A stretch of DNA of 40,740 nt from a virus, in the IMG/VR virus record IMGVR_UViG_3300000234_000011, positions 1 to 40,740 of that record. One strand, written 5' to 3'. The position numbers were made by a program, and so were the translations under genes. The notes beneath the pieces are model-generated. The model saw only the letters and a program-made list of their open reading frames with translations, was not told the DNA's origin and ran no database searches. This document shows positions 1 to 40,740 of the stretch, one piece after another. Every line of letters starts with the position of its first letter. The first letter of the stretch is position 1.

Positions 1-72
1 AATAGCAAATCATCTGCCTCATCTTCCATTGTTTTTGCTTTTTTACCTTTTGTTGTTTTTACTGGTTCTTCT
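1..72. repeat. Terminal direct repeat, left copy (circular contig overlap)
   Basis: These 72 bases are identical to the last 72 bases of the window. The gene crossing the edge continues seamlessly across the junction and reaches a TAA stop just beyond it. The simplest reading is an assembly overlap of a circular or circularly permuted genome; a true short terminal repeat is less likely because the edge cuts a coding region. Confidence 0.9.
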
Positions 73-695
73 TGTTTCGCCTCTTCCGCTTCTTTTTCTT
101 CTTCTTGTCTATTGCGTGGATTTTCCAGTGTTATGTTTTCAAGGTCCGCTTTTAATACATCAATAAATTTTTTTGTCACTCGTACATCAATATCTTCGCC
201 TTTCGTGTTTACTCATTTTTTCTTTTCGATAAGTTTTGCCATTTCATCTTTGCCATACTTTCGTCCGCATTTCTCGTCGTTGATTTGCATAAATACTGAC
301 TTCTGTCCTTTCTTGTTTGTGTATACACTTATCATCATTTTATTGATTGTCCCTGTATATCAAACAATCGTGTTTACAATACTTCTTCCAATCATAGTAA
401 ATGGCACTTGTACGATGTATCTTTCGTCTGTACCTTCGTCATCATCTAGTACAATTTCGCATACTTCGTACTTTTCGCCGTCTTCTTTTTCTTTCTCAAC
501 AATCTTTACTTCCCTAACTAGTCACGCAACGTCTCTGCTTTCCTGTGTATACGCTCGTTTGTCGTCTTGCATTTCCCAAATCTGGAAATACGGATTTCCT
601 GCTAGTCTTTTTTCTTTCATATCTCCGAGTTTCCCCTCGTTTTTGAGATTGAAAAATAAAACTTTCTTGTTACTCGTCTGCTTGTTGAATCCCAT
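1..695 (-). CDS. SSB-like single-stranded DNA-binding protein (crosses window edge)
   Basis: The gene starts at ATG 695 (MGFNKQ...) and reads through three TGA glycine codons. It runs off position 1 and, by circular closure, ends at TAA 40665-40667, giving about 231 residues. The N-terminal two thirds is a mixed beta-rich domain. The tail is a charged E/K/Q linker followed by an acidic end, MEDEADDLLF. An acidic tail ending in a hydrophobic residue and Phe is typical of ssDNA-binding proteins that recruit replication partners through it (E. coli SSB, T7 gp2.5). No family signature was recognised in the core, so the call rests on the tail, size and early position. TTTTATTTT lies about 20 bases upstream of the start. 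Confidence 0.5.
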
Positions 696-725
696 TGTAT
701 ATATATTTACCAAAATAAAACATTT

Positions 726-944
726 TTAATCTCCTCCAATAATATCTGTGTACATCACACTAAATGCTCTCTGTCGGTTCGCTTCTGTATATTTATTTCA
801 CAAGTATTTCTCCACCTCCTCTTCGTTCAAGTCATAGAACTCTTGTTTTGTTATTCCCTCGTATCTTTTGTATTCCATACTTCCACCATACGTTCCTTTA
901 ATAATTTTCTTTTTTACTATTCGTTCTCCCATAATACGATACAT
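726..944 (-). CDS. Hypothetical protein, 72 aa
   Basis: A small early gene read from ATG 944 with one internal TGA glycine, ending in TAA 726-728. The product is highly charged (MYRIMGERIVKKKIIKGTYG...) with an EEEVEKYL stretch suggesting a helix. No family was recognised. It lies between the HTH_39-like gene and the SSB-like gene in the same orientation. An inner ATG at 932 is an alternative start. GGAGGAG occurs in its last codons, but the next gene starts about 30 bases further on, so that stretch is probably coding rather than a ribosome site. Confidence 0.6.
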
Positions 945-950
945 AAAGAA

Positions 951-1166
951 TTAAACCAATCTATACTCAATATGCCTTTGTCTGTAGAATGTAGGGTGTT
1001 TGACGCTCTTTTCTCTCATTTCTATTACATATCCAAGTTTCCTCATTCTATGGAACACTGCCCCATACCTATACACGCCAAGTTTCGTAAATGTGACAAT
1101 ACTTATCCGCTTTCCTCTTCTCTTTTCCATGTACTCCGTGATGTACTCTTGCTGTGTTTGTTTCAT
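951..1166 (-). CDS. Winged-helix/HTH protein (HTH_39-like)
   Basis: A 71-residue product from ATG 1166 to TAA 951-953. It begins with a helix (KQTQQEYITEYMEKR), followed by SIVTFTKLGVYRYGAVFHRMRKLGYVIE. This matches the layout of the small phage HTH_39-type domain, in which a recognition helix precedes an RKLGY-I turn and a beta wing. It is probably a DNA-binding regulator of the early arm. It contains no TGA codons. It lies just downstream of a second HTH gene behind promoter 1434-1461, so the two are probably co-transcribed. The fold call is from pattern only. Confidence 0.6.
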   Translation of the reverse strand: MKQTQQEYITEYMEKRRGKRISIVTFTKLGVYRYGAVFHRMRKLGYVIEMREKSVKHPTFYRQRHIEYRLV

Positions 1167-1182
1167 ATCGTAAGATAAGAAT

Positions 1183-1401
1183 CTAAAATATATTTTTCCT
1201 GTGTCTGATTTCGTCCAATCGCCTTTGTGTCGTTTTCGCTTCTGATTCCAAGAATGCTTCTAATTTCTTTTGCGTGGTTTCCTTTAACCACTTTACGCCA
1301 CCTTCTCTATTCCGTTTTACTATAGCCGACTGTGTCACTCATAGCATTTTTGCTGTCCTTGTCCCTCCGTACTTCTGGATAATCTCTTGTAATATCGTCA
1401 T
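1183..1401 (-). CDS. Cro/CI-type helix-turn-helix regulator, 72 aa
   Basis: ATG 1401 to TAG 1183-1185. The first 35 residues, MTILQEIIQKYGGTRTAKML-G-VTQSAIVKRNREGG, form a clear HTH: 'GGTRTAKMLGV' as the first helix and turn, 'TQSAIVKRN' as the recognition helix. The glycine in the turn is encoded by TGA. The C-terminal half is a basic amphipathic helix. It resembles Cro-like repressors in size and arrangement. It is the first gene after promoter 1434-1461, which suggests a regulator of the leftward arm; its target is unknown. Confidence 0.7.
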
Positions 1402-1433
1402 TGTTCTGCTTGTGTATGAATTAAAGTACAAGG

Positions 1434-1461
1434 ACTATATTGTTTTTGTATCTAATTGCAA
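1434..1461 (-). promoter_or_regulatory. Leftward early promoter P1
   Basis: On the minus strand, TTGCAA (1456-1461) is followed by a 16-base spacer and TATAGT (1434-1439). The spacer begins TTAGA as in two other leftward promoters (3696-3723, 4130-4157). It sits in the gap before the Cro-like gene and would drive it and the genes downstream. The 16-base spacing and sigma70-like hexamers are seen directly; activity is inferred. Confidence 0.75.
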
Positions 1462-1468
1462 GAGATTT

Positions 1469-1699
1469 TTATGCTTTTTGTACAAGTTCCAAATCTTCTT
1501 CACTTCGTCCCTCGTCTTCTGCTATTTTTTCAAAGTATTCAAATCCTTTGTCGCTAACTCTTATTGCCCCTACTTTGAATATAAAATAGTTCGAATAAGA
1601 GCATTTTGTCCTGTAGGGTCTATTGCTCACAATGTCCCCAATTTCAAACTTACTTGTAACTGTCTTTTTAACTGTTACGTTTACTTGTGCTTTTATCAT
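1469..1699 (-). CDS. Hypothetical protein, 76 aa
   Basis: ATG 1699 to TAA 1469-1471, without TGA codons. The product starts with a beta-like stretch (MIKAQVNVTVKKTVTSKFEIGDIVSN) and ends in an acidic helix (FEYFEKIAEDEGRSEEDLELVQKA). The EIGDIVSN segment resembles the start of small SH3-like barrels, but this is not enough for a family call. GTTTTATTTT lies about 20 bases before the start, as for many genes here. Confidence 0.65.
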   Translation of the reverse strand: MIKAQVNVTVKKTVTSKFEIGDIVSNRPYRTKCSYSNYFIFKVGAIRVSDKGFEYFEKIAEDEGRSEEDLELVQKA

Positions 1700-1727
1700 G
1701 ATATATAAGTATAAAAAATAAAACAGT

Positions 1728-1892
1728 CTATGAATTAAAAAGAAGAATAACTCAACCTACTACTATTCCTATAAGTCAAATAATAACTAATGGAGGAAAA
1801 ACAACCGCCATAATACAAGTAAGAAAACTTCACAAAAGAACTTTTAATCCTACATCTACATAATCTGTTTCTTTATACATTCCCATATACAT
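1728..1892 (-). CDS. Small membrane protein, 54 aa
   Basis: ATG 1892 (or 1886/1880) to TAG 1728-1730, with three TGA glycines. The product is MYMGMYKETDYVDVGLKVL followed by a continuous hydrophobic stretch of about 35 residues with GxxxG-like spacings (VVFPPLVIIGLIGIVVGGVILLF). This predicts one or two membrane helices. Function is unknown; early-arm membrane peptides in phages often act in host takeover or exclusion, but nothing here proves that. Confidence 0.55.
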
Positions 1893-1932
1893 AATAAATT
1901 CCTAAGCTATGCAACCAATTCACAGGGGGAGT

Positions 1933-1957
1933 TTGAGGGGGTCCTTTACCCCCTCAA
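1933..1957 (-). terminator. Hairpin between small leftward genes, possible terminator
   Basis: A perfect 9-bp inverted repeat, TTGAGGGGG / CCCCCTCAA, with a 7-base loop, directly after the stop of the 45-aa gene. There is no strong T-run on either side, so it may attenuate or stabilise mRNA rather than terminate. Confidence 0.45.
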
Positions 1958-1962
1958 TCGGT

Positions 1963-2100
1963 TTATTTTCCAAATTCCTGGTCGACGTATTCCTTGACCA
2001 AAATCCAAATATGCTGATATAACGAAGTAAAACCAAGGGAAAATACTATCCCTCGGTAATGGTCCGCAAATCGTCCTAATATATAATTGATGTTTTGCAT
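1963..2100 (-). CDS. Hypothetical protein, 45 aa
   Basis: ATG 2100 to TAA 1963-1965. The product MQNINYILGRFADHYRGIVF... contains a central hydrophobic part (GIVFSLGFTSLYQHIWILV) that could be a membrane or amphipathic helix. It contains no TGA. TTTATTTAAT lies 18-25 bases upstream of the ATG, as seen for other genes. It lies between a cloverleaf-forming RNA element and a strong hairpin. No family was recognised. Confidence 0.45.
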   Translation of the reverse strand: MQNINYILGRFADHYRGIVFSLGFTSLYQHIWILVKEYVDQEFGK

Positions 2101-2128
2101 GTGCTTTTGTGTATTATTAAATAAATCG

Positions 2129-2225
2129 GGAGGACGAAGGACTTGCACCTTCTAGCATATAGCTTTGTCTTGCTTAACAAGCCCAACAACATATATGCTG
2201 ACTATCGCCTTGCGGGCTTTCCTCC
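2129..2225 (-). ncRNA. Cloverleaf-forming RNA element in the leftward transcript
   Basis: On the minus strand the 97 nt fold into a four-way junction. The closing stem is GGAGGA / TCCTCC. The arms are GCC-CGCAA-GGC, a long arm AGCATATA / TATATGCT with an inner CTTG / CAAG stem, and a 5-bp arm GAAGG-TGCAAGT-CCTTC. The last arm has tRNA T-arm dimensions (5 bp, 7-nt loop) and sits next to the closing stem as in tRNA. However, the loop is not TTCRANY, the D-arm is minimal, there is no recognisable anticodon arm and no CCA. It may be a decayed or tRNA-mimicking element. It lies between two small genes. Confidence 0.4.
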
Positions 2226-2232
2226 ACACGTA

Positions 2233-2388
2233 CTAAATAGTACGCTCAAATACTCGGGGGAACTCTTGCAATCAAAGGGCTTTTATTATTCCTTTGGCTG
2301 TGTTTCTCGCTGTTCGCTTGTCGTCTGCGAACGTGTCGACAATTACCCGTTTTCCTCTCTCCAATACTTTTATTTTGTATACAAACAT
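2233..2388 (-). CDS. Hypothetical protein, 51 aa
   Basis: ATG 2388 to TAG 2233-2235 with one TGA glycine. The product (MFVYKIKVLERGKRVIVDTFADDKRTARNTAKG...) reads as a beta hairpin followed by a basic helix and a short tail. It begins two bases after the stop of the 200-aa gene, so it is probably translated from the same message. No family was recognised. Confidence 0.55.
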
Positions 2389-2390
2389 TT

Positions 2391-2993
2391 TTATTTTGTT
2401 TTTAATAAATAAAGCGTTTTTTTTGTTTGTCGTAGTGCGTATCTGTCAAAACTCGTCAATCGTAGTTGCTGGCGAAATCTCAAATAGTCCATTTGGCAAC
2501 GCCTTCCCTTACTAGTCAAGACACTTTCCTTGTTTTCTCTTATTACTACTTTATATCCTCCACATACTGTGATTGTATGCAATATATATTTCTGCTTTTC
2601 AAGTCCTGCGTTTTCTGCCTTGTATGCTTTATATTTTCCGTATTTTATTTCTCTTGTTCGGCTTTCAAACGGTATATACAATGTTGCGTCTGCGTCGTTG
2701 TAGCTGTTCTTGCCGTAGGTTTTACCTGTTCGGAATGGTAGCCCTTCTTTGACTACTTCCGCCTCACTCTCGCCAGATGTTACGCCGAAGTTTGTTTTTT
2801 TGAGACCTTTCAAACGGGGAATCAATAAACGTTGCAATCCTGTCATCTGCATGCCTCCAACGTCACGCATTAAAACTTGTCCGCCTTCAGATGAAAAAAA
2901 ATTGATGTAGCGTATTTTATAGTATTGGTTTTCGTTTCCTATGTTTCGCCTCTTATATGCTCCCGTGTCTTGTCGTGGTTTTTGTACTTGCAT
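2391..2993 (-). CDS. Hypothetical protein, 200 aa
   Basis: ATG 2993 to TAA 2391-2393, with no TGA codons at all. The product is basic (MQVQKPRQDTGAYKRRNIGN...), with a central region FRTGKTYGKNSYNDADATLYIPFESRTREIK and a very Lys/Arg/Gln-rich C-terminal third (SKGRRCQMDYLRFRQQLRL...). No domain was recognised. Its charge would suit nucleic-acid binding, which is only inference. It is the longest gene of this early cluster, downstream of the ArdC-like gene. Confidence 0.65.
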   Translation of the reverse strand: MQVQKPRQDTGAYKRRNIGNENQYYKIRYINFFSSEGGQVLMRDVGGMQMTGLQRLLIPRLKGLKKTNFGVTSGESEAEVVKEGLPFRTGKTYGKNSYNDADATLYIPFESRTREIKYGKYKAYKAENAGLEKQKYILHTITVCGGYKVVIRENKESVLTSKGRRCQMDYLRFRQQLRLTSFDRYALRQTKKTLYLLKTK

Positions 2994-3011
2994 AGTGTTT
3001 GATGTTATACA

Positions 3012-3218
3012 TTAAAACGTCACGTTTACTTGTCGTCCGTATCTTGCAATCTCTTCTGGCATTGTCTCGTTGGGATACAATGCTTCGTACATTCTTTGCA
3101 CGTTTTCAAATTTTTTGTATTCGTTCTTTATCATTTCTACATCTTCCAAATCGTCGAAAGTGTGGTATCGTTCCATAAATATTTTGCCATCTTCTGTTAA
3201 AAATACATTTCCGACCAT
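3012..3218 (-). CDS. Hypothetical protein, 68 aa
   Basis: ATG 3218 to TAA 3012-3014. The product is acidic in the middle (MVGNVFLTEDGKIFMERYHTFDDLEDVEMIKNEYKKFENVQRMYEALYPNE...) and probably helical. No family was recognised. The upstream hairpin with T-run at 3228-3257 contains the TTTTATC element found 16 bases before this start, so transcription entering the gene may be attenuated. Confidence 0.6.
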   Translation of the reverse strand: MVGNVFLTEDGKIFMERYHTFDDLEDVEMIKNEYKKFENVQRMYEALYPNETMPEEIARYGRQVNVTF

Positions 3219-3227
3219 TGCCCCAAA

Positions 3228-3257
3228 AAAAAGAGATAAAAGGGGGATTGCTCCCCC
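3228..3257 (-). terminator. Rho-independent terminator or attenuator after the ArdC-like gene
   Basis: Minus strand GGGGG-AGCAAT-CCCCC followed by TTTTATCTCTTTTTTTT. It lies 5-6 bases after the ArdC-like stop codon. The T-tract overlaps the TTTTATC element that precedes the next gene, so the hairpin probably only partly blocks read-through. Confidence 0.7.
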
Positions 3258-3262
3258 ATATA

Positions 3263-3640
3263 TTACGCTTCTACTTCTGTGCTGTTGATTTCTTCTGTCT
3301 GTGATTTTGCAAATACTGCAACCAATCTAAACCCTTTTACGATTTCTTCTTTTGTGTCTTTGTCTTTCTCTACTCTAGGCGTAAATATCCATTTTGCTTT
3401 TTCTCCTTTCTTTACTGCACGTCCAGCGTTCAACCATTGGTGGAATCCTCCGAAAACGTCAACGTCTGCCCCTTGTCTCATTAAAAAGATTGTATTCGTC
3501 AAAGAATAAAAACCCTTCTCGCTGATTGTTGGCATACCTGCACAAACTTCAAGTTCTTCTTGTGTAGCTGGTGCTTTGTACATTGCTGTCAATTGTTCTT
3601 TAGTCAAAGTCTTTGTAGTTGCTTGTGTTGTGTTTTCCAT
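3263..3640 (-). CDS. ArdC-like ssDNA-binding (antirestriction N-terminal domain) protein
   Basis: ATG 3640 to TAA 3263-3265; 125 residues, no TGA. Residues about 60-118 (FHQWLNAGRAVKKGEKAKWIF...KGFRLVAVFAKSQTEE) match the core of the ArdC N-terminal family, whose hallmark is a KKGEK-I/W segment followed by F-x-VxVFxxSQT. Full-length ArdC proteins carry a metallopeptidase domain after this; here it is absent, so this is a stand-alone binding domain. The family binds single-stranded DNA and can protect incoming DNA from restriction, which suits its place directly after promoter 3696-3723. Confidence 0.7.
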   Translation of the reverse strand: MENTTQATTKTLTKEQLTAMYKAPATQEELEVCAGMPTISEKGFYSLTNTIFLMRQGADVDVFGGFHQWLNAGRAVKKGEKAKWIFTPRVEKDKDTKEEIVKGFRLVAVFAKSQTEEINSTEVEA

Positions 3641-3695
3641 GGTATATATAGTATAAGGGATTAAAACAAAGTAGTGTGTCTTTTGATGTAGTAGT

Positions 3696-3723
3696 AGTAT
3701 ATTGATTTTGTTTCTAATTGCAA
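3696..3723 (-). promoter_or_regulatory. Leftward early promoter P2
   Basis: Minus strand TTGCAA (3718-3723), 16-base spacer, TATACT (3696-3701). The spacer TTAGAAACAAAATCAA is closely related to those of P1 and P3. It lies 55 bases upstream of the ArdC-like gene, which it would drive. Confidence 0.8.
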
Positions 3724-3742
3724 GGGATTTATATACTTTCTG

Positions 3743-4027
3743 CTAACTTTTTGCTATCAAATCTGTGATGATGTTTCTTTCTGCATTGTATCTTGTAACT
3801 GTTTCTTGTATCTCCTTTTCTAGGTCTGTGACAACTCCGTACATATATTTGACGTATTGATTCGCATAATATAGATTGTATTGGTTTTCCTCGTTTCTTT
3901 CATTGTAGAAAATATTTGTATATGTATTTCTTCTCTCTATATTGTATGCCAATTCTTTTTTTTCTTCTTGCAACTGGTGTTGTTTTGTTTGCAATCTGTT
4001 TCGCAATAGTTGTTGTTTTGTTGTCAT
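3743..4027 (-). CDS. Coiled-coil hypothetical protein, 94 aa
   Basis: ATG 4027 to TAG 3743-3745; no TGA. The product (MTTKQQLLRNRLQTKQHQLQEEKKELAYNIERRN...) is Gln/Glu/Lys-rich with heptad-like spacing over much of its length, predicting a coiled coil, and is Tyr/Asn-rich in the middle. An upstream in-frame ATG at 4099 would add 24 residues and is preceded by a purine-rich GAGGGAAGG, so the start is uncertain. It is the first gene after promoter 4130-4157. Function unknown. Confidence 0.55.
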   Translation of the reverse strand: MTTKQQLLRNRLQTKQHQLQEEKKELAYNIERRNTYTNIFYNERNEENQYNLYYANQYVKYMYGVVTDLEKEIQETVTRYNAERNIITDLIAKS

Positions 4028-4129
4028 TGTGTAGAGTGTTACGAGTAAAGAAGAGCGAGGAAAGAAAAGGATTTTTTTTGATTGTGGCGTCCTCCACATA
4101 GTGTTTTTCCTTCCCTCTTGGTATAATAT

Positions 4130-4157
4130 AGTATATTCTTTTATATTCTAATTGCAA
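4130..4157 (-). promoter_or_regulatory. Leftward early promoter P3
   Basis: Minus strand TTGCAA (4152-4157), 16-base spacer TTAGAATATAAAAGAA, TATACT (4130-4135). This is the outermost leftward promoter and starts the whole leftward arm from the divergent control region. Confidence 0.8.
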
Positions 4158-4514
4158 GAGAAAGTATATATATTTGATAACTAAAAGATGACAGTTTATT
4201 AAAAGTATATATAATATAAAACATTCTTTGCAGTTCGGTGGCTCACTTTTCTTTGATTTTCCGGGCATTCTTTTTGTCGGTGGCTCGCAGTTAATAGAAT
4301 TGGGGGTCGAAGAAAATCAAGAGAACCCGCCGAAGGGAAACAAAAATTCTCCTTCTGAATTTTTGCGGGATTCTCTTTAGTTTCTGAAGATATAGAGTTC
4401 CAGCGTAGCGTTCCTTAATTCCCCCAATTATAATTAACGTAGAACCAACCGCCCGAAAGAAAATCAAAGTCAATGTAATTCCGCTGTACTCTCTCATATA
4501 AAACAAAGATTTCC
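4158..4514. other. Divergent intergenic control region, no convincing gene
   Basis: This stretch separates the leftward and rightward arms. It contains two copies of TCGGTGGCTC (about 4234 and 4279), a folded element at 4321-4375 and AT-rich flanks. An 81-codon minus-strand reading frame (4291-4536) crosses it but lacks an ATG start and overlaps the folded element, so it is not called. The rightward promoter at 4515-4542 follows. Confidence 0.6.
4321..4375 (+). ncRNA. Compact folded RNA element with possible pseudoknot
   Basis: GAGAACCCGC (4321-4330) pairs with GCGGGATTCTC (4365-4375) with one bulged A. Inside, AAAAATTC (4342-4349) pairs perfectly with GAATTTTT (4357-4364), stacked directly on the first stem. 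The 7-base loop TCCTTCT is complementary to the GAAGG of the internal bulge (4332-4336), so a pseudoknot is possible. No flanking terminator is obvious. It may act as RNA or as a protein-binding DNA site. Confidence 0.4.
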
Positions 4515-4542
4515 TTGCTTTTTTATCAATAAACAATACAAT
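4515..4542 (+). promoter_or_regulatory. Rightward promoter upstream of the 76-aa gene
   Basis: TTGCTT (4515-4520), 16-base spacer, TACAAT (4537-4542). It shares the 16-base spacing of the other promoters here. A hairpin with T-tract lies between it and the first gene. Confidence 0.5.
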
Positions 4543-4572
4543 AGTCTTGCGGTGGTTGGTTTTGTCGAGATT

Positions 4573-4600
4573 GGGGGCAGTAATGCTCCCTTTTCTTTTA
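4573..4600 (+). terminator. Leader attenuator hairpin
   Basis: GGGGGCA-GTAA-TGCTCCC (one G-U pair) followed by TTTTCTTTTA. It sits in the leader between the promoter at 4515-4542 and the gene starting at 4619. Its T-tract runs into the TTTTATA element found 16 bases before that start codon. Confidence 0.55.
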
Positions 4601-4618
4601 TATCATATTCCAATCCTT

Positions 4619-4849
4619 ATGACTAGAAAATATGTTACTACCAATGATTTGCAGTATAAATTTGCACGCCCTCTCTATAAGAAAGGGTCCGTTGTTCTCG
4701 CTGAACCATTAAAAGAAAATTCCGATTTCTATAAACAAGGATACCGCTTCTTTTGCCTCTCTGGACTAGTGTGTGTCCCGTTCCTCGATACAGAACTTTC
4801 TGACACCACTTCCGACCAACAAATGGGATACGTAAACCCTTATCAATAA
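4619..4849 (+). CDS. Hypothetical protein, 76 aa
   Basis: ATG 4619 to TAA 4847-4849; no TGA codons. The product is MTRKYVTTNDLQYKFARPLYKKGSVVLAEPLK... and ends in a polar SDTTSDQQMGYVNPYQ tail. The KKGSVVLAEPLK part suggests a small beta domain. An upstream in-frame extension is possible, but the TTTTATA element 16 bases before ATG 4619 supports this start. First gene of the rightward arm; function unknown. Confidence 0.6.
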   Translation: MTRKYVTTNDLQYKFARPLYKKGSVVLAEPLKENSDFYKQGYRFFCLSGLVCVPFLDTELSDTTSDQQMGYVNPYQ

Positions 4850-4856
4850 AATTCTC

Positions 4857-4884
4857 TTGATTTTAGAGTATTTTTGTATATACT
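4857..4884 (+). promoter_or_regulatory. Rightward promoter of the structured RNA and replication genes
   Basis: TTGATT (4857-4862), 16-base spacer, TATACT (4879-4884). A start near 4891 would produce the folded RNA at 4891-5044 and, on read-through, the replisome organizer message. Confidence 0.75.
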
Positions 4885-4890
4885 AGTGTC

Positions 4891-5044
4891 AATCAAAAGG
4901 ACGTACCAAATCCTTGCGTGTACTAGTTGAAAGCCGTTGTGCAGGTGCAAAACCTCTCGGACACCTAGATATGAAACCTTCCATTGAAGGAGTACACACA
5001 AGATATGAAACCCTCGGGCTTGGTACGTCTACGAGGGTTTTTTT
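4891..5044 (+). ncRNA. Structured RNA or leader with its own promoter and terminator
   Basis: About 154 nt lie between a strong promoter and an intrinsic terminator. Pairings visible are: closing stem GACGTACCAA (4900-4909) with TTGGTACGTC (5020-5029), 10 perfect bp; GTGTACT (4918-4924) with AGTACAC (4991-4997); AGGTG with CACCT (4943-4947/4962-4966); CCTTC-CATT-GAAGG (4977-4990). AGATATGAAACC occurs twice (4967-4978, 5001-5012). The terminator AACCCTCG / CGAGGGTT plus T-run (5009-5044) carries the 3' strand of the closing stem in its loop, so the two can only coexist as a pseudoknot. It may be an attenuator for the organizer gene starting at 5065 or a stable sRNA. No known riboswitch class was recognised. 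Confidence 0.65.
5009..5044 (+). terminator. Intrinsic terminator of the structured RNA
   Basis: Stem AACCCTCG (5009-5016) / CGAGGGTT (5032-5039) and a run of T to 5044. The T-run overlaps the TTTTATA element 17 bases before the organizer start codon. Confidence 0.75.
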
Positions 5045-5064
5045 ATATGTTCCTCTGTACTAGT

Positions 5065-6144
5065 ATGTGGAAAGTACCAATTCCAACCGACCTTGATTCT
5101 ATCTTTTGAAACAATTATCTTGCCAAACATTGCTATATTGTTTTGTTACTTCGTGCAAGATACCTAGATTCTCCAGCAGAAGCTGAAAGCTGATGACGTT
5201 TGTTTCTTGTCGAAAGATGACAATGGGTGTTCGGTTATATCAAACTTTGCGAGGAGTTGCGTTGTTCCCGTCAACAATTACGTCTGACTATGGACAAACT
5301 TAAAAATGTATATAAACTAATTGATTTTTTCGGTACTCCCAAAGGGTCCGTTTATACAATTTTATGATATGATAGTATTGTAAATATGTCCCCAAATGGT
5401 ATGAAATCGGAACTTGACACGTTGCAAAAACAGAGGTTGGAACTCATTGACAATACTCCAGAAGTACACAGCACCTCGAAAAAACAACCAACAAACGTAC
5501 AAAAAACAACCAACAGTCGTATAGAAAACAACCAACAGTCGGACAAAAAACAACCAACAGAAATGGGTAGTTTAGAAGAAGGGCAAGCCAAAGTTGAAAA
5601 GGCAACAACCAACAGTCAACCAACAGACGTACAAAAAACAACCGACAGTCGTACAAAAGAAAACTTCAAAAAAACCACTACTATAGATATAAAGAATATA
5701 GATATAGAGAATAATAATATTGTCGATTGATTTTTTTCTTCCCCGCAGTGAACTAGTCCAGATGAAAAAAATCAACCCGTTCCGCTATTTGACATTTTCT
5801 ACAATAGTTATGGAAAGAAAATAAACCCCTCAATGGCTAGAGCAAGTTTTGCGAAGGCTTTGAAAGTTGCAAGTTTTGATACGATAATGGCTTGATTAGA
5901 ACGTTGGCAACGTTATTGGAGAAAGAACAAAACAAACTTTACGTTTCTTCCTCACCCGTCGACGTGGCTTAACAAGCGTAGTCGAGAGACTACTTTCGAG
6001 GAGGAGACCAAAACGCAACAGCAACGGATTGATGAATTGGATAGTTATTACGCAAAGGAGAACCAGAAGGGATTTATTGAATTGTACTGAAAAGAAAAAT
6101 ATCTTGAAGTTAAGAAGCGAAGGCTTAAACAAGCATTAGCATAG
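5065..6144 (+). CDS. Replisome organizer / replication initiation protein
   Basis: ATG 5065 to TAG 6142-6144; 359 residues. The N-terminal 105 residues (MWKVPIPTDLDSIF-G-NNYLAK...ESGGRLFLVERGQWVFGYIKLCEELRCSRQQLRLTM... GSVYTILGYDS) form a winged-helix domain typical of phage replisome organizers; several glycines are TGA. A Gln/Thr/Asn-rich linker follows, whose DNA carries 22-bp iterons. The C-terminal domain has FDIFYNSYGKKINPSMARASFAKALK... and PHPSTWLN, the signature of the helicase-loading half of such proteins. It would bind the origin in its own gene and recruit the primase-helicase encoded next. Start chosen from the TTTTATA element 17 bases upstream; in the standard code only fragments are visible. 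Confidence 0.85.
5484..5659 (+). repeat. 22-bp iterons, probable replication origin
   Basis: Units with consensus ACAACCAACAGTCGTACAAA plus two A start at 5484, 5506, 5528, 5550 (half unit), 5616 and 5638. All are in 22-bp phase, with 5550 to 5616 equal to exactly three units; a further out-of-phase copy starts at 5605. Because 22 is not a multiple of three, the repeats are read in different frames of the organizer gene, so the repetition is at DNA level. An A/T-rich stretch (about 5660-5740) follows, as in the lambda O-gene origin. Confidence 0.8.
5660..5740. other. A/T-rich stretch beside the iterons, candidate unwinding element
   Basis: This segment, still inside the organizer gene, is rich in ATATAGA and AATAATAT-type sequence and directly follows the last iteron. 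Origins of the lambda type have such an easily melted region on one side of the iterons. Role inferred from position and composition. Confidence 0.5.
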
Positions 6145-6168
6145 TTTTATCACTAACCACCGCAGGTT
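6144..6168 (+). promoter_or_regulatory. Start-proximal element (representative): TTTTATC plus ACTAACCACCGC
   Basis: The leader of the primase-helicase gene shows the two elements that recur before start codons in this genome: TTTTATC, then ACTAACCACCGC close to the ATG. Related leaders precede genes at 13886 (ACTAACCAACCGC), 35395 (AATAACCGCC), 14831 (AAACCGC) and 38811 (AACCAACCGC, minus strand). No Shine-Dalgarno sequence is present at this gene. Confidence 0.55.
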
Positions 6169-7908
6169 ATGTATGAAATGCACAAGCATTACCCAAATTT
6201 TGCCTCCTGTTCTTTGCAAACGTTCCCAGATAACAAGAACCAAAAGGAGGACAAAACCCTAAACAAAATCATGGATACAAGCGATTTATCGATTGACCGT
6301 TGCAAAACATTGAACAACAAAGGAGCAGGGATTTTCTTTTCTGTAAACTCTATGCAACGCTGAAAGCGTGACATTGCGAGTATTACAGGGATTAACGCAT
6401 GGATTTGTGAAATCGACTGACTAGAAAAGGAAGCACAACAGCGTTTGATAAAGATTTCGCCAATCAAGCCTTCGATGATTATCGAAAGCAAAGCGTCGTA
6501 CCACCTGTATTGGTTTGCGAGTGATTGAACAATCACGAATCGAAAGCGTATTTGTAATGGCTTGCGTAATTTCTTTGATGGCGACCCGCAGGTTGTCGAC
6601 GTTGCAAGAGTGTTGCGTTTACCTTGATACTACCACAAGAAAGACCCGAGCGACCCATTTATGATAAAAACGATTTACGTTTCTGACAAGAAACGCACGG
6701 AGAAGGAAATGCTCGAGGCGTTTCCAGATACGACTTCGTTTACAGAACTAAAGCAAAAGGCTCAAGAGAAACACAACGTGTTTCGCTCGCATTGCGGAAC
6801 TGATAACTTTCGGGAGAGAGTGAAGGCAATGGATTGCAAAGCAATGTTGCGTGAAATATCTTGAACAACGCTTGTTTGATGAGAGAGTTTCGATTTCAAG
6901 AGGAACTCGAGCGGTACGGAGCAGATACTTTGCAACGGCAAGTTGACGTGATGTTGGATTGACACAAGCTGAAAGATTGGGAGTAAGAATTGATGAGGAC
7001 CGAATCGAACCAATCGAGTATTTCGATACGGGCGTTGTGACTGAAAGGAACTGCACGAACGAATCAAACACAAACACCCAGAAATGCTAGAATCTAAACA
7101 CATTATAGTCCCCAGAGTAGAGACAAAGAGCGTAGCGTTGACGTTTTCCCGATGATTACAAAGCATTGACAAGGCATTGTGAATGCCTGCGACGTGAGAT
7201 TTTGTGTTATTGGCATGATTCCCAAGTGTTGGGAAGACTGAATTTATGTACTTTGTTGCAAGAGAGAACTCAAAGAAAACAAAGGCTTGCTACTTTGCCC
7301 TAGAGTTGCCATGAGAGACAATGAAGCGTAGATTAGCAAGGAGTTATGCTGGCATAACGAAGTATAATTTCCAGATTGGAAATTATACAGAGAGTCAAAA
7401 AATGCAGATGAACGATTATTACGACTTCTTGAACTCTTTCGATGATTTGGAATTTTTGTCGTACGAATCATCGCCAAAGATAGAGGACATTGTGAAAACT
7501 ATACAAGAGAAAGCCAAGCAATGATGTAATTTGTTCTTTGTCGATAACATCGGCAACATTGCTTGAACTAGTGACGAGATACAACGTTTGGCGGAAGTAT
7601 CGAAGGTACTACGTATGGTTGTAAACAATTTGCAAGTGTGTGTGTTTTGATTACACCACATGTCGAAGCCCAAAGGGCAAGAGGTTTACAAGCCATGAGG
7701 ATTGGGAAAGATACGTGGTACGCAAAAGCTGATAGACGACGCAACGATAGTTGCGGAGATTTACAGAGATTTAGACCCAGACAACGACGACCCGCAAAGC
7801 AGGGCGGAAGTTATTTTGAAACAGTACAAAGACACGACGGGAGGAGTGACAGGGACTGTTGATTTCTTTTTCCAAGAATGAAATTATGCCGAGGAGTACA
7901 AGAAGTAA
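6169..7908 (+). CDS. Primase-helicase: AEP-type primase fused to DnaB-like helicase
   Basis: ATG 6169 to TAA 7906-7908; 579 residues with many TGA glycines. The N-terminal part has primase-polymerase features: AWICEID (about 77-83), YHLYW (about 111-115) and RVLRLPG (about 147-153), as in RepB/AEP primases. A Cys- and Gly-rich segment (about 235-295) resembles the small domain that follows such primases. The C-terminal half is a RecA-fold helicase: Walker A GFPSVGKT at 350-357, whose first Gly is TGA (7216-7218), Walker B FFVDN around 459, then VFGLHHMSKP and a KYPDTTGG-like loop (KQYKDTTGG). It would prime and unwind at the fork, loaded by the protein encoded just upstream. Confidence 0.85.
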
Positions 7909-7930
7909 TTTTATATCTTACAATACGAGC

Positions 7931-8137
7931 ATGTATATTCAAGTAAAGAAAGCCGAATATGTCCCATGAGGATTTGGAGGACAGGACATAAAAATCACGA
8001 TGATTGGACTGTACGAGGACAACGGGAAGCGAGTAAGGCGAATTAAGTTGACAAGTCCAGAGTTGTTGGAAATGTTGAAGAAAAACAAGATGTTTTTGCC
8101 AATGAAAGTTGACAATGCTTTATTTCCTATGTCATAA
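7931..8137 (+). CDS. Hypothetical protein, 68 aa
   Basis: ATG 7931 to TAA 8135-8137 with one TGA glycine. The product (MYIQVKKAEYVPGGFGGQDIKITMIGLYEDNGKRVRRIKLTSPELLEML...) appears to be a beta-rich domain followed by a helix. It lies between the primase-helicase and RusA genes, one base before the latter, so a replication or recombination role is likely but unproven. TTTTATA lies 17 bases before the start. Confidence 0.65.
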
Positions 8138-8138
8138 C

Positions 8139-8513
8139 ATGCAAATCACATTACATTGAGATGTACCGAGCAAGAAAAACAGCAAGGTACGAACAGGGAA
8201 GTTTTTGATTTCTAGTAAAGCACACCGCAAGCGAAACAGCGACCAGCACAAGTTGCGAAAGGTGCGAAAGCTAAAGTTACCACAGGAACTGAAAGCGAAG
8301 CTACCGTTTACAAATTGCCATGTTTTTCTGGATTTTTTTCCTTCGACTGTGAGGCTTTACGATTTGAGCAACAAAGCGGAAACAATCATGGATTTTCTAG
8401 TGGAGATTGGCGTGTTGGCGGACGATAACGTTTCGGTGGTACCTAAACTTACATTGAAGCATTGAGGGAAAGACAAAGAAAACCCACGTTGTGAGATTTT
8501 GCTTACTTATTAG
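8139..8513 (+). CDS. RusA-family Holliday junction endonuclease
   Basis: ATG 8139 to TAG 8511-8513; 124 residues. The start MQITLHGDVPSKKNSKV matches the RusA N-terminus (substrate-binding basic loop). YDLSNKAETIMDFL (74-87) and VLADDN (92-97) supply the acidic residues D75, D85, D95 and D96 that match the catalytic cluster of RusA. The enzyme resolves four-way DNA junctions, here probably needed before packaging of replicated DNA. In-frame TGA codons encode the Gly of LHGDV and one near the C-terminus (KHGGKDKE). Confidence 0.85.
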
Positions 8514-8516
8514 GCG

Positions 8517-8544
8517 TTGCAATTTTCGCAAGAAAATTTATATT
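8517..8544 (+). promoter_or_regulatory. Rightward promoter before the terminase genes
   Basis: TTGCAA (8517-8522), 16-base spacer, TATATT (8539-8544), immediately after the RusA stop codon and 29 bases before the small terminase start. A probable late promoter. Confidence 0.6.
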
Positions 8545-8572
8545 CGTTGTAATTTTATCTTTTCAAACAACC

Positions 8573-9151
8573 ATGAAGACTGCGATAAAACCCACGTGAA
8601 AGTTTCTAAAAGATATGTTGAAATACTTCCAAGGCTGACTTGACAACGTGTACAAGAAAGACGTTATTTCTGAATCTATCCGCCAAGAAAGGGGAGCGAG
8701 TAAAGACGACGAAGAAAAAGAAGTTGTTTCTACAAGTTTCAAGTTCTTACCTAATCTTCCGACACTGAAACAATTTGCAATTATGAATAAAATCCCTTCG
8801 TCCCAGTTCAAGGATTGGTACAACCAAACGAGAACGAAAGTTGATAGGAAAACAAACGAAGTAACACTCGTTCCAGCACGACCAGAGTTTCGTGAGATTT
8901 ATATTCGTTGCAAAGAAATACAAGAAGTTTGCCTTTGGCAAAACTCTTTTTCGGGTATTGGGAAAGATTGATTTTGAAAGTTTTTGTTGACGAACTTGTA
9001 CCCATGAGACTACACCGACGATTCTTCTATAACTGTGAAATGAAGCAAGGACGAGCCATTACAGATTGCGTATAAACTCGATAAGGAGTACGAAGAGATG
9101 ACACCAGAAGAGCAAGACCAAGCACTTTTAATGATAATCCGCAAAAAATAA
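8573..9151 (+). CDS. Terminase small subunit
   Basis: ATG 8573 to TAA 9149-9151; 192 residues. LPTLKQFAIMNKIPSSQFKDWY (about 65-86) is an HTH typical of small terminases, and EIQEVCLWQNSFSGIGKDGFGKFLLTNLYPGDYTD follows the common small-terminase pattern (E..... L..N...G......KFLL...Y). The C-terminal part is acidic and helical (EYEEMTPEEQDQALLMIIRKK). It recognises phage DNA and positions the large subunit, whose frame follows directly. TTTTATC lies 19 bases before the start. Confidence 0.8.
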
Positions 9152-10821
9152 TTGATTACGGGCTTTGAGCCATATTCGACGTACCGACAATCGAGGCGAG
9201 CGAGAGCGAGAAAGACTTGTCTTGATTGAATCCTGCACAAAAGGCACAACGCCTGCGTTTTTTGTATGAAAGAAGCATACAGTCTCGTGTGGAATTTATC
9301 AAAGCACAGGTTGCACAGAACAAAAAGCGTAGGTTTAACCTACTGTTGCGTGCCGAGACCGACGCAGAGTTTCGCCACAAGGTAAGGTCGAGATGTTGAG
9401 ATGACATACTCTTCCGAATCAACACCTTTGCGTACACATACGACCCTAGACTAGAATCTCCGAGGGTGCCGTTTTTAACGTATCCGTTCCAAAATGATTT
9501 CATTTTGGATTTAGTTGATAGTATCGAAAGTTGAATCGACCACTGGATTGAAAAATCCAGAGATATGGGGTTTTCTCGGTTGGTACTTGTGACGTTTGTG
9601 TACTGATTCTTGTATCGTGGACGAGCAAGTCTTGTTGGTAGTTACAAAGAGGATTATGTTGACGAACAAGGCAATATGGATTCCTCGTTTGAAAGAATGA
9701 GATACATTGTTTCAAACCTACCGTGGCGAATGTTGCCCGAGGATTTAGAAATGAAGTATATGTCCATATCGAGCAAAATTTTGTGATGTCAGATTGCGTG
9801 AGACGCAGGGGCGAACTTCGGAACGTGAGGACGTAGAAAGGTTGTATTTCTAGATGAGTTTGCGTTGCGACAATTTGCGTCCACGGCAATGAGAAAGACG
9901 AAGGATTTGACACGTTGCCGTATTTTCGGAGGAACTCCAGAAGGGACAACAAACACATACGGGCGTGTTATGACATGACACCCAGACTACAAACATCTTG
10001 TGTTCAAAAGGACAAGGTTACACCGACCATTACACCCATTAAAGACAGACATACGATACTTCAAAGAGAAGTTGGAAAGAACACCGATTGACCTTGCACA
10101 GGAGGTTGATATTTCGTATCAAGATTCTGTTGTTTGAGCCGTTTATCCCTTATTTCGTAGAATGGTACAAATTGGCGATTACTGATATTCCTCCAAAAGA
10201 AAGACCTACACTGGTATGGATTTTGGACTTGACGCAAACGCTTGCCTTATTATCCAAAAAGATTTTGAGACAAACGCATTGTATTTGATTCGTGCTTTCA
10301 AGCGTGTAAATTGGGAGATAAGGAAGTTTGCAGGACTAGTTACGGGGAGACCGACGCAGTGATATTCGTACTGCGAGACTGATGACGAAGCAGATGATTT
10401 TACAATCATGGATTTTACAAGGAGGGTCCAATATGCAGGGCATTTTGGCGACCCATACAACAGTGATAACGGAAGTACAGTAAACAAGAAAAGTACAATC
10501 AAGACGGAGCTTTCAAAGCTCGGCGTGCATTTAATTTTACCGACAAGAAAACAAACGGTTGAGGACAGAATCCAGAAAGCAGGGCTTTCTTTCAATCGTT
10601 TGTACATTGACCGTTCGTGTGTAGATTTCTTTGAGAGTATGATACAATCGAGGTATCCGTCTGTTTCCGAGAAAGCACAACCAACGGCAGAGAAAACAAA
10701 ACCAGTGCATGACGAAAATTCGCATTATCGTACTGCGTACGAGTATTTTTGTGCTTGCGAGCCTGTATTTGATGATTCGTTTATGAAACCCGTTGCGACT
10801 GATTACAGTTCGCAAATTTAG
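9151..10821 (+). CDS. Terminase large subunit (start uncertain)
   Basis: Ends in TAG 10819-10821. Packaging ATPase and nuclease: adenine/P-loop region EKSRDMGFS (134-142), Walker B VVFLDE (231-236), and nuclease segment TGMDFGLDAN with the metal-binding Asp near 357, followed by FGDPYN and HYRTAYEY. No ATG, GTG or TTG occurs in frame between the small-subunit gene and TTG 9217. The frame is -1 relative to the upstream gene. TTTTAAT (9126-9132) lies 18 bases before an ATT codon at 9151, the usual distance to starts here, so an ATT start is proposed; TTG 9217 or 9226 are alternatives. Confidence 0.85.
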
Positions 10822-10823
10822 TG

Positions 10824-10852
10824 TTGCAATTTTCGTGTTTTTTGTGTATTAT
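10824..10852 (+). promoter_or_regulatory. Rightward promoter before the portal gene
   Basis: TTGCAA (10824-10829), 17-base spacer, TATTAT (10847-10852), right after the large terminase stop codon. Probable start of a structural-gene transcript. Confidence 0.5.
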
Positions 10853-10883
10853 GCGTTTAGTATTTTATTTTCTGCCTCCTTGC

Positions 10884-12770
10884 ATGGACGATACGCAACT
10901 TTTGACAAAAGTAAACCAAGAATACATGCAGTCTAGGAATGCAACGGCACAAAAACGTATTCGTTTGCGTGACCGTCTAAAACTGCTTGTAAACTCAAAT
11001 AAAGAGGACGACAAGGTGGTATGCTATCTTATTCGTTCATACGTAAACACGCTTACTGCAATGTATTTTGAAGATTGATTAAAACAAAATTGGCAGTCAA
11101 GGGATTTGTACTCTTTCCTTGAAGCTGACAATTTGAATGCAGTTGCGAAGTTCGATTATGATGAGATGAAAATGGCTAGTAAAGATTACCGAGTGCAAAG
11201 ACATCGTTTGACCTACGGAGTAGGTGTGCGTGTTTGGACTTGACGGGATTATGATATGCAATATCCAGATTTTGAGATTATACACCCATTGAATATATAC
11301 CCAGACCCATTGTGACATACGGAGATTTCCAATTTCCGTTATTTTGGATTTGAAAGAATCACGTCGCTAGATGAATTGAGAGAAATGGGCGTAGAAAATT
11401 TTGAGCAAGTAGAGGCTGTGCTTTCTTCTGAAATGGCGTTGAACTTGTACGAGTTGTGATTCTCAAAGGAATTAAACATCACAACCACGCTTTTATCAAT
11501 GCGTGAGGAGTACAAGAAAACGTGAGAAACAACAGTGTATTATCACTACACAATGTGTGACTGAAAGCCACACCAGATACTTACATTTTGAAATTGTTTG
11601 TTGTTGCAAAGAAAGGAAATAAAGCCAATTTCGCAAGAGAAGTCGGCGATGAAGAAATTAAAATTTCCTATTGCTTTGAACTACTACGAACCAAGCGAGG
11701 ACCCACGGGGTACATCGTTGCCAGATATTCTTGAAGACAAACAGAAAAATAAAACGTTGATTATGAACCTCATGCGTATCAAAGCCGTGAGGGAAGCTCT
11801 CGGAGGCGATACACTTATCGACGCAGAGATTTTGAAACTCAACAAGTCGATACTATCGAAGCCTTGAATTGGGCGTAGATATTTGCCTGTTTCCGATATG
11901 CAAGACAAGCCCCTTTCTAGTGCGGTGTATGAAATGAAAACCGACACTATTTCGCCAGATGTATACAACTTGCGTGACCTAATGGAAAGAGAGGCACAGA
12001 GCGACAGTGGAATTGACAACATCACAAGATGAATGTCGAGTGGAGACCAAACGACAGCGACGGAAATAAAAACAAAGCAATTAAATGCGAATGTAAACCT
12101 TGTGTTGTGAAACACAATAAACTCCCGATGAGAGCGTGACTTTTGGTTGTGACGATACTATTTTTACAAGTATTACATGCCAGAAAAGACCCCAAAAATT
12201 ATACGCATGTCTCGTGGTATTTCTACGACTTGACAAATGTTTCGTAGAAAAGACTTGATTTCTGGGGTCGACCCCGATATAACAATCGAGAATGTATCAC
12301 AGATAGAGAGCAAGAGGAAAGAGGAAGGGCAAGTGTTTCTTAATTATTTACCAATGTGGCTAAATGACCCAAGTATTAAACCAGTTTCAAAAAGATTTCT
12401 TCAAAGAAAAGGATTTAGGTATATGGGATTTACTTCGCAAGAAATTGAGATTACCGTCCCGTATACTCCCGAAGAAATGGAAGCGAAACAACATGTGTTG
12501 CTTTTGAACAAAAATATACCTGTGAAAGTTGGGGAACTCAACGAGGACCACTACACTTTCATTGTGATTTACACAGGTGCTTTAGACACCGACGCAAAGC
12601 GTGTGTCGATTGAAGCAAGGAAAGAGGCGTATATTCTTTCGGGGCAACAACAACAGCAACAGGCTATGTCCCAGCAGACAAACAATGGGATAATGAATAG
12701 TGTTGCGAATCAAGGAGTTGCGAAGCAAATGCAATGACAAGTTGCGTCTCCGTCCAACTTTGATGTATAG
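10884..12770 (+). CDS. Portal protein (P22-type)
   Basis: ATG 10884 to TAG 12768-12770; 628 residues with many TGA glycines. Features common in P22-type portals include a helical N-terminus, the beta-rich region PDFEIIHPLNIYPDPLGHTE, a long central helix with DKPLSSAVYEMKTDTISPDVYNLRDLMEREAQSDSGIDNIT, and a Gln-rich C-terminal barrel-like tail (SGQQQQQQAMSQQTNNGIMNS...). Position after the terminase, before scaffold and capsid, supports the call. It would form the dodecameric ring through which DNA enters and leaves. No strict sequence signature is visible, so the subtype is inferred. Confidence 0.75.
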
Positions 12771-12796
12771 TTTTATATTTTTATGACATATACCAC

Positions 12797-13237
12797 ATGG
12801 AAGAAGTGAAAACCGCAGATGCCTTTATGCTTGAAACGTTAAAACAGATTGACCCTGCGTTGGTCGACAAGAATGCTCTTGTTAAATTTTACGAGGAGAT
12901 TTGCTTGCAACGATTACAGATGTACAAGAACTATGTTTGATTGCCTCACTATTTGGATTCTATGGATACACGGGCAGAAAAGAACTGATACAGAAAGTTT
13001 TCTGTTGCAGGACCTATGTATACTCCAGAGGAGCGAAAGAAAAGAGCGAAGGAGGAATTGCCAAACGAAAAAGACGTAACTACTCTCATGGCTAAAGCCG
13101 AGGAGATAAAAGGAAATTATACGTCAAAGTATTATGCCTACAATGAAAAGTTGGAGGAGTTTTTTACGTCTCCAAAGTACATTGAACACTTTAGAGAAAT
13201 GTTGTCTTTTTACAAAGATTTATTGCAAAGAATATAG
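12797..13237 (+). CDS. Hypothetical protein between portal and capsid, 146 aa
   Basis: ATG 12797 to TAG 13235-13237; two TGA glycines. The product is helical and charged (MEEVKTADAFMLETLKQIDPALVDKNALVKFYEEICLQRLQMYKNY...), with a conserved-looking segment GPMYTPEERKKRAKEELPNEKD and a C-terminal helix pair. Its place in the packaging cluster suggests a head or connector role, but no family was recognised. TTTTATA lies about 24 bases upstream. Confidence 0.6.
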
Positions 13238-13264
13238 TTTTTTTATTTATTATACTACGATACT

Positions 13265-13864
13265 ATGGCTGATAAAGAACAATTACAACCAGTTCCAGAA
13301 AATGAAACACCAGTAGAGACTGCACAACCAGTTCCAGAAAATGAAACACCAGTAGAGACTGCACAACCAGTTCCAGAAAATGAAACACCAGTAGAGACTG
13401 CACAACCAGAAAAGAAAAAAGCGAAAAATGAAACACCAGTAGAGACTGCACAACCAGAAAAGAAAAAAGCGAAAAATGAAACACCAGTAGAGACTGCAAT
13501 GAAGAAAAGGAAGCTCGAGACCGCCGAGGACGTTATGTCGTTTTTCGGATTGAGACTAGACCAGTGTGTTGAATCGAACATTGAGGAATTAGAAGAAATG
13601 GGGCTTACTGATAACGAAATGGTACTTGTTATGAAGAAATCATTAAAGGAGATAAAAGCAAAGTTTGATTTTATCCCTTCGGTAGAAATTTCTACCGAAA
13701 TCCGTGACATTATGCTAAAATACGGCGTAGTTGTTCCAGATTTCAAAGACTTGGAGGCTTTGAAAGGTAAAGTAGGAATGTTTGACGACCATAAAAAGTT
13801 TGTCACAAACAAGAAAGATTACGAAGTTTTGAGAAAATTTGTTGAAGAATACGTGGCAAAATAA
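13265..13864 (+). CDS. Head-cluster protein with Pro/Glu tandem repeats, 199 aa
   Basis: ATG 13265 to TAA 13862-13864, no TGA. Residues 10-48 are three exact copies of VPENETPVETAQP, followed by two copies (the second short) of EKKKAKNETPVETAQP to residue 78. The remainder (LETAEDVMSFFGLRLDQCVESNIEELEEMGLTDNEM...) is helical and ends EYVAK. The repeats form a flexible acidic tail, while the C-terminal part is probably the folded domain. Function unknown; location suggests a virion or assembly role. Confidence 0.65.
   Translation: MADKEQLQPVPENETPVETAQPVPENETPVETAQPVPENETPVETAQPEKKKAKNETPVETAQPEKKKAKNETPVETAMKKRKLETAEDVMSFFGLRLDQCVESNIEELEEMGLTDNEMVLVMKKSLKEIKAKFDFIPSVEISTEIRDIMLKYGVVVPDFKDLEALKGKVGMFDDHKKFVTNKKDYEVLRKFVEEYVAK
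13292..13498 (+). repeat. Coding tandem repeats, 39-bp and 48-bp units
   Basis: Three near-identical 39-bp units followed by two 48-bp units that share the NETPVETA part. The near-perfect DNA identity indicates recent slippage expansion, so copy number may vary between related phages. Confidence 0.85.
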
Positions 13865-13885
13865 TTTATCACTAACCAACCGCAC

Positions 13886-14482
13886 ATGGTAAGAGTAGAA
13901 TCATCGACATTAGAAGCCGACATGAAAAGAGACCTTGAAAGCATAGAGTTTTCGGACGCAGTACATCAAACAGTATTGGAAAGTTGACATAAGATAATGA
14001 AATTATCGTTTGATAACGTTTCGTTGTATGAAATAAACCCCAAAACAGGAGAGCCTTTAGTATCTCCCGCCAAATCACACGCATTTCGTGTGGTTTTGGC
14101 TGATATGTTGCTCGAAGCGTATGGAATGAAGATACGAGAGTTCCACGGTAAAGTGGATTTGAAGCAAAAGTATTGATTGACTGACGAGCATTACAATTAC
14201 ATCATACGTTACAAGGACGTGCAAATGGAAATCCAGCGTCACAATCGCCAGTACAATGGCGACGGTGTAGGGATTGATGATTTCCGTCCACAAAGTGTAT
14301 TAGATGAACAAAAAATGCTTGTTCTTGACGAAAAGAAGGTAAACGATAACTATGCAAATATGTTGAGAGGGCAAATCACTAGGCTAGAGAAAGAATACGA
14401 GAGTGCAGTCAACGAAGATTTGAAGGCACAAATCAAGGAATCAATCGAGAAGCAACAGCGTCTTTTATCTTCTATCAAGTAA
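13886..14482 (+). CDS. Hypothetical head-cluster protein, 198 aa
   Basis: ATG 13886 to TAA 14480-14482 with two TGA glycines. The product (MVRVESSTLEADMKRDLESIEFSDAVHQTVLESGHKIMK...) has a helical N-terminus, a middle part with SHAFRVVLADMLLEAYGMKIREFHGKVDLKQKYGLTDEHYNYIIRYKDVQMEIQRHN, and a long C-terminal coiled coil (NYANMLRGQITRLEKEYESAVNEDLKAQIKESIEKQQRLLSSIK). The leader carries TTTATC and ACTAACCAACCGC. No family was recognised. Confidence 0.6.
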
Positions 14483-14483
14483 T

Positions 14484-14741
14484 ATGAAGGAACTGACGAA
14501 AGCAAATTTACTTGTGTTTCTTGAAGAAGAGATGAGGCAACTAGACACAAAGATATTCTCAATCGACCCGTTGCTAAACAAGAGAATACTGACGGTCCGT
14601 GAGTGACTTATATTGAAGCGTCAATTGTTTGAATCTATGTATACTTACCTTGAATGACTGCAAACATCTATTGATTTTGACGAGCTAAATGATAAACTTA
14701 CAAGAGATTCGGAGAGAACACTCCAAAATCTTATGCAATAA
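14484..14741 (+). CDS. Small helical protein, 85 aa
   Basis: ATG 14484 to TAA 14739-14741, starting two bases after the previous stop codon, which suggests translational coupling. Two TGA glycines. The product (MKELTKANLLVFLEEEMRQLDTKIFSIDPLLNKRILTVREGLILKRQLF...) is predicted all-helical. Function unknown. Confidence 0.6.
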
Positions 14742-14830
14742 TCTATCTTACATAGATTGTGGTTTACGACACCACCCCAAAAAATCGTACGTCCTAGCAA
14801 GACACCTTTTATATGCTAAACCGCAAAACC

Positions 14831-15691
14831 ATGAATCTTAAACCACCAGCACAAATGACCGATGAGGAATTGGAAAACCACATTGCCAATAATCGGTCCA
14901 GTTCTTCTGCAAACGATGATGACAAAAGTTGAGCGAAGTCCGACGATAAGAAGGACGACGCAGGAACATCTGGAGATGATGACGGAAGCAAGAAGTCCGA
15001 CGATAAGAAGGACGACGCAGGAACATCTGGAGATGATGACGGAAGCAAGAAGTCCGACGATAAGGAGGACAAGAAAGACGGAGAGAATCAAGATGACGGA
15101 GACGACAAAGACGACGACAAGAAAGATTCTACAGATGATAAGGGTGCGAAGGAGGATAAAACCCCAAAGAGTATCCAGAAACTTTTGGAAAAGAGAAAGG
15201 AGGATAGAACAAAAATCTCGAGTTTAGAAGGACAGATTACCGAGATGACCCAAAAAATCAAAGATTTGGAGGCGAAGAAAGACGCAACACTTACTGACGA
15301 ACAAAGAGCGGAAGCTCTTATTGACGCAAAAATGGACCAAAAGCTATTGCAAAGAGATTTGCAATTGAAACAAGAACTTGCGGAAGAAGGGAGAGGAAAA
15401 GAATTTAATTCTTTTATGAAACAGCACCCAGAGCTTGCCCAACATAGGGAAGACTTTGAGCAGGCACACAAGAACAACCCCAATCTTTCACTAGAACATA
15501 TCCATTTAATTTGGCTAAAGGAAAACAACCCAGACGCCATTGCGTGACTTGTTTGACAGAAAAAGGAATCGTACGGACTTGCTTGAAAATCATCTTCAGG
15601 GGCAACAAAATCTGACGCTTCTAAAATGACAGACGCAGAACTAGAATCCCATATCAATTCAGCCGTTAAAGCAGGGGAACTAAAGTTTTAG
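14831..15691 (+). CDS. Scaffolding-like acidic protein
   Basis: ATG 14831 to TAG 15689-15691; 286 residues. The N-terminal third is very acidic and carries repeats of KSDDKKDDAGTSGDDDGSK. It is followed by a Lys/Glu-rich coiled coil (KDLEAKKDATLTDEQRAEALIDAKMDQKLLQRDLQLKQELAEEG) and a C-terminus with EHIHLIWLKENNPDAIAGLVGQKKE and MTDAELESHINSAVKAGELKF. Highly charged, coiled-coil proteins placed directly before the major capsid gene are usually scaffolds; the call rests on position and composition. Confidence 0.6.
14936..15049 (+). repeat. Two 57-bp coding repeats in the scaffold-like gene
   Basis: Two adjacent copies of a 57-bp unit encode KSDDKKDDAGTSGDDDGSK, and a third partial unit follows. 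The copies differ little at DNA level. Confidence 0.8.
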
Positions 15692-15712
15692 TTCTTTTGT
15701 TATTTAATTATC

Positions 15713-16651
15713 ATGCAAACATCAGGAAACATTGCTGGCGTTGGTCAGTATTTACAAACGTGGCTTGTGAGACAAGTCCTAAAGAATTTCGAGCCTACAT
15801 TGAGATTTTACGAAGCAGGTCAAAAACCTACTCGACAAAATGGATATGAAACAATGGCTTGGACTAAGACAAGAAAAATGTTATATACTCCTGCAGACGT
15901 TCTTTTGTCACAAGGTGTAACTCCAGTAGAAAAAGAATTTTTCATGGATACAATCTCTGTAAAACCAAAACAATACGGATTGTATGTTACATTGACAGAT
16001 TTCTTGCTCGATGTATCTCCTTTGAATCTTATTACAGAAGCGTCAAAGGTAATCGGTGCTAACATGGCGAGAGTTGTGGACGCAGTGATTCAGGATAACC
16101 TTGCTTTGAATGGAGTAAATGTAATTTACTCTGGAAACGTTCCAAACAGACCTTCTATTACTGCAGTAAACACTCTTGCAGGCAGAGATTTGGCTAGAGC
16201 AAATACATTCCTTTCTACTAAAGCTGCTCCAACTTTTGGAGGTGGTTCATACCTTGCAATCATGCACCCAAACTGTGCGTACGATTTACAAATCGAGACA
16301 GGTCCAGTAGCTTGGTTGGAAATCCACAAGTATACAGAAAAAGGAGTTGACAAGTTGTTCAACGGAGAAATCGGTAAAATCTTTAATTGTAGAGTTGTTA
16401 CATCATCATTTATCCAAACGTTTGCGTCTACTGTTACAGTATACCCAACGTACGTACTTGGAGAAGGAGGATTTGGAGTACCAACATTACAACAAATGCA
16501 AACATATTACGTTCCTAGAGTTGCTTCTGATTCTGACCCTCTTGCACAAAGAGCAAAGGTTGGAGCAAAGATTGCTTTTGAAACAATCATCTTGCAACAG
16601 GACGCAATTTTGAGAATCGAATCTGCTTCAAGTCAATCGTTTACTTGGTAG
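15713..16651 (+). CDS. Major capsid protein, N4-gp56 family
   Basis: ATG 15713 to TAG; 312 residues. The sequence (MQTSGNIAGVGQYLQTWLVRQVLKNFEPTLRFYEAGQKPTRQNGYETMAWTKTRKM...) follows the N4-gp56-like capsid family: early 'FE..LR/Y...G', then 'DTISVKPKQYGLYVTLTDFLLDVSPLNLITEAS', an 'AIMHPN..YDL' strand and a conserved C-terminal 'VGAKIAFETIILQQDAILRIES'. All of its roughly 23 glycines use GGN codons and none uses TGA, unlike neighbouring genes. It forms the icosahedral shell. A strong terminator follows directly. Confidence 0.9.
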   Translation: MQTSGNIAGVGQYLQTWLVRQVLKNFEPTLRFYEAGQKPTRQNGYETMAWTKTRKMLYTPADVLLSQGVTPVEKEFFMDTISVKPKQYGLYVTLTDFLLDVSPLNLITEASKVIGANMARVVDAVIQDNLALNGVNVIYSGNVPNRPSITAVNTLAGRDLARANTFLSTKAAPTFGGGSYLAIMHPNCAYDLQIETGPVAWLEIHKYTEKGVDKLFNGEIGKIFNCRVVTSSFIQTFASTVTVYPTYVLGEGGFGVPTLQQMQTYYVPRVASDSDPLAQRAKVGAKIAFETIILQQDAILRIESASSQSFTW

Positions 16652-16655
16652 CATT

Positions 16656-16676
16656 AAAGCCCTTCGGGGCTTTTTT
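16656..16676 (+). terminator. Rho-independent terminator after the capsid gene
   Basis: AAAGCCC-CTTC-GGGGCTTTTTT: a G+C-rich stem with a T-run, starting four bases after the capsid stop codon. It would set a high capsid transcript level relative to the genes downstream. Confidence 0.85.
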
Positions 16677-16715
16677 GGCGAGAATGGATTAGGTGGTTCG
16701 ATTCCACCGCTTGCA
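16677..16715 (+). ncRNA. tRNA-like minihelix (T-arm plus acceptor-like stem)
   Basis: GGTGG-TTCGATT-CCACC (16692-16708) is a perfect consensus tRNA T-arm. It is flanked by GCGAG (16678-16682) and CTTGC (16710-16714), which pair with one G-U, mimicking an acceptor stem. D and anticodon arms are absent. It could be a tRNA remnant, a tRNA mimic at an mRNA 5' end, or part of an attachment site. No complete tRNA can be drawn. Confidence 0.4.
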
Positions 16716-16737
16716 AATTTATTTCTATAAGCTACCA

Positions 16738-17448
16738 ATGAAAACAGTACAAAATTATATCGAAGAGGCGTACGAAGATTGCTACACCAATCAAACGCAA
16801 GTTCCTTTGACTGTTTGATTGAGATATTTCAACGACGCAATCCATGACGCAGAGAAACGCATTGCATATGTTTGTAGGGAGAATTTCTTTTATGAAAAGG
16901 TTGTACAAAATATAGTTGCCGGCGTAAATGTTTACGATTTGCCAATGGGAAATAGCGACGGGTCGTATGACCCTATGATTCCAGAGTTCAAGAATGTGAC
17001 ACAAATACGGGTAAAATACGACAACAATATGGATTATTATAGAGCAAATCCCATTGCCCCAACACAGAATCAAAAGCACACTGACATACTAGAAAATAAC
17101 CAATTGACATCACAACCTTTGTTTGAGATAAGAAAAAACAAAATATATATTTTCCCTATGCCCAAAGCAAACGTTACAGACGGATTGCAGATAGATTTTA
17201 GGGCTACAAGACCGAATTATCAATTAACAGATACGGAGGAGGACATACCATTTCCACGACAAGAACATATTGTGTTTTTACACAAACTACGTTCGTATAT
17301 TTTCCGTGGTCGTGCGAAGTATGAAGAAAAGGCTTTGGCGGAGCAAGATTATGAGCTTGCTATGAAACAAATGCTTTGACGTTTAGTGAATGTGTACAAT
17401 GCCCCAGAAGCAGAGACACTCCCTCCTTTATCTCGTTTGATGTATTAA
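16738..17448 (+). CDS. Head-closure / connector protein, P22 gp4-like
   Basis: ATG 16738 to TAA 17446-17448; 236 residues, two TGA glycines. It begins with a helix (MKTVQNYIEEAYEDCYTNQTQVPLTVGLRYFNDAIHDAEKRIA), then VQNIVAGVNVYDLPMG...FKNVTQIRVKYDNN, the 'Y-DLP' pattern seen in gp4-like adaptors. A helical C-terminus (EHIVFLHKLRSYIFRGRAKYEEKALAEQDYELAMKQML) follows. These proteins bind under the portal and extend the DNA channel. Capsid-gp4-gp10 gene order as in P22 supports it. Confidence 0.65.
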
Positions 17449-18930
17449 ATGGCAGTTCTAAAGGAAAGTATATTTTACAATTGAATTTCTCCAGACCCAT
17501 TTTTGGGGGCTGATTGAACTTTCCAATATAGCGAAAATTTAGATTTTCGTACTGACCTAAACGGAGTACAGTTATTACCAGCAGAACAAAATAGGAGTAC
17601 CACGGATATTTTGATGTGTTATGTGAAATTTGACAAGACCCACCTAGTGAGGATATACTCTAGTGGTAGAGTGACGACAGGAGATAATACCGCTTTTACC
17701 GAAACAAATCTTTGCAATATATGATTTGCTCCTTTAGGTGCAACAAAGTTTCGTTGAGAAGTATATGTCTTTGGAATGGCAAACATTGTGAGGTTTGATA
17801 TGACGTGAGTTGTTACGGACGTAACACCACTTGCGTGACGAGGTCCTACTCCGTGAGTGACAACAGGAGGAACGCCAGTAATAAACTTCTGGAATAGTGC
17901 ATTGCTCGTATGATTTGGAAACAAATTACGACGTTGATTGCCTAGTACAGTGGATTGACCCGTACCGATTGGAGGGTGGAAGATGATACGTACTTTCGAT
18001 AAGGCCACAATTCGTGGTCTTGTTTGACGTTCATCTAACATCGAGGTTTACACTGATTACAACGGGCTTGATTCTAGGGTATATTACATTGGTTGATTTT
18101 GGGACGCAGAGGACACAGGGGTTTCCGACACTGTAGTTTTTGAAAATTTGTCTATTTTGCAAATTTGACAACTCGGAAATCGTGTTTTTGTGCTTTTTTT
18201 GGATAAAACAGACGATAAGACAACATATTTGTACGAAGTTTCTGGATATAACAAGCGTTTGATAAGGAGAAGTAGGCAGGATTGATGAAATACTGCGTAC
18301 ATGGACGACTTCAATGTAAAGGTTGCGTATCAACCTTTGTCCGCATATTGAGATATGCTTTTCTGTCCTTTTGCTGATTGAGTTTGGACGCATGGACGTT
18401 ACAATGATTATACACCCGACGCATTGATAAAACAATGGCCTGGGAAATCTTTTTATAGTGCAACTTGTTTTTGACCTCGATTGTATTGTTCCTATAATGC
18501 CGCAGGTGGTTATAGGGAGGTAAGATACCCTTTGATGAATAGATACAATGATTTTACAAGTGAAACGTGAGTTTTGATTTCTAAAATATATCAAGGAAAT
18601 ATAAGAGTAAACAAACATATCGAGCGTATTTGGATTTCATACAAATTTGACATAACAGGCTTGCCTGCGTTACAAACGGCGGGCGAGATAAGGTTTTACG
18701 TTCGTTCTGACCGTGTTTGATATAATGTGACAAATTGACGGATTTTGCTTGCAACAATCACGGACACTACAAAAATGGTCCATAGAATAGAGCCACAAGA
18801 GATTATGCGTGCGAATGTCCCAGACTGTAATGTTTTTGAGTGGAAAGTTGAGATAAGCCGTGGCACATATAATGCCGTGACACCCACGTTTTATGATGTA
18901 GAAATAGAGTATGGAGAAGTCAAAGATTAA
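17449..18930 (+). CDS. Tail-hub / DNA-stabilisation protein, P22 gp10-like (tentative)
   Basis: ATG 17449 directly follows the upstream stop; ends TAA 18928-18930; 493 residues. The protein is almost entirely beta-rich with repeated short strands and many TGA glycines (for example the LVGRSSNIEVYTDYNGLDSRVYYIGGFWDAEDTG segment), suggesting a beta-propeller or similar. Length is close to P22 gp10 (472 aa), and it follows the gp4-like gene as in P22. It overlaps the next gene by 20 bases. Without a family match this remains a synteny-based call. Confidence 0.5.
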
Positions 18931-19717
18931 AATCCCATATTGACCTGAACTTTCTGACAATGACCCACAACGAGGGAAACAAAAAATGTTTCCTCCTCGT
19001 AGACGGCTTGACCTCATAGACACAGAAAGATTTTGACAAAAAACATACATAAATAAAAGGTATTGGCAACCACATGTTTTTGTGTGAGTTGACGACAAAG
19101 AAATTTGACTAGAGTTATTGAATTACTTTGTATTTAATGCCTCTTTGTGACCTGTAGTGCCGTTTACACCATGAGATATTATTGATATACACCAATCATA
19201 TAATTTGCCTTCTCCTGTTCCCCCACTGACTGAAAACGAGGTGGATTTGTCTCCTGTTACGTATGATTGATTTTGAGATTTAACAGTGAAACAGGAATGA
19301 TTGTATGAAATTGGATTGGATTTTGAAATGCAATTGATTGCTAACGTGCAGAGTATTGAAATGTTTTTGGAAAGCGATGTACAAGGGACAATTTTGTATT
19401 ACAAAATAGCTGGGCAAACTGTCCCTACAATTATGAAGTGAACGCTCGACGATTGAACATTGCAAGATTGAGAGGTAACACCTACTGGCGACCCTGTGAC
19501 GTGATATGTCAAGCCAGAAGTTACAATCACACATACTTTTAGTGATTTAAGTACAACTTTTTCCACGTTTTCTTGAAATAAAAAAGAAAATGTGTATATC
19601 TCCAAGGACGAAGTTATTTCTCCCAAATTCATAATCACGCCAACACTTGCTTGACCTGCACAAGGTAGTATTACAAAGTCAAATTTTACGGTACGTTTTT
19701 TAAGACCTAATTGGTAA
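18911..19717 (+). CDS. Tail-associated hypothetical protein, 268 aa
   Basis: ATG 18911, inside the upstream gene, to TAA 19715-19717. The protein is beta-rich with many TGA glycines (MEKSKIKIPYGPELSDNDPQRGKQ...). A basic segment (QKMFPPRRRLDLIDTERFG) is followed by YWQPHVFVGVDDKEIGLELLNYF, and it ends NFTVRFLRPNW. The overlap suggests coupled translation with the gp10-like protein, and a structural tail role is likely. No family was recognised. Confidence 0.6.
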
Positions 19718-19718
19718 A

Positions 19719-22142
19719 ATGCAAAAAAAACAACTATACGACGTTTCTACACCCCAAGCAGGGACATTTTCTGATAAAACAAGACAGAATGTACAAGAAA
19801 AGTTTAGAGACCCGAACGTACAACAAAAATATAATGCCATGACCCCAGAGCAACAGGCAAGTGTAAAAACGAGTTTACAAAAAGGATTTTGAACACAACA
19901 AAATGTACCGCCAGCAACAAATGTTCCCGTGGCGGTACAAAATGTTACTCCTCCAACTGCAGGGGTAGGAATTTCTACACCTCCAGTACAAAACGCAGGT
20001 ACTTCGCAGATTCCACCCCCAGCGGTAAATACTCCCGTGGCGGGACAAAATGTACCGCCTGCACAAAATGCAACAACTACACCACCACAAAATGTCCCAC
20101 CACAGACAACTAGTGCAGGAGGTACACCAACAACGCCACAAGACCCAAATACTACTACGGGACAAATTGTTGCCCAAATGCCTACAGATTTTTCTGTGTA
20201 TGCGTCTGGGCAAGTGGAACTTACGCCAGACAGTCCAGAATTTATGAAATACAACCAAAGGCTTTCAAGACTTAATGCTATTTCTGGATTGACTGCCGAC
20301 GAACTAGGTACGTATATTTCTACGGGAAAATTGAAGCCTTGAATGCAAACAATGCGTGATTTGCAAAAATTTAATCCGCAATTGTACCAAGAAGCACAAA
20401 GAATTTCATTGCAACATAAGTCTGTTTCACAAATCAACGATAACATTGACAAGACGTTTTCTTCTGCGAAAGAAGCAAACAAATTTTCCCTTGCTAAAGG
20501 TGGCGAGTGAGAAGAAGGCGAGGTTGTTGATGAATCTCCAACATCTCCTGTCAATGATTATATTTCTGATGAATTGAAGTCTCGTTTCGGACCTTATGCC
20601 GAGATGTACTACGATGTGACGCAATCATTGATGAATACGCCACAGGTACAGAGATTTAGGGACGATGTGTTTACTAAACAAGACGAATTGAACAAAATCG
20701 ACACACAACTAGACGATTTGTACGAAGAGGCTGGACGTGTTTTGTGAGATGAGGCTCCCGATTATTTGAGGAGTGCGTATGTTTCTACGAAAGCGAAAGA
20801 AATAAACCGTTTGAGAAAACCGTTGCTTATGGAATTGGAACTCGCACAGAATCAATTACAAATGGAAGTAGAGCAACAAATGACATTGCTTGATTCTGTT
20901 ACCCAATGAATGCAAACGGACCTTAAAAATAAACAATGGGAATATCAACAACAGTACGAACAACAACAGGACACTATTAAAAATCAATTAGCACAAGATA
21001 AATACGATTTATCTGTACAGAAAATGGAACAATCTGAACAAAATAAAATATTGTCTGGAAATGGAGAAAGCGAGTATTCTGTTGCCGAAACAACTATGAT
21101 GTTGTCTGACTGACAATTTGGCGATTGGTGTGGAAATTTCGCAAACGATATTTCCGCCTCTACAGGTGGCGAGAGAATATGGAAAGATTCTTTGGAATCT
21201 AAAAAAGCCCTTGCTACTGAAAAAACTCCAGAAGTTGGAAGTTTTGTTGTTATGGAATCCGCAGAGTTTCCAGAAAACTGACACGTCGGTGTTGTCGTTG
21301 GTATAGACGGTGGTAAAATTTCCGTGAGGTCGTCCAATGCACATGGCGACAAACTTATATCAACCGATGTATACGACGCAACCGACCCTTCAATTATTTG
21401 ATACCACTATCCAGAAAATATGCAGACAAGCGGAGCTATAAAAGGCAAATTTTTTGACGCTTTGAAATCTGGATATGATAAAATAGAAGTGAAAGGTGCA
21501 AGCTGAAAAACTGTTGAAAAATCTATATGGGACAAGTCTGTCCGTGATTCTATGTGATATGCAGGGAAAACAAATAGGGAAATGCAAATGGACCTATCGC
21601 CAAAATACATACAATGAACTGTAGATAATTTGGACGATGATGAGGCGTTGTATCAATCATTACAACAACTTTCAAAATCTATGGCGAAAGTTGAGAGTTG
21701 AGACGACGCAGACTTGTTTAGAACTCCCGACCAATGAATGCTTGCTTTGAAAACAAGTTGAGTGAAACCAGAAGTTGCCCTAAAAGTATTTACAAGACGA
21801 ACAAAATCTATGCTTTCCGAACTATCTGGCGACGCAGTAGATATTGACGATAAAACTTGACACAGTGCTACAGGGAAAGCAAACGAAATCCGACAATGAA
21901 CTAGTCCAGTGGACGCAATGGCGGATTTCCTTGTTACATATCCAGAACTTAGTGACGAAAAACAAGTTTTGTCTGTAATGCAGACTATTATGTCTGACGA
22001 TTACTTCGATGAGGCTGTAAACGAGGGAGACGTTCTCGGTTTATGAATTGGTAGTGGAATGTCTGAAATGTTCCAAAAAGCGAAAGAGAAGGCTGACAAA
22101 ATCCGTTCTGAAAATATGCTAGCTCCTGCAACTGGAAAATAA
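19719..22142 (+). CDS. Virion-associated protein with CHAP peptidoglycan hydrolase domain
   Basis: ATG 19719 to TAA 22140-22142; 807 residues. Residues about 60-150 are a disordered Pro/Gln/Asn/Thr-rich region. Residues about 290-440 are a Gln-rich coiled coil. Residues about 465-575 match a CHAP/NlpC-type amidase: WCGNFANDIS with nucleophile candidate C471, PEVGSFVVM, and GHVGVVVG with candidate His522 after a TGA-coded Gly, then ISVRSSNAHG. The C-terminal 230 residues are helical. Its place between tail genes and the nuclease protein suggests a virion enzyme that opens the cell wall during DNA entry. Confidence 0.75.
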
Positions 22143-22163
22143 TGTTTTATTCCTCCCAAAACA

Positions 22164-25100
22164 ATGCCTTCTGAAGCAACCCTAAAATATTTGAGAGAAA
22201 TGGAAGCAAAAAAGCCAGTTGCACCAATTGGTATTGGTGCAAGAGTTGCTCCGACAGTACCGCCTGTTTCAACACGTCAATCTTTAGGGATTGACAAGGC
22301 GATAGATTTTCTTGATTCATCTAAACCTTGAAAGCAAGGTGGTTGGGAAGTTGACGCAGGACCATTACATCTTGATTTGTGAGTTCTCCCAAAACGAGCA
22401 TTACAAACCGCATGAAATGTTGTTGATTCTGCGGAGTTGGCAGTTTCGGCGTGAAAAAATATATATCAATGAACTCCAGAGGAGGGAAGTTATTTAGGCG
22501 AAAGTGTAAAACTTGCAAGATGATTGGTTGATACTGCAGAAACAGTATTGTTGCCTTGATTTAATGTTGCAATGTCTGCATTTCAAGATACTTTCCCAGA
22601 CCAAGCAAAGGTTGTTATGGATTTAATGCTTTCTGGTGCTGAATTTGTTTGAAAAAACACACCACTAGTCAACAATTTGCGTGATGAAGTGCCAGAAAAT
22701 ATGCGTCAATATTTTGACTTACTTCTTACTGATTTGATTTTTGAACTTCCAGCTGGTAAAATTGCAACTGCAGGCGTAAAAAGTGTTGTTTGAAAATTAG
22801 GGAAGAATACACCAACTGTTGATACTCCTAAAATTCCAGAAACACCAAAGGTGGATTTTCTGAATAAACAAACACAACAAGTTGATACTATTTTGAGACA
22901 GGAAGTAAACGCCCCTGTTCCAGAAATCAAACCCGAGATAAAACCTTTTGATACTCCACAACAAGTTGTGGGAGATATGACACAAAACATTGACACTACA
23001 AAACAAGTAGATATTCCACAGAAAAAAGCGGAGCCTGTGACTATCCCCGAAAGGAAGATAGCCACCACGGAAGATTTGGCAACGCCGTTTGACAAAAACA
23101 ATCCGTGACACTTATATTTCCAAAAAGTTGCCGAGTGATTAGAGCCAAAACTTACAAAAAAGATTGGCGATTGAGATTTTATTGTGACAAAAAAGGGAGA
23201 ATCGGGAGAAGTGAGGACGACCGATGATTGAAAAGTGTATATTAACACTCCGAAGATTTTGACAAAAAAAGATTCGTTTTGGAGTGAAATCGAAGTAAAA
23301 CCAGAAGACATACACAGAGTGTATAAATACAAGGACGCTCCAGACACTGCATTCCCTACAAAGACTGATACATGGGAAGGGCTGGACGCAACTTTACAAT
23401 CGTTTGTTGATACTGCCAAAAAAACTGATACTTCTGCCAAGAAGTTCGACTTACAGAATTACAAGAAGGCGAAGATTGAACAACTAGGCAAGATGAGCGA
23501 CCAAGATTTGATTAGATATATTGCGTCAAAGAAAGAATCACTTAGTTATGGTTCGGAGTGATTATCTCAAATGGATAAAGCAATTTCGAAATACGACTAT
23601 GAAATTTCTAAAAGAGAAATGAAACGTCGTCTTGATATAAAACGTTACAAAGAAGGTTTAGGAACTATTGATATTATCAAAGCCGTAAACAGGAAAGAAC
23701 TTACAAAATGACAAGGTTTGAAAATTTTCCTTGACAATAAAAAACGCCAGTGGAAAAGTGTTTTTTCTTCTGAAACACTTATGGCAACAGATTATTCTGT
23801 CAAAAAACTTATTCCTGCAATGGGTAGACGTTTGCAACGTGCAACCGTCAATAAGTTTTCAAGGTTACAAAGGGCTTTAGAGCCATTCGAGACATTGAAG
23901 GAGTGACGAAAGGAACGTATCGAAAGACAGAATCGAAAGGAAAATATCCTGTTTTCTAAATGGAGAAAAAAAGGCGAAACACGTGAGAATAATTTCAAAA
24001 CGTGGGTGTATCAAAATGCAAACGAAGGAGTGGAGATGTTGACTGCTCCACAAAGGAAAATCATTGATGACGCATACGTTATGGCACATAACTATGGATT
24101 GCAGTTTTGATATAGAAAGAATTATATACCACAGGCTATTGCCGACGTGGATTGATTGCTTTCTTTTTTGAGAAAAAAGGAGCCAGATATTTTGGCGGAT
24201 ATTGAAGGAATGATAAGAGACATCGAGAAAAAGAACTGAAAGCCGTTTACTGATTTGGAACGTGCAAATTTCATAAATGAGATTTTGCAACAAAATACAA
24301 CTTCTCATCTAAACAATAAGTCTGCGTATTTTTCGCAGTCACAACGTAGAAAAATTACTGAAATGCAATCCGACCTTGCCCCATTCTATCATAATCCATA
24401 CGACAGTATACAAATTTATCTTGACGACTTGTATTCGTCTATCGAACTTATGGAAACGCTTTGATACGGTCCTAAAACTCATAATTTCAAGAGTGTTGCC
24501 GAGATAACACAGACCGACGTAATAAAAAGCGGAGGTTCTGCAAATATCATTTCGTGGATTGATGAAGCCGTGATAAACGGAGATATTACTCCGCAAGTTT
24601 GAAAGAAACTAGAGGAAATCCTTGTCACAAGATTTGCTGACCCTGCTCCTAGGAATCGGTTTGAAAGGAAAATGCCATTTTACAAAACATTGCTTGTTGC
24701 GTTTTCTCTTGCTAACCCTATTTCCGCATTATCTAATATAAAGGACCTTTGAACGTCTTTTTATTGTAATTGATTTCTGAATACAATGGAGGGATTGGCA
24801 AAGTCAATATCTCCTAAAAAGTTACGTGAGAAATTTGATATGGCAATCAAAATGGAAGATTTGGGACTTGAGGTCTTAGATATTGATAATCGTTATAAAC
24901 ATTGATATATAGAAAGGTTTACAAATAGAGTTATGAAAATTTCCTTTTTTAATGTAGCTGATAGACTTTGAAAAGAAGTATATCTCAATGCCTCATACAA
25001 CAAGCGAAAGCAACGAGCGGAGAAAGGGGATAGTCGATATTCTAAAAATATCGAATGACGTACTTTGGAACATGATTTGAAAACAAAGTATTCTATGACC

Positions 25101-26603
25101 GACGCTGAAATTGCAACGTTCAAATCTGATATTTCCCAATGAAAATTGACTGATGATGTAAAATATGTTATTATGACAGATATTGCGAGAGTACAACCAA
25201 TACATAAAAGTGCTATTCCTGCGAATTACAGTAAAACTATTACTGGGCGTATGTTTTATACTTTCAAATTATTCCTAGTAAAGAAATTTGACTTTTATAG
25301 GTCGGAGTTTTTCGATGTTGAACATAAGTCTGTTTCTGAATACGTGAGGAGAGGTGCGAGAGTGATTCGTTATGCTACAATGATGATGGCTATGTGAATG
25401 GCAGTCGATGAGATAAAGGATTGGATTCTTAATAGAAAAACAGCAGTAAGGGACCAACTTGCGTCAAATCTTCTTGAATTGACTTGATTTTCTAAATATT
25501 CGTATTACGTTTTCAAAGAATCAACTGCTCTTGGCGACATCATGAGATATAGAGAAATGGAACAAAAATATTTAGAAAGATGAAAGAAATTTACTGATAA
25601 ACAAGCGTCTGATAAAAGTGTACTTGAAAATATCCGAGGAGTTTGAAAAGGTTTGTGGTCTGTCTTCGGTGTTCCTGCGACACCGTTTACTACTGCAGTT
25701 GATGAATATATCTCGTATAAGGACGCACAAAAGAAAGGAGTTGCTTATGATTTTTCCCAGAGTTACGCAGTATCTCGTTTGCCTGTTCTTTGAAAAACCT
25801 ATTATTGGCTTTTTTGACAATGAGCCGAGAGAACTGCAAAGCAAGAGGAAAAGAGGTCACATACTCCTTGATTTGAAAACAGGACTATACGTGAATTGAT
25901 AAACCCTAACATAAATTTGGACGGCGAACACATGTATTATACGAAGGTTGCAAGGGTTGTTGACGGCGATACTTTGGATTTCAAATTGACTGCACGGGAC
26001 CGTTTCAATGCCATGTCCCGAATGGATTTGATAAGTGGAGAGACACCAAAGCGAATGAGATACGACGAAGAGTTGGGATACCATGCACGTGTGCGTTTCT
26101 TTGGGGTTGATACGCCAGAATCCGTCAAAGTGTGAAACGCAGTACAATACTTTGCGAAAGAAGCAAGTGATTATTCTAAAAAGAATCTTGAATGAAAAAT
26201 GGTTATGATTAAAGGAGATTACATGGCATGACTTGTTGATAATTGAGGGGAACGTCTCGTTTGACAAATAAATACTATTGACGAAGCAAGTGCTTTTCTA
26301 TACAATATCCCATATTTGAGAAACGCTTTGACGTATGAGGACTTCAATAAAAGGCTTGTGCAATTATGATATGGAAAAGTTACAGGAAGTTTTCCATACT
26401 CACAAATGGAATTGTATTACAATATCCAAGAAGCTGTACAAGCAAGAGGCGAAGGCGTACGAGACAGAGACGCAGAAAAGATGTATAACATCTTGCATGA
26501 TGTGCCTTTGGACCAACAACAAACAACGTATAAATACGACCCTAAAACAAAACAAGCTAATACGTACGTGCCTGCAAAAAGAGCGAATTATACTGCAAAA
26601 TAA
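22164..26603 (+). CDS. Giant internal/ejection-type protein with C-terminal staphylococcal nuclease domain
   Basis: ATG 22164 to TAA 26601-26603; 1479 residues in one frame once TGA is read as Gly. Residues 1-600 contain Gly/Ala-rich hydrophobic stretches (about 115-220) and low-complexity Pro/Gln/Lys segments. The middle is long and helical. Residues about 1257-1440 form an SNase domain: KVARVVDGDTLDFKL (Ca-binding Asp residues), RVRFFGVDTPES (catalytic Arg and D-T-P-E), a NGGERLVG segment with the second Arg, and GYGKV near the end. Long multi-domain proteins at this place in podoviruses are usually ejected with the DNA. A fused nuclease is unusual. Confidence 0.8.
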
Positions 26604-26623
26604 TTTTATCTCTACTTCATAAA

Positions 26624-27019
26624 ATGAAAGAACTTCTTACAAACATTCTGGAAAAACTTGTGGAGTTGACACAAGTTGCACAAGAATTTCATCGGAACGT
26701 GAAAGGCGAGTTGTATTTTTGTTTACACAAGGCTTTCAATGATGATTACGATACGTTCTTTGGGTTGCAAGATAGTATCGGCGAATTGATTGTGCAAAAA
26801 GAATGAGTTGCACATATCACATATTGCCATGAGCCGTCTCCAGATGACATTACATGCCATGAAATGGTGGCACACTATCTTTGACTTCTTAAATGAATCA
26901 AAGAGGAGGTGGAAGGAGTTGTAAACGACGTATCTTTCCCAGACGCAGACGCTTTGAATGATATTCTGGAATATGTTGATAAAAAAATTATGATGTACAG
27001 TGCCTTTTTGAAAAAATAG
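26624..27019 (+). CDS. Dps-like ferritin-family protein
   Basis: ATG 26624 to TAG 27017-27019; 131 residues. EFHRNVKGELYFCLHKAFNDDYDTFFGLQDSIGELI closely follows the Dps signature. The ferroxidase ligands are kept with exact family spacing: H23, H35 (+12), D50 (+15), E54 (+4). The second-site Asp four residues after H35 is Asn39. The C-terminal half (HEMVAHYLGLLKGIKEEVEGVVNDVSFPDADALNDILEYVDKKIMMYSAFL) fits the remaining helices. Dps proteins form 12-mers that oxidise iron and protect DNA; this copy is shorter than typical cellular Dps. It lies in the structural gene block, right after the nuclease protein. Confidence 0.75.
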
Positions 27020-27052
27020 TTTGCATTTTTTTACTTTTTGTTTACATTGCTA

Positions 27053-27292
27053 ATGATACCAGAAAAATTATTACTCCAGTTCGGAGCAAACGAAGTAGAG
27101 GTACAAGGAAACGAGTGAGATTTTGAATACACGCACACCGCTAGTACAGAACACCCAGAAGAATATGCTAGTTTTGTGCGAAAGACTACTGCTTGAAAGG
27201 TACTACGTGAAGAGGTCCGCCCGATAAAACTCAACCCACGTGATACTTTAACTATAAAAGCAAAAGTATATGCGAAAGTCACAAATAAATAA
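27053..27292 (+). CDS. Hypothetical protein, 79 aa
   Basis: ATG 27053 to TAA 27290-27292; two TGA glycines. The product (MIPEKLLLQFGANEVEVQGNEGDFEYTHTASTEHPEEYASFVRKTT...) appears to be a small beta domain. A possible promoter (TTGCAT, 16 bases, TACATT at 27021-27048) ends only five bases before the ATG, which would make the message almost leaderless; this is weak. A terminator follows. Function unknown. Confidence 0.55.
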
Positions 27293-27305
27293 TTGGAAAA
27301 AAGAC

Positions 27306-27340
27306 CCAGATTCCTACGTAGTAGAATCGTGGATTTTTTT
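27306..27340 (+). terminator. Rho-independent terminator
   Basis: CCAGATTC / GAATCGTGG stem (one bulged G) around CTACGTAGTA, followed by seven T. It separates the Dps-like and 79-aa genes from the tail-fibre block. Confidence 0.7.
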
Positions 27341-27388
27341 GGATTTCCTCATTGATGTATTCTTTTTATATAATAAAAAGCCTTTAAC

Positions 27389-27937
27389 ATGGAAGAAACT
27401 ATAAAACAAATTTCTGAAATTCCAGTGCCTGCGATTGAAGATGTAACCGAAGACCACAATAAGTCACACCGTGACATTGTAAGTGCTTTGGCTAGTCTTG
27501 CGACTACAACAAGAGATAAACTTGCGGAATATGAACAAAAACTTGCCGATGTAAAAACTGTCTTGGCTAGTCTTGCGGTGTTGCCACAAGCTGTTGCCGA
27601 AGATAAAATCAAGGTAAACAAAGACATCGAAAGTTTGTCTGCGTCTATCAGAAACGTAAACGCAAAATACGAATACAAGGCAAAAGAATATATTGCAAAG
27701 AAATATACGTCAACTGTTACTGGAACATTTACAAACATTGATTCCTTCATTGGAAACATCGACGCAGTTGTGAGGGTGCAAGGGATTTCTATTACACACA
27801 CACTCAATGTACAAACATTCTTCTTTGATGTTGAATATATGGAAGGAAAACACAATGTAAATTTGAAAGTTGTAAAAAAAGATGACACAAAACCTTGTGT
27901 TCTTGCATTGTCTTTTACTGTTGTAACCAATGCGTAG
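27389..27937 (+). CDS. Structural hypothetical protein, 182 aa
   Basis: ATG 27389 to TAG 27935-27937 with no TGA codons. The N-terminal half is helical, probably coiled coil (DIVSALASLATTTRDKLAEYEQKLADVKTVLASLAVLPQ). The C-terminal half is beta-rich (TGTFTNIDSFIGNIDAVVRVQGISITHTLNVQTFFFDVEYMEGKHNVNLKVV). A helix-then-beta layout and TGA avoidance fit an abundant virion or fibre-attachment protein. Family not recognised. Confidence 0.6.
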   Translation: MEETIKQISEIPVPAIEDVTEDHNKSHRDIVSALASLATTTRDKLAEYEQKLADVKTVLASLAVLPQAVAEDKIKVNKDIESLSASIRNVNAKYEYKAKEYIAKKYTSTVTGTFTNIDSFIGNIDAVVRVQGISITHTLNVQTFFFDVEYMEGKHNVNLKVVKKDDTKPCVLALSFTVVTNA

Positions 27938-28264
27938 ATGATATACTACATTAACCAAAACGCCATAGTTGCGAAGTCTGCTATGCCATTGCCAACACCT
28001 TGATTTGTTTACGACCAGATTATGGAATCAAACGAATTTTCAAGGGACGACAATGTTGTCTATGAAAATGGGCGTATTGTTGCTTTAGAAAAAAGCGATA
28101 TGTACAAAGAGCTTTCTGGAATCAAGGACGCTGAAAAAGAAAACGAACAGTTGAAAATCATTGTAAAGAAACAACAAGTTGTTGTTGATTGATACCTTAA
28201 TTCTTTCAAAGTCCTAGACGAAGAAAGAAGGGCTTTATATGCTTCAAAGCAAAAAGATGTTTAG
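27938..28264 (+). CDS. Hypothetical protein, 108 aa
   Basis: ATG 27938 abuts the previous stop; ends TAG 28262-28264; two TGA glycines. The product (MIYYINQNAIVAKSAMPLPTPGFVYDQIMESNEFSRDDNVVYENGRIVALEKSDMYKE...) ends in a charged coiled coil (KDAEKENEQLKIIVKKQQVVVDGYLNSF...). This arrangement resembles small tail-fibre chaperone-like or accessory proteins, but that is a guess. Confidence 0.55.
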
Positions 28265-28586
28265 AAGAATCATAATGACAGGGGGACAAGTGAAAATAGA
28301 TGATATTTTCCCTTGAATCCGTGATATAACAGACCCAGACTTTAACCCTGCGAACACAGTGGCAAAGTCTTTTGGTGCTTGATACAATAGACAGATTACT
28401 TTCAAAGCTGATGAGGAGAACACGAATTACATATATTTAGCTGAACACTCTATGTCTGCTCCCGACCAATTTATTTGGTTGAGACCATGAAACACAATTA
28501 CGTTTGATTTGTCCGATATACTTGCAATGAACATCTTTTATGCAAGCGGGAATCCTGCTGACCTTTTATTTGTTGTATGTAGATAA
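28257..28586 (+). CDS. Beta-rich structural protein, 109 aa
   Basis: ATG 28257 overlaps the upstream gene by 8 bases; ends TAA 28584-28586. The product (MFRRIIMTGGQVKIDDIFPGIRDITDPDFNPANTVAKSFGAGYNRQITFKADEENTNYIYLAEHSMSAPDQFIWLRPG...) is predicted beta-sandwich. An inner ATG at 28275 is an alternative start. Probably a tail or fibre accessory protein by position. Confidence 0.55.
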
Positions 28587-28735
28587 TGACCGCAATACGA
28601 TATGCAGGTGCAGTTACTACAGGTCCAACGCCACCAACAGAAACGTGGTACGAACTTTTGCTTGAATCAACTGTGCAAGATAAAGTAGAATTATTGGAAG
28701 GTAGCGGATATGTATTGTTACAAGAGGCTCCCTAG
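28586..28735 (+). CDS. Small protein, 49 aa
   Basis: ATG overlaps the previous stop codon (TAATG), a typical coupling arrangement; ends TAG 28733-28735. Sequence starts MTAIRYAGAVTTGPTPPTETWYELL. No TGA codons. Too short for a functional call; the overlap and the frame bias support it as real. Confidence 0.5.
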   Translation: MTAIRYAGAVTTGPTPPTETWYELLLESTVQDKVELLEGSGYVLLQEAP

Positions 28736-28758
28736 TTTTATATTTTGTTTTCTTACTT

Positions 28759-29304
28759 ATGGCTGATAAAAAGATTACTGCAATGCCTTTGACGATTGAC
28801 CCCGACGGACTAGTGCATATTAACAGAGCGGGACAAACGTATTCCGAAGCAATCAATTTGAGACAAGCGATAATTGATACTGTGGGAGGTCCAACACCTG
28901 TCACGTATTATGCGGAAATCCCATATACAAATCAAACTGTTGTAAATATAGCACACAACCGAGGATTCTATCCAGTTGTCACTGTACTAGATGATTTGAA
29001 CGACGAGGTAGAATGCGAAGTATATCAAAATCCAACAAAAAACGATTTGGTTGTTTCGTTTTCGGTTCCTACAACTGGAACAATCGTAATACGTGGGGCA
29101 AGTTTGCCTACGGAATACCTCGAACAACCTTTTGTAAACACAATGTCTGTACTAGTGAATCACAACTTCGCAAAATATCCTTCCGTGACTGTTATGGACG
29201 ACACAAATACAGAGGTAGAATGTAGCGTTTTACACAACAGTAGAAACCAAACAACCGTGACATTTACTGTTTTGACAAGTGGTACTGTCGTAGTGCAATT
29301 ATAG
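28759..29304 (+). CDS. Tail-fibre-type protein with duplicated beta domain, 181 aa
   Basis: ATG 28759 to TAG, no TGA codons. Two related modules of about 60 residues follow a short N-terminus: VVNIAHNRGFYPVVTVLDDLNDEVECEVYQNPTKNDLVVSFSVPTTGTIVIRG and VLVNHNFAKYPSVTVMDDTNTEVECSVLHNSRNQTTVTFTVLTSGTVVVQL. This 'H-N--YPxVTV-D----VE---' module is common in phage receptor-binding and tail-fibre proteins. TTTTATA lies 17 bases before the start. Confidence 0.7.
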   Translation: MADKKITAMPLTIDPDGLVHINRAGQTYSEAINLRQAIIDTVGGPTPVTYYAEIPYTNQTVVNIAHNRGFYPVVTVLDDLNDEVECEVYQNPTKNDLVVSFSVPTTGTIVIRGASLPTEYLEQPFVNTMSVLVNHNFAKYPSVTVMDDTNTEVECSVLHNSRNQTTVTFTVLTSGTVVVQL

Positions 29305-29331
29305 TTTTTTTATCTTCTTCTTTTATTACGT

Positions 29332-30426
29332 ATGGCAAGTGTAGAAAAAATTCTAAGAGTGTCACAACGACCTCTTATTCCAACGCCCGTTGCGAATCCT
29401 ATTGCAGGTACTATCTACTTTTATGCAAAAGCTGACGGGTTTTTATACAAAAAAGATTCTGCAGGAGTAGAAACTCCAGTGGAAGGAACACCAAACGCAG
29501 TGACAATGACAACACCAGCAACTATTGCTGGAGAGATGATTGTTTCCGCAGGTGCAAACAGAACTGTTGCAACTTTCGTTACTAACGGTCTTTTGAAAAT
29601 TACGTCTGGAGTTGTTGCAAATGCTATCGTAGGAACTGACTACGTGACTGCTTCTTCTTCAAACACATTTACAAACAAAACGTTTGACGCAAACGGAACA
29701 GGAAATAGTATCTCAAACATCGAGACTGCTGACCTTGCTTCTACTGCTTACAACAATTCTGACAACACTCTTGGAGGTGCAACACCTTCTGCAACAAAAT
29801 TGGTATCTGAACAAATGATTTCCCAATTTGTAAATAATGCTATCACGACTGCTGATGTATTGAGATTTGTTTCGGACATTGATTGTTCTACAAATCCAAA
29901 CTATCCTGCCGCTGACAATGGAGACGTTTATATCGTTTCTGTTGCTGGAAAAATTGGTGGAGCGTCTGGAATCGACGTAGAAGTAGGAGATATGCTACTT
30001 TGTAAAGTTGACGCCTCTCCAGCTGGAACACAAGCTGTTGTTGGAGCAAACCGAGCTATCTTGCAAACAAATTTAGGACACGCAACAACTACTGTACATG
30101 GTACTGTAGAACTTGCAACTTTGGCTGAAACAGAAGCAAGAACAGATACAGAAAGAGCGGTCACACCAAGTGGACTTGCTAATTTCGCCTTGACTAGTGA
30201 AGTGGCAACCGCTGTTGCTCCATATAGCCAAGACTTTACTGCAATGACTTCTTTGACTGTTACTGCAGGTACACATGGGAAAGGTGCAACAAAAGGACGT
30301 ATTGTTATGGTTTACGAAGACGGAACACCAAATACAAGTGTTGAGGTTGGAATTTCTGTTGCTGACAACGGAGATGTAACAATCGAATCACTTATGGCTA
30401 TAGACGGACACGTTGTTATTATGTAA
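29332..30426 (+). CDS. Tail fibre / receptor-binding-type protein, 364 aa
   Basis: ATG 29332 to TAA 30424-30426, no TGA codons despite many glycines. It contains typical fibre motifs: GTIYFYAKADGFLYKKDSAGVETPV, GTDYVTASSSNTFTNKTFDANGTGNSISNIETADLAS, and TTVHGTVELATLAETEARTDTERAVTPSGLA, the last being the classic fibre repeat ending in AVTP-GL. The C-terminus is beta-rich. It probably forms a trimeric fibre that contacts the host surface. Confidence 0.75.
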   Translation: MASVEKILRVSQRPLIPTPVANPIAGTIYFYAKADGFLYKKDSAGVETPVEGTPNAVTMTTPATIAGEMIVSAGANRTVATFVTNGLLKITSGVVANAIVGTDYVTASSSNTFTNKTFDANGTGNSISNIETADLASTAYNNSDNTLGGATPSATKLVSEQMISQFVNNAITTADVLRFVSDIDCSTNPNYPAADNGDVYIVSVAGKIGGASGIDVEVGDMLLCKVDASPAGTQAVVGANRAILQTNLGHATTTVHGTVELATLAETEARTDTERAVTPSGLANFALTSEVATAVAPYSQDFTAMTSLTVTAGTHGKGATKGRIVMVYEDGTPNTSVEVGISVADNGDVTIESLMAIDGHVVIM

Positions 30427-30468
30427 CAACAAACCAACCACCGCTATTTTATTTCACTATTTATACGT

Positions 30469-31815
30469 ATGGCAAAAGAAAAAATTTTGAGGCAATCACG
30501 GTTCAACAATAATGTTGCAACACCAGTTGAAACAATCCCTGCCAATTTTGTCTCTATCTATATCAAAAACCTAAAGCTATACAAAAAAATTGCTGACACA
30601 GAGTATCCAATCGAAATGCCAATGCTAAATTTAGGAGAAATTGCAGTACACAATGGCACACAGATTGTTGCTATGGCTAAAGGAACGAATTGACAACGCC
30701 TTGCGGTTGTTGCGGGTTCTCCTAATGGTATTGCATATTTGGACGAATTTATGTTTACCGCAACAGGTATCGCAGGCGAGGCAATTCCTAACCGTTCTCC
30801 AGTGAGAATGGGAGTTTTGTCACTCGGGGAAGATGTGACAAAAATATATAATTGTGACGCTTCGGACCCTCTACAAATCGGATTTATCGGATTTGCTTAT
30901 ACTGCATACAATACTGGCGACCAGATGACAGTATTACAGGGACCAAGAGTGGACGGATTCACTGGACTAGTGGATTTAGACGATTACTTTTTGGCAAATG
31001 GTGGAGGTATTGCAAACACTCCTTGAACAAATGTATTCCAAGTTGGAACTGCCGACGGTACAACTGCTATTGCAGGGGTAAGGGCTCAAACAACTTTGAA
31101 AGAATACATTGAGACAACAGTATTTGAGACAATAACTGTCGAAAATCTACTTGTCAATGAAATTACATATTTCGATATGAAAGGAGTTGCTGGCGAAACT
31201 TTGGCTTTCCTTGACCCAGTAAGAATGGGAGTATTGGCACTTGCGGAAGATGTAAACAAAGTATATAGATGTGACGCTTCTAATATAAATAAACTAGGAT
31301 TCATTGGATTTGCTAGTAGAGATTATGCAGTTGGCGAAGAAGTTGTTGCATTGCAAGGTCCTAGGGTAGAATGATTTACTGGACTTGTCGACGGCGACGA
31401 TTATTTCCTTGCAAATGGTGGTGGTATCTCAAACACTGCTTGAACAAATGTTGTGAAAGTATGAGTTGCTGACGGTACAACTGCATTGGTTGGTGTCCGT
31501 GGTGCTGATTCAAACAACAATTACCTTGAAATCAACGGGCAATCGGTTACTATAAACACACCAGTGATATATGCGAATCCATGAGACTGTATTGTGTTCT
31601 TAACAATGACATCTGATTGCACAGTGTATTTGCCTTTTGGTTCCGCTAACACAACAATATCTGTCAAAAAAAGAACTGGCGAACATGTGTATAAAGTAAA
31701 TATCGTACCTACCGCAGGACAGACTTTAGAAGAAAACCCAGACGGAGGATATATTGATATTTCAGACACAGAAAGAAGGTTTATCTATATTGGTACTACA
31801 TACGAAGTCTTTTAA
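30469..31815 (+). CDS. Fibre-type structural protein with duplicated module, 448 aa
   Basis: ATG 30469 to TAA; several TGA glycines. The N-terminus (MAKEKILRQSRFNNNVATPVETIPANFVSIYIKNLKLYKK) resembles that of the preceding fibre, suggesting a shared attachment part. Two copies of a module with the core SPVRMGVLSLGEDVTKIYNCDAS, IGFIGFA, LQGPRV and TGLVDLDDYFLANGGGI occupy about residues 90-310. The C-terminus ends with RRFIYIGTTYEVF. Probable tail or capsid decoration fibre. Confidence 0.65.
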
Positions 31816-31833
31816 CTTTTAATACCCATACAA

Positions 31834-32637
31834 ATGGCTTTAGAAAATTTGAACGAGAGAATATCATTAAATGGAACTGTCGGAACGATTTCAAACTCAA
31901 ATAGTTCCTACTGTCTTACACAGTTTCCTAACCGTTATACAACAAATGGGAAAATTCCATACTATGGTTCATATAACTCTAGTTGAGCACAATTTCCTAA
32001 TACACAAATTCCTTCTGGAACAAATTTAACTCCTGCTAACTGGTATATAACAGAATCTGTTGCAGGAACTCCGATAAATGCTTATTTACAACTTTGACAA
32101 TTTTTCATAAATTCTACAGTACCTGTTCAAGTTCCAACTTTCTCTGCGAATAATGTAATTATGAGTTATGAAAGTTTATGAGAATCTACTAATATTCTTT
32201 GAGTTGCCTCTTCCACTGTAAGACATGCACATTTAGAACAAATATCTGCTTGAAAATCTATATCAAGAGTACAAGCATTCTTTAATATTTTGTGACGAAG
32301 AAATGGTACCATTGCACAATTCATGTGTACGTATAGTCTTACATTTTTGTATAGACTTTTACATACTGATTGAACCTTTACCAATCTAGTGAGTGTTCCT
32401 ATTCTTTCTAACTCTGCTATCCCTACAACAACAGGTTCGTATCAAGCTATGGCGACTGTTGCTATGGATACGTCTTTTGCTCCTGTAACCACACAGGAAG
32501 GAGATAGGGTTGTTATAGATATTACTTCTTCAATCAATATTACATTAAAAACCCTCACAACTGCCCTTTTCTTACCAAGGCTTTTACACGCTCCTATTTG
32601 AACTGGTGGTCCTTCTTGACTTATTACAGTATCTTAA
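31834..32637 (+). CDS. Beta-rich structural protein, 267 aa
   Basis: ATG 31834 to TAA 32635-32637 with several TGA glycines. The product (MALENLNERISLNGTVGTISNSNSSYCLTQFPNRYTTNGKIPYYGSYNSSGAQFPNTQ...) is Ser/Thr/Asn-rich and beta-predicted, compatible with a fibre tip or decoration protein. TTTTAAT lies only 10 bases before the start. No family was recognised. Confidence 0.6.
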
Positions 32638-32660
32638 TTTTATTTTTTATGTAGTATACT

Positions 32661-32837
32661 ATGTTACAAATAACAATAAAAGACAACGAAAGATTAGAAC
32701 AAGAAGTTTTAGAAACTCTTGTCGAATTAACACCAGAAGAAATTGTTTTACAAACAATCGCAGACCTAAAGTACAAAGTTGCTATATGAACTGCAACAAG
32801 CGAAGAAATAACACAACTTCAACTCTTAACGGCATAG
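32661..32837 (+). CDS. Small acidic protein, 58 aa
   Basis: ATG 32661 to TAG 32835-32837, one TGA glycine. The product is MLQITIKDNERLEQEVLETLVELTPEEIVLQTIADLKYKVAI-G-TATSEEITQLQLLTA, helical and acidic. TTTTATT precedes the start. Unknown function; similar short proteins occur near tail-fibre genes. Confidence 0.55.
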
Positions 32838-32843
32838 AGTATT

Positions 32844-33425
32844 ATGTGGGAAGCATTGTTTCGTATGGTGGAATCTATATTTGAGTATTTACAAAAGAGG
32901 ACAGGTAGGTATGTGGTGGAAATAAAATATCATAAATTCTTTTCGGAGATTTACAGATACGAAAAACACCACATACCCTATATTTCTTTGTCTTTTCATG
33001 GCAGACCGTCACAGGGAAGAACTAGGATTTTTAGGGATATGTTACAAATAAAATTCTCTATCCGACGTAGTGTTATGGCAAACGCTATTCTTGACTTGAA
33101 ACCCGAAACAATGCTAGACAAGAATATAAAAGCGATTGACGACATCATAAATTGATACAACAGAGAACGAAAACTACAATGAATCCCCGACGTTGTAATT
33201 GAGAAATTCAACGAGTGGCACTCTATCCATGCGGATTCCATTGTAAAAGAAATAGAGGATATTATCACTTGAAATTCTTTCTCGTCAATAAAGGAAATGA
33301 TGCACGCAATCCTATATCTCCATACATATATGGTTGTGCTTACATTCCGTGACGCAGAAAAAACCCTTTGAGAGCTAAACGGACAGTTGACCTGACTAGT
33401 ATATAAAGGAATCACGATAGACTAA
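32844..33425 (+). CDS. Hypothetical protein, 193 aa
   Basis: ATG 32844 to TAA 33423-33425 with five TGA glycines in the C-terminal half. The N-terminal 75 residues are basic and aromatic (MWEALFRMVESIFEYLQKRTGRYVVEIKYHKFFSEIYRYEKHH...); the rest is helical (DLKPETMLDKNIKAIDDIINGYNRERKLQGIPDVVIEKFNEW...). A start at ATG 33073 would remove the first part and is possible. No family was recognised. Confidence 0.55.
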
Positions 33426-33448
33426 TTTTATCTTTTCATTTTACACCT

Positions 33449-33823
33449 ATGCAAGTAAAATTTGCAATCTACCCAGAAGGGGACGAAAAACACGCTAGAG
33501 TTGAGTATATGGGGGCTGTACATTCTGGGAAACCTTGAAATGCACAATCTGTGATTGATGTTGAAGTGACAGACGAACAGTACGAACAACTCGAGAATTG
33601 ATACGACTTTACACTAACAGGGAACGTCGTTACTGCTCTAGTCAAGGGAGAGAAAGCGAACGCTAAAGAAGCGAAAGCAAAAGAAACGCACAGAGAATAT
33701 CTTGTAAAGAAAATTGCTAAATTAGAGAAGGAGAAAACAGATACTTTGGCAGTGAATCCAATGGCTGATACAACAAAAATCGACGCTAAAATCGCAACTT
33801 TTACTACTGCATATAATGCGTAG
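33449..33823 (+). CDS. Hypothetical structural protein, 124 aa
   Basis: ATG 33449 to TAG 33821-33823, two TGA glycines. A beta-rich N-terminus (MQVKFAIYPEGDEKHARVEYMGAVHSGKPGNAQSVIDVEVTDEQYEQLENGYDFTL) is followed by a Lys/Ala/Glu coiled coil (KGEKANAKEAKAKETHREYLVKKIAKLEKEK). The layout resembles tail-fibre assembly or accessory proteins. TTTTATC lies 16 bases upstream. Confidence 0.55.
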
Positions 33824-33849
33824 TCTTTTATATTTTTAAGTTTTTGTCT

Positions 33850-34704
33850 ATGACCGAAGTAAATAGAGAGACGTTTCAACACAGAAACGTAGAAAATCTC
33901 GAAGCTCTTATTTTCTCAATGGCTAAAACAGGAGAAGTACACCGATATGGTAGTGGCGAACCTGTTGCGACTGTTGCAGATTTGCCAGATATGGCAAACG
34001 AAATGGATTTAATAACTGTCAAACAAGATTGATTTGTACGTATTTGGTACATCGGAGAATGGAGATTGTTTACTGAATATCTCGCAATGATTGGTGCTAG
34101 TGGAAGTATTGGAGGCGTAGCATTACCTACCCCTAAAGTATATATCCACCAAGACGACAACGGAGAATACTCACGAAACCCAGACCACTTATACCTTTAT
34201 ACTACAGACGATGTTTCGCCTGCTGTAAAATTACTCAACCTTGAAATACGGCTTTTCAAATATTCTAGGAAGAGAAAGATGATACGACAATGAGCTCCAT
34301 GAGGTAAAAGAGAAGGAATGAGATACAATCGTCGAGTACACCCAACACATCAAGACGGAAGCAAACGACCAAACGCTACAAAATACAGTGGTACTCCACA
34401 TATTTTGAGAGACACAGAATGGGCGATTACTGGAGACGCTAATTTAAGAATACATATCGGAGACACTTTGTCACGAGAAAGCCGAATGAAAAACATAAAC
34501 AAAGGAGATCCACTTACTCGGTACCATCATGGTGCAAGAGGTTGTAGGAACTCTGGAAGTTACGCACAGTATTTCCGCTTTGCTGTTACATACACAAAAG
34601 ACGGCGAAAGATACTTTGGTCCTATGTCTGAAAAGGTTGCGATAATGCCTTCTTTCTTTCAAGGAAACAGTAAAAAACTACGTTTTATATATGCTGATAG
34701 ATAG
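33850..34704 (+). CDS. Hypothetical late protein, 284 aa
   Basis: ATG 33850 to TAG 34702-34704; three TGA glycines. The N-terminus (MTEVNRETFQHRNVENLEALIFSMAKTGEVHRYGSGEPVATVADLPD) is followed by 'DGFVRIWYIGEWRLFTEYLAMIGASGSIGGV' and a basic C-terminal part rich in RYNRR, HPTHQDGSKRP and HHGARGCRNSGSYAQYFRF. It may be a virion or fibre-tip protein; no enzyme motif was recognised. Last structural gene before the lysis region. Confidence 0.6.
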
Positions 34705-34706
34705 AC

Positions 34707-34734
34707 TTGATTTTTGAAAAAAAATCGTTATATA
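34707..34734 (+). promoter_or_regulatory. Rightward promoter of the second structured RNA
   Basis: TTGATT (34707-34712), 16-base spacer, TATATA (34729-34734). It uses the same TTGATT hexamer and spacing as the promoter of the first structured RNA (4857-4884). Confidence 0.6.
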
Positions 34735-34798
34735 GAAAATGTGTCATTTGTTTTCCATATAGTTCTCGTAAGGGGACTATATGGGGTGTTCCATGGAG

Positions 34799-34868
34799 AG
34801 TGGCGTTCCCTGCGAAAGCGGGGTCCTCCATGAGAAGTGGCGTTCCCTGCGAAAGCGGGGTCCTCCAT
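34799..34868 (+). repeat. Two exact 33-nt direct repeats
   Basis: Units at 34799-34831 and 34836-34868 are identical and each encodes a GAAA-capped hairpin. They lie in the noncoding stretch before the holin gene. Confidence 0.85.
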
Positions 34869-34921
34869 TATGTAGTGGAACTCCCTTTATAGTCTTCTTG
34901 CATATACACAAAGAATGCCCT

Positions 34922-34950
34922 ACCATGTACGTCAATACATGGTTTTTTTT
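34922..34950 (+). terminator. Rho-independent terminator of the second structured RNA
   Basis: ACCATGTA-CGTCAA-TACATGGT, a perfect 8-bp stem, followed by a T-run. Confidence 0.85.
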
Positions 34951-34952
34951 AC

Positions 34953-34980
34953 TTGCAAAAAAACTTTATATCGGTATACT
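34953..34980 (+). promoter_or_regulatory. Lysis-cassette promoter
   Basis: TTGCAA (34953-34958), 16-base spacer, TATACT (34975-34980), right after the terminator and 30 bases before the holin start. Same hexamers as the leftward early promoters, so host RNA polymerase probably reads it. Confidence 0.7.
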
Positions 34981-35010
34981 CCAGTATCTTTTATCCTATT
35001 TCTTAATGCT

Positions 35011-35274
35011 ATGGAAGATATGAAAGAACTACTTATTATTGCCCCTTTTGCTTCTGCAATTATTTCTATATTGATTCAAGTATTGAAGTCTGTAATTGGA
35101 GACAATGGCAAAAAGTTTATACCTGTATTTGCAGTTATTGTCGGGATTCTTTCCTCTTTACTAGTGAATTATGGGCGAGCTTTAGGGCTTAATGTAATGC
35201 AATCAATCGTTGCATGAATCATTCTTTGAGGTACTGCCGTATGATTCTACGAATTTACTAAACTTCGTAAATAA
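35011..35274 (+). CDS. Holin
   Basis: ATG 35011 to TAA 35272-35274; 87 residues. Two to three hydrophobic segments are visible: LLIIAPFASAIISILIQVLKSVI, KFIPVFAVIVGILSSLLVNYG, and VMQSIVAGIILGGTAVGFYEFTKL, where TGA supplies several glycines of the last helix. Size, topology and the 'G-I-LGGTAVG-YEFTK' ending fit phage holins that open the membrane for the endolysin. TTTTATC precedes the start; the next gene overlaps the stop (TAATG). Confidence 0.8.
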
Positions 35275-35468
35275 TGGCTTCGCCAGAACGAACACAGAAG
35301 GGACCTAATGATTTTCCTTCTTTCGGAAAATTTATTGATTACTGCAAAACTGTAGCAATGCGAATGTATGACCTTTTTATCAATAACCGCCAAAATGAGG
35401 ATAATTGACACGATAGTGGTACATCACTCGGTAACCCCGAGAGACCAAACACTACAAAAAAGTCTTAG
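35274..35468 (+). CDS. Small overlapping lysis-cassette protein, 64 aa
   Basis: ATG overlaps the holin stop (TAATG); ends TAG 35466-35468, so its last 74 bases overlap the amidase gene in another frame. The product (MASPERTQKGPNDFPSFGKFIDYCKTVAMRMYDLFINNRQNEDNGHD...) has an amphipathic middle. Without it the 120 bases between holin and amidase would be empty. It may be a lysis accessory, but it could also be a chance frame. Confidence 0.45.
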
Positions 35469-36036
35469 TTCTTTTAGTAACTCGCACAAAGCAAGGTTAC
35501 ACCCCACTGTAAATTCTTTGGGCTATCATATTGCATATCATTATGTAATATGAGGCGACGGAACTATTGCACACACGAGAGCTGACGGCGATATATGATT
35601 CCATGCGGGTACTTTGGTCGGCAATGGGAAGACCATGAATGCAAGGAGTATTGGTATTTGTCTTGTTGGAAATTTTGACAAAGAAGTACCTAGTCCAGAA
35701 CAATACACAAGTTTGTATGCACTTATTGAAGAACTCAAAAAAAAGTATAAAATTACGAAAGTAATTTGACACAACGAAGTTGACGGGGTTTCCAAATCTT
35801 GCCCATGAAAAAACTTCGATTTTAGCCATATAAACAATAGTACAATGCCAAAAGACAAAATGGATATGCTTGTGATTTCTTCTTTGTGTTTGAATAGCAA
35901 TTTATACGATATTCTCGACAATCTCGGATTGACGGATACACAAGTAAAATCTTTGCGTGAGTTGTTACAAACAATTAACGAAACACGAGACGCTTGTTGA
36001 TACAATCACAGAATGCACCCTTTACTAAAAAAGTAG
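35395..36036 (+). CDS. Endolysin: N-acetylmuramoyl-L-alanine amidase (Amidase_2)
   Basis: ATG 35395 to TAG 36034-36036; 213 residues. Zinc ligands fit the T7 lysozyme/AmpD family: H10 in VVHHSVT, H126 in GHNEV, C136 in CPGKNF. YHYVIGGDGTIAHTRADGDIGFHAGTLVGNG and SIGICLVGNFD are also typical. Glycines of YVIGGDG, DIGFHAG, IGHNEV and CPGKNF are TGA, which fixes the codon meaning. A short helical C-terminus (LGLTDTQVKSLRELLQTINETRDA) follows. It cleaves the amide bond between muramic acid and the peptide. ATG 35368 is an alternative start, but TTTTATC lies 13 bases before ATG 35395. Confidence 0.9.
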
Positions 36037-36057
36037 GCTTTCGCCTACCTTTTTTTT
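36028..36057. terminator. Bidirectional terminator between converging arms
   Basis: AAAAAAGTAGGC-TTTC-GCCTAC followed by T-run: a 6-bp core extended by A/T on both sides. It overlaps the amidase stop codon on one strand and the stop of the 140-aa gene on the other, ending transcription from both arms. Confidence 0.85.
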
Positions 36058-36478
36058 ACATTGTAACAAATAATAATGAGATTCGACCTAGGAGAGATAA
36101 TACTAACAGTATTAGCAATCATTGTGATTTTAATTTCCACTTCGATAGCTTCTTTGACAAATTAACCTGTAATTCTTTTAAGTCTTTTAATGTTCGATTT
36201 AATTCCCCTATTTGTCTATGTAGTCTCAAAGTTTCATTTGCAAAATCACTTTTAACGATTGCAAATCTTTTCCTTAGGTTTTGGTCTTCTATTTGCATTC
36301 TTTCTTCTTCTTTTTTTCGTGATTCTTTTAGTTTTTCTTCGTTTCTTTTTAGCAAAGATATTCTACCTTGCAATCTGTGTACGTGGTTTCGCATATCTTT
36401 GTACATATTTTCTTTAGTCATTTTCATTAACTCTGTCTTAGGTGTGAGTTTTTTTGGCGTTGGTTTCTTTCGTGTCAT
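36056..36478 (-). CDS. Coiled-coil protein with C-terminal membrane helix, 140 aa
   Basis: ATG 36478 to TAA 36056-36058. A basic N-terminus (MTRKKPTPKKLTPKTELMK) is followed by a long charged coiled coil (RLQGRISLLKRNEEKLKESRKKEEERMQIEDQNLRKRFAIVKSDFANETLRLHRQIGELNRTLKDLKELQVNLSKKL). After a TGA glycine comes a hydrophobic tail GLLILLVLSLLGRISLLFVTM that anchors it. In the standard code the tail is lost. A tail-anchored coiled coil next to lysis genes recalls spanin-like function, but the orientation is unusual and it is transcribed from the other arm. Confidence 0.6.
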
Positions 36479-36551
36479 TGATAATAAGTACAACAAATAA
36501 AAGAATAATTCCCAAAATCACAAGTAACACGGTGCAATCTTTAGTATCCAT
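36438..36551 (-). CDS. Single-span membrane peptide, 37 aa
   Basis: ATG 36551 overlaps the previous stop (TAATG) and the end overlaps the 140-aa gene by 41 bases in another frame; ends TAA 36438-36440. The product has a clear helix VLLVILGIILLFVVLII flanked by MDTKDCT and NDTKETNAKKTHT. TTTTAAT lies 17 bases upstream. Overlap with a coiled-coil membrane gene is reminiscent of nested spanin pairs, though no lipobox is present. Confidence 0.5.
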   Translation of the reverse strand: MDTKDCTVLLVILGIILLFVVLIINDTKETNAKKTHT

Positions 36552-36937
36552 TATCTTTTCTTTATTTCATTAAAATTTTGTACCTTTATATCAACATTTC
36601 TAAACTTTGCGACGTGGTAATGTGCGATGTCTGGCATGCTTTTCTTATTCTCTACGTTTTCCCAAAATAAGTATCATTTTGCCGTGTAGAGGTTTGCAAT
36701 ATCCACTAGTTCGGATTTTTCCGCCTCTGTAAGTTCTCTACTTTTACGTTTTAGCCATATTATGTTGTGCGATGTTGTGAAATCGTGCTTTGGTTTTGCT
36801 TTCATTACGTACCAATAGTCACAATCCCATATAATACGTCTATCGTCTTTCTTGTATTCCACTCCTTTATATTTTTTGTCTGCGGGTAGATTTTGTGCTT
36901 CGTATTCCTGCATTCTTCATATTATTTGATACACCAT
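36551..36937 (-). CDS. Hypothetical protein, 128 aa
   Basis: ATG 36937 to TAA 36551-36553, with TGA glycines including one that continues the frame past a standard-code stop near 36674. The product (MVYQIIGRMQEYEAQNLPADKKYKGVEYKKDDRRIIWDCDYWYVMKAKPKHDFTTSHNIIWLKRKSRELTEAEKSELVDIANLYTAK-G-YLFWENV...) is aromatic and charged. ATG 36913 is an alternative start. No family was recognised. Confidence 0.6.
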
Positions 36938-36950
36938 GGGTCATATATCC

Positions 36951-36978
36951 AAAGTAAAATGGGGGCGATTAGCCCCCC
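36951..36978 (-). terminator. Terminator or attenuator hairpin
   Basis: Minus strand GGGGGGCTAATCGCCCCC followed by ATTTTACTTT, four bases after the stop codon of the 128-aa gene ending at 36983. As at 3228-3257, the T-rich side lies just upstream of the next start. Confidence 0.65.
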
Positions 36979-36982
36979 GCTT

Positions 36983-37369
36983 TTATTCAATAACTTCGTC
37001 TGCAAAGATTCGTGGTACCATTGTCAATCCTCCATAGTTTTTTGCCAAATTAAACAATCCCATTCCCATTTCGTCAAGTCTTCCGTCTGGTGTTGGGTCT
37101 TGTGCAACTGTTTCTAGTCCAATTTGTACTACAGTTCCAAAATACTTTTTCGCTGTGTAAGGAACAAAAAACCCTTCTTGTTTTTGGTCGTTCGGGTCTG
37201 ATTCTACAACAATTCCGTTTCTTGCTTTGTAAATCATTGCTTGTTCTACTTCTTCCCAACTGCAAAGTTTAATTGCTCTAGGTGCTTTCGTGAAAGCTGT
37301 AGATTCTACAGTTCTTTTGTTCTCTGCTCTTTTTCTTCGAGCAATAATTCAAGGTGTAAGTTCTGACAT
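36983..37369 (-). CDS. Hypothetical early protein, 128 aa
   Basis: ATG 37369 to TAA 36983-36985; one TGA glycine near the N-terminus. The product starts MSELTPGIIARRKRAENKRTVESTAFTKAPRAIKLCSWEEVEQAMIYKARNGIVV and continues with a beta-rich part KKYFGTVVQIGLETVAQDPTPDGRLDEMGMGLFNLAKNYGGL. TTTTATC precedes the start. No family was recognised. Confidence 0.6.
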
Positions 37370-37444
37370 GTGTATATATGTATAAAGGATAAAATATTAT
37401 TTTGTGTCTTTTAGGTCACGTAGTTCCTCTGTTGGAACTGGTTG

Positions 37445-37696
37445 CTATTGTTCTGTCTCGTGGATTTGTTTTATTCGCTGTACTCTAATAAACAAATCCT
37501 CAACCTTTGTCAATGCTTCTATTGCATTTCTATACATTCCACTGTATTTATCTACTCTACTATTATCGAGTATTTGTACCATATCGGTAATGTTTCTGTA
37601 TGTATTTGTTACATTATCCAATGTACTTTGCAAGTATTGCGATAGTGATACTTTTTCTACTTTTTTTTCTGCTTTCTCTTTTTTTGCTTTTGTCAT
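37445..37696 (-). CDS. Helical hypothetical protein, 83 aa
   Basis: ATG 37696 to TAG 37445-37447, no TGA. The product starts with a Lys-rich stretch (MTKAKKEKAEKKVEKVSLSQ) and continues as predicted helices (YLQSTLDNVTNTYRNITDMVQILDNSRVDKYSGMYRNAIEALTKVEDLFIRVQRIKQIH). TTTTATC lies 17 bases before the start. Function unknown. Confidence 0.6.
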   Translation of the reverse strand: MTKAKKEKAEKKVEKVSLSQYLQSTLDNVTNTYRNITDMVQILDNSRVDKYSGMYRNAIEALTKVEDLFIRVQRIKQIHETEQ

Positions 37697-37718
37697 TATT
37701 TTACAAATAAGGATAAAA

Positions 37719-37856
37719 TTACACTAGTGCTTTTAACTTTTCTTCACGTACAAACATAAGTAATACTTTGTATATGAAACTTGCTTTCTCTAACTCATTT
37801 ACAAGTACGTAATGTCTATAGTCCGACAAATACTCTTCTAATAATTCTTCTGTCAT
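37719..37856 (-). CDS. Small acidic protein, 45 aa
   Basis: ATG 37856 overlaps the stop of the upstream gene (TAATG); ends TAA 37719-37721. The product MTEELLEEYLSDYRHYVLVNELEKASFIYKVLL... is helical. Its leader repeats the TTATTTGTAAAATAATG sequence found before the 83-aa gene. Function unknown. Confidence 0.5.
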   Translation of the reverse strand: MTEELLEEYLSDYRHYVLVNELEKASFIYKVLLMFVREEKLKALV

Positions 37857-38551
37857 TATTTTACAAATAACGATAAAGATTGTATACTTGCGTATTCTGT
37901 CGCATTGTAAAATGCAATCACTTTTACGCTTTTGCTTCTATTGATAAAGCCCAAAAAGTCCGTCGTTTCTGAATTGTTTCTTTTTGCTTTCATATCTCAC
38001 ATATACATATATGTACGTACAGAATCAAGGTTTTGTACTGTAAATACTTTTTCGTAGTCTTTTTCTGTTATTACAAAGTCCGCAAGATGTCCGCCTATGT
38101 ATTCCCCTTGCTCGTTCTGCATTGCAAGATAGAAACTAGACCGTTTCCTACTTCGTTTCTTGTCTTTCTCTGACGTCGTTACTGAAAACTCAATATATCC
38201 AGTTGTAAACCCGCCGTTTGTATTTATCCAAATACTGTTTGCGTCACGTAGTGACTGTCCACCTCTTCCCTTTGAAAAATCGTTTCTTTTGTCTTTGAAG
38301 ATAGGTCGTACATCAAATTCCACTGTTTCCACTGCTCCGCTCTCTACTGTCCCAGTAGTCACGATACTTTCCTGTGTGTTTTCTTTCAAGTCTTCCTCGC
38401 ACATTGATAGGTTACTTTCCAAAAGTTCTACTCTTCCTGTGTCTTCAATAAATTTGATTGTTTCCAGTGTCTCCACTGTCGGGAATGCTGTTACTTTTAG
38501 GAGTAACAAACAACAAACAATTCCCAATACCACAATAACACTGTTTTTCAT
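37856..38551 (-). CDS. Exported or membrane-anchored protein, 231 aa
   Basis: ATG 38551 to TAA 37856-37858. The frame continues through TGA (37997-37999) where the standard code would stop, adding about 47 residues. The N-terminus MKNSVIVVLGIVCCLLLLKVTAFPTVETLE is a signal or anchor helix; two Cys in it could allow lipid attachment, but no clear lipobox is present. The rest has a VRPIFKDKRNDFSKGRGGQSLRDANSIWINTNGG region and a beta-rich part ending in KSVKVIAFYNATEYASIQ. Probably cell-surface located; function unknown. Confidence 0.6.
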
Positions 38552-38577
38552 GTGTAATATGATGTGATGAATTAAAA

Positions 38578-38811
38578 CTAAGTCTTTTGCAAAATGTCTT
38601 TTAATACGGCATTCTCATATTCTAATTTCTCTGCAAGTTTGCTTTCGTCTTTGTTTTGTGTATCAAGTTCTTTTATGAAACATTCTTTTTCTTGTTCCTT
38701 ATTATCATTAAGATATATTTGTATGTCTCAATCTTCATTAAGTCAAAACTTTTTTTCCATATCTTCCCATTTTCTTATTCTTACCTTGTCTCAAATTTTA
38801 TATTTTGCCAT
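38578..38811 (-). CDS. Hypothetical protein, 77 aa
   Basis: ATG 38811 to TAG 38578-38580 with three TGA glycines, so only fragments are open in the standard code. The product MAKYKI-G-DKVRIRKWEDMEKKF-G-LNED-G-DIQIYL... begins like a small SH3-type barrel (YKIGDKVRI) and ends in a charged coiled coil. The leader has TTTTATC-like sequence and AACCAACCGC just before the ATG. Confidence 0.6.
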
Positions 38812-38838
38812 TTTGCGGTTGGTTTTATCAAAATAAAA

Positions 38839-39159
38839 TTAAACTTTTGTTGCTTTTATTCCTTTAATTTCAACTGTCTCCGTGATACTTCTTTTTATAT
38901 TCTCTTTGTCGACCTCTCGAAGTACCGCAAGATTTTTTGCCTTTTTCTCTACAAAATCGGGGTGCTTCTTTTCTAGGTCGGCAATTGCTCCAATGTATTT
39001 GTATGTCTTGCAGTTTTTCCTTTTTACTGTGATTCCTCCCATATCTATATTGACGAAGTTTTCATCTGCCAGTATTTCCGCTTTCATTGCTTCGTATGTT
39101 GCTTTTGCTGTTTCCAACTCAACATATGCCTCTACTAACTCTTGTATTTTTTCGTTCAT
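38839..39159 (-). CDS. Hypothetical protein, 106 aa
   Basis: ATG 39159 overlaps the upstream stop (TAATG); ends TAA 38839-38841; no TGA. A helical N-terminus (MNEKIQELVEAYVELETAKATYEAMKAEIL) is followed by a beta region VNIDMGGITVKRKNCKTYKYIGAIADLEKKHPDFVEKKAKNLAVLREVDKENIKRSITETVEIKG. The layout resembles small phage proteins linked to DNA metabolism, but no family was recognised. Confidence 0.6.
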   Translation of the reverse strand: MNEKIQELVEAYVELETAKATYEAMKAEILADENFVNIDMGGITVKRKNCKTYKYIGAIADLEKKHPDFVEKKAKNLAVLREVDKENIKRSITETVEIKGIKATKV

Positions 39160-39380
39160 TATGTGTCTTTTGTTAAAAAATGAAACGTAACTCTTCCTGT
39201 CTCTACCGAAACTTCTTTTGCAACATTATTTATCAACTTCCCCATAAGTATGTCTTTTTTGTTCCTTATATCTGCTACCATCTCTTCTATCTTATCATTG
39301 ACTATTTTTTCTGCATATTCATTAAATATATGCATTACGTCTTTTTCTATATCTATCTCAAACTTTGTAAGTTGTGCCAT
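39159..39380 (-). CDS. Hypothetical protein, 73 aa
   Basis: ATG 39380 to TAA 39159-39161, no TGA. The product (MAQLTKFEIDIEKDVMHIFNEYAEKIVNDKIEEMVADIRNKKDILMGKLINNVAKEVSVETGRVTFHF) is mostly helical with a short beta end. It starts four bases before the end of the transglycosylase frame and is coupled to the following gene. Function unknown. Confidence 0.6.
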   Translation of the reverse strand: MAQLTKFEIDIEKDVMHIFNEYAEKIVNDKIEEMVADIRNKKDILMGKLINNVAKEVSVETGRVTFHFLTKDT

Positions 39381-39383
39381 ACC

Positions 39384-40405
39384 CTAGTGAAGTCAAAGAC
39401 TAAAACCATTTTTTGCAATCTTTTTTGCATACCAATCTGGATACGCAAATCCGTTGTGATTTGACAAACATTGTTGCCAATTGGAAATATATCAATCTTC
39501 CCCAATACTACAATCGTACGCTTCTTCGATTCTTATATACAACATTCTTGTACTACAAAGATAATCTTTTGCACAATCAACATACGACATTCCGAACTCT
39601 TCCGTATCCTTTCTAGTTCAGACACATTGATTGAATTGATATGCCCCAAACGAACATCAAGCGTCGCCGATTGCTCGTGGATTCCTTATATTCTCCGCTA
39701 GTCCTACTGTCGCTCCGTAGTATTCCGATAGTCAATACTCATCTGACACTTGCACAAGGGCTGTCGCCATTTCTGGGTGTACCCCTGCGTCAATAAGATG
39801 TTGTACTCTATCTGGATTTACTGCAGTTTTAAGAGGTGCGAGAGGAGCAACCTTTTTCTTTTGTGGTTGCGGTTTTGTCTTCGGTTGCTCCTCTTTTGCT
39901 CCAGCTATAAACCCAAGCTTTCACTTGCATATTTGTAGCTGTACTTTGATTTCTCTACAGTTTCCCTCATTGTTCTATATTGCCCGATTTTCTCGTCAAT
40001 AGCTTTTATTTCACTCATTACACCAGTGTTTACGACTTCTTCATACTTCCCATAATAGAAGGCGACACTGTCCGAAAGATTCAACTCTTTTACAAGTTGT
40101 TCTTTTCTTGCGGATAATTCCATTTGCAAACGATAGAGTTCGACTTCGTCCGTGATAGGCTTTTCTTCTACTGCTCCGCTTTGCAATGCCATTTGTTGTG
40201 ATTCTATCACTTGCAATGCGTTGTTGTACTTTGCTTCGAGTTCTGCAACTTTTGCTTCGATAGGGTCGGGTGCTTTCTCTCCGCTTCCTATCAATAAGTA
40301 AATAATCAACACTGCAAACACTATCCCCCCAATCAATACTGGGATATTAAACTTCTTTTTCCCAATTTTACTATTCAATCTCTCAATTTGTGCGGTTTCA
40401 TCCAT
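39384..40405 (-). CDS. Membrane-anchored lytic transglycosylase-like protein made by -1 frameshift
   Basis: Frame 0 runs from ATG 40405 to TAG 39905-39907; frame -1 continues to TAG 39384-39386. A slip on GGGTTTA (39914-39908) joins them into a 340-residue protein. It has an N-terminal membrane helix (NIPVLIGGIVFAVLIIYLLIGSG), a coiled coil, a Lys/Pro/Gln linker, then a lysozyme-fold domain with VGLAENIRNPRAIGDAGCSFGAYQFNQC, the E...G--G-S-G-YQ pattern of SLT-type transglycosylases, and several Cys. Three or more of its glycines are TGA. The -1 frame has no usable start codon upstream of the domain, supporting frameshift expression. It would cleave glycan strands at the membrane. Confidence 0.7.
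39841..39914 (-). promoter_or_regulatory. Programmed -1 frameshift signal
   Basis: On the minus strand the slippery heptamer G GGT TTA (39914-39908), in the X XXY YYZ pattern, is directly followed by the frame-0 stop TAG. After a 13-base spacer, AGAGGAGCAACC (39894-39883) pairs with GGTTGCTCCTCT (39852-39841), a perfect 12-bp stem with a 30-base loop. Heptamer, stop and stimulatory stem together are the standard layout; the spacer is somewhat longer than the usual 5-9 bases. Confidence 0.8.
39905..40405 (-). CDS. Membrane coiled-coil protein, 166 aa (frame-0 product)
   Basis: ATG 40405 to TAG 39905-39907. The product has a basic N-terminus (MDETAQIERLNSKIGKKKF), one membrane helix (about residues 21-43) and a long coiled coil (IEAKVAELEAKYNNALQVIESQQMALQ... 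TMRETVEKSKYSYKYASESLGL). It is the non-shifted product and could form mixed oligomers with the longer transglycosylase form. TTTTATT lies 16 bases before ATG 40405, supporting this start over a GTG at 40474. Confidence 0.7.
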   Translation of the reverse strand: MDETAQIERLNSKIGKKKFNIPVLIGGIVFAVLIIYLLIGSGEKAPDPIEAKVAELEAKYNNALQVIESQQMALQSGAVEEKPITDEVELYRLQMELSARKEQLVKELNLSDSVAFYYGKYEEVVNTGVMSEIKAIDEKIGQYRTMRETVEKSKYSYKYASESLGL

Positions 40406-40519
40406 GTCTGTATATAACAAAAATAAAACGGCTAGTTGATTTTGCGGTTTGACAATGTTGTTTCCTCTTGTCACAGTAGTTACTGGTTTGTTATGTTGCC
40501 TTAGCCAGTCGGCTAGATA
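40406..40519 (-). other. Gap without convincing gene
   Basis: This 114-base gap holds a small hairpin (TAGCC-GACT-GGCTA family, about 40498-40516) and the TTTTATT element of the following gene. A reading frame continuing from the upstream TAA stop through to the next ATG is open, but it has only a GTG (40474) as start. Confidence 0.5.
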
Positions 40520-40645
40520 TTATCGTCGCTTTATTAAGAAGTGTATAATTGTATATATTGCTCCAATTGTCAAAGCAACCGACATTGCCCCTATGGCAAT
40601 TATTATATACAATAATTTCTTTTCGTCTTTGTCTGTGTGTAACAT
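40520..40645 (-). CDS. Small membrane protein, 41 aa
   Basis: ATG 40645 to TAA 40520-40522. The product MLHTDKDEKKLLYIIIAIGAMSVALTIGAIYTIIHFLIKRR has one membrane helix flanked by charged ends. It lies 19 bases after the SSB-like stop codon, with TTTTATT in between. It contains no TGA. Possibly an early host-interaction peptide; function unknown. Confidence 0.55.
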   Translation of the reverse strand: MLHTDKDEKKLLYIIIAIGAMSVALTIGAIYTIIHFLIKRR

Positions 40646-40668
40646 AATACTATACAATAAAACATTAA

Positions 40669-40740
40669 AATAGCAAATCATCTGCCTCATCTTCCATTGT
40701 TTTTGCTTTTTTACCTTTTGTTGTTTTTACTGGTTCTTCT
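40669..40740. repeat. Terminal direct repeat, right copy
   Basis: Exact copy of positions 1-72. It repeats the 3' end of the SSB-like gene, including its acidic C-terminal coding part. It should be counted once when the genome is closed. Confidence 0.9.

What the first reader, a model, noticed from the sequence alone, without database searches (positions are those of the whole stretch)
4891..5044. Promoter-to-terminator structured RNA upstream of the replication operon
A 10-bp perfect closing stem shares its 3' strand with the loop of the intrinsic terminator, so the RNA must choose between, or knot, two structures. Internal stems and a duplicated AGATATGAAACC add order. This is what an attenuator or riboswitch, or a compact regulatory sRNA, would look like. 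It matches no class I recognise.
Basis: partly seen in the sequence, partly recalled or inferred. Interest (0 to 1): 0.7.

Follow-up and report, generated by a model that had tools for sequence, protein, structure and literature searches.

The report
Switch RNA before phage replication genes
In a virus of tiny bacteria that read a stop codon as glycine, the RNA just before the replication genes can fold so as to block its own transcription stop signal; two related viruses carry the same design in different letters, which suggests a previously undescribed on/off switch for viral DNA replication.

Summary
In detail: promoter-like site, perfect 10-bp stem P1 (4900-4909/5020-5029), intrinsic terminator (5009-5016/5032-5039 + U7) whose loop contains P1's 3' strand, and AGATATGAAACC twice. 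The context was misread. The record uses code 25 (TGA=Gly), so the replication gene starts at 5065 (or 5047), not 5386. The element is therefore the 5' leader of the replication operon, its terminator ending about 20 nt before the start codon. Searches found the same topology (P1a-Ta-P1b-Tb-U-tract-ATG), in unrelated letters, before the replication operons of two other TGA-recoded phages (L154, L300). In P1, 7 of 8 pairs differ on both sides. A strict descriptor found 5 sites in 2.76 Mb of both strands, three of them these leaders; shuffles gave 0, 0, 1, 0. Window and L154 also share a three-way-junction core (AGUU[U]GAAA / AUGAAA). While polymerase stands on the U-tract, only P1 can fold. Best reading: a transcription attenuator in which P1 pre-empts the terminator by occupying its loop, working like guanidine-IV riboswitches or pT181-type rep attenuators. 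No Rfam match. The effector (ligand, protein, antisense RNA or none) is unknown; nothing was tested experimentally.

The parts
4857..4884 (+). promoter-like site TTGATT-16-TATACT
   Evidence: 9/12 consensus match; L154 has TTGCAA-16-TATAAT (10/12) at the equivalent place
4891..5044 (+). leader RNA of the replication operon (start estimated from the promoter, end of the U-tract)
4900..4909 (+). P1a, 5' strand of the long-range helix (4899 if the G.U pair is counted)
   Evidence: perfect inverted repeat I14
4918..4924 (+). P2a, pairs with 4991-4997 (outer extension 4914-4917 with 4998-5002 across one mismatch)
   Evidence: folds; core descriptor
4925..4932 (+). joiner motif AGUUGAAA, shared with L154 (AGUUUGAAA) at the same place
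4943..4966 (+). P3 region (AGGUG 4943-4947 / CACCU 4962-4966), tentative
   Evidence: by analogy with the P3 hairpin of L154; not the minimum-energy fold
4967..4978 (+). first copy of AGATATGAAACC; its AUGAAA joins P3 to P4
4977..4990 (+). P4 hairpin (4977-4981 / 4986-4990)
4991..4997 (+). P2b
5001..5012 (+). second copy of AGATATGAAACC; its 3' end is the start of the terminator stem; not conserved in L154
5009..5016 (+). Ta, 5' arm of the intrinsic terminator
5020..5029 (+). P1b, 3' strand of P1, inside the terminator loop (linkers of 3 and 2 nt)
5032..5044 (+). Tb, 3' arm of the terminator (5032-5039), and U-tract (5038-5044)
5041..5046 (+). TTTTAT element at -24 of ATG 5065, this phage's usual pre-start motif, overlapping the U-tract
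5065..6144 (+). replication initiation protein gene under code 25 (alternative start 5047)
   Evidence: phrog_270, phrog_9474
6169..7908 (+). primase-helicase gene (RepB-type primase fused to DnaB-type helicase), second gene of the operon
5096..5126 (-). candidate antisense promoter TTGGCA-19-TAGAAT facing the leader; not above chance
4971..5063 (+). possible 30-codon leader frame starting at the first AUGAAA; unproven

Best explanation
It is a cis-acting transcription attenuator in the 5' leader of the replication operon of a TGA=Gly phage of the Absconditabacteria/Gracilibacteria group. Transcription starts at about 4891 and meets an intrinsic terminator that ends about 20 nt before the replication gene. 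The RNA's 5' end (P1a) can pair with the terminator's loop (P1b) across a three-way-junction core. P1b leaves the polymerase before the terminator's 3' arm, so P1 gets the first chance; a formed P1 occupies the loop, delays or distorts the hairpin, and transcription runs on into rep (ON). When P1 fails to form, because the core, an antisense RNA or a protein holds P1a or P1b, the hairpin forms and the replication genes stay off. Shown by sequence and computation: the anatomy, the position, the recurrence in two more phages, the compensatory turnover, the predicted competition and the order of folding. Inferred: termination itself, the direction of the switch, and the existence and identity of an effector.
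For: Code 25 puts rep directly behind the terminator. The same topology stands before the replication operons of recoded phages L154 and L300, with linkers of 1-5 and 0-2 nt and unrelated letters. Window, L154 and L300 each gave 0 of 2000 shuffles. Strict descriptor: 5 distinct sites in 2.76 Mb x 2 strands, three of them these leaders, against 0, 0, 1, 0 in shuffles. 7 of 8 P1 pairs and 9 of 10 terminator pairs changed on both sides in at least one relative, all still pairing. P1 and terminator folds nearly isoenergetic in window and L154. With a 14-nt polymerase footprint only P1 can be present on the U-tract in all three. Shared core in window and L154. Precedent for antitermination through a terminator loop.
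Against: Only three instances; the window is the seed. Three other phages with the same helicase family (L155, L239, L240) lack the tight form, and L300 lacks the core shared by window and L154. The promoter match is weak. In L300 the terminator is 10 kcal/mol more stable than P1. P1 and the terminator share no bases, so mutual exclusion is assumed on steric or kinetic grounds; a knot with both is not excluded. No transcript or termination data.
Confidence: 0.6

Rival explanations
1. Counter-transcript attenuator of the pT181/pIP501 kind: an antisense RNA made from a promoter near the rep start binds the nascent leader, prevents P1 and so lets the terminator form, setting replication by copy number. 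This differs from the main explanation only in naming the effector.
For: Location is the same as in pT181 and pIP501, terminator just before the rep start. Antisense promoter-like sites lie just behind the terminator in window (5126-5096) and L154 (4300-4273). The antisense strand of L154 folds into two hairpins, the second followed by UUUCAUU (z -3.0).
Against: One site per leader is near what shuffles give (0.28 and 0.47 expected) and L300 has none. The antisense U-tracts are weak. It does not explain the AGUU(U)GAAA motif.
Confidence: 0.17
2. Ribosome-mediated attenuation: the conserved AUGAAA is the start codon of a leader peptide whose translation decides between P1, P2 and the terminator.
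For: A 30-codon frame runs from ATG 4971 to a stop at 5061-5063, next to ATG 5065; in L154 the frame from ATG 4193 runs 30 codons into the rep start.
Against: With only two stop codons such frames are common by chance. Neither AUGAAA is preceded by the TTTTAT element found at many gene starts of this phage. No run of one regulatory codon.
Confidence: 0.1
3. A free-standing small RNA that ends at 5044 and acts in trans, with rep expressed from another promoter.
For: Promoter-like site, compact fold closed by P1, terminator.
Against: Only 20 nt separate the U-tract from ATG 5065 under code 25, so no room for a separate rep promoter between them; the same position before rep in L154 and close before the operon in L300.
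Confidence: 0.08
4. A DNA element of the replication origin: the repeats and inverted arms are initiator binding sites and the RNA structure is incidental.
For: Next to the initiator gene; the cumulative GC skew has its minimum at 4-6 kb; two direct repeats 34 bp apart.
Against: The skew turn coincides with the divergence of gene orientation. The repeat is not duplicated in L154 or L300. It does not predict a P1 strand inside a terminator loop with short linkers in three phages.
Confidence: 0.05

Closest known systems
Guanidine-IV (GGAM-1/mepA) riboswitch (PMC7736828, PMC11611296)
   Same: Leader of a coding gene; the loop of the terminator hairpin pairs with an upstream segment and this pairing is proposed to hinder completion of the terminator and give read-through; start codon close behind the U-tract.
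   Different: There the pairing is a kissing loop within a highly conserved aptamer before transporter genes such as sugE; here P1 is a 8-11-bp helix made by the RNA's 5' end (an open strand in window and L154), the letters are not conserved, and the gene is a replication initiator. No Rfam match.
pT181 and pIP501 rep leader attenuators (reviewed in PMC5703833)
   Same: Terminator-like stem just before the rep start codon, and an upstream pre-emptor that prevents it.
   Different: The pre-emptor there pairs with the terminator's 5' arm and is controlled by an antisense RNA; here P1a pairs with the loop, and no antisense RNA is established.
Type III toxin-antitoxin RNA (ToxI-like), from memory
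   Same: Direct repeats spaced about 34 nt, structured RNA and terminator before a gene.
   Different: Downstream gene is a replication initiator, not a ToxN-type toxin; the repeat is a 12-mer found twice and is not conserved as a pair.

Membership tests
Any Rfam 15 family | match at the family's gathering score | tested here: not met
   No match in the window; nothing relevant at E up to 10 (the best over the leader is His_leader at 16.8 bits against 49 required); L154, L155, L239, L240, L300 give only tRNAs.
Guanidine-IV riboswitch | conserved aptamer sequence and structure | tested here: inconclusive
   No Rfam match, but whether a guanidine-IV model is among the 4227 was not checked separately.
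Guanidine-IV riboswitch | pairing of an upstream segment with the terminator loop | tested here: met
   P1b fills the loop; this is likeness of mechanism, not of family.
Guanidine-IV riboswitch | guanidine exporter or related gene downstream | tested here: not met
   Replication initiator and primase-helicase.
Guanidine-IV riboswitch | binding of guanidine | not testable with these tools
   Needs in-line probing or a termination assay.
pT181/pIP501-type rep attenuator | terminator immediately before the rep start | tested here: met
   U-tract 5038-5044, ATG 5065.
pT181/pIP501-type rep attenuator | pre-emptor pairing with the 5' arm of the terminator | tested here: not met
   P1 pairs with the loop, not with 5009-5016; only L154 has a short P2b-Ta pairing.
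pT181/pIP501-type rep attenuator | antisense RNA from a promoter within or just behind the leader | tested here: inconclusive
   Promoter-like sites in window and L154 at chance level, none in L300.
Riboswitch (any) | conserved aptamer core in homologues | tested here: inconclusive
   Shared core in window and L154 only; descriptor drawn from them.
Riboswitch (any) | direct ligand binding | not testable with these tools
   Experiment needed.
Type III toxin-antitoxin (ToxIN) | ToxN-like gene directly downstream | tested here: not met
   P0001 matches replication initiation families.

The most novel reading that the evidence does not exclude
A new aptamer-bearing RNA class (three-way junction with AGUU[U]GAAA and AUGAAA joiners) in phages of glycine-recoded patescibacteria that senses a host or infection signal and licenses phage replication by closing P1 through the terminator's loop, so that exclusion is by topology and timing rather than by shared bases.
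Probability: 0.25. Interest if true: 0.85.

Novelty: new variant of a known kind. Interest (0 to 1): 0.6.

Why it matters
It would be an RNA switch on phage replication in a bacterial group that can hardly be cultured, and a case in which a terminator is pre-empted through its loop instead of its arms, a mechanism proposed so far for guanidine-IV riboswitches. Because the terminator and its competitor share no bases, the design can keep its logic while all its letters change, which may explain why sequence-based RNA searches miss it. It can be tested directly in vitro with a standard polymerase. It also shows that the genetic code must be settled before an intergenic RNA is interpreted.

Tried and rejected
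Pattern search with the duplicated 12-mer in IMG/VR gave only coding repeats. Close-relative searches with the helicase and the capsid protein found none. Capsid alignment A1 gave 80 loci at about 30% identity, none clearly recoded. blastn against phages and plasmids: no match for the window leader, only short chance matches for the L154 leader. Terminase relatives L244-L262 gave no tight instance. Pattern TAGTT(N)GAAA..WATGAAAC in 353 genomes of the host class was at the level of its reversed control and the loci fetched had no clear instance. MAFFT could not align the two leaders structurally, so no covariance model was built; descriptors were used instead. A core match in L140 (2255-2310) was set aside as probably chance: 26% GC, no P1, no terminator. 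L155, L239 and L240 have structured or pseudoknot-like leaders but not the tight form (7/2000, 2/2000 and 26/500 shuffles as good). Type III toxin-antitoxin and replication-origin readings were considered and rejected or kept low.

Full report
What was claimed and whether it is there. All of it is in the sequence. The ordinary fold is only modestly better than shuffles (z -2.2). The unusual arrangement stands out more: the best P1a-Ta-P1b-Tb-U-tract score in 4850-5064 was 39.2, and none of 2000 dinucleotide shuffles reached it.

The genetic code changes the picture. Under the standard code the longest frames are short. With TGA as sense the frames are long, and TGA (2.6%) plus GGN (4.2%) together make a normal glycine share while TGG is 0.66%. 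This is code 25, known for Absconditabacteria, Gracilibacteria and most predicted Absconditabacteria phages (PMC10746230). Capsid relatives at about 44% identity lie in genomes of that bacterial class, against about 33% for the best outside it. The record has a 72-bp terminal repeat, so it is probably a complete genome. Under code 25 the replication initiation gene is open from ATG 5047 or 5065, not 5386. In this phage TTTTAT stands before 15 of 41 start codons, nearly always at -25 to -19, and in none of the control stretches; Shine-Dalgarno motifs are rarer than in the control. TTTTAT at 5041-5046 favours the start at 5065. The RNA is therefore the leader of the replication operon, and its U-tract ends about 20 nt before the start codon.

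Relatives. Close relatives of the operon are absent from the collections. An alignment of primase domains led to L154, a recoded phage whose primase-helicase is 45% identical. Upstream of its first replication gene lies CAATCGCGAGA ... ACCCACTCTAT-TTTGA-TCTCGCGATTG-G-ATAGGGTGGGT-TTTCTTTT, then ATG. The topology is the same in wholly different letters, although the first gene (P0006) belongs to another family than the window's P0001. A degenerate pattern for the primase gave further recoded phages. One of them (L237; its upstream region is L300) has GACGCTCA ... GGGAGTAAAC-A-TGAGCGTC-GTTTACTCCC-TTTTTATT before the same operon.

Is that chance? A strict descriptor (terminator stem of 8 or more pairs, P1 of 8 or more pairs filling the loop with linkers of at most 5 and 2 nt) found five distinct sites in 2.76 Mb of both strands: these three leaders, one in L118 and one in L155. 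Four shuffles of the same sequences gave 0, 0, 1 and 0. The window was the seed; L154 and L300 are the independent hits, and both lie at the homologous place. Each gave 0 of 2000 shuffles on its own. Registered from the loop side, 7 of 8 P1 pairs and 9 of 10 terminator pairs differ on both sides in at least one relative while staying paired. With three very diverged sequences this shows conservation of an architecture, not column-by-column covariation in a true alignment.

The core. Window and L154 also share what P1 encloses: a helix P2, then AGUU(U)GAAA flush against it, a hairpin P3, a short joiner ending in AUGAAA flush against hairpin P4, and P4 flush against the other strand of P2. A descriptor for this (P3 not required) found window, L154 and one doubtful site in AT-rich L140 in 2.79 Mb; 12 shuffles gave one hit in all. 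The descriptor was drawn from the two sequences, so its significance is inflated. L300 does not have this core. It could be an aptamer; that is inference.

How it probably works. Forced nested folds with P1 or with the terminator are close in energy in the window (-42.9 and -41.1 kcal/mol) and in L154 (-36.5 and -38.4); in L300 the terminator is much the stronger. P1's 3' strand precedes the terminator's 3' arm by 0 to 2 nt, so it leaves the polymerase first. With a 14-nt footprint, P1 is the only one of the two that can be present while the polymerase is on the U-tract, in all three. A formed P1 would hold the loop of the nascent hairpin rigid and so favour read-through. The two helices share no bases, so exclusion would be steric or kinetic; with linkers of 0 to 5 nt a knotted co-existence cannot be excluded by simple geometry. 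Guanidine-IV riboswitches give a published precedent for antitermination by pairing with a terminator loop, and pT181/pIP501 for a terminator with a pre-emptor before a replication gene. The most likely outcome is read-through when P1 forms and shut-off when something captures P1a or P1b. What that is cannot be said: candidate antisense promoters are at chance level, and the 30-codon leader frame is unproven.

Limits. The effector and the sign of the switch are inference.

Noticed in passing
window, before many rightward genes (for example 28759, 29332, 30469); also L140: TTTTAT stands at -25 to -19 before the start codon in 15 of 41 genes (0 of 41 control stretches) and in 10 of 13 genes of the related phage L140, while Shine-Dalgarno motifs are missing: a position-specific start signal of unknown nature.
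   Followed up: partly
L154:7420-7512: A second attenuator-like leader in the same phage (P1 TTGCACCC/GGGTGCAG, terminator CCTTAGA/TCTAAGG-TTTTTT), directly before a gene that looks like a GIY-YIG-type protein; here the terminator's 5' arm can also pair in a competing hairpin GCCTTA/TAAGGC.
   Followed up: partly
L155:3975-4080: A very stable, different leader before rep (z -5.4 against shuffles), with a long stem that runs into a U-tract; L239 has a similar region.
   Followed up: partly
L155:3771-3843; L300:1-125; L239:350-420: A tRNA gene (L155) or tRNA-like 3' end lies just upstream of the rep leader, with an integrase gene next to it in L155: some of these recoded phages are probably temperate, with replication genes beside the attachment site.
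   Followed up: no
window 1461, 3723, 4157 (- strand): Three near-identical promoters TTGCAATTAGA..ATATACT/ATATAGT on the minus strand before leftward genes: probably this phage's early promoter.
   Followed up: no
window 1-72 and 40669-40740: 72-bp direct terminal repeat: probably a complete circular or terminally redundant genome.
   Followed up: no
window 3263-3640 (-): Protein matching the N-terminal domain of the ArdC anti-restriction factor.
   Followed up: no

Follow-up and report, generated by a model that had tools for sequence, protein, structure and literature searches.

How does a phage produce a putative cell-wall enzyme from an open reading frame (ORF) that provides no start codon ahead of the enzyme domain and that opens at the point where an upstream ORF for a membrane coiled coil reaches its stop codon? 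This question is raised by a minus-strand locus in a viral sequence record 40,740 bases long, the whole of which is called the window here, and for which an initial annotation had proposed a programmed -1 frameshift. To our knowledge, the tailed-phage genes in which programmed frameshifting has been recognised are mainly those for structural proteins and tail assembly. The window carries a direct terminal repeat of 72 bp and is therefore probably complete. While it shows few long ORFs in the standard code, it is full of long ORFs if TGA is read as glycine, and TGA accounts for 174 of the 578 glycine codons in the confident genes. Translation of UGA as glycine is known from uncultured CPR bacteria, in which decoding is hard to study. 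The structural genes lie on the plus strand and the minus strand contains a module that continues across the ends of the record and to which the locus described here belongs, and an ordinary lysis cassette, consisting of a holin-like gene (34915-35274) and an amidase gene (35368-36036), is found elsewhere in the window. Two further features were observed, namely a virion-type protein of 1479 aa (22164-26603) that has, close to its C-terminus, a domain resembling staphylococcal nuclease (PF00565, E 1.3e-8), and two direct repeats (76% identity over 135 nt and 73% over 99 nt) in the region 30765-31484 of the ORF 30469-31815, both spaced 417 nt, which indicates an internal domain duplication.

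Two reading frames and the change between them

The frame-0 ORF encodes a short basic N-terminus, a single transmembrane segment and a long, charged, helical and coiled-coil-like part that runs up to the stop (Table 1). An N-in, C-out topology is inferred by the positive-inside rule from the residues KIGKKK preceding the transmembrane segment. The -1 frame was claimed to be open for 522 bases without a start codon before the enzyme domain, and both statements hold: with TGA as glycine it is open from 39908 to 39387 (174 codons), and the first ATG, GTG or TTG is the ATG at 39770, which lies 46 codons in, at the first predicted helix. A log-odds model of codon usage, for which genes of this phage served as training set, placed the best position for a switch of frame at 39925-39907, that is at the heptamer. 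Moreover, the Lys/Pro-rich linker scores as coding in the -1 frame throughout, upstream of the ATG at 39770, so that translation starting from this ATG cannot reach it.

Genes of the window are preceded by a start signature, TTTTA, which is present at -36 to -14 in 24 of 34 gene starts compared to 7.6% of all ATGs, with observed positions from -17 to -35 and mostly from -19 to -27. This signature is absent from the ATG at 39770. It is seen upstream of, e.g., 6169, 13265, 29332, 39380 and 40405, a Shine-Dalgarno sequence is not evident, and the motif could be a promoter or a ribosome-binding element. It also occurs in relatives with TGA as glycine (26-61% of ATG genes versus 4-9% of all ATGs), and two related phages, G053 and G065, show no such signature. 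The C-terminal part contains six cysteines in 174 residues compared to 0.8% in the phage proteome, a content that suits an extracytoplasmic domain, from which we infer the need for an upstream anchor.

Table 1. Positions of the elements of the proposed frameshift locus in the window.
Feature	Position	Strand	Basis
TTTTA motif, 23 nt upstream of ATG 40405	40424..40428	-	Start signature of genes of this phage
Frame-0 ORF, 166 aa, from ATG 40405 to TAG	39905..40405	-	Translation; frame-0 coding potential as far as the heptamer
Transmembrane segment, residues 21-40, IPVLIGGIVFAVLIIYLLIG	40286..40345	-	Translation; hydropathy maximum 2.93
Slippery heptamer G_GGT_TTA (GGGTTTA), in phase with frame 0	39908..39914	-	Same heptamer at the G070 and G068 junctions
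Frame-0 stop TAG, directly after the heptamer	39905..39907	-	Sequence, translation
-1 frame ORF, 174 codons and TAG (39386-39384): Lys/Pro-rich linker, then Cys-rich lysozyme/SLT-like domain	39384..39908	-	-1 coding signal starting at the heptamer
Linker, IAGAKEEQPKTKPQPQKKKVAPLAPL...	39771..39908	-	-1 codon log-odds positive over 39895-39775; precedes ATG 39770, the sole internal ATG
5' arm of the 12-bp stem, AGAGGAGCAACC	39883..39894	-	12 perfect pairs
3' arm of the 12-bp stem, GGTTGCTCCTCT	39841..39852	-	12 perfect pairs
Candidate catalytic Glu (LAEN), aligned with the relatives' invariant Glu	39693..39695	-	Alignment A8; catalytic role inferred
Motif RNPRAIGDAGCSFGAYQFN, common to the relatives' enzymes and tail lysozymes	39630..39686	-	Alignment A8, BLASTP, pattern matches
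Next gene of the leftward module	39159..39380	-	Own TTTTA start signature at -25

Slip site, stop codon and downstream stem

The frame-0 end reads AGC TTG GGT TTA TAG, so that the heptamer stands in the X_XXY_YYZ phase and touches the stop codon, exactly as annotated initially. The perfect stem of 12 bp that had been noted 13 bases downstream was likewise found, with a loop of 30 nt. In the predicted fold four extra pairs are added and pairing begins 5 nt past the heptamer, giving a z of -4.8 against shuffles, and of -2.4 when a wider segment is folded. Only three perfect 12-bp stems with loops of at most 40 nt exist in the window, where about 0.2 are expected, and such a stem arose in one of 2000 trials in which the linker was re-coded with the phage's own codon usage while its amino acids were kept. 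A slippery heptamer stands directly before 0.7% of stop triplets. For the junction, the peptide ESLGFIAGAK had been put forward; it is possible, but so is ESLGLIAGAK, and which of them is made is decided by the tRNA that slips. The junction is free of UGA codons, which makes direct testing in Escherichia coli possible.

Other roles of these elements were considered. A function of the stem as terminator is not favoured, as no T-run follows it on the minus strand; transcriptional slippage is unlikely at a junction without a long homopolymer; and stop-codon readthrough was rejected since frame 0 carries no coding signal past the TAG. A search of Rfam returned no credible match.

Phages that split the gene at the same heptamer

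Phages with TGA as glycine were gathered by searches with terminase and capsid proteins, and a terminase profile gave no match in GTDB genomes. Direct searches with either half of the gene found no useful relative, short matches of 22 residues (L002 and L003) were discarded, and a narrow pattern around GDxGCSFGxYQF remained without match. Informative relatives were obtained with the relaxed DNA pattern [ND]Pxx[VI]GDxGx[SA][FY]GxxQ[FIM]N, in which TGA was allowed as glycine and which matched four phages with TGA as glycine (G004 with its near-copy G005, G068, G069 and G070) together with several tail lysozymes.

Two of these phages, G070 (IMG/VR 3300021400_000008, 41,500 bp) and G068 (IMG/VR 3300021256_000251, 32,687 bp), originate from separate metagenomes. 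Their enzyme ORFs contain neither a membrane segment nor a start codon before or near the junction, and in G068 the first possible start in the enzyme frame, a TTG, falls within the catalytic region. In both, a membrane/coiled-coil ORF occupies the reading frame one base ahead, and this ORF ends in G070 with GAG GGT TTA AAC TAG, the heptamer being 3 nt before the stop, and in G068 with GAG GGT TTA ATC AAG AAC AGA TAA, the heptamer being 12 nt before the stop. Other in-phase slip sites exist at these junctions (an overlapping TTTAAAC in G070 and A_AAA_AAA in G068), and GGGTTTA is the only one common to all; the points at which codon usage switches are compatible with the heptamer in both phages but broad. 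The enzyme parts of the window and G070 are 24-30% identical, and the coiled-coil parts of the window and the split relatives cannot be aligned. The split gene of G070 and G068 lies near an ERF recombinase gene in a DNA-metabolism module.

When the fetched DNA of phages with TGA as glycine was scanned, 43 ORFs qualified as candidates by carrying a heptamer in phase together with a -1 frame that stays open for at least 90 codons. The first start in the -1 frame was more than 100 nt past the stop in only three of them, namely the window, G070 and G068, all of which use GGGTTTA. Among the other candidates, most were either normal pairs of genes or spurious ORFs that overlap a longer gene possessing a start of its own. 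The hexamer GGGTTT is found in phase once in 27,565 codons of these phages. If shared ancestry is ignored, a single hexamer would be common to all three overlaps with a probability of about 2e-5, and GGGTTT in particular with one of about 1.5e-10. These split examples are three only, all of them from metagenome assemblies. The initial annotation had proposed conservation in related phages as a check, which G070 and G068 pass for the heptamer and the split but not for the stem: folding of their downstream sequences is weak and does not surpass that of shuffled ones (z -1.4 and 0.1), so that only the window has the strong stem.

Nature of the C-terminal domain

The C-terminal domain had been described as SLT/lysozyme-like, and this is upheld by motif and by family links that run through the relatives, but no Pfam model recognises the copy in the window, including PF01464 and PF18013 of the SLT/phage lysozyme superfamily, and PF05497. 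A glutamate and the motif GDxGxxxGxxQxN are common to the domain and its relatives (alignment A8). A profile of four relatives has the -1 frame ORF as its best match in the window at E 0.2, and the same profile reaches tail lysozyme/SLT proteins at E 0.0018, which in turn match PF18013 at 3e-12 and PF01464 at 6e-5. A single-sequence AlphaFold model of the product of the window was too poor for use. The model of the G070 domain (pLDDT 76) has viral fold matches that are mostly SLT/LT_GEWL proteins, none with an E below 0.001, and no match in the PDB. A resemblance to i-type lysozymes (Destabilase, PF05497) is not supported, as this Pfam model gave no match. Judged from sequence comparison, the domain may thus be called lysozyme/SLT-like, supported only at the level of family and motif, and it is not a proven member; its catalytic activity is inferred.

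One-frame relatives and other anchored wall enzymes

The relative G004 (39,984 bp) contains a single ORF (L012:14688-15218) in which a transmembrane segment is followed by NPxxVGDxGxxYGxxQxN, and G069 (L136) likewise combines a membrane segment and the enzyme in one frame. Relatives with both parts in one frame had been named as a case that would refute the frameshift; they exist, but do not refute it, given the GGGTTTA junctions in other phages. Taken together, the one-frame genes and these junctions indicate that the fusion is the conserved, functional product.

Further relatives possess anchored wall enzymes of other families in one frame: G063 a DPBB/RlpA-type enzyme above Pfam's cut-off for DPBB_1, and G053 and G065 proteins with weak glucosaminidase-like matches, that of G053 having a coiled-coil-like stalk. 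Such anchored enzymes of unrelated families are encoded by one ORF each at L122:44-511 (-), L120:5179-6105 (+) and L123:15074-15703 (-), as if different enzymes fill one functional slot. An anchored wall enzyme thus recurs in these phages and appears to be made through a -1 shift in some members with TGA as glycine. The terminases of G053 (L119-L120) and G065/G060 (L123-L127) are 46-48% identical to that of the window and many of their ORFs have few or no TGA codons; the occurrence of such phages beside those with TGA as glycine suggests that the genetic code may differ within this phage family.

Alternative explanations

The existence of one-frame relatives is also the point from which two alternatives can be argued. 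The two frames would become continuous if the run of GGG or TTT were longer by a single base, so that the junction could be an assembly or sequencing indel in a gene that is in reality continuous as in G004 and G069. However, two phages from separate metagenomes are split alike at the same heptamer, and an indel is not expected exactly on an in-phase heptamer beside a stop codon and ahead of a strong stem, which makes an assembly error at the junction of the window very unlikely. That a recent frameshift mutation inactivated a former one-frame gene is scarcely credible, since coding signal and open reading are retained in both frames and the same split recurs at the same heptamer in two divergent phages. 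Alternatively, two proteins could be made, the enzyme being produced separately by termination-reinitiation at the stop (e.g., at the AUA 39908-39906) or from the internal ATG at 39770, a start that would preserve the greater part of the domain together with the Glu and the GDxG motif. We hold this to be improbable: the -1 frame is coding for the 46 codons before this ATG, which lacks the start signature, an enzyme made by itself would, despite being rich in cysteine, lack both a signal and an anchor, the first possible start of G068 lies inside the catalytic region, and neither reinitiation nor an internal start explains the common GGGTTTA.

A different objection accepts the frameshift and questions the enzyme. 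No Pfam family matches the domain, the three models for wall enzymes all miss it, and its best sequence match of solved structure is OmpX, an unrelated beta-barrel (E 0.002). The latter involves one protein only and the domain is predicted to be helical, and we attribute it to chance. On the other side stand the shared Glu and GDxGxxxGxxQxN, the path of the relatives' profile to tail lysozyme/SLT proteins that match PF18013 and PF01464, the mostly SLT/LT_GEWL fold matches of the relative's model, even though none is significant, and the membrane-anchored wall enzymes of other families in other relatives, of which one is above the DPBB_1 cut-off. It is therefore unlikely that the domain is not a cell-wall enzyme, although this objection cannot be dismissed.

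Proposed mechanism and role

We consider it highly probable that the locus is one gene which is read by programmed -1 frameshifting to fuse a membrane coiled coil to a lysozyme/SLT-like domain, resulting in an anchored cell-wall enzyme. The computational basis consists of the reading frames, the switch of frame at the heptamer, the finding that no start signal serves the enzyme, and the presence of the same split at GGGTTTA in two further phages, while slippage itself and its frequency are inferred without a measurement. In most cases translation would end at the TAG, yielding a membrane protein whose coiled coil is extracytoplasmic. The remaining ribosomes, a minority, would slip back by one base on G_GGT_TTA, probably helped by the downstream stem in the phage of the window, and would read the linker and then the Cys-rich domain. 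The anchored enzyme would then make up a fixed proportion of the product and would probably form mixed oligomers together with the version that lacks the enzyme. As the enzyme by itself is without a start, a signal and an anchor, slippage would determine its dose and at the same time tie it to the anchor.

The roles of the shifted and unshifted products can only be inferred. Most likely is a limited opening of the wall by a tethered hydrolase early or midway in infection, or an accessory function in lysis, as the holin-amidase cassette is separate and the gene lies outside of it, with DNA-metabolism genes in G070 and G068. More specifically, in phages whose hosts read UGA as glycine the frameshift might set the ratio of the coiled-coil protein to a small hydrolase-bearing fraction, with mixed oligomers limiting and placing peptidoglycan cutting in the course of infection, a proposal that we find plausible and put forward only tentatively, being not quite persuaded of it.

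Comparison with known systems

Among the formal analogues are the tail assembly chaperones of the lambda G/GT type, in which a tailed-phage gene also yields a major short and a minor long product by a -1 slip on X_XXY_YYZ; in contrast, the product here is a membrane coiled coil with a wall enzyme rather than a tail assembly factor, and the gene is situated among genes for DNA metabolism instead of between tail genes. In MS2 a lysis-related product is also reached from an upstream reading frame, and an early proposal of frameshifting, from 1982, appears among the references of a large review of frameshifting (PMC5009743). The MS2 lysis protein is made by termination-reinitiation at an overlapping frame and is a separate small protein, not a fusion. 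The unshifted product resembles Rz-type i-spanins in having an N-terminal membrane segment and an extracytoplasmic coiled coil, but the comparison with this family gave no significant match (PHROG 739, E 0.066 only) and no o-spanin partner was noticed. In the one-frame genes of G004 and G069, which also come from phages with TGA as glycine, an enzyme belonging to the same motif family likewise follows a transmembrane segment, but these genes require no frameshift and lack a long coiled coil like that of the window. The gag-pol slip site of the yeast L-A totivirus is GGGUUUA (PMC8780742), and there too a scaffold-type protein that is produced in excess acquires an enzyme through the extension; however, L-A is a dsRNA virus of yeast with unrelated proteins and eukaryotic ribosomes, so that only the use of the heptamer is convergent.

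The initial annotation knew of no phage lysis or entry enzyme made in this way. Literature searches that paired frameshifting with endolysin, lytic transglycosylase, lysozyme, spanin or holin also returned no frameshift-made phage wall enzyme, as far as the texts were available, and this absence is not proof of novelty. Neither the accessible part of a large review of frameshifting (PMC5009743) nor a prokaryotic survey (PMC3711429) mentions a lysozyme, endolysin or transglycosylase, and a study of Gracilibacteria phages mentions neither frameshifting nor lysins (PMC10746230).

Implications

Standard gene callers would report such a gene as a truncated coiled coil and a start-less fragment, so that more cases may be hidden. 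The slip site has been kept across phages in which the proteins diverged almost beyond recognition, and the locus appears to be an example in which a translation system that reads UGA as glycine employs ribosomal slippage as a genetic device. Here, the frameshift appears to control a cell-wall enzyme and its anchoring, and if the proposed setting of the ratio in mixed oligomers is true, these phages would possess a recoding-based control of the dose of a muralytic enzyme that is distinct from holin-gated lysis.
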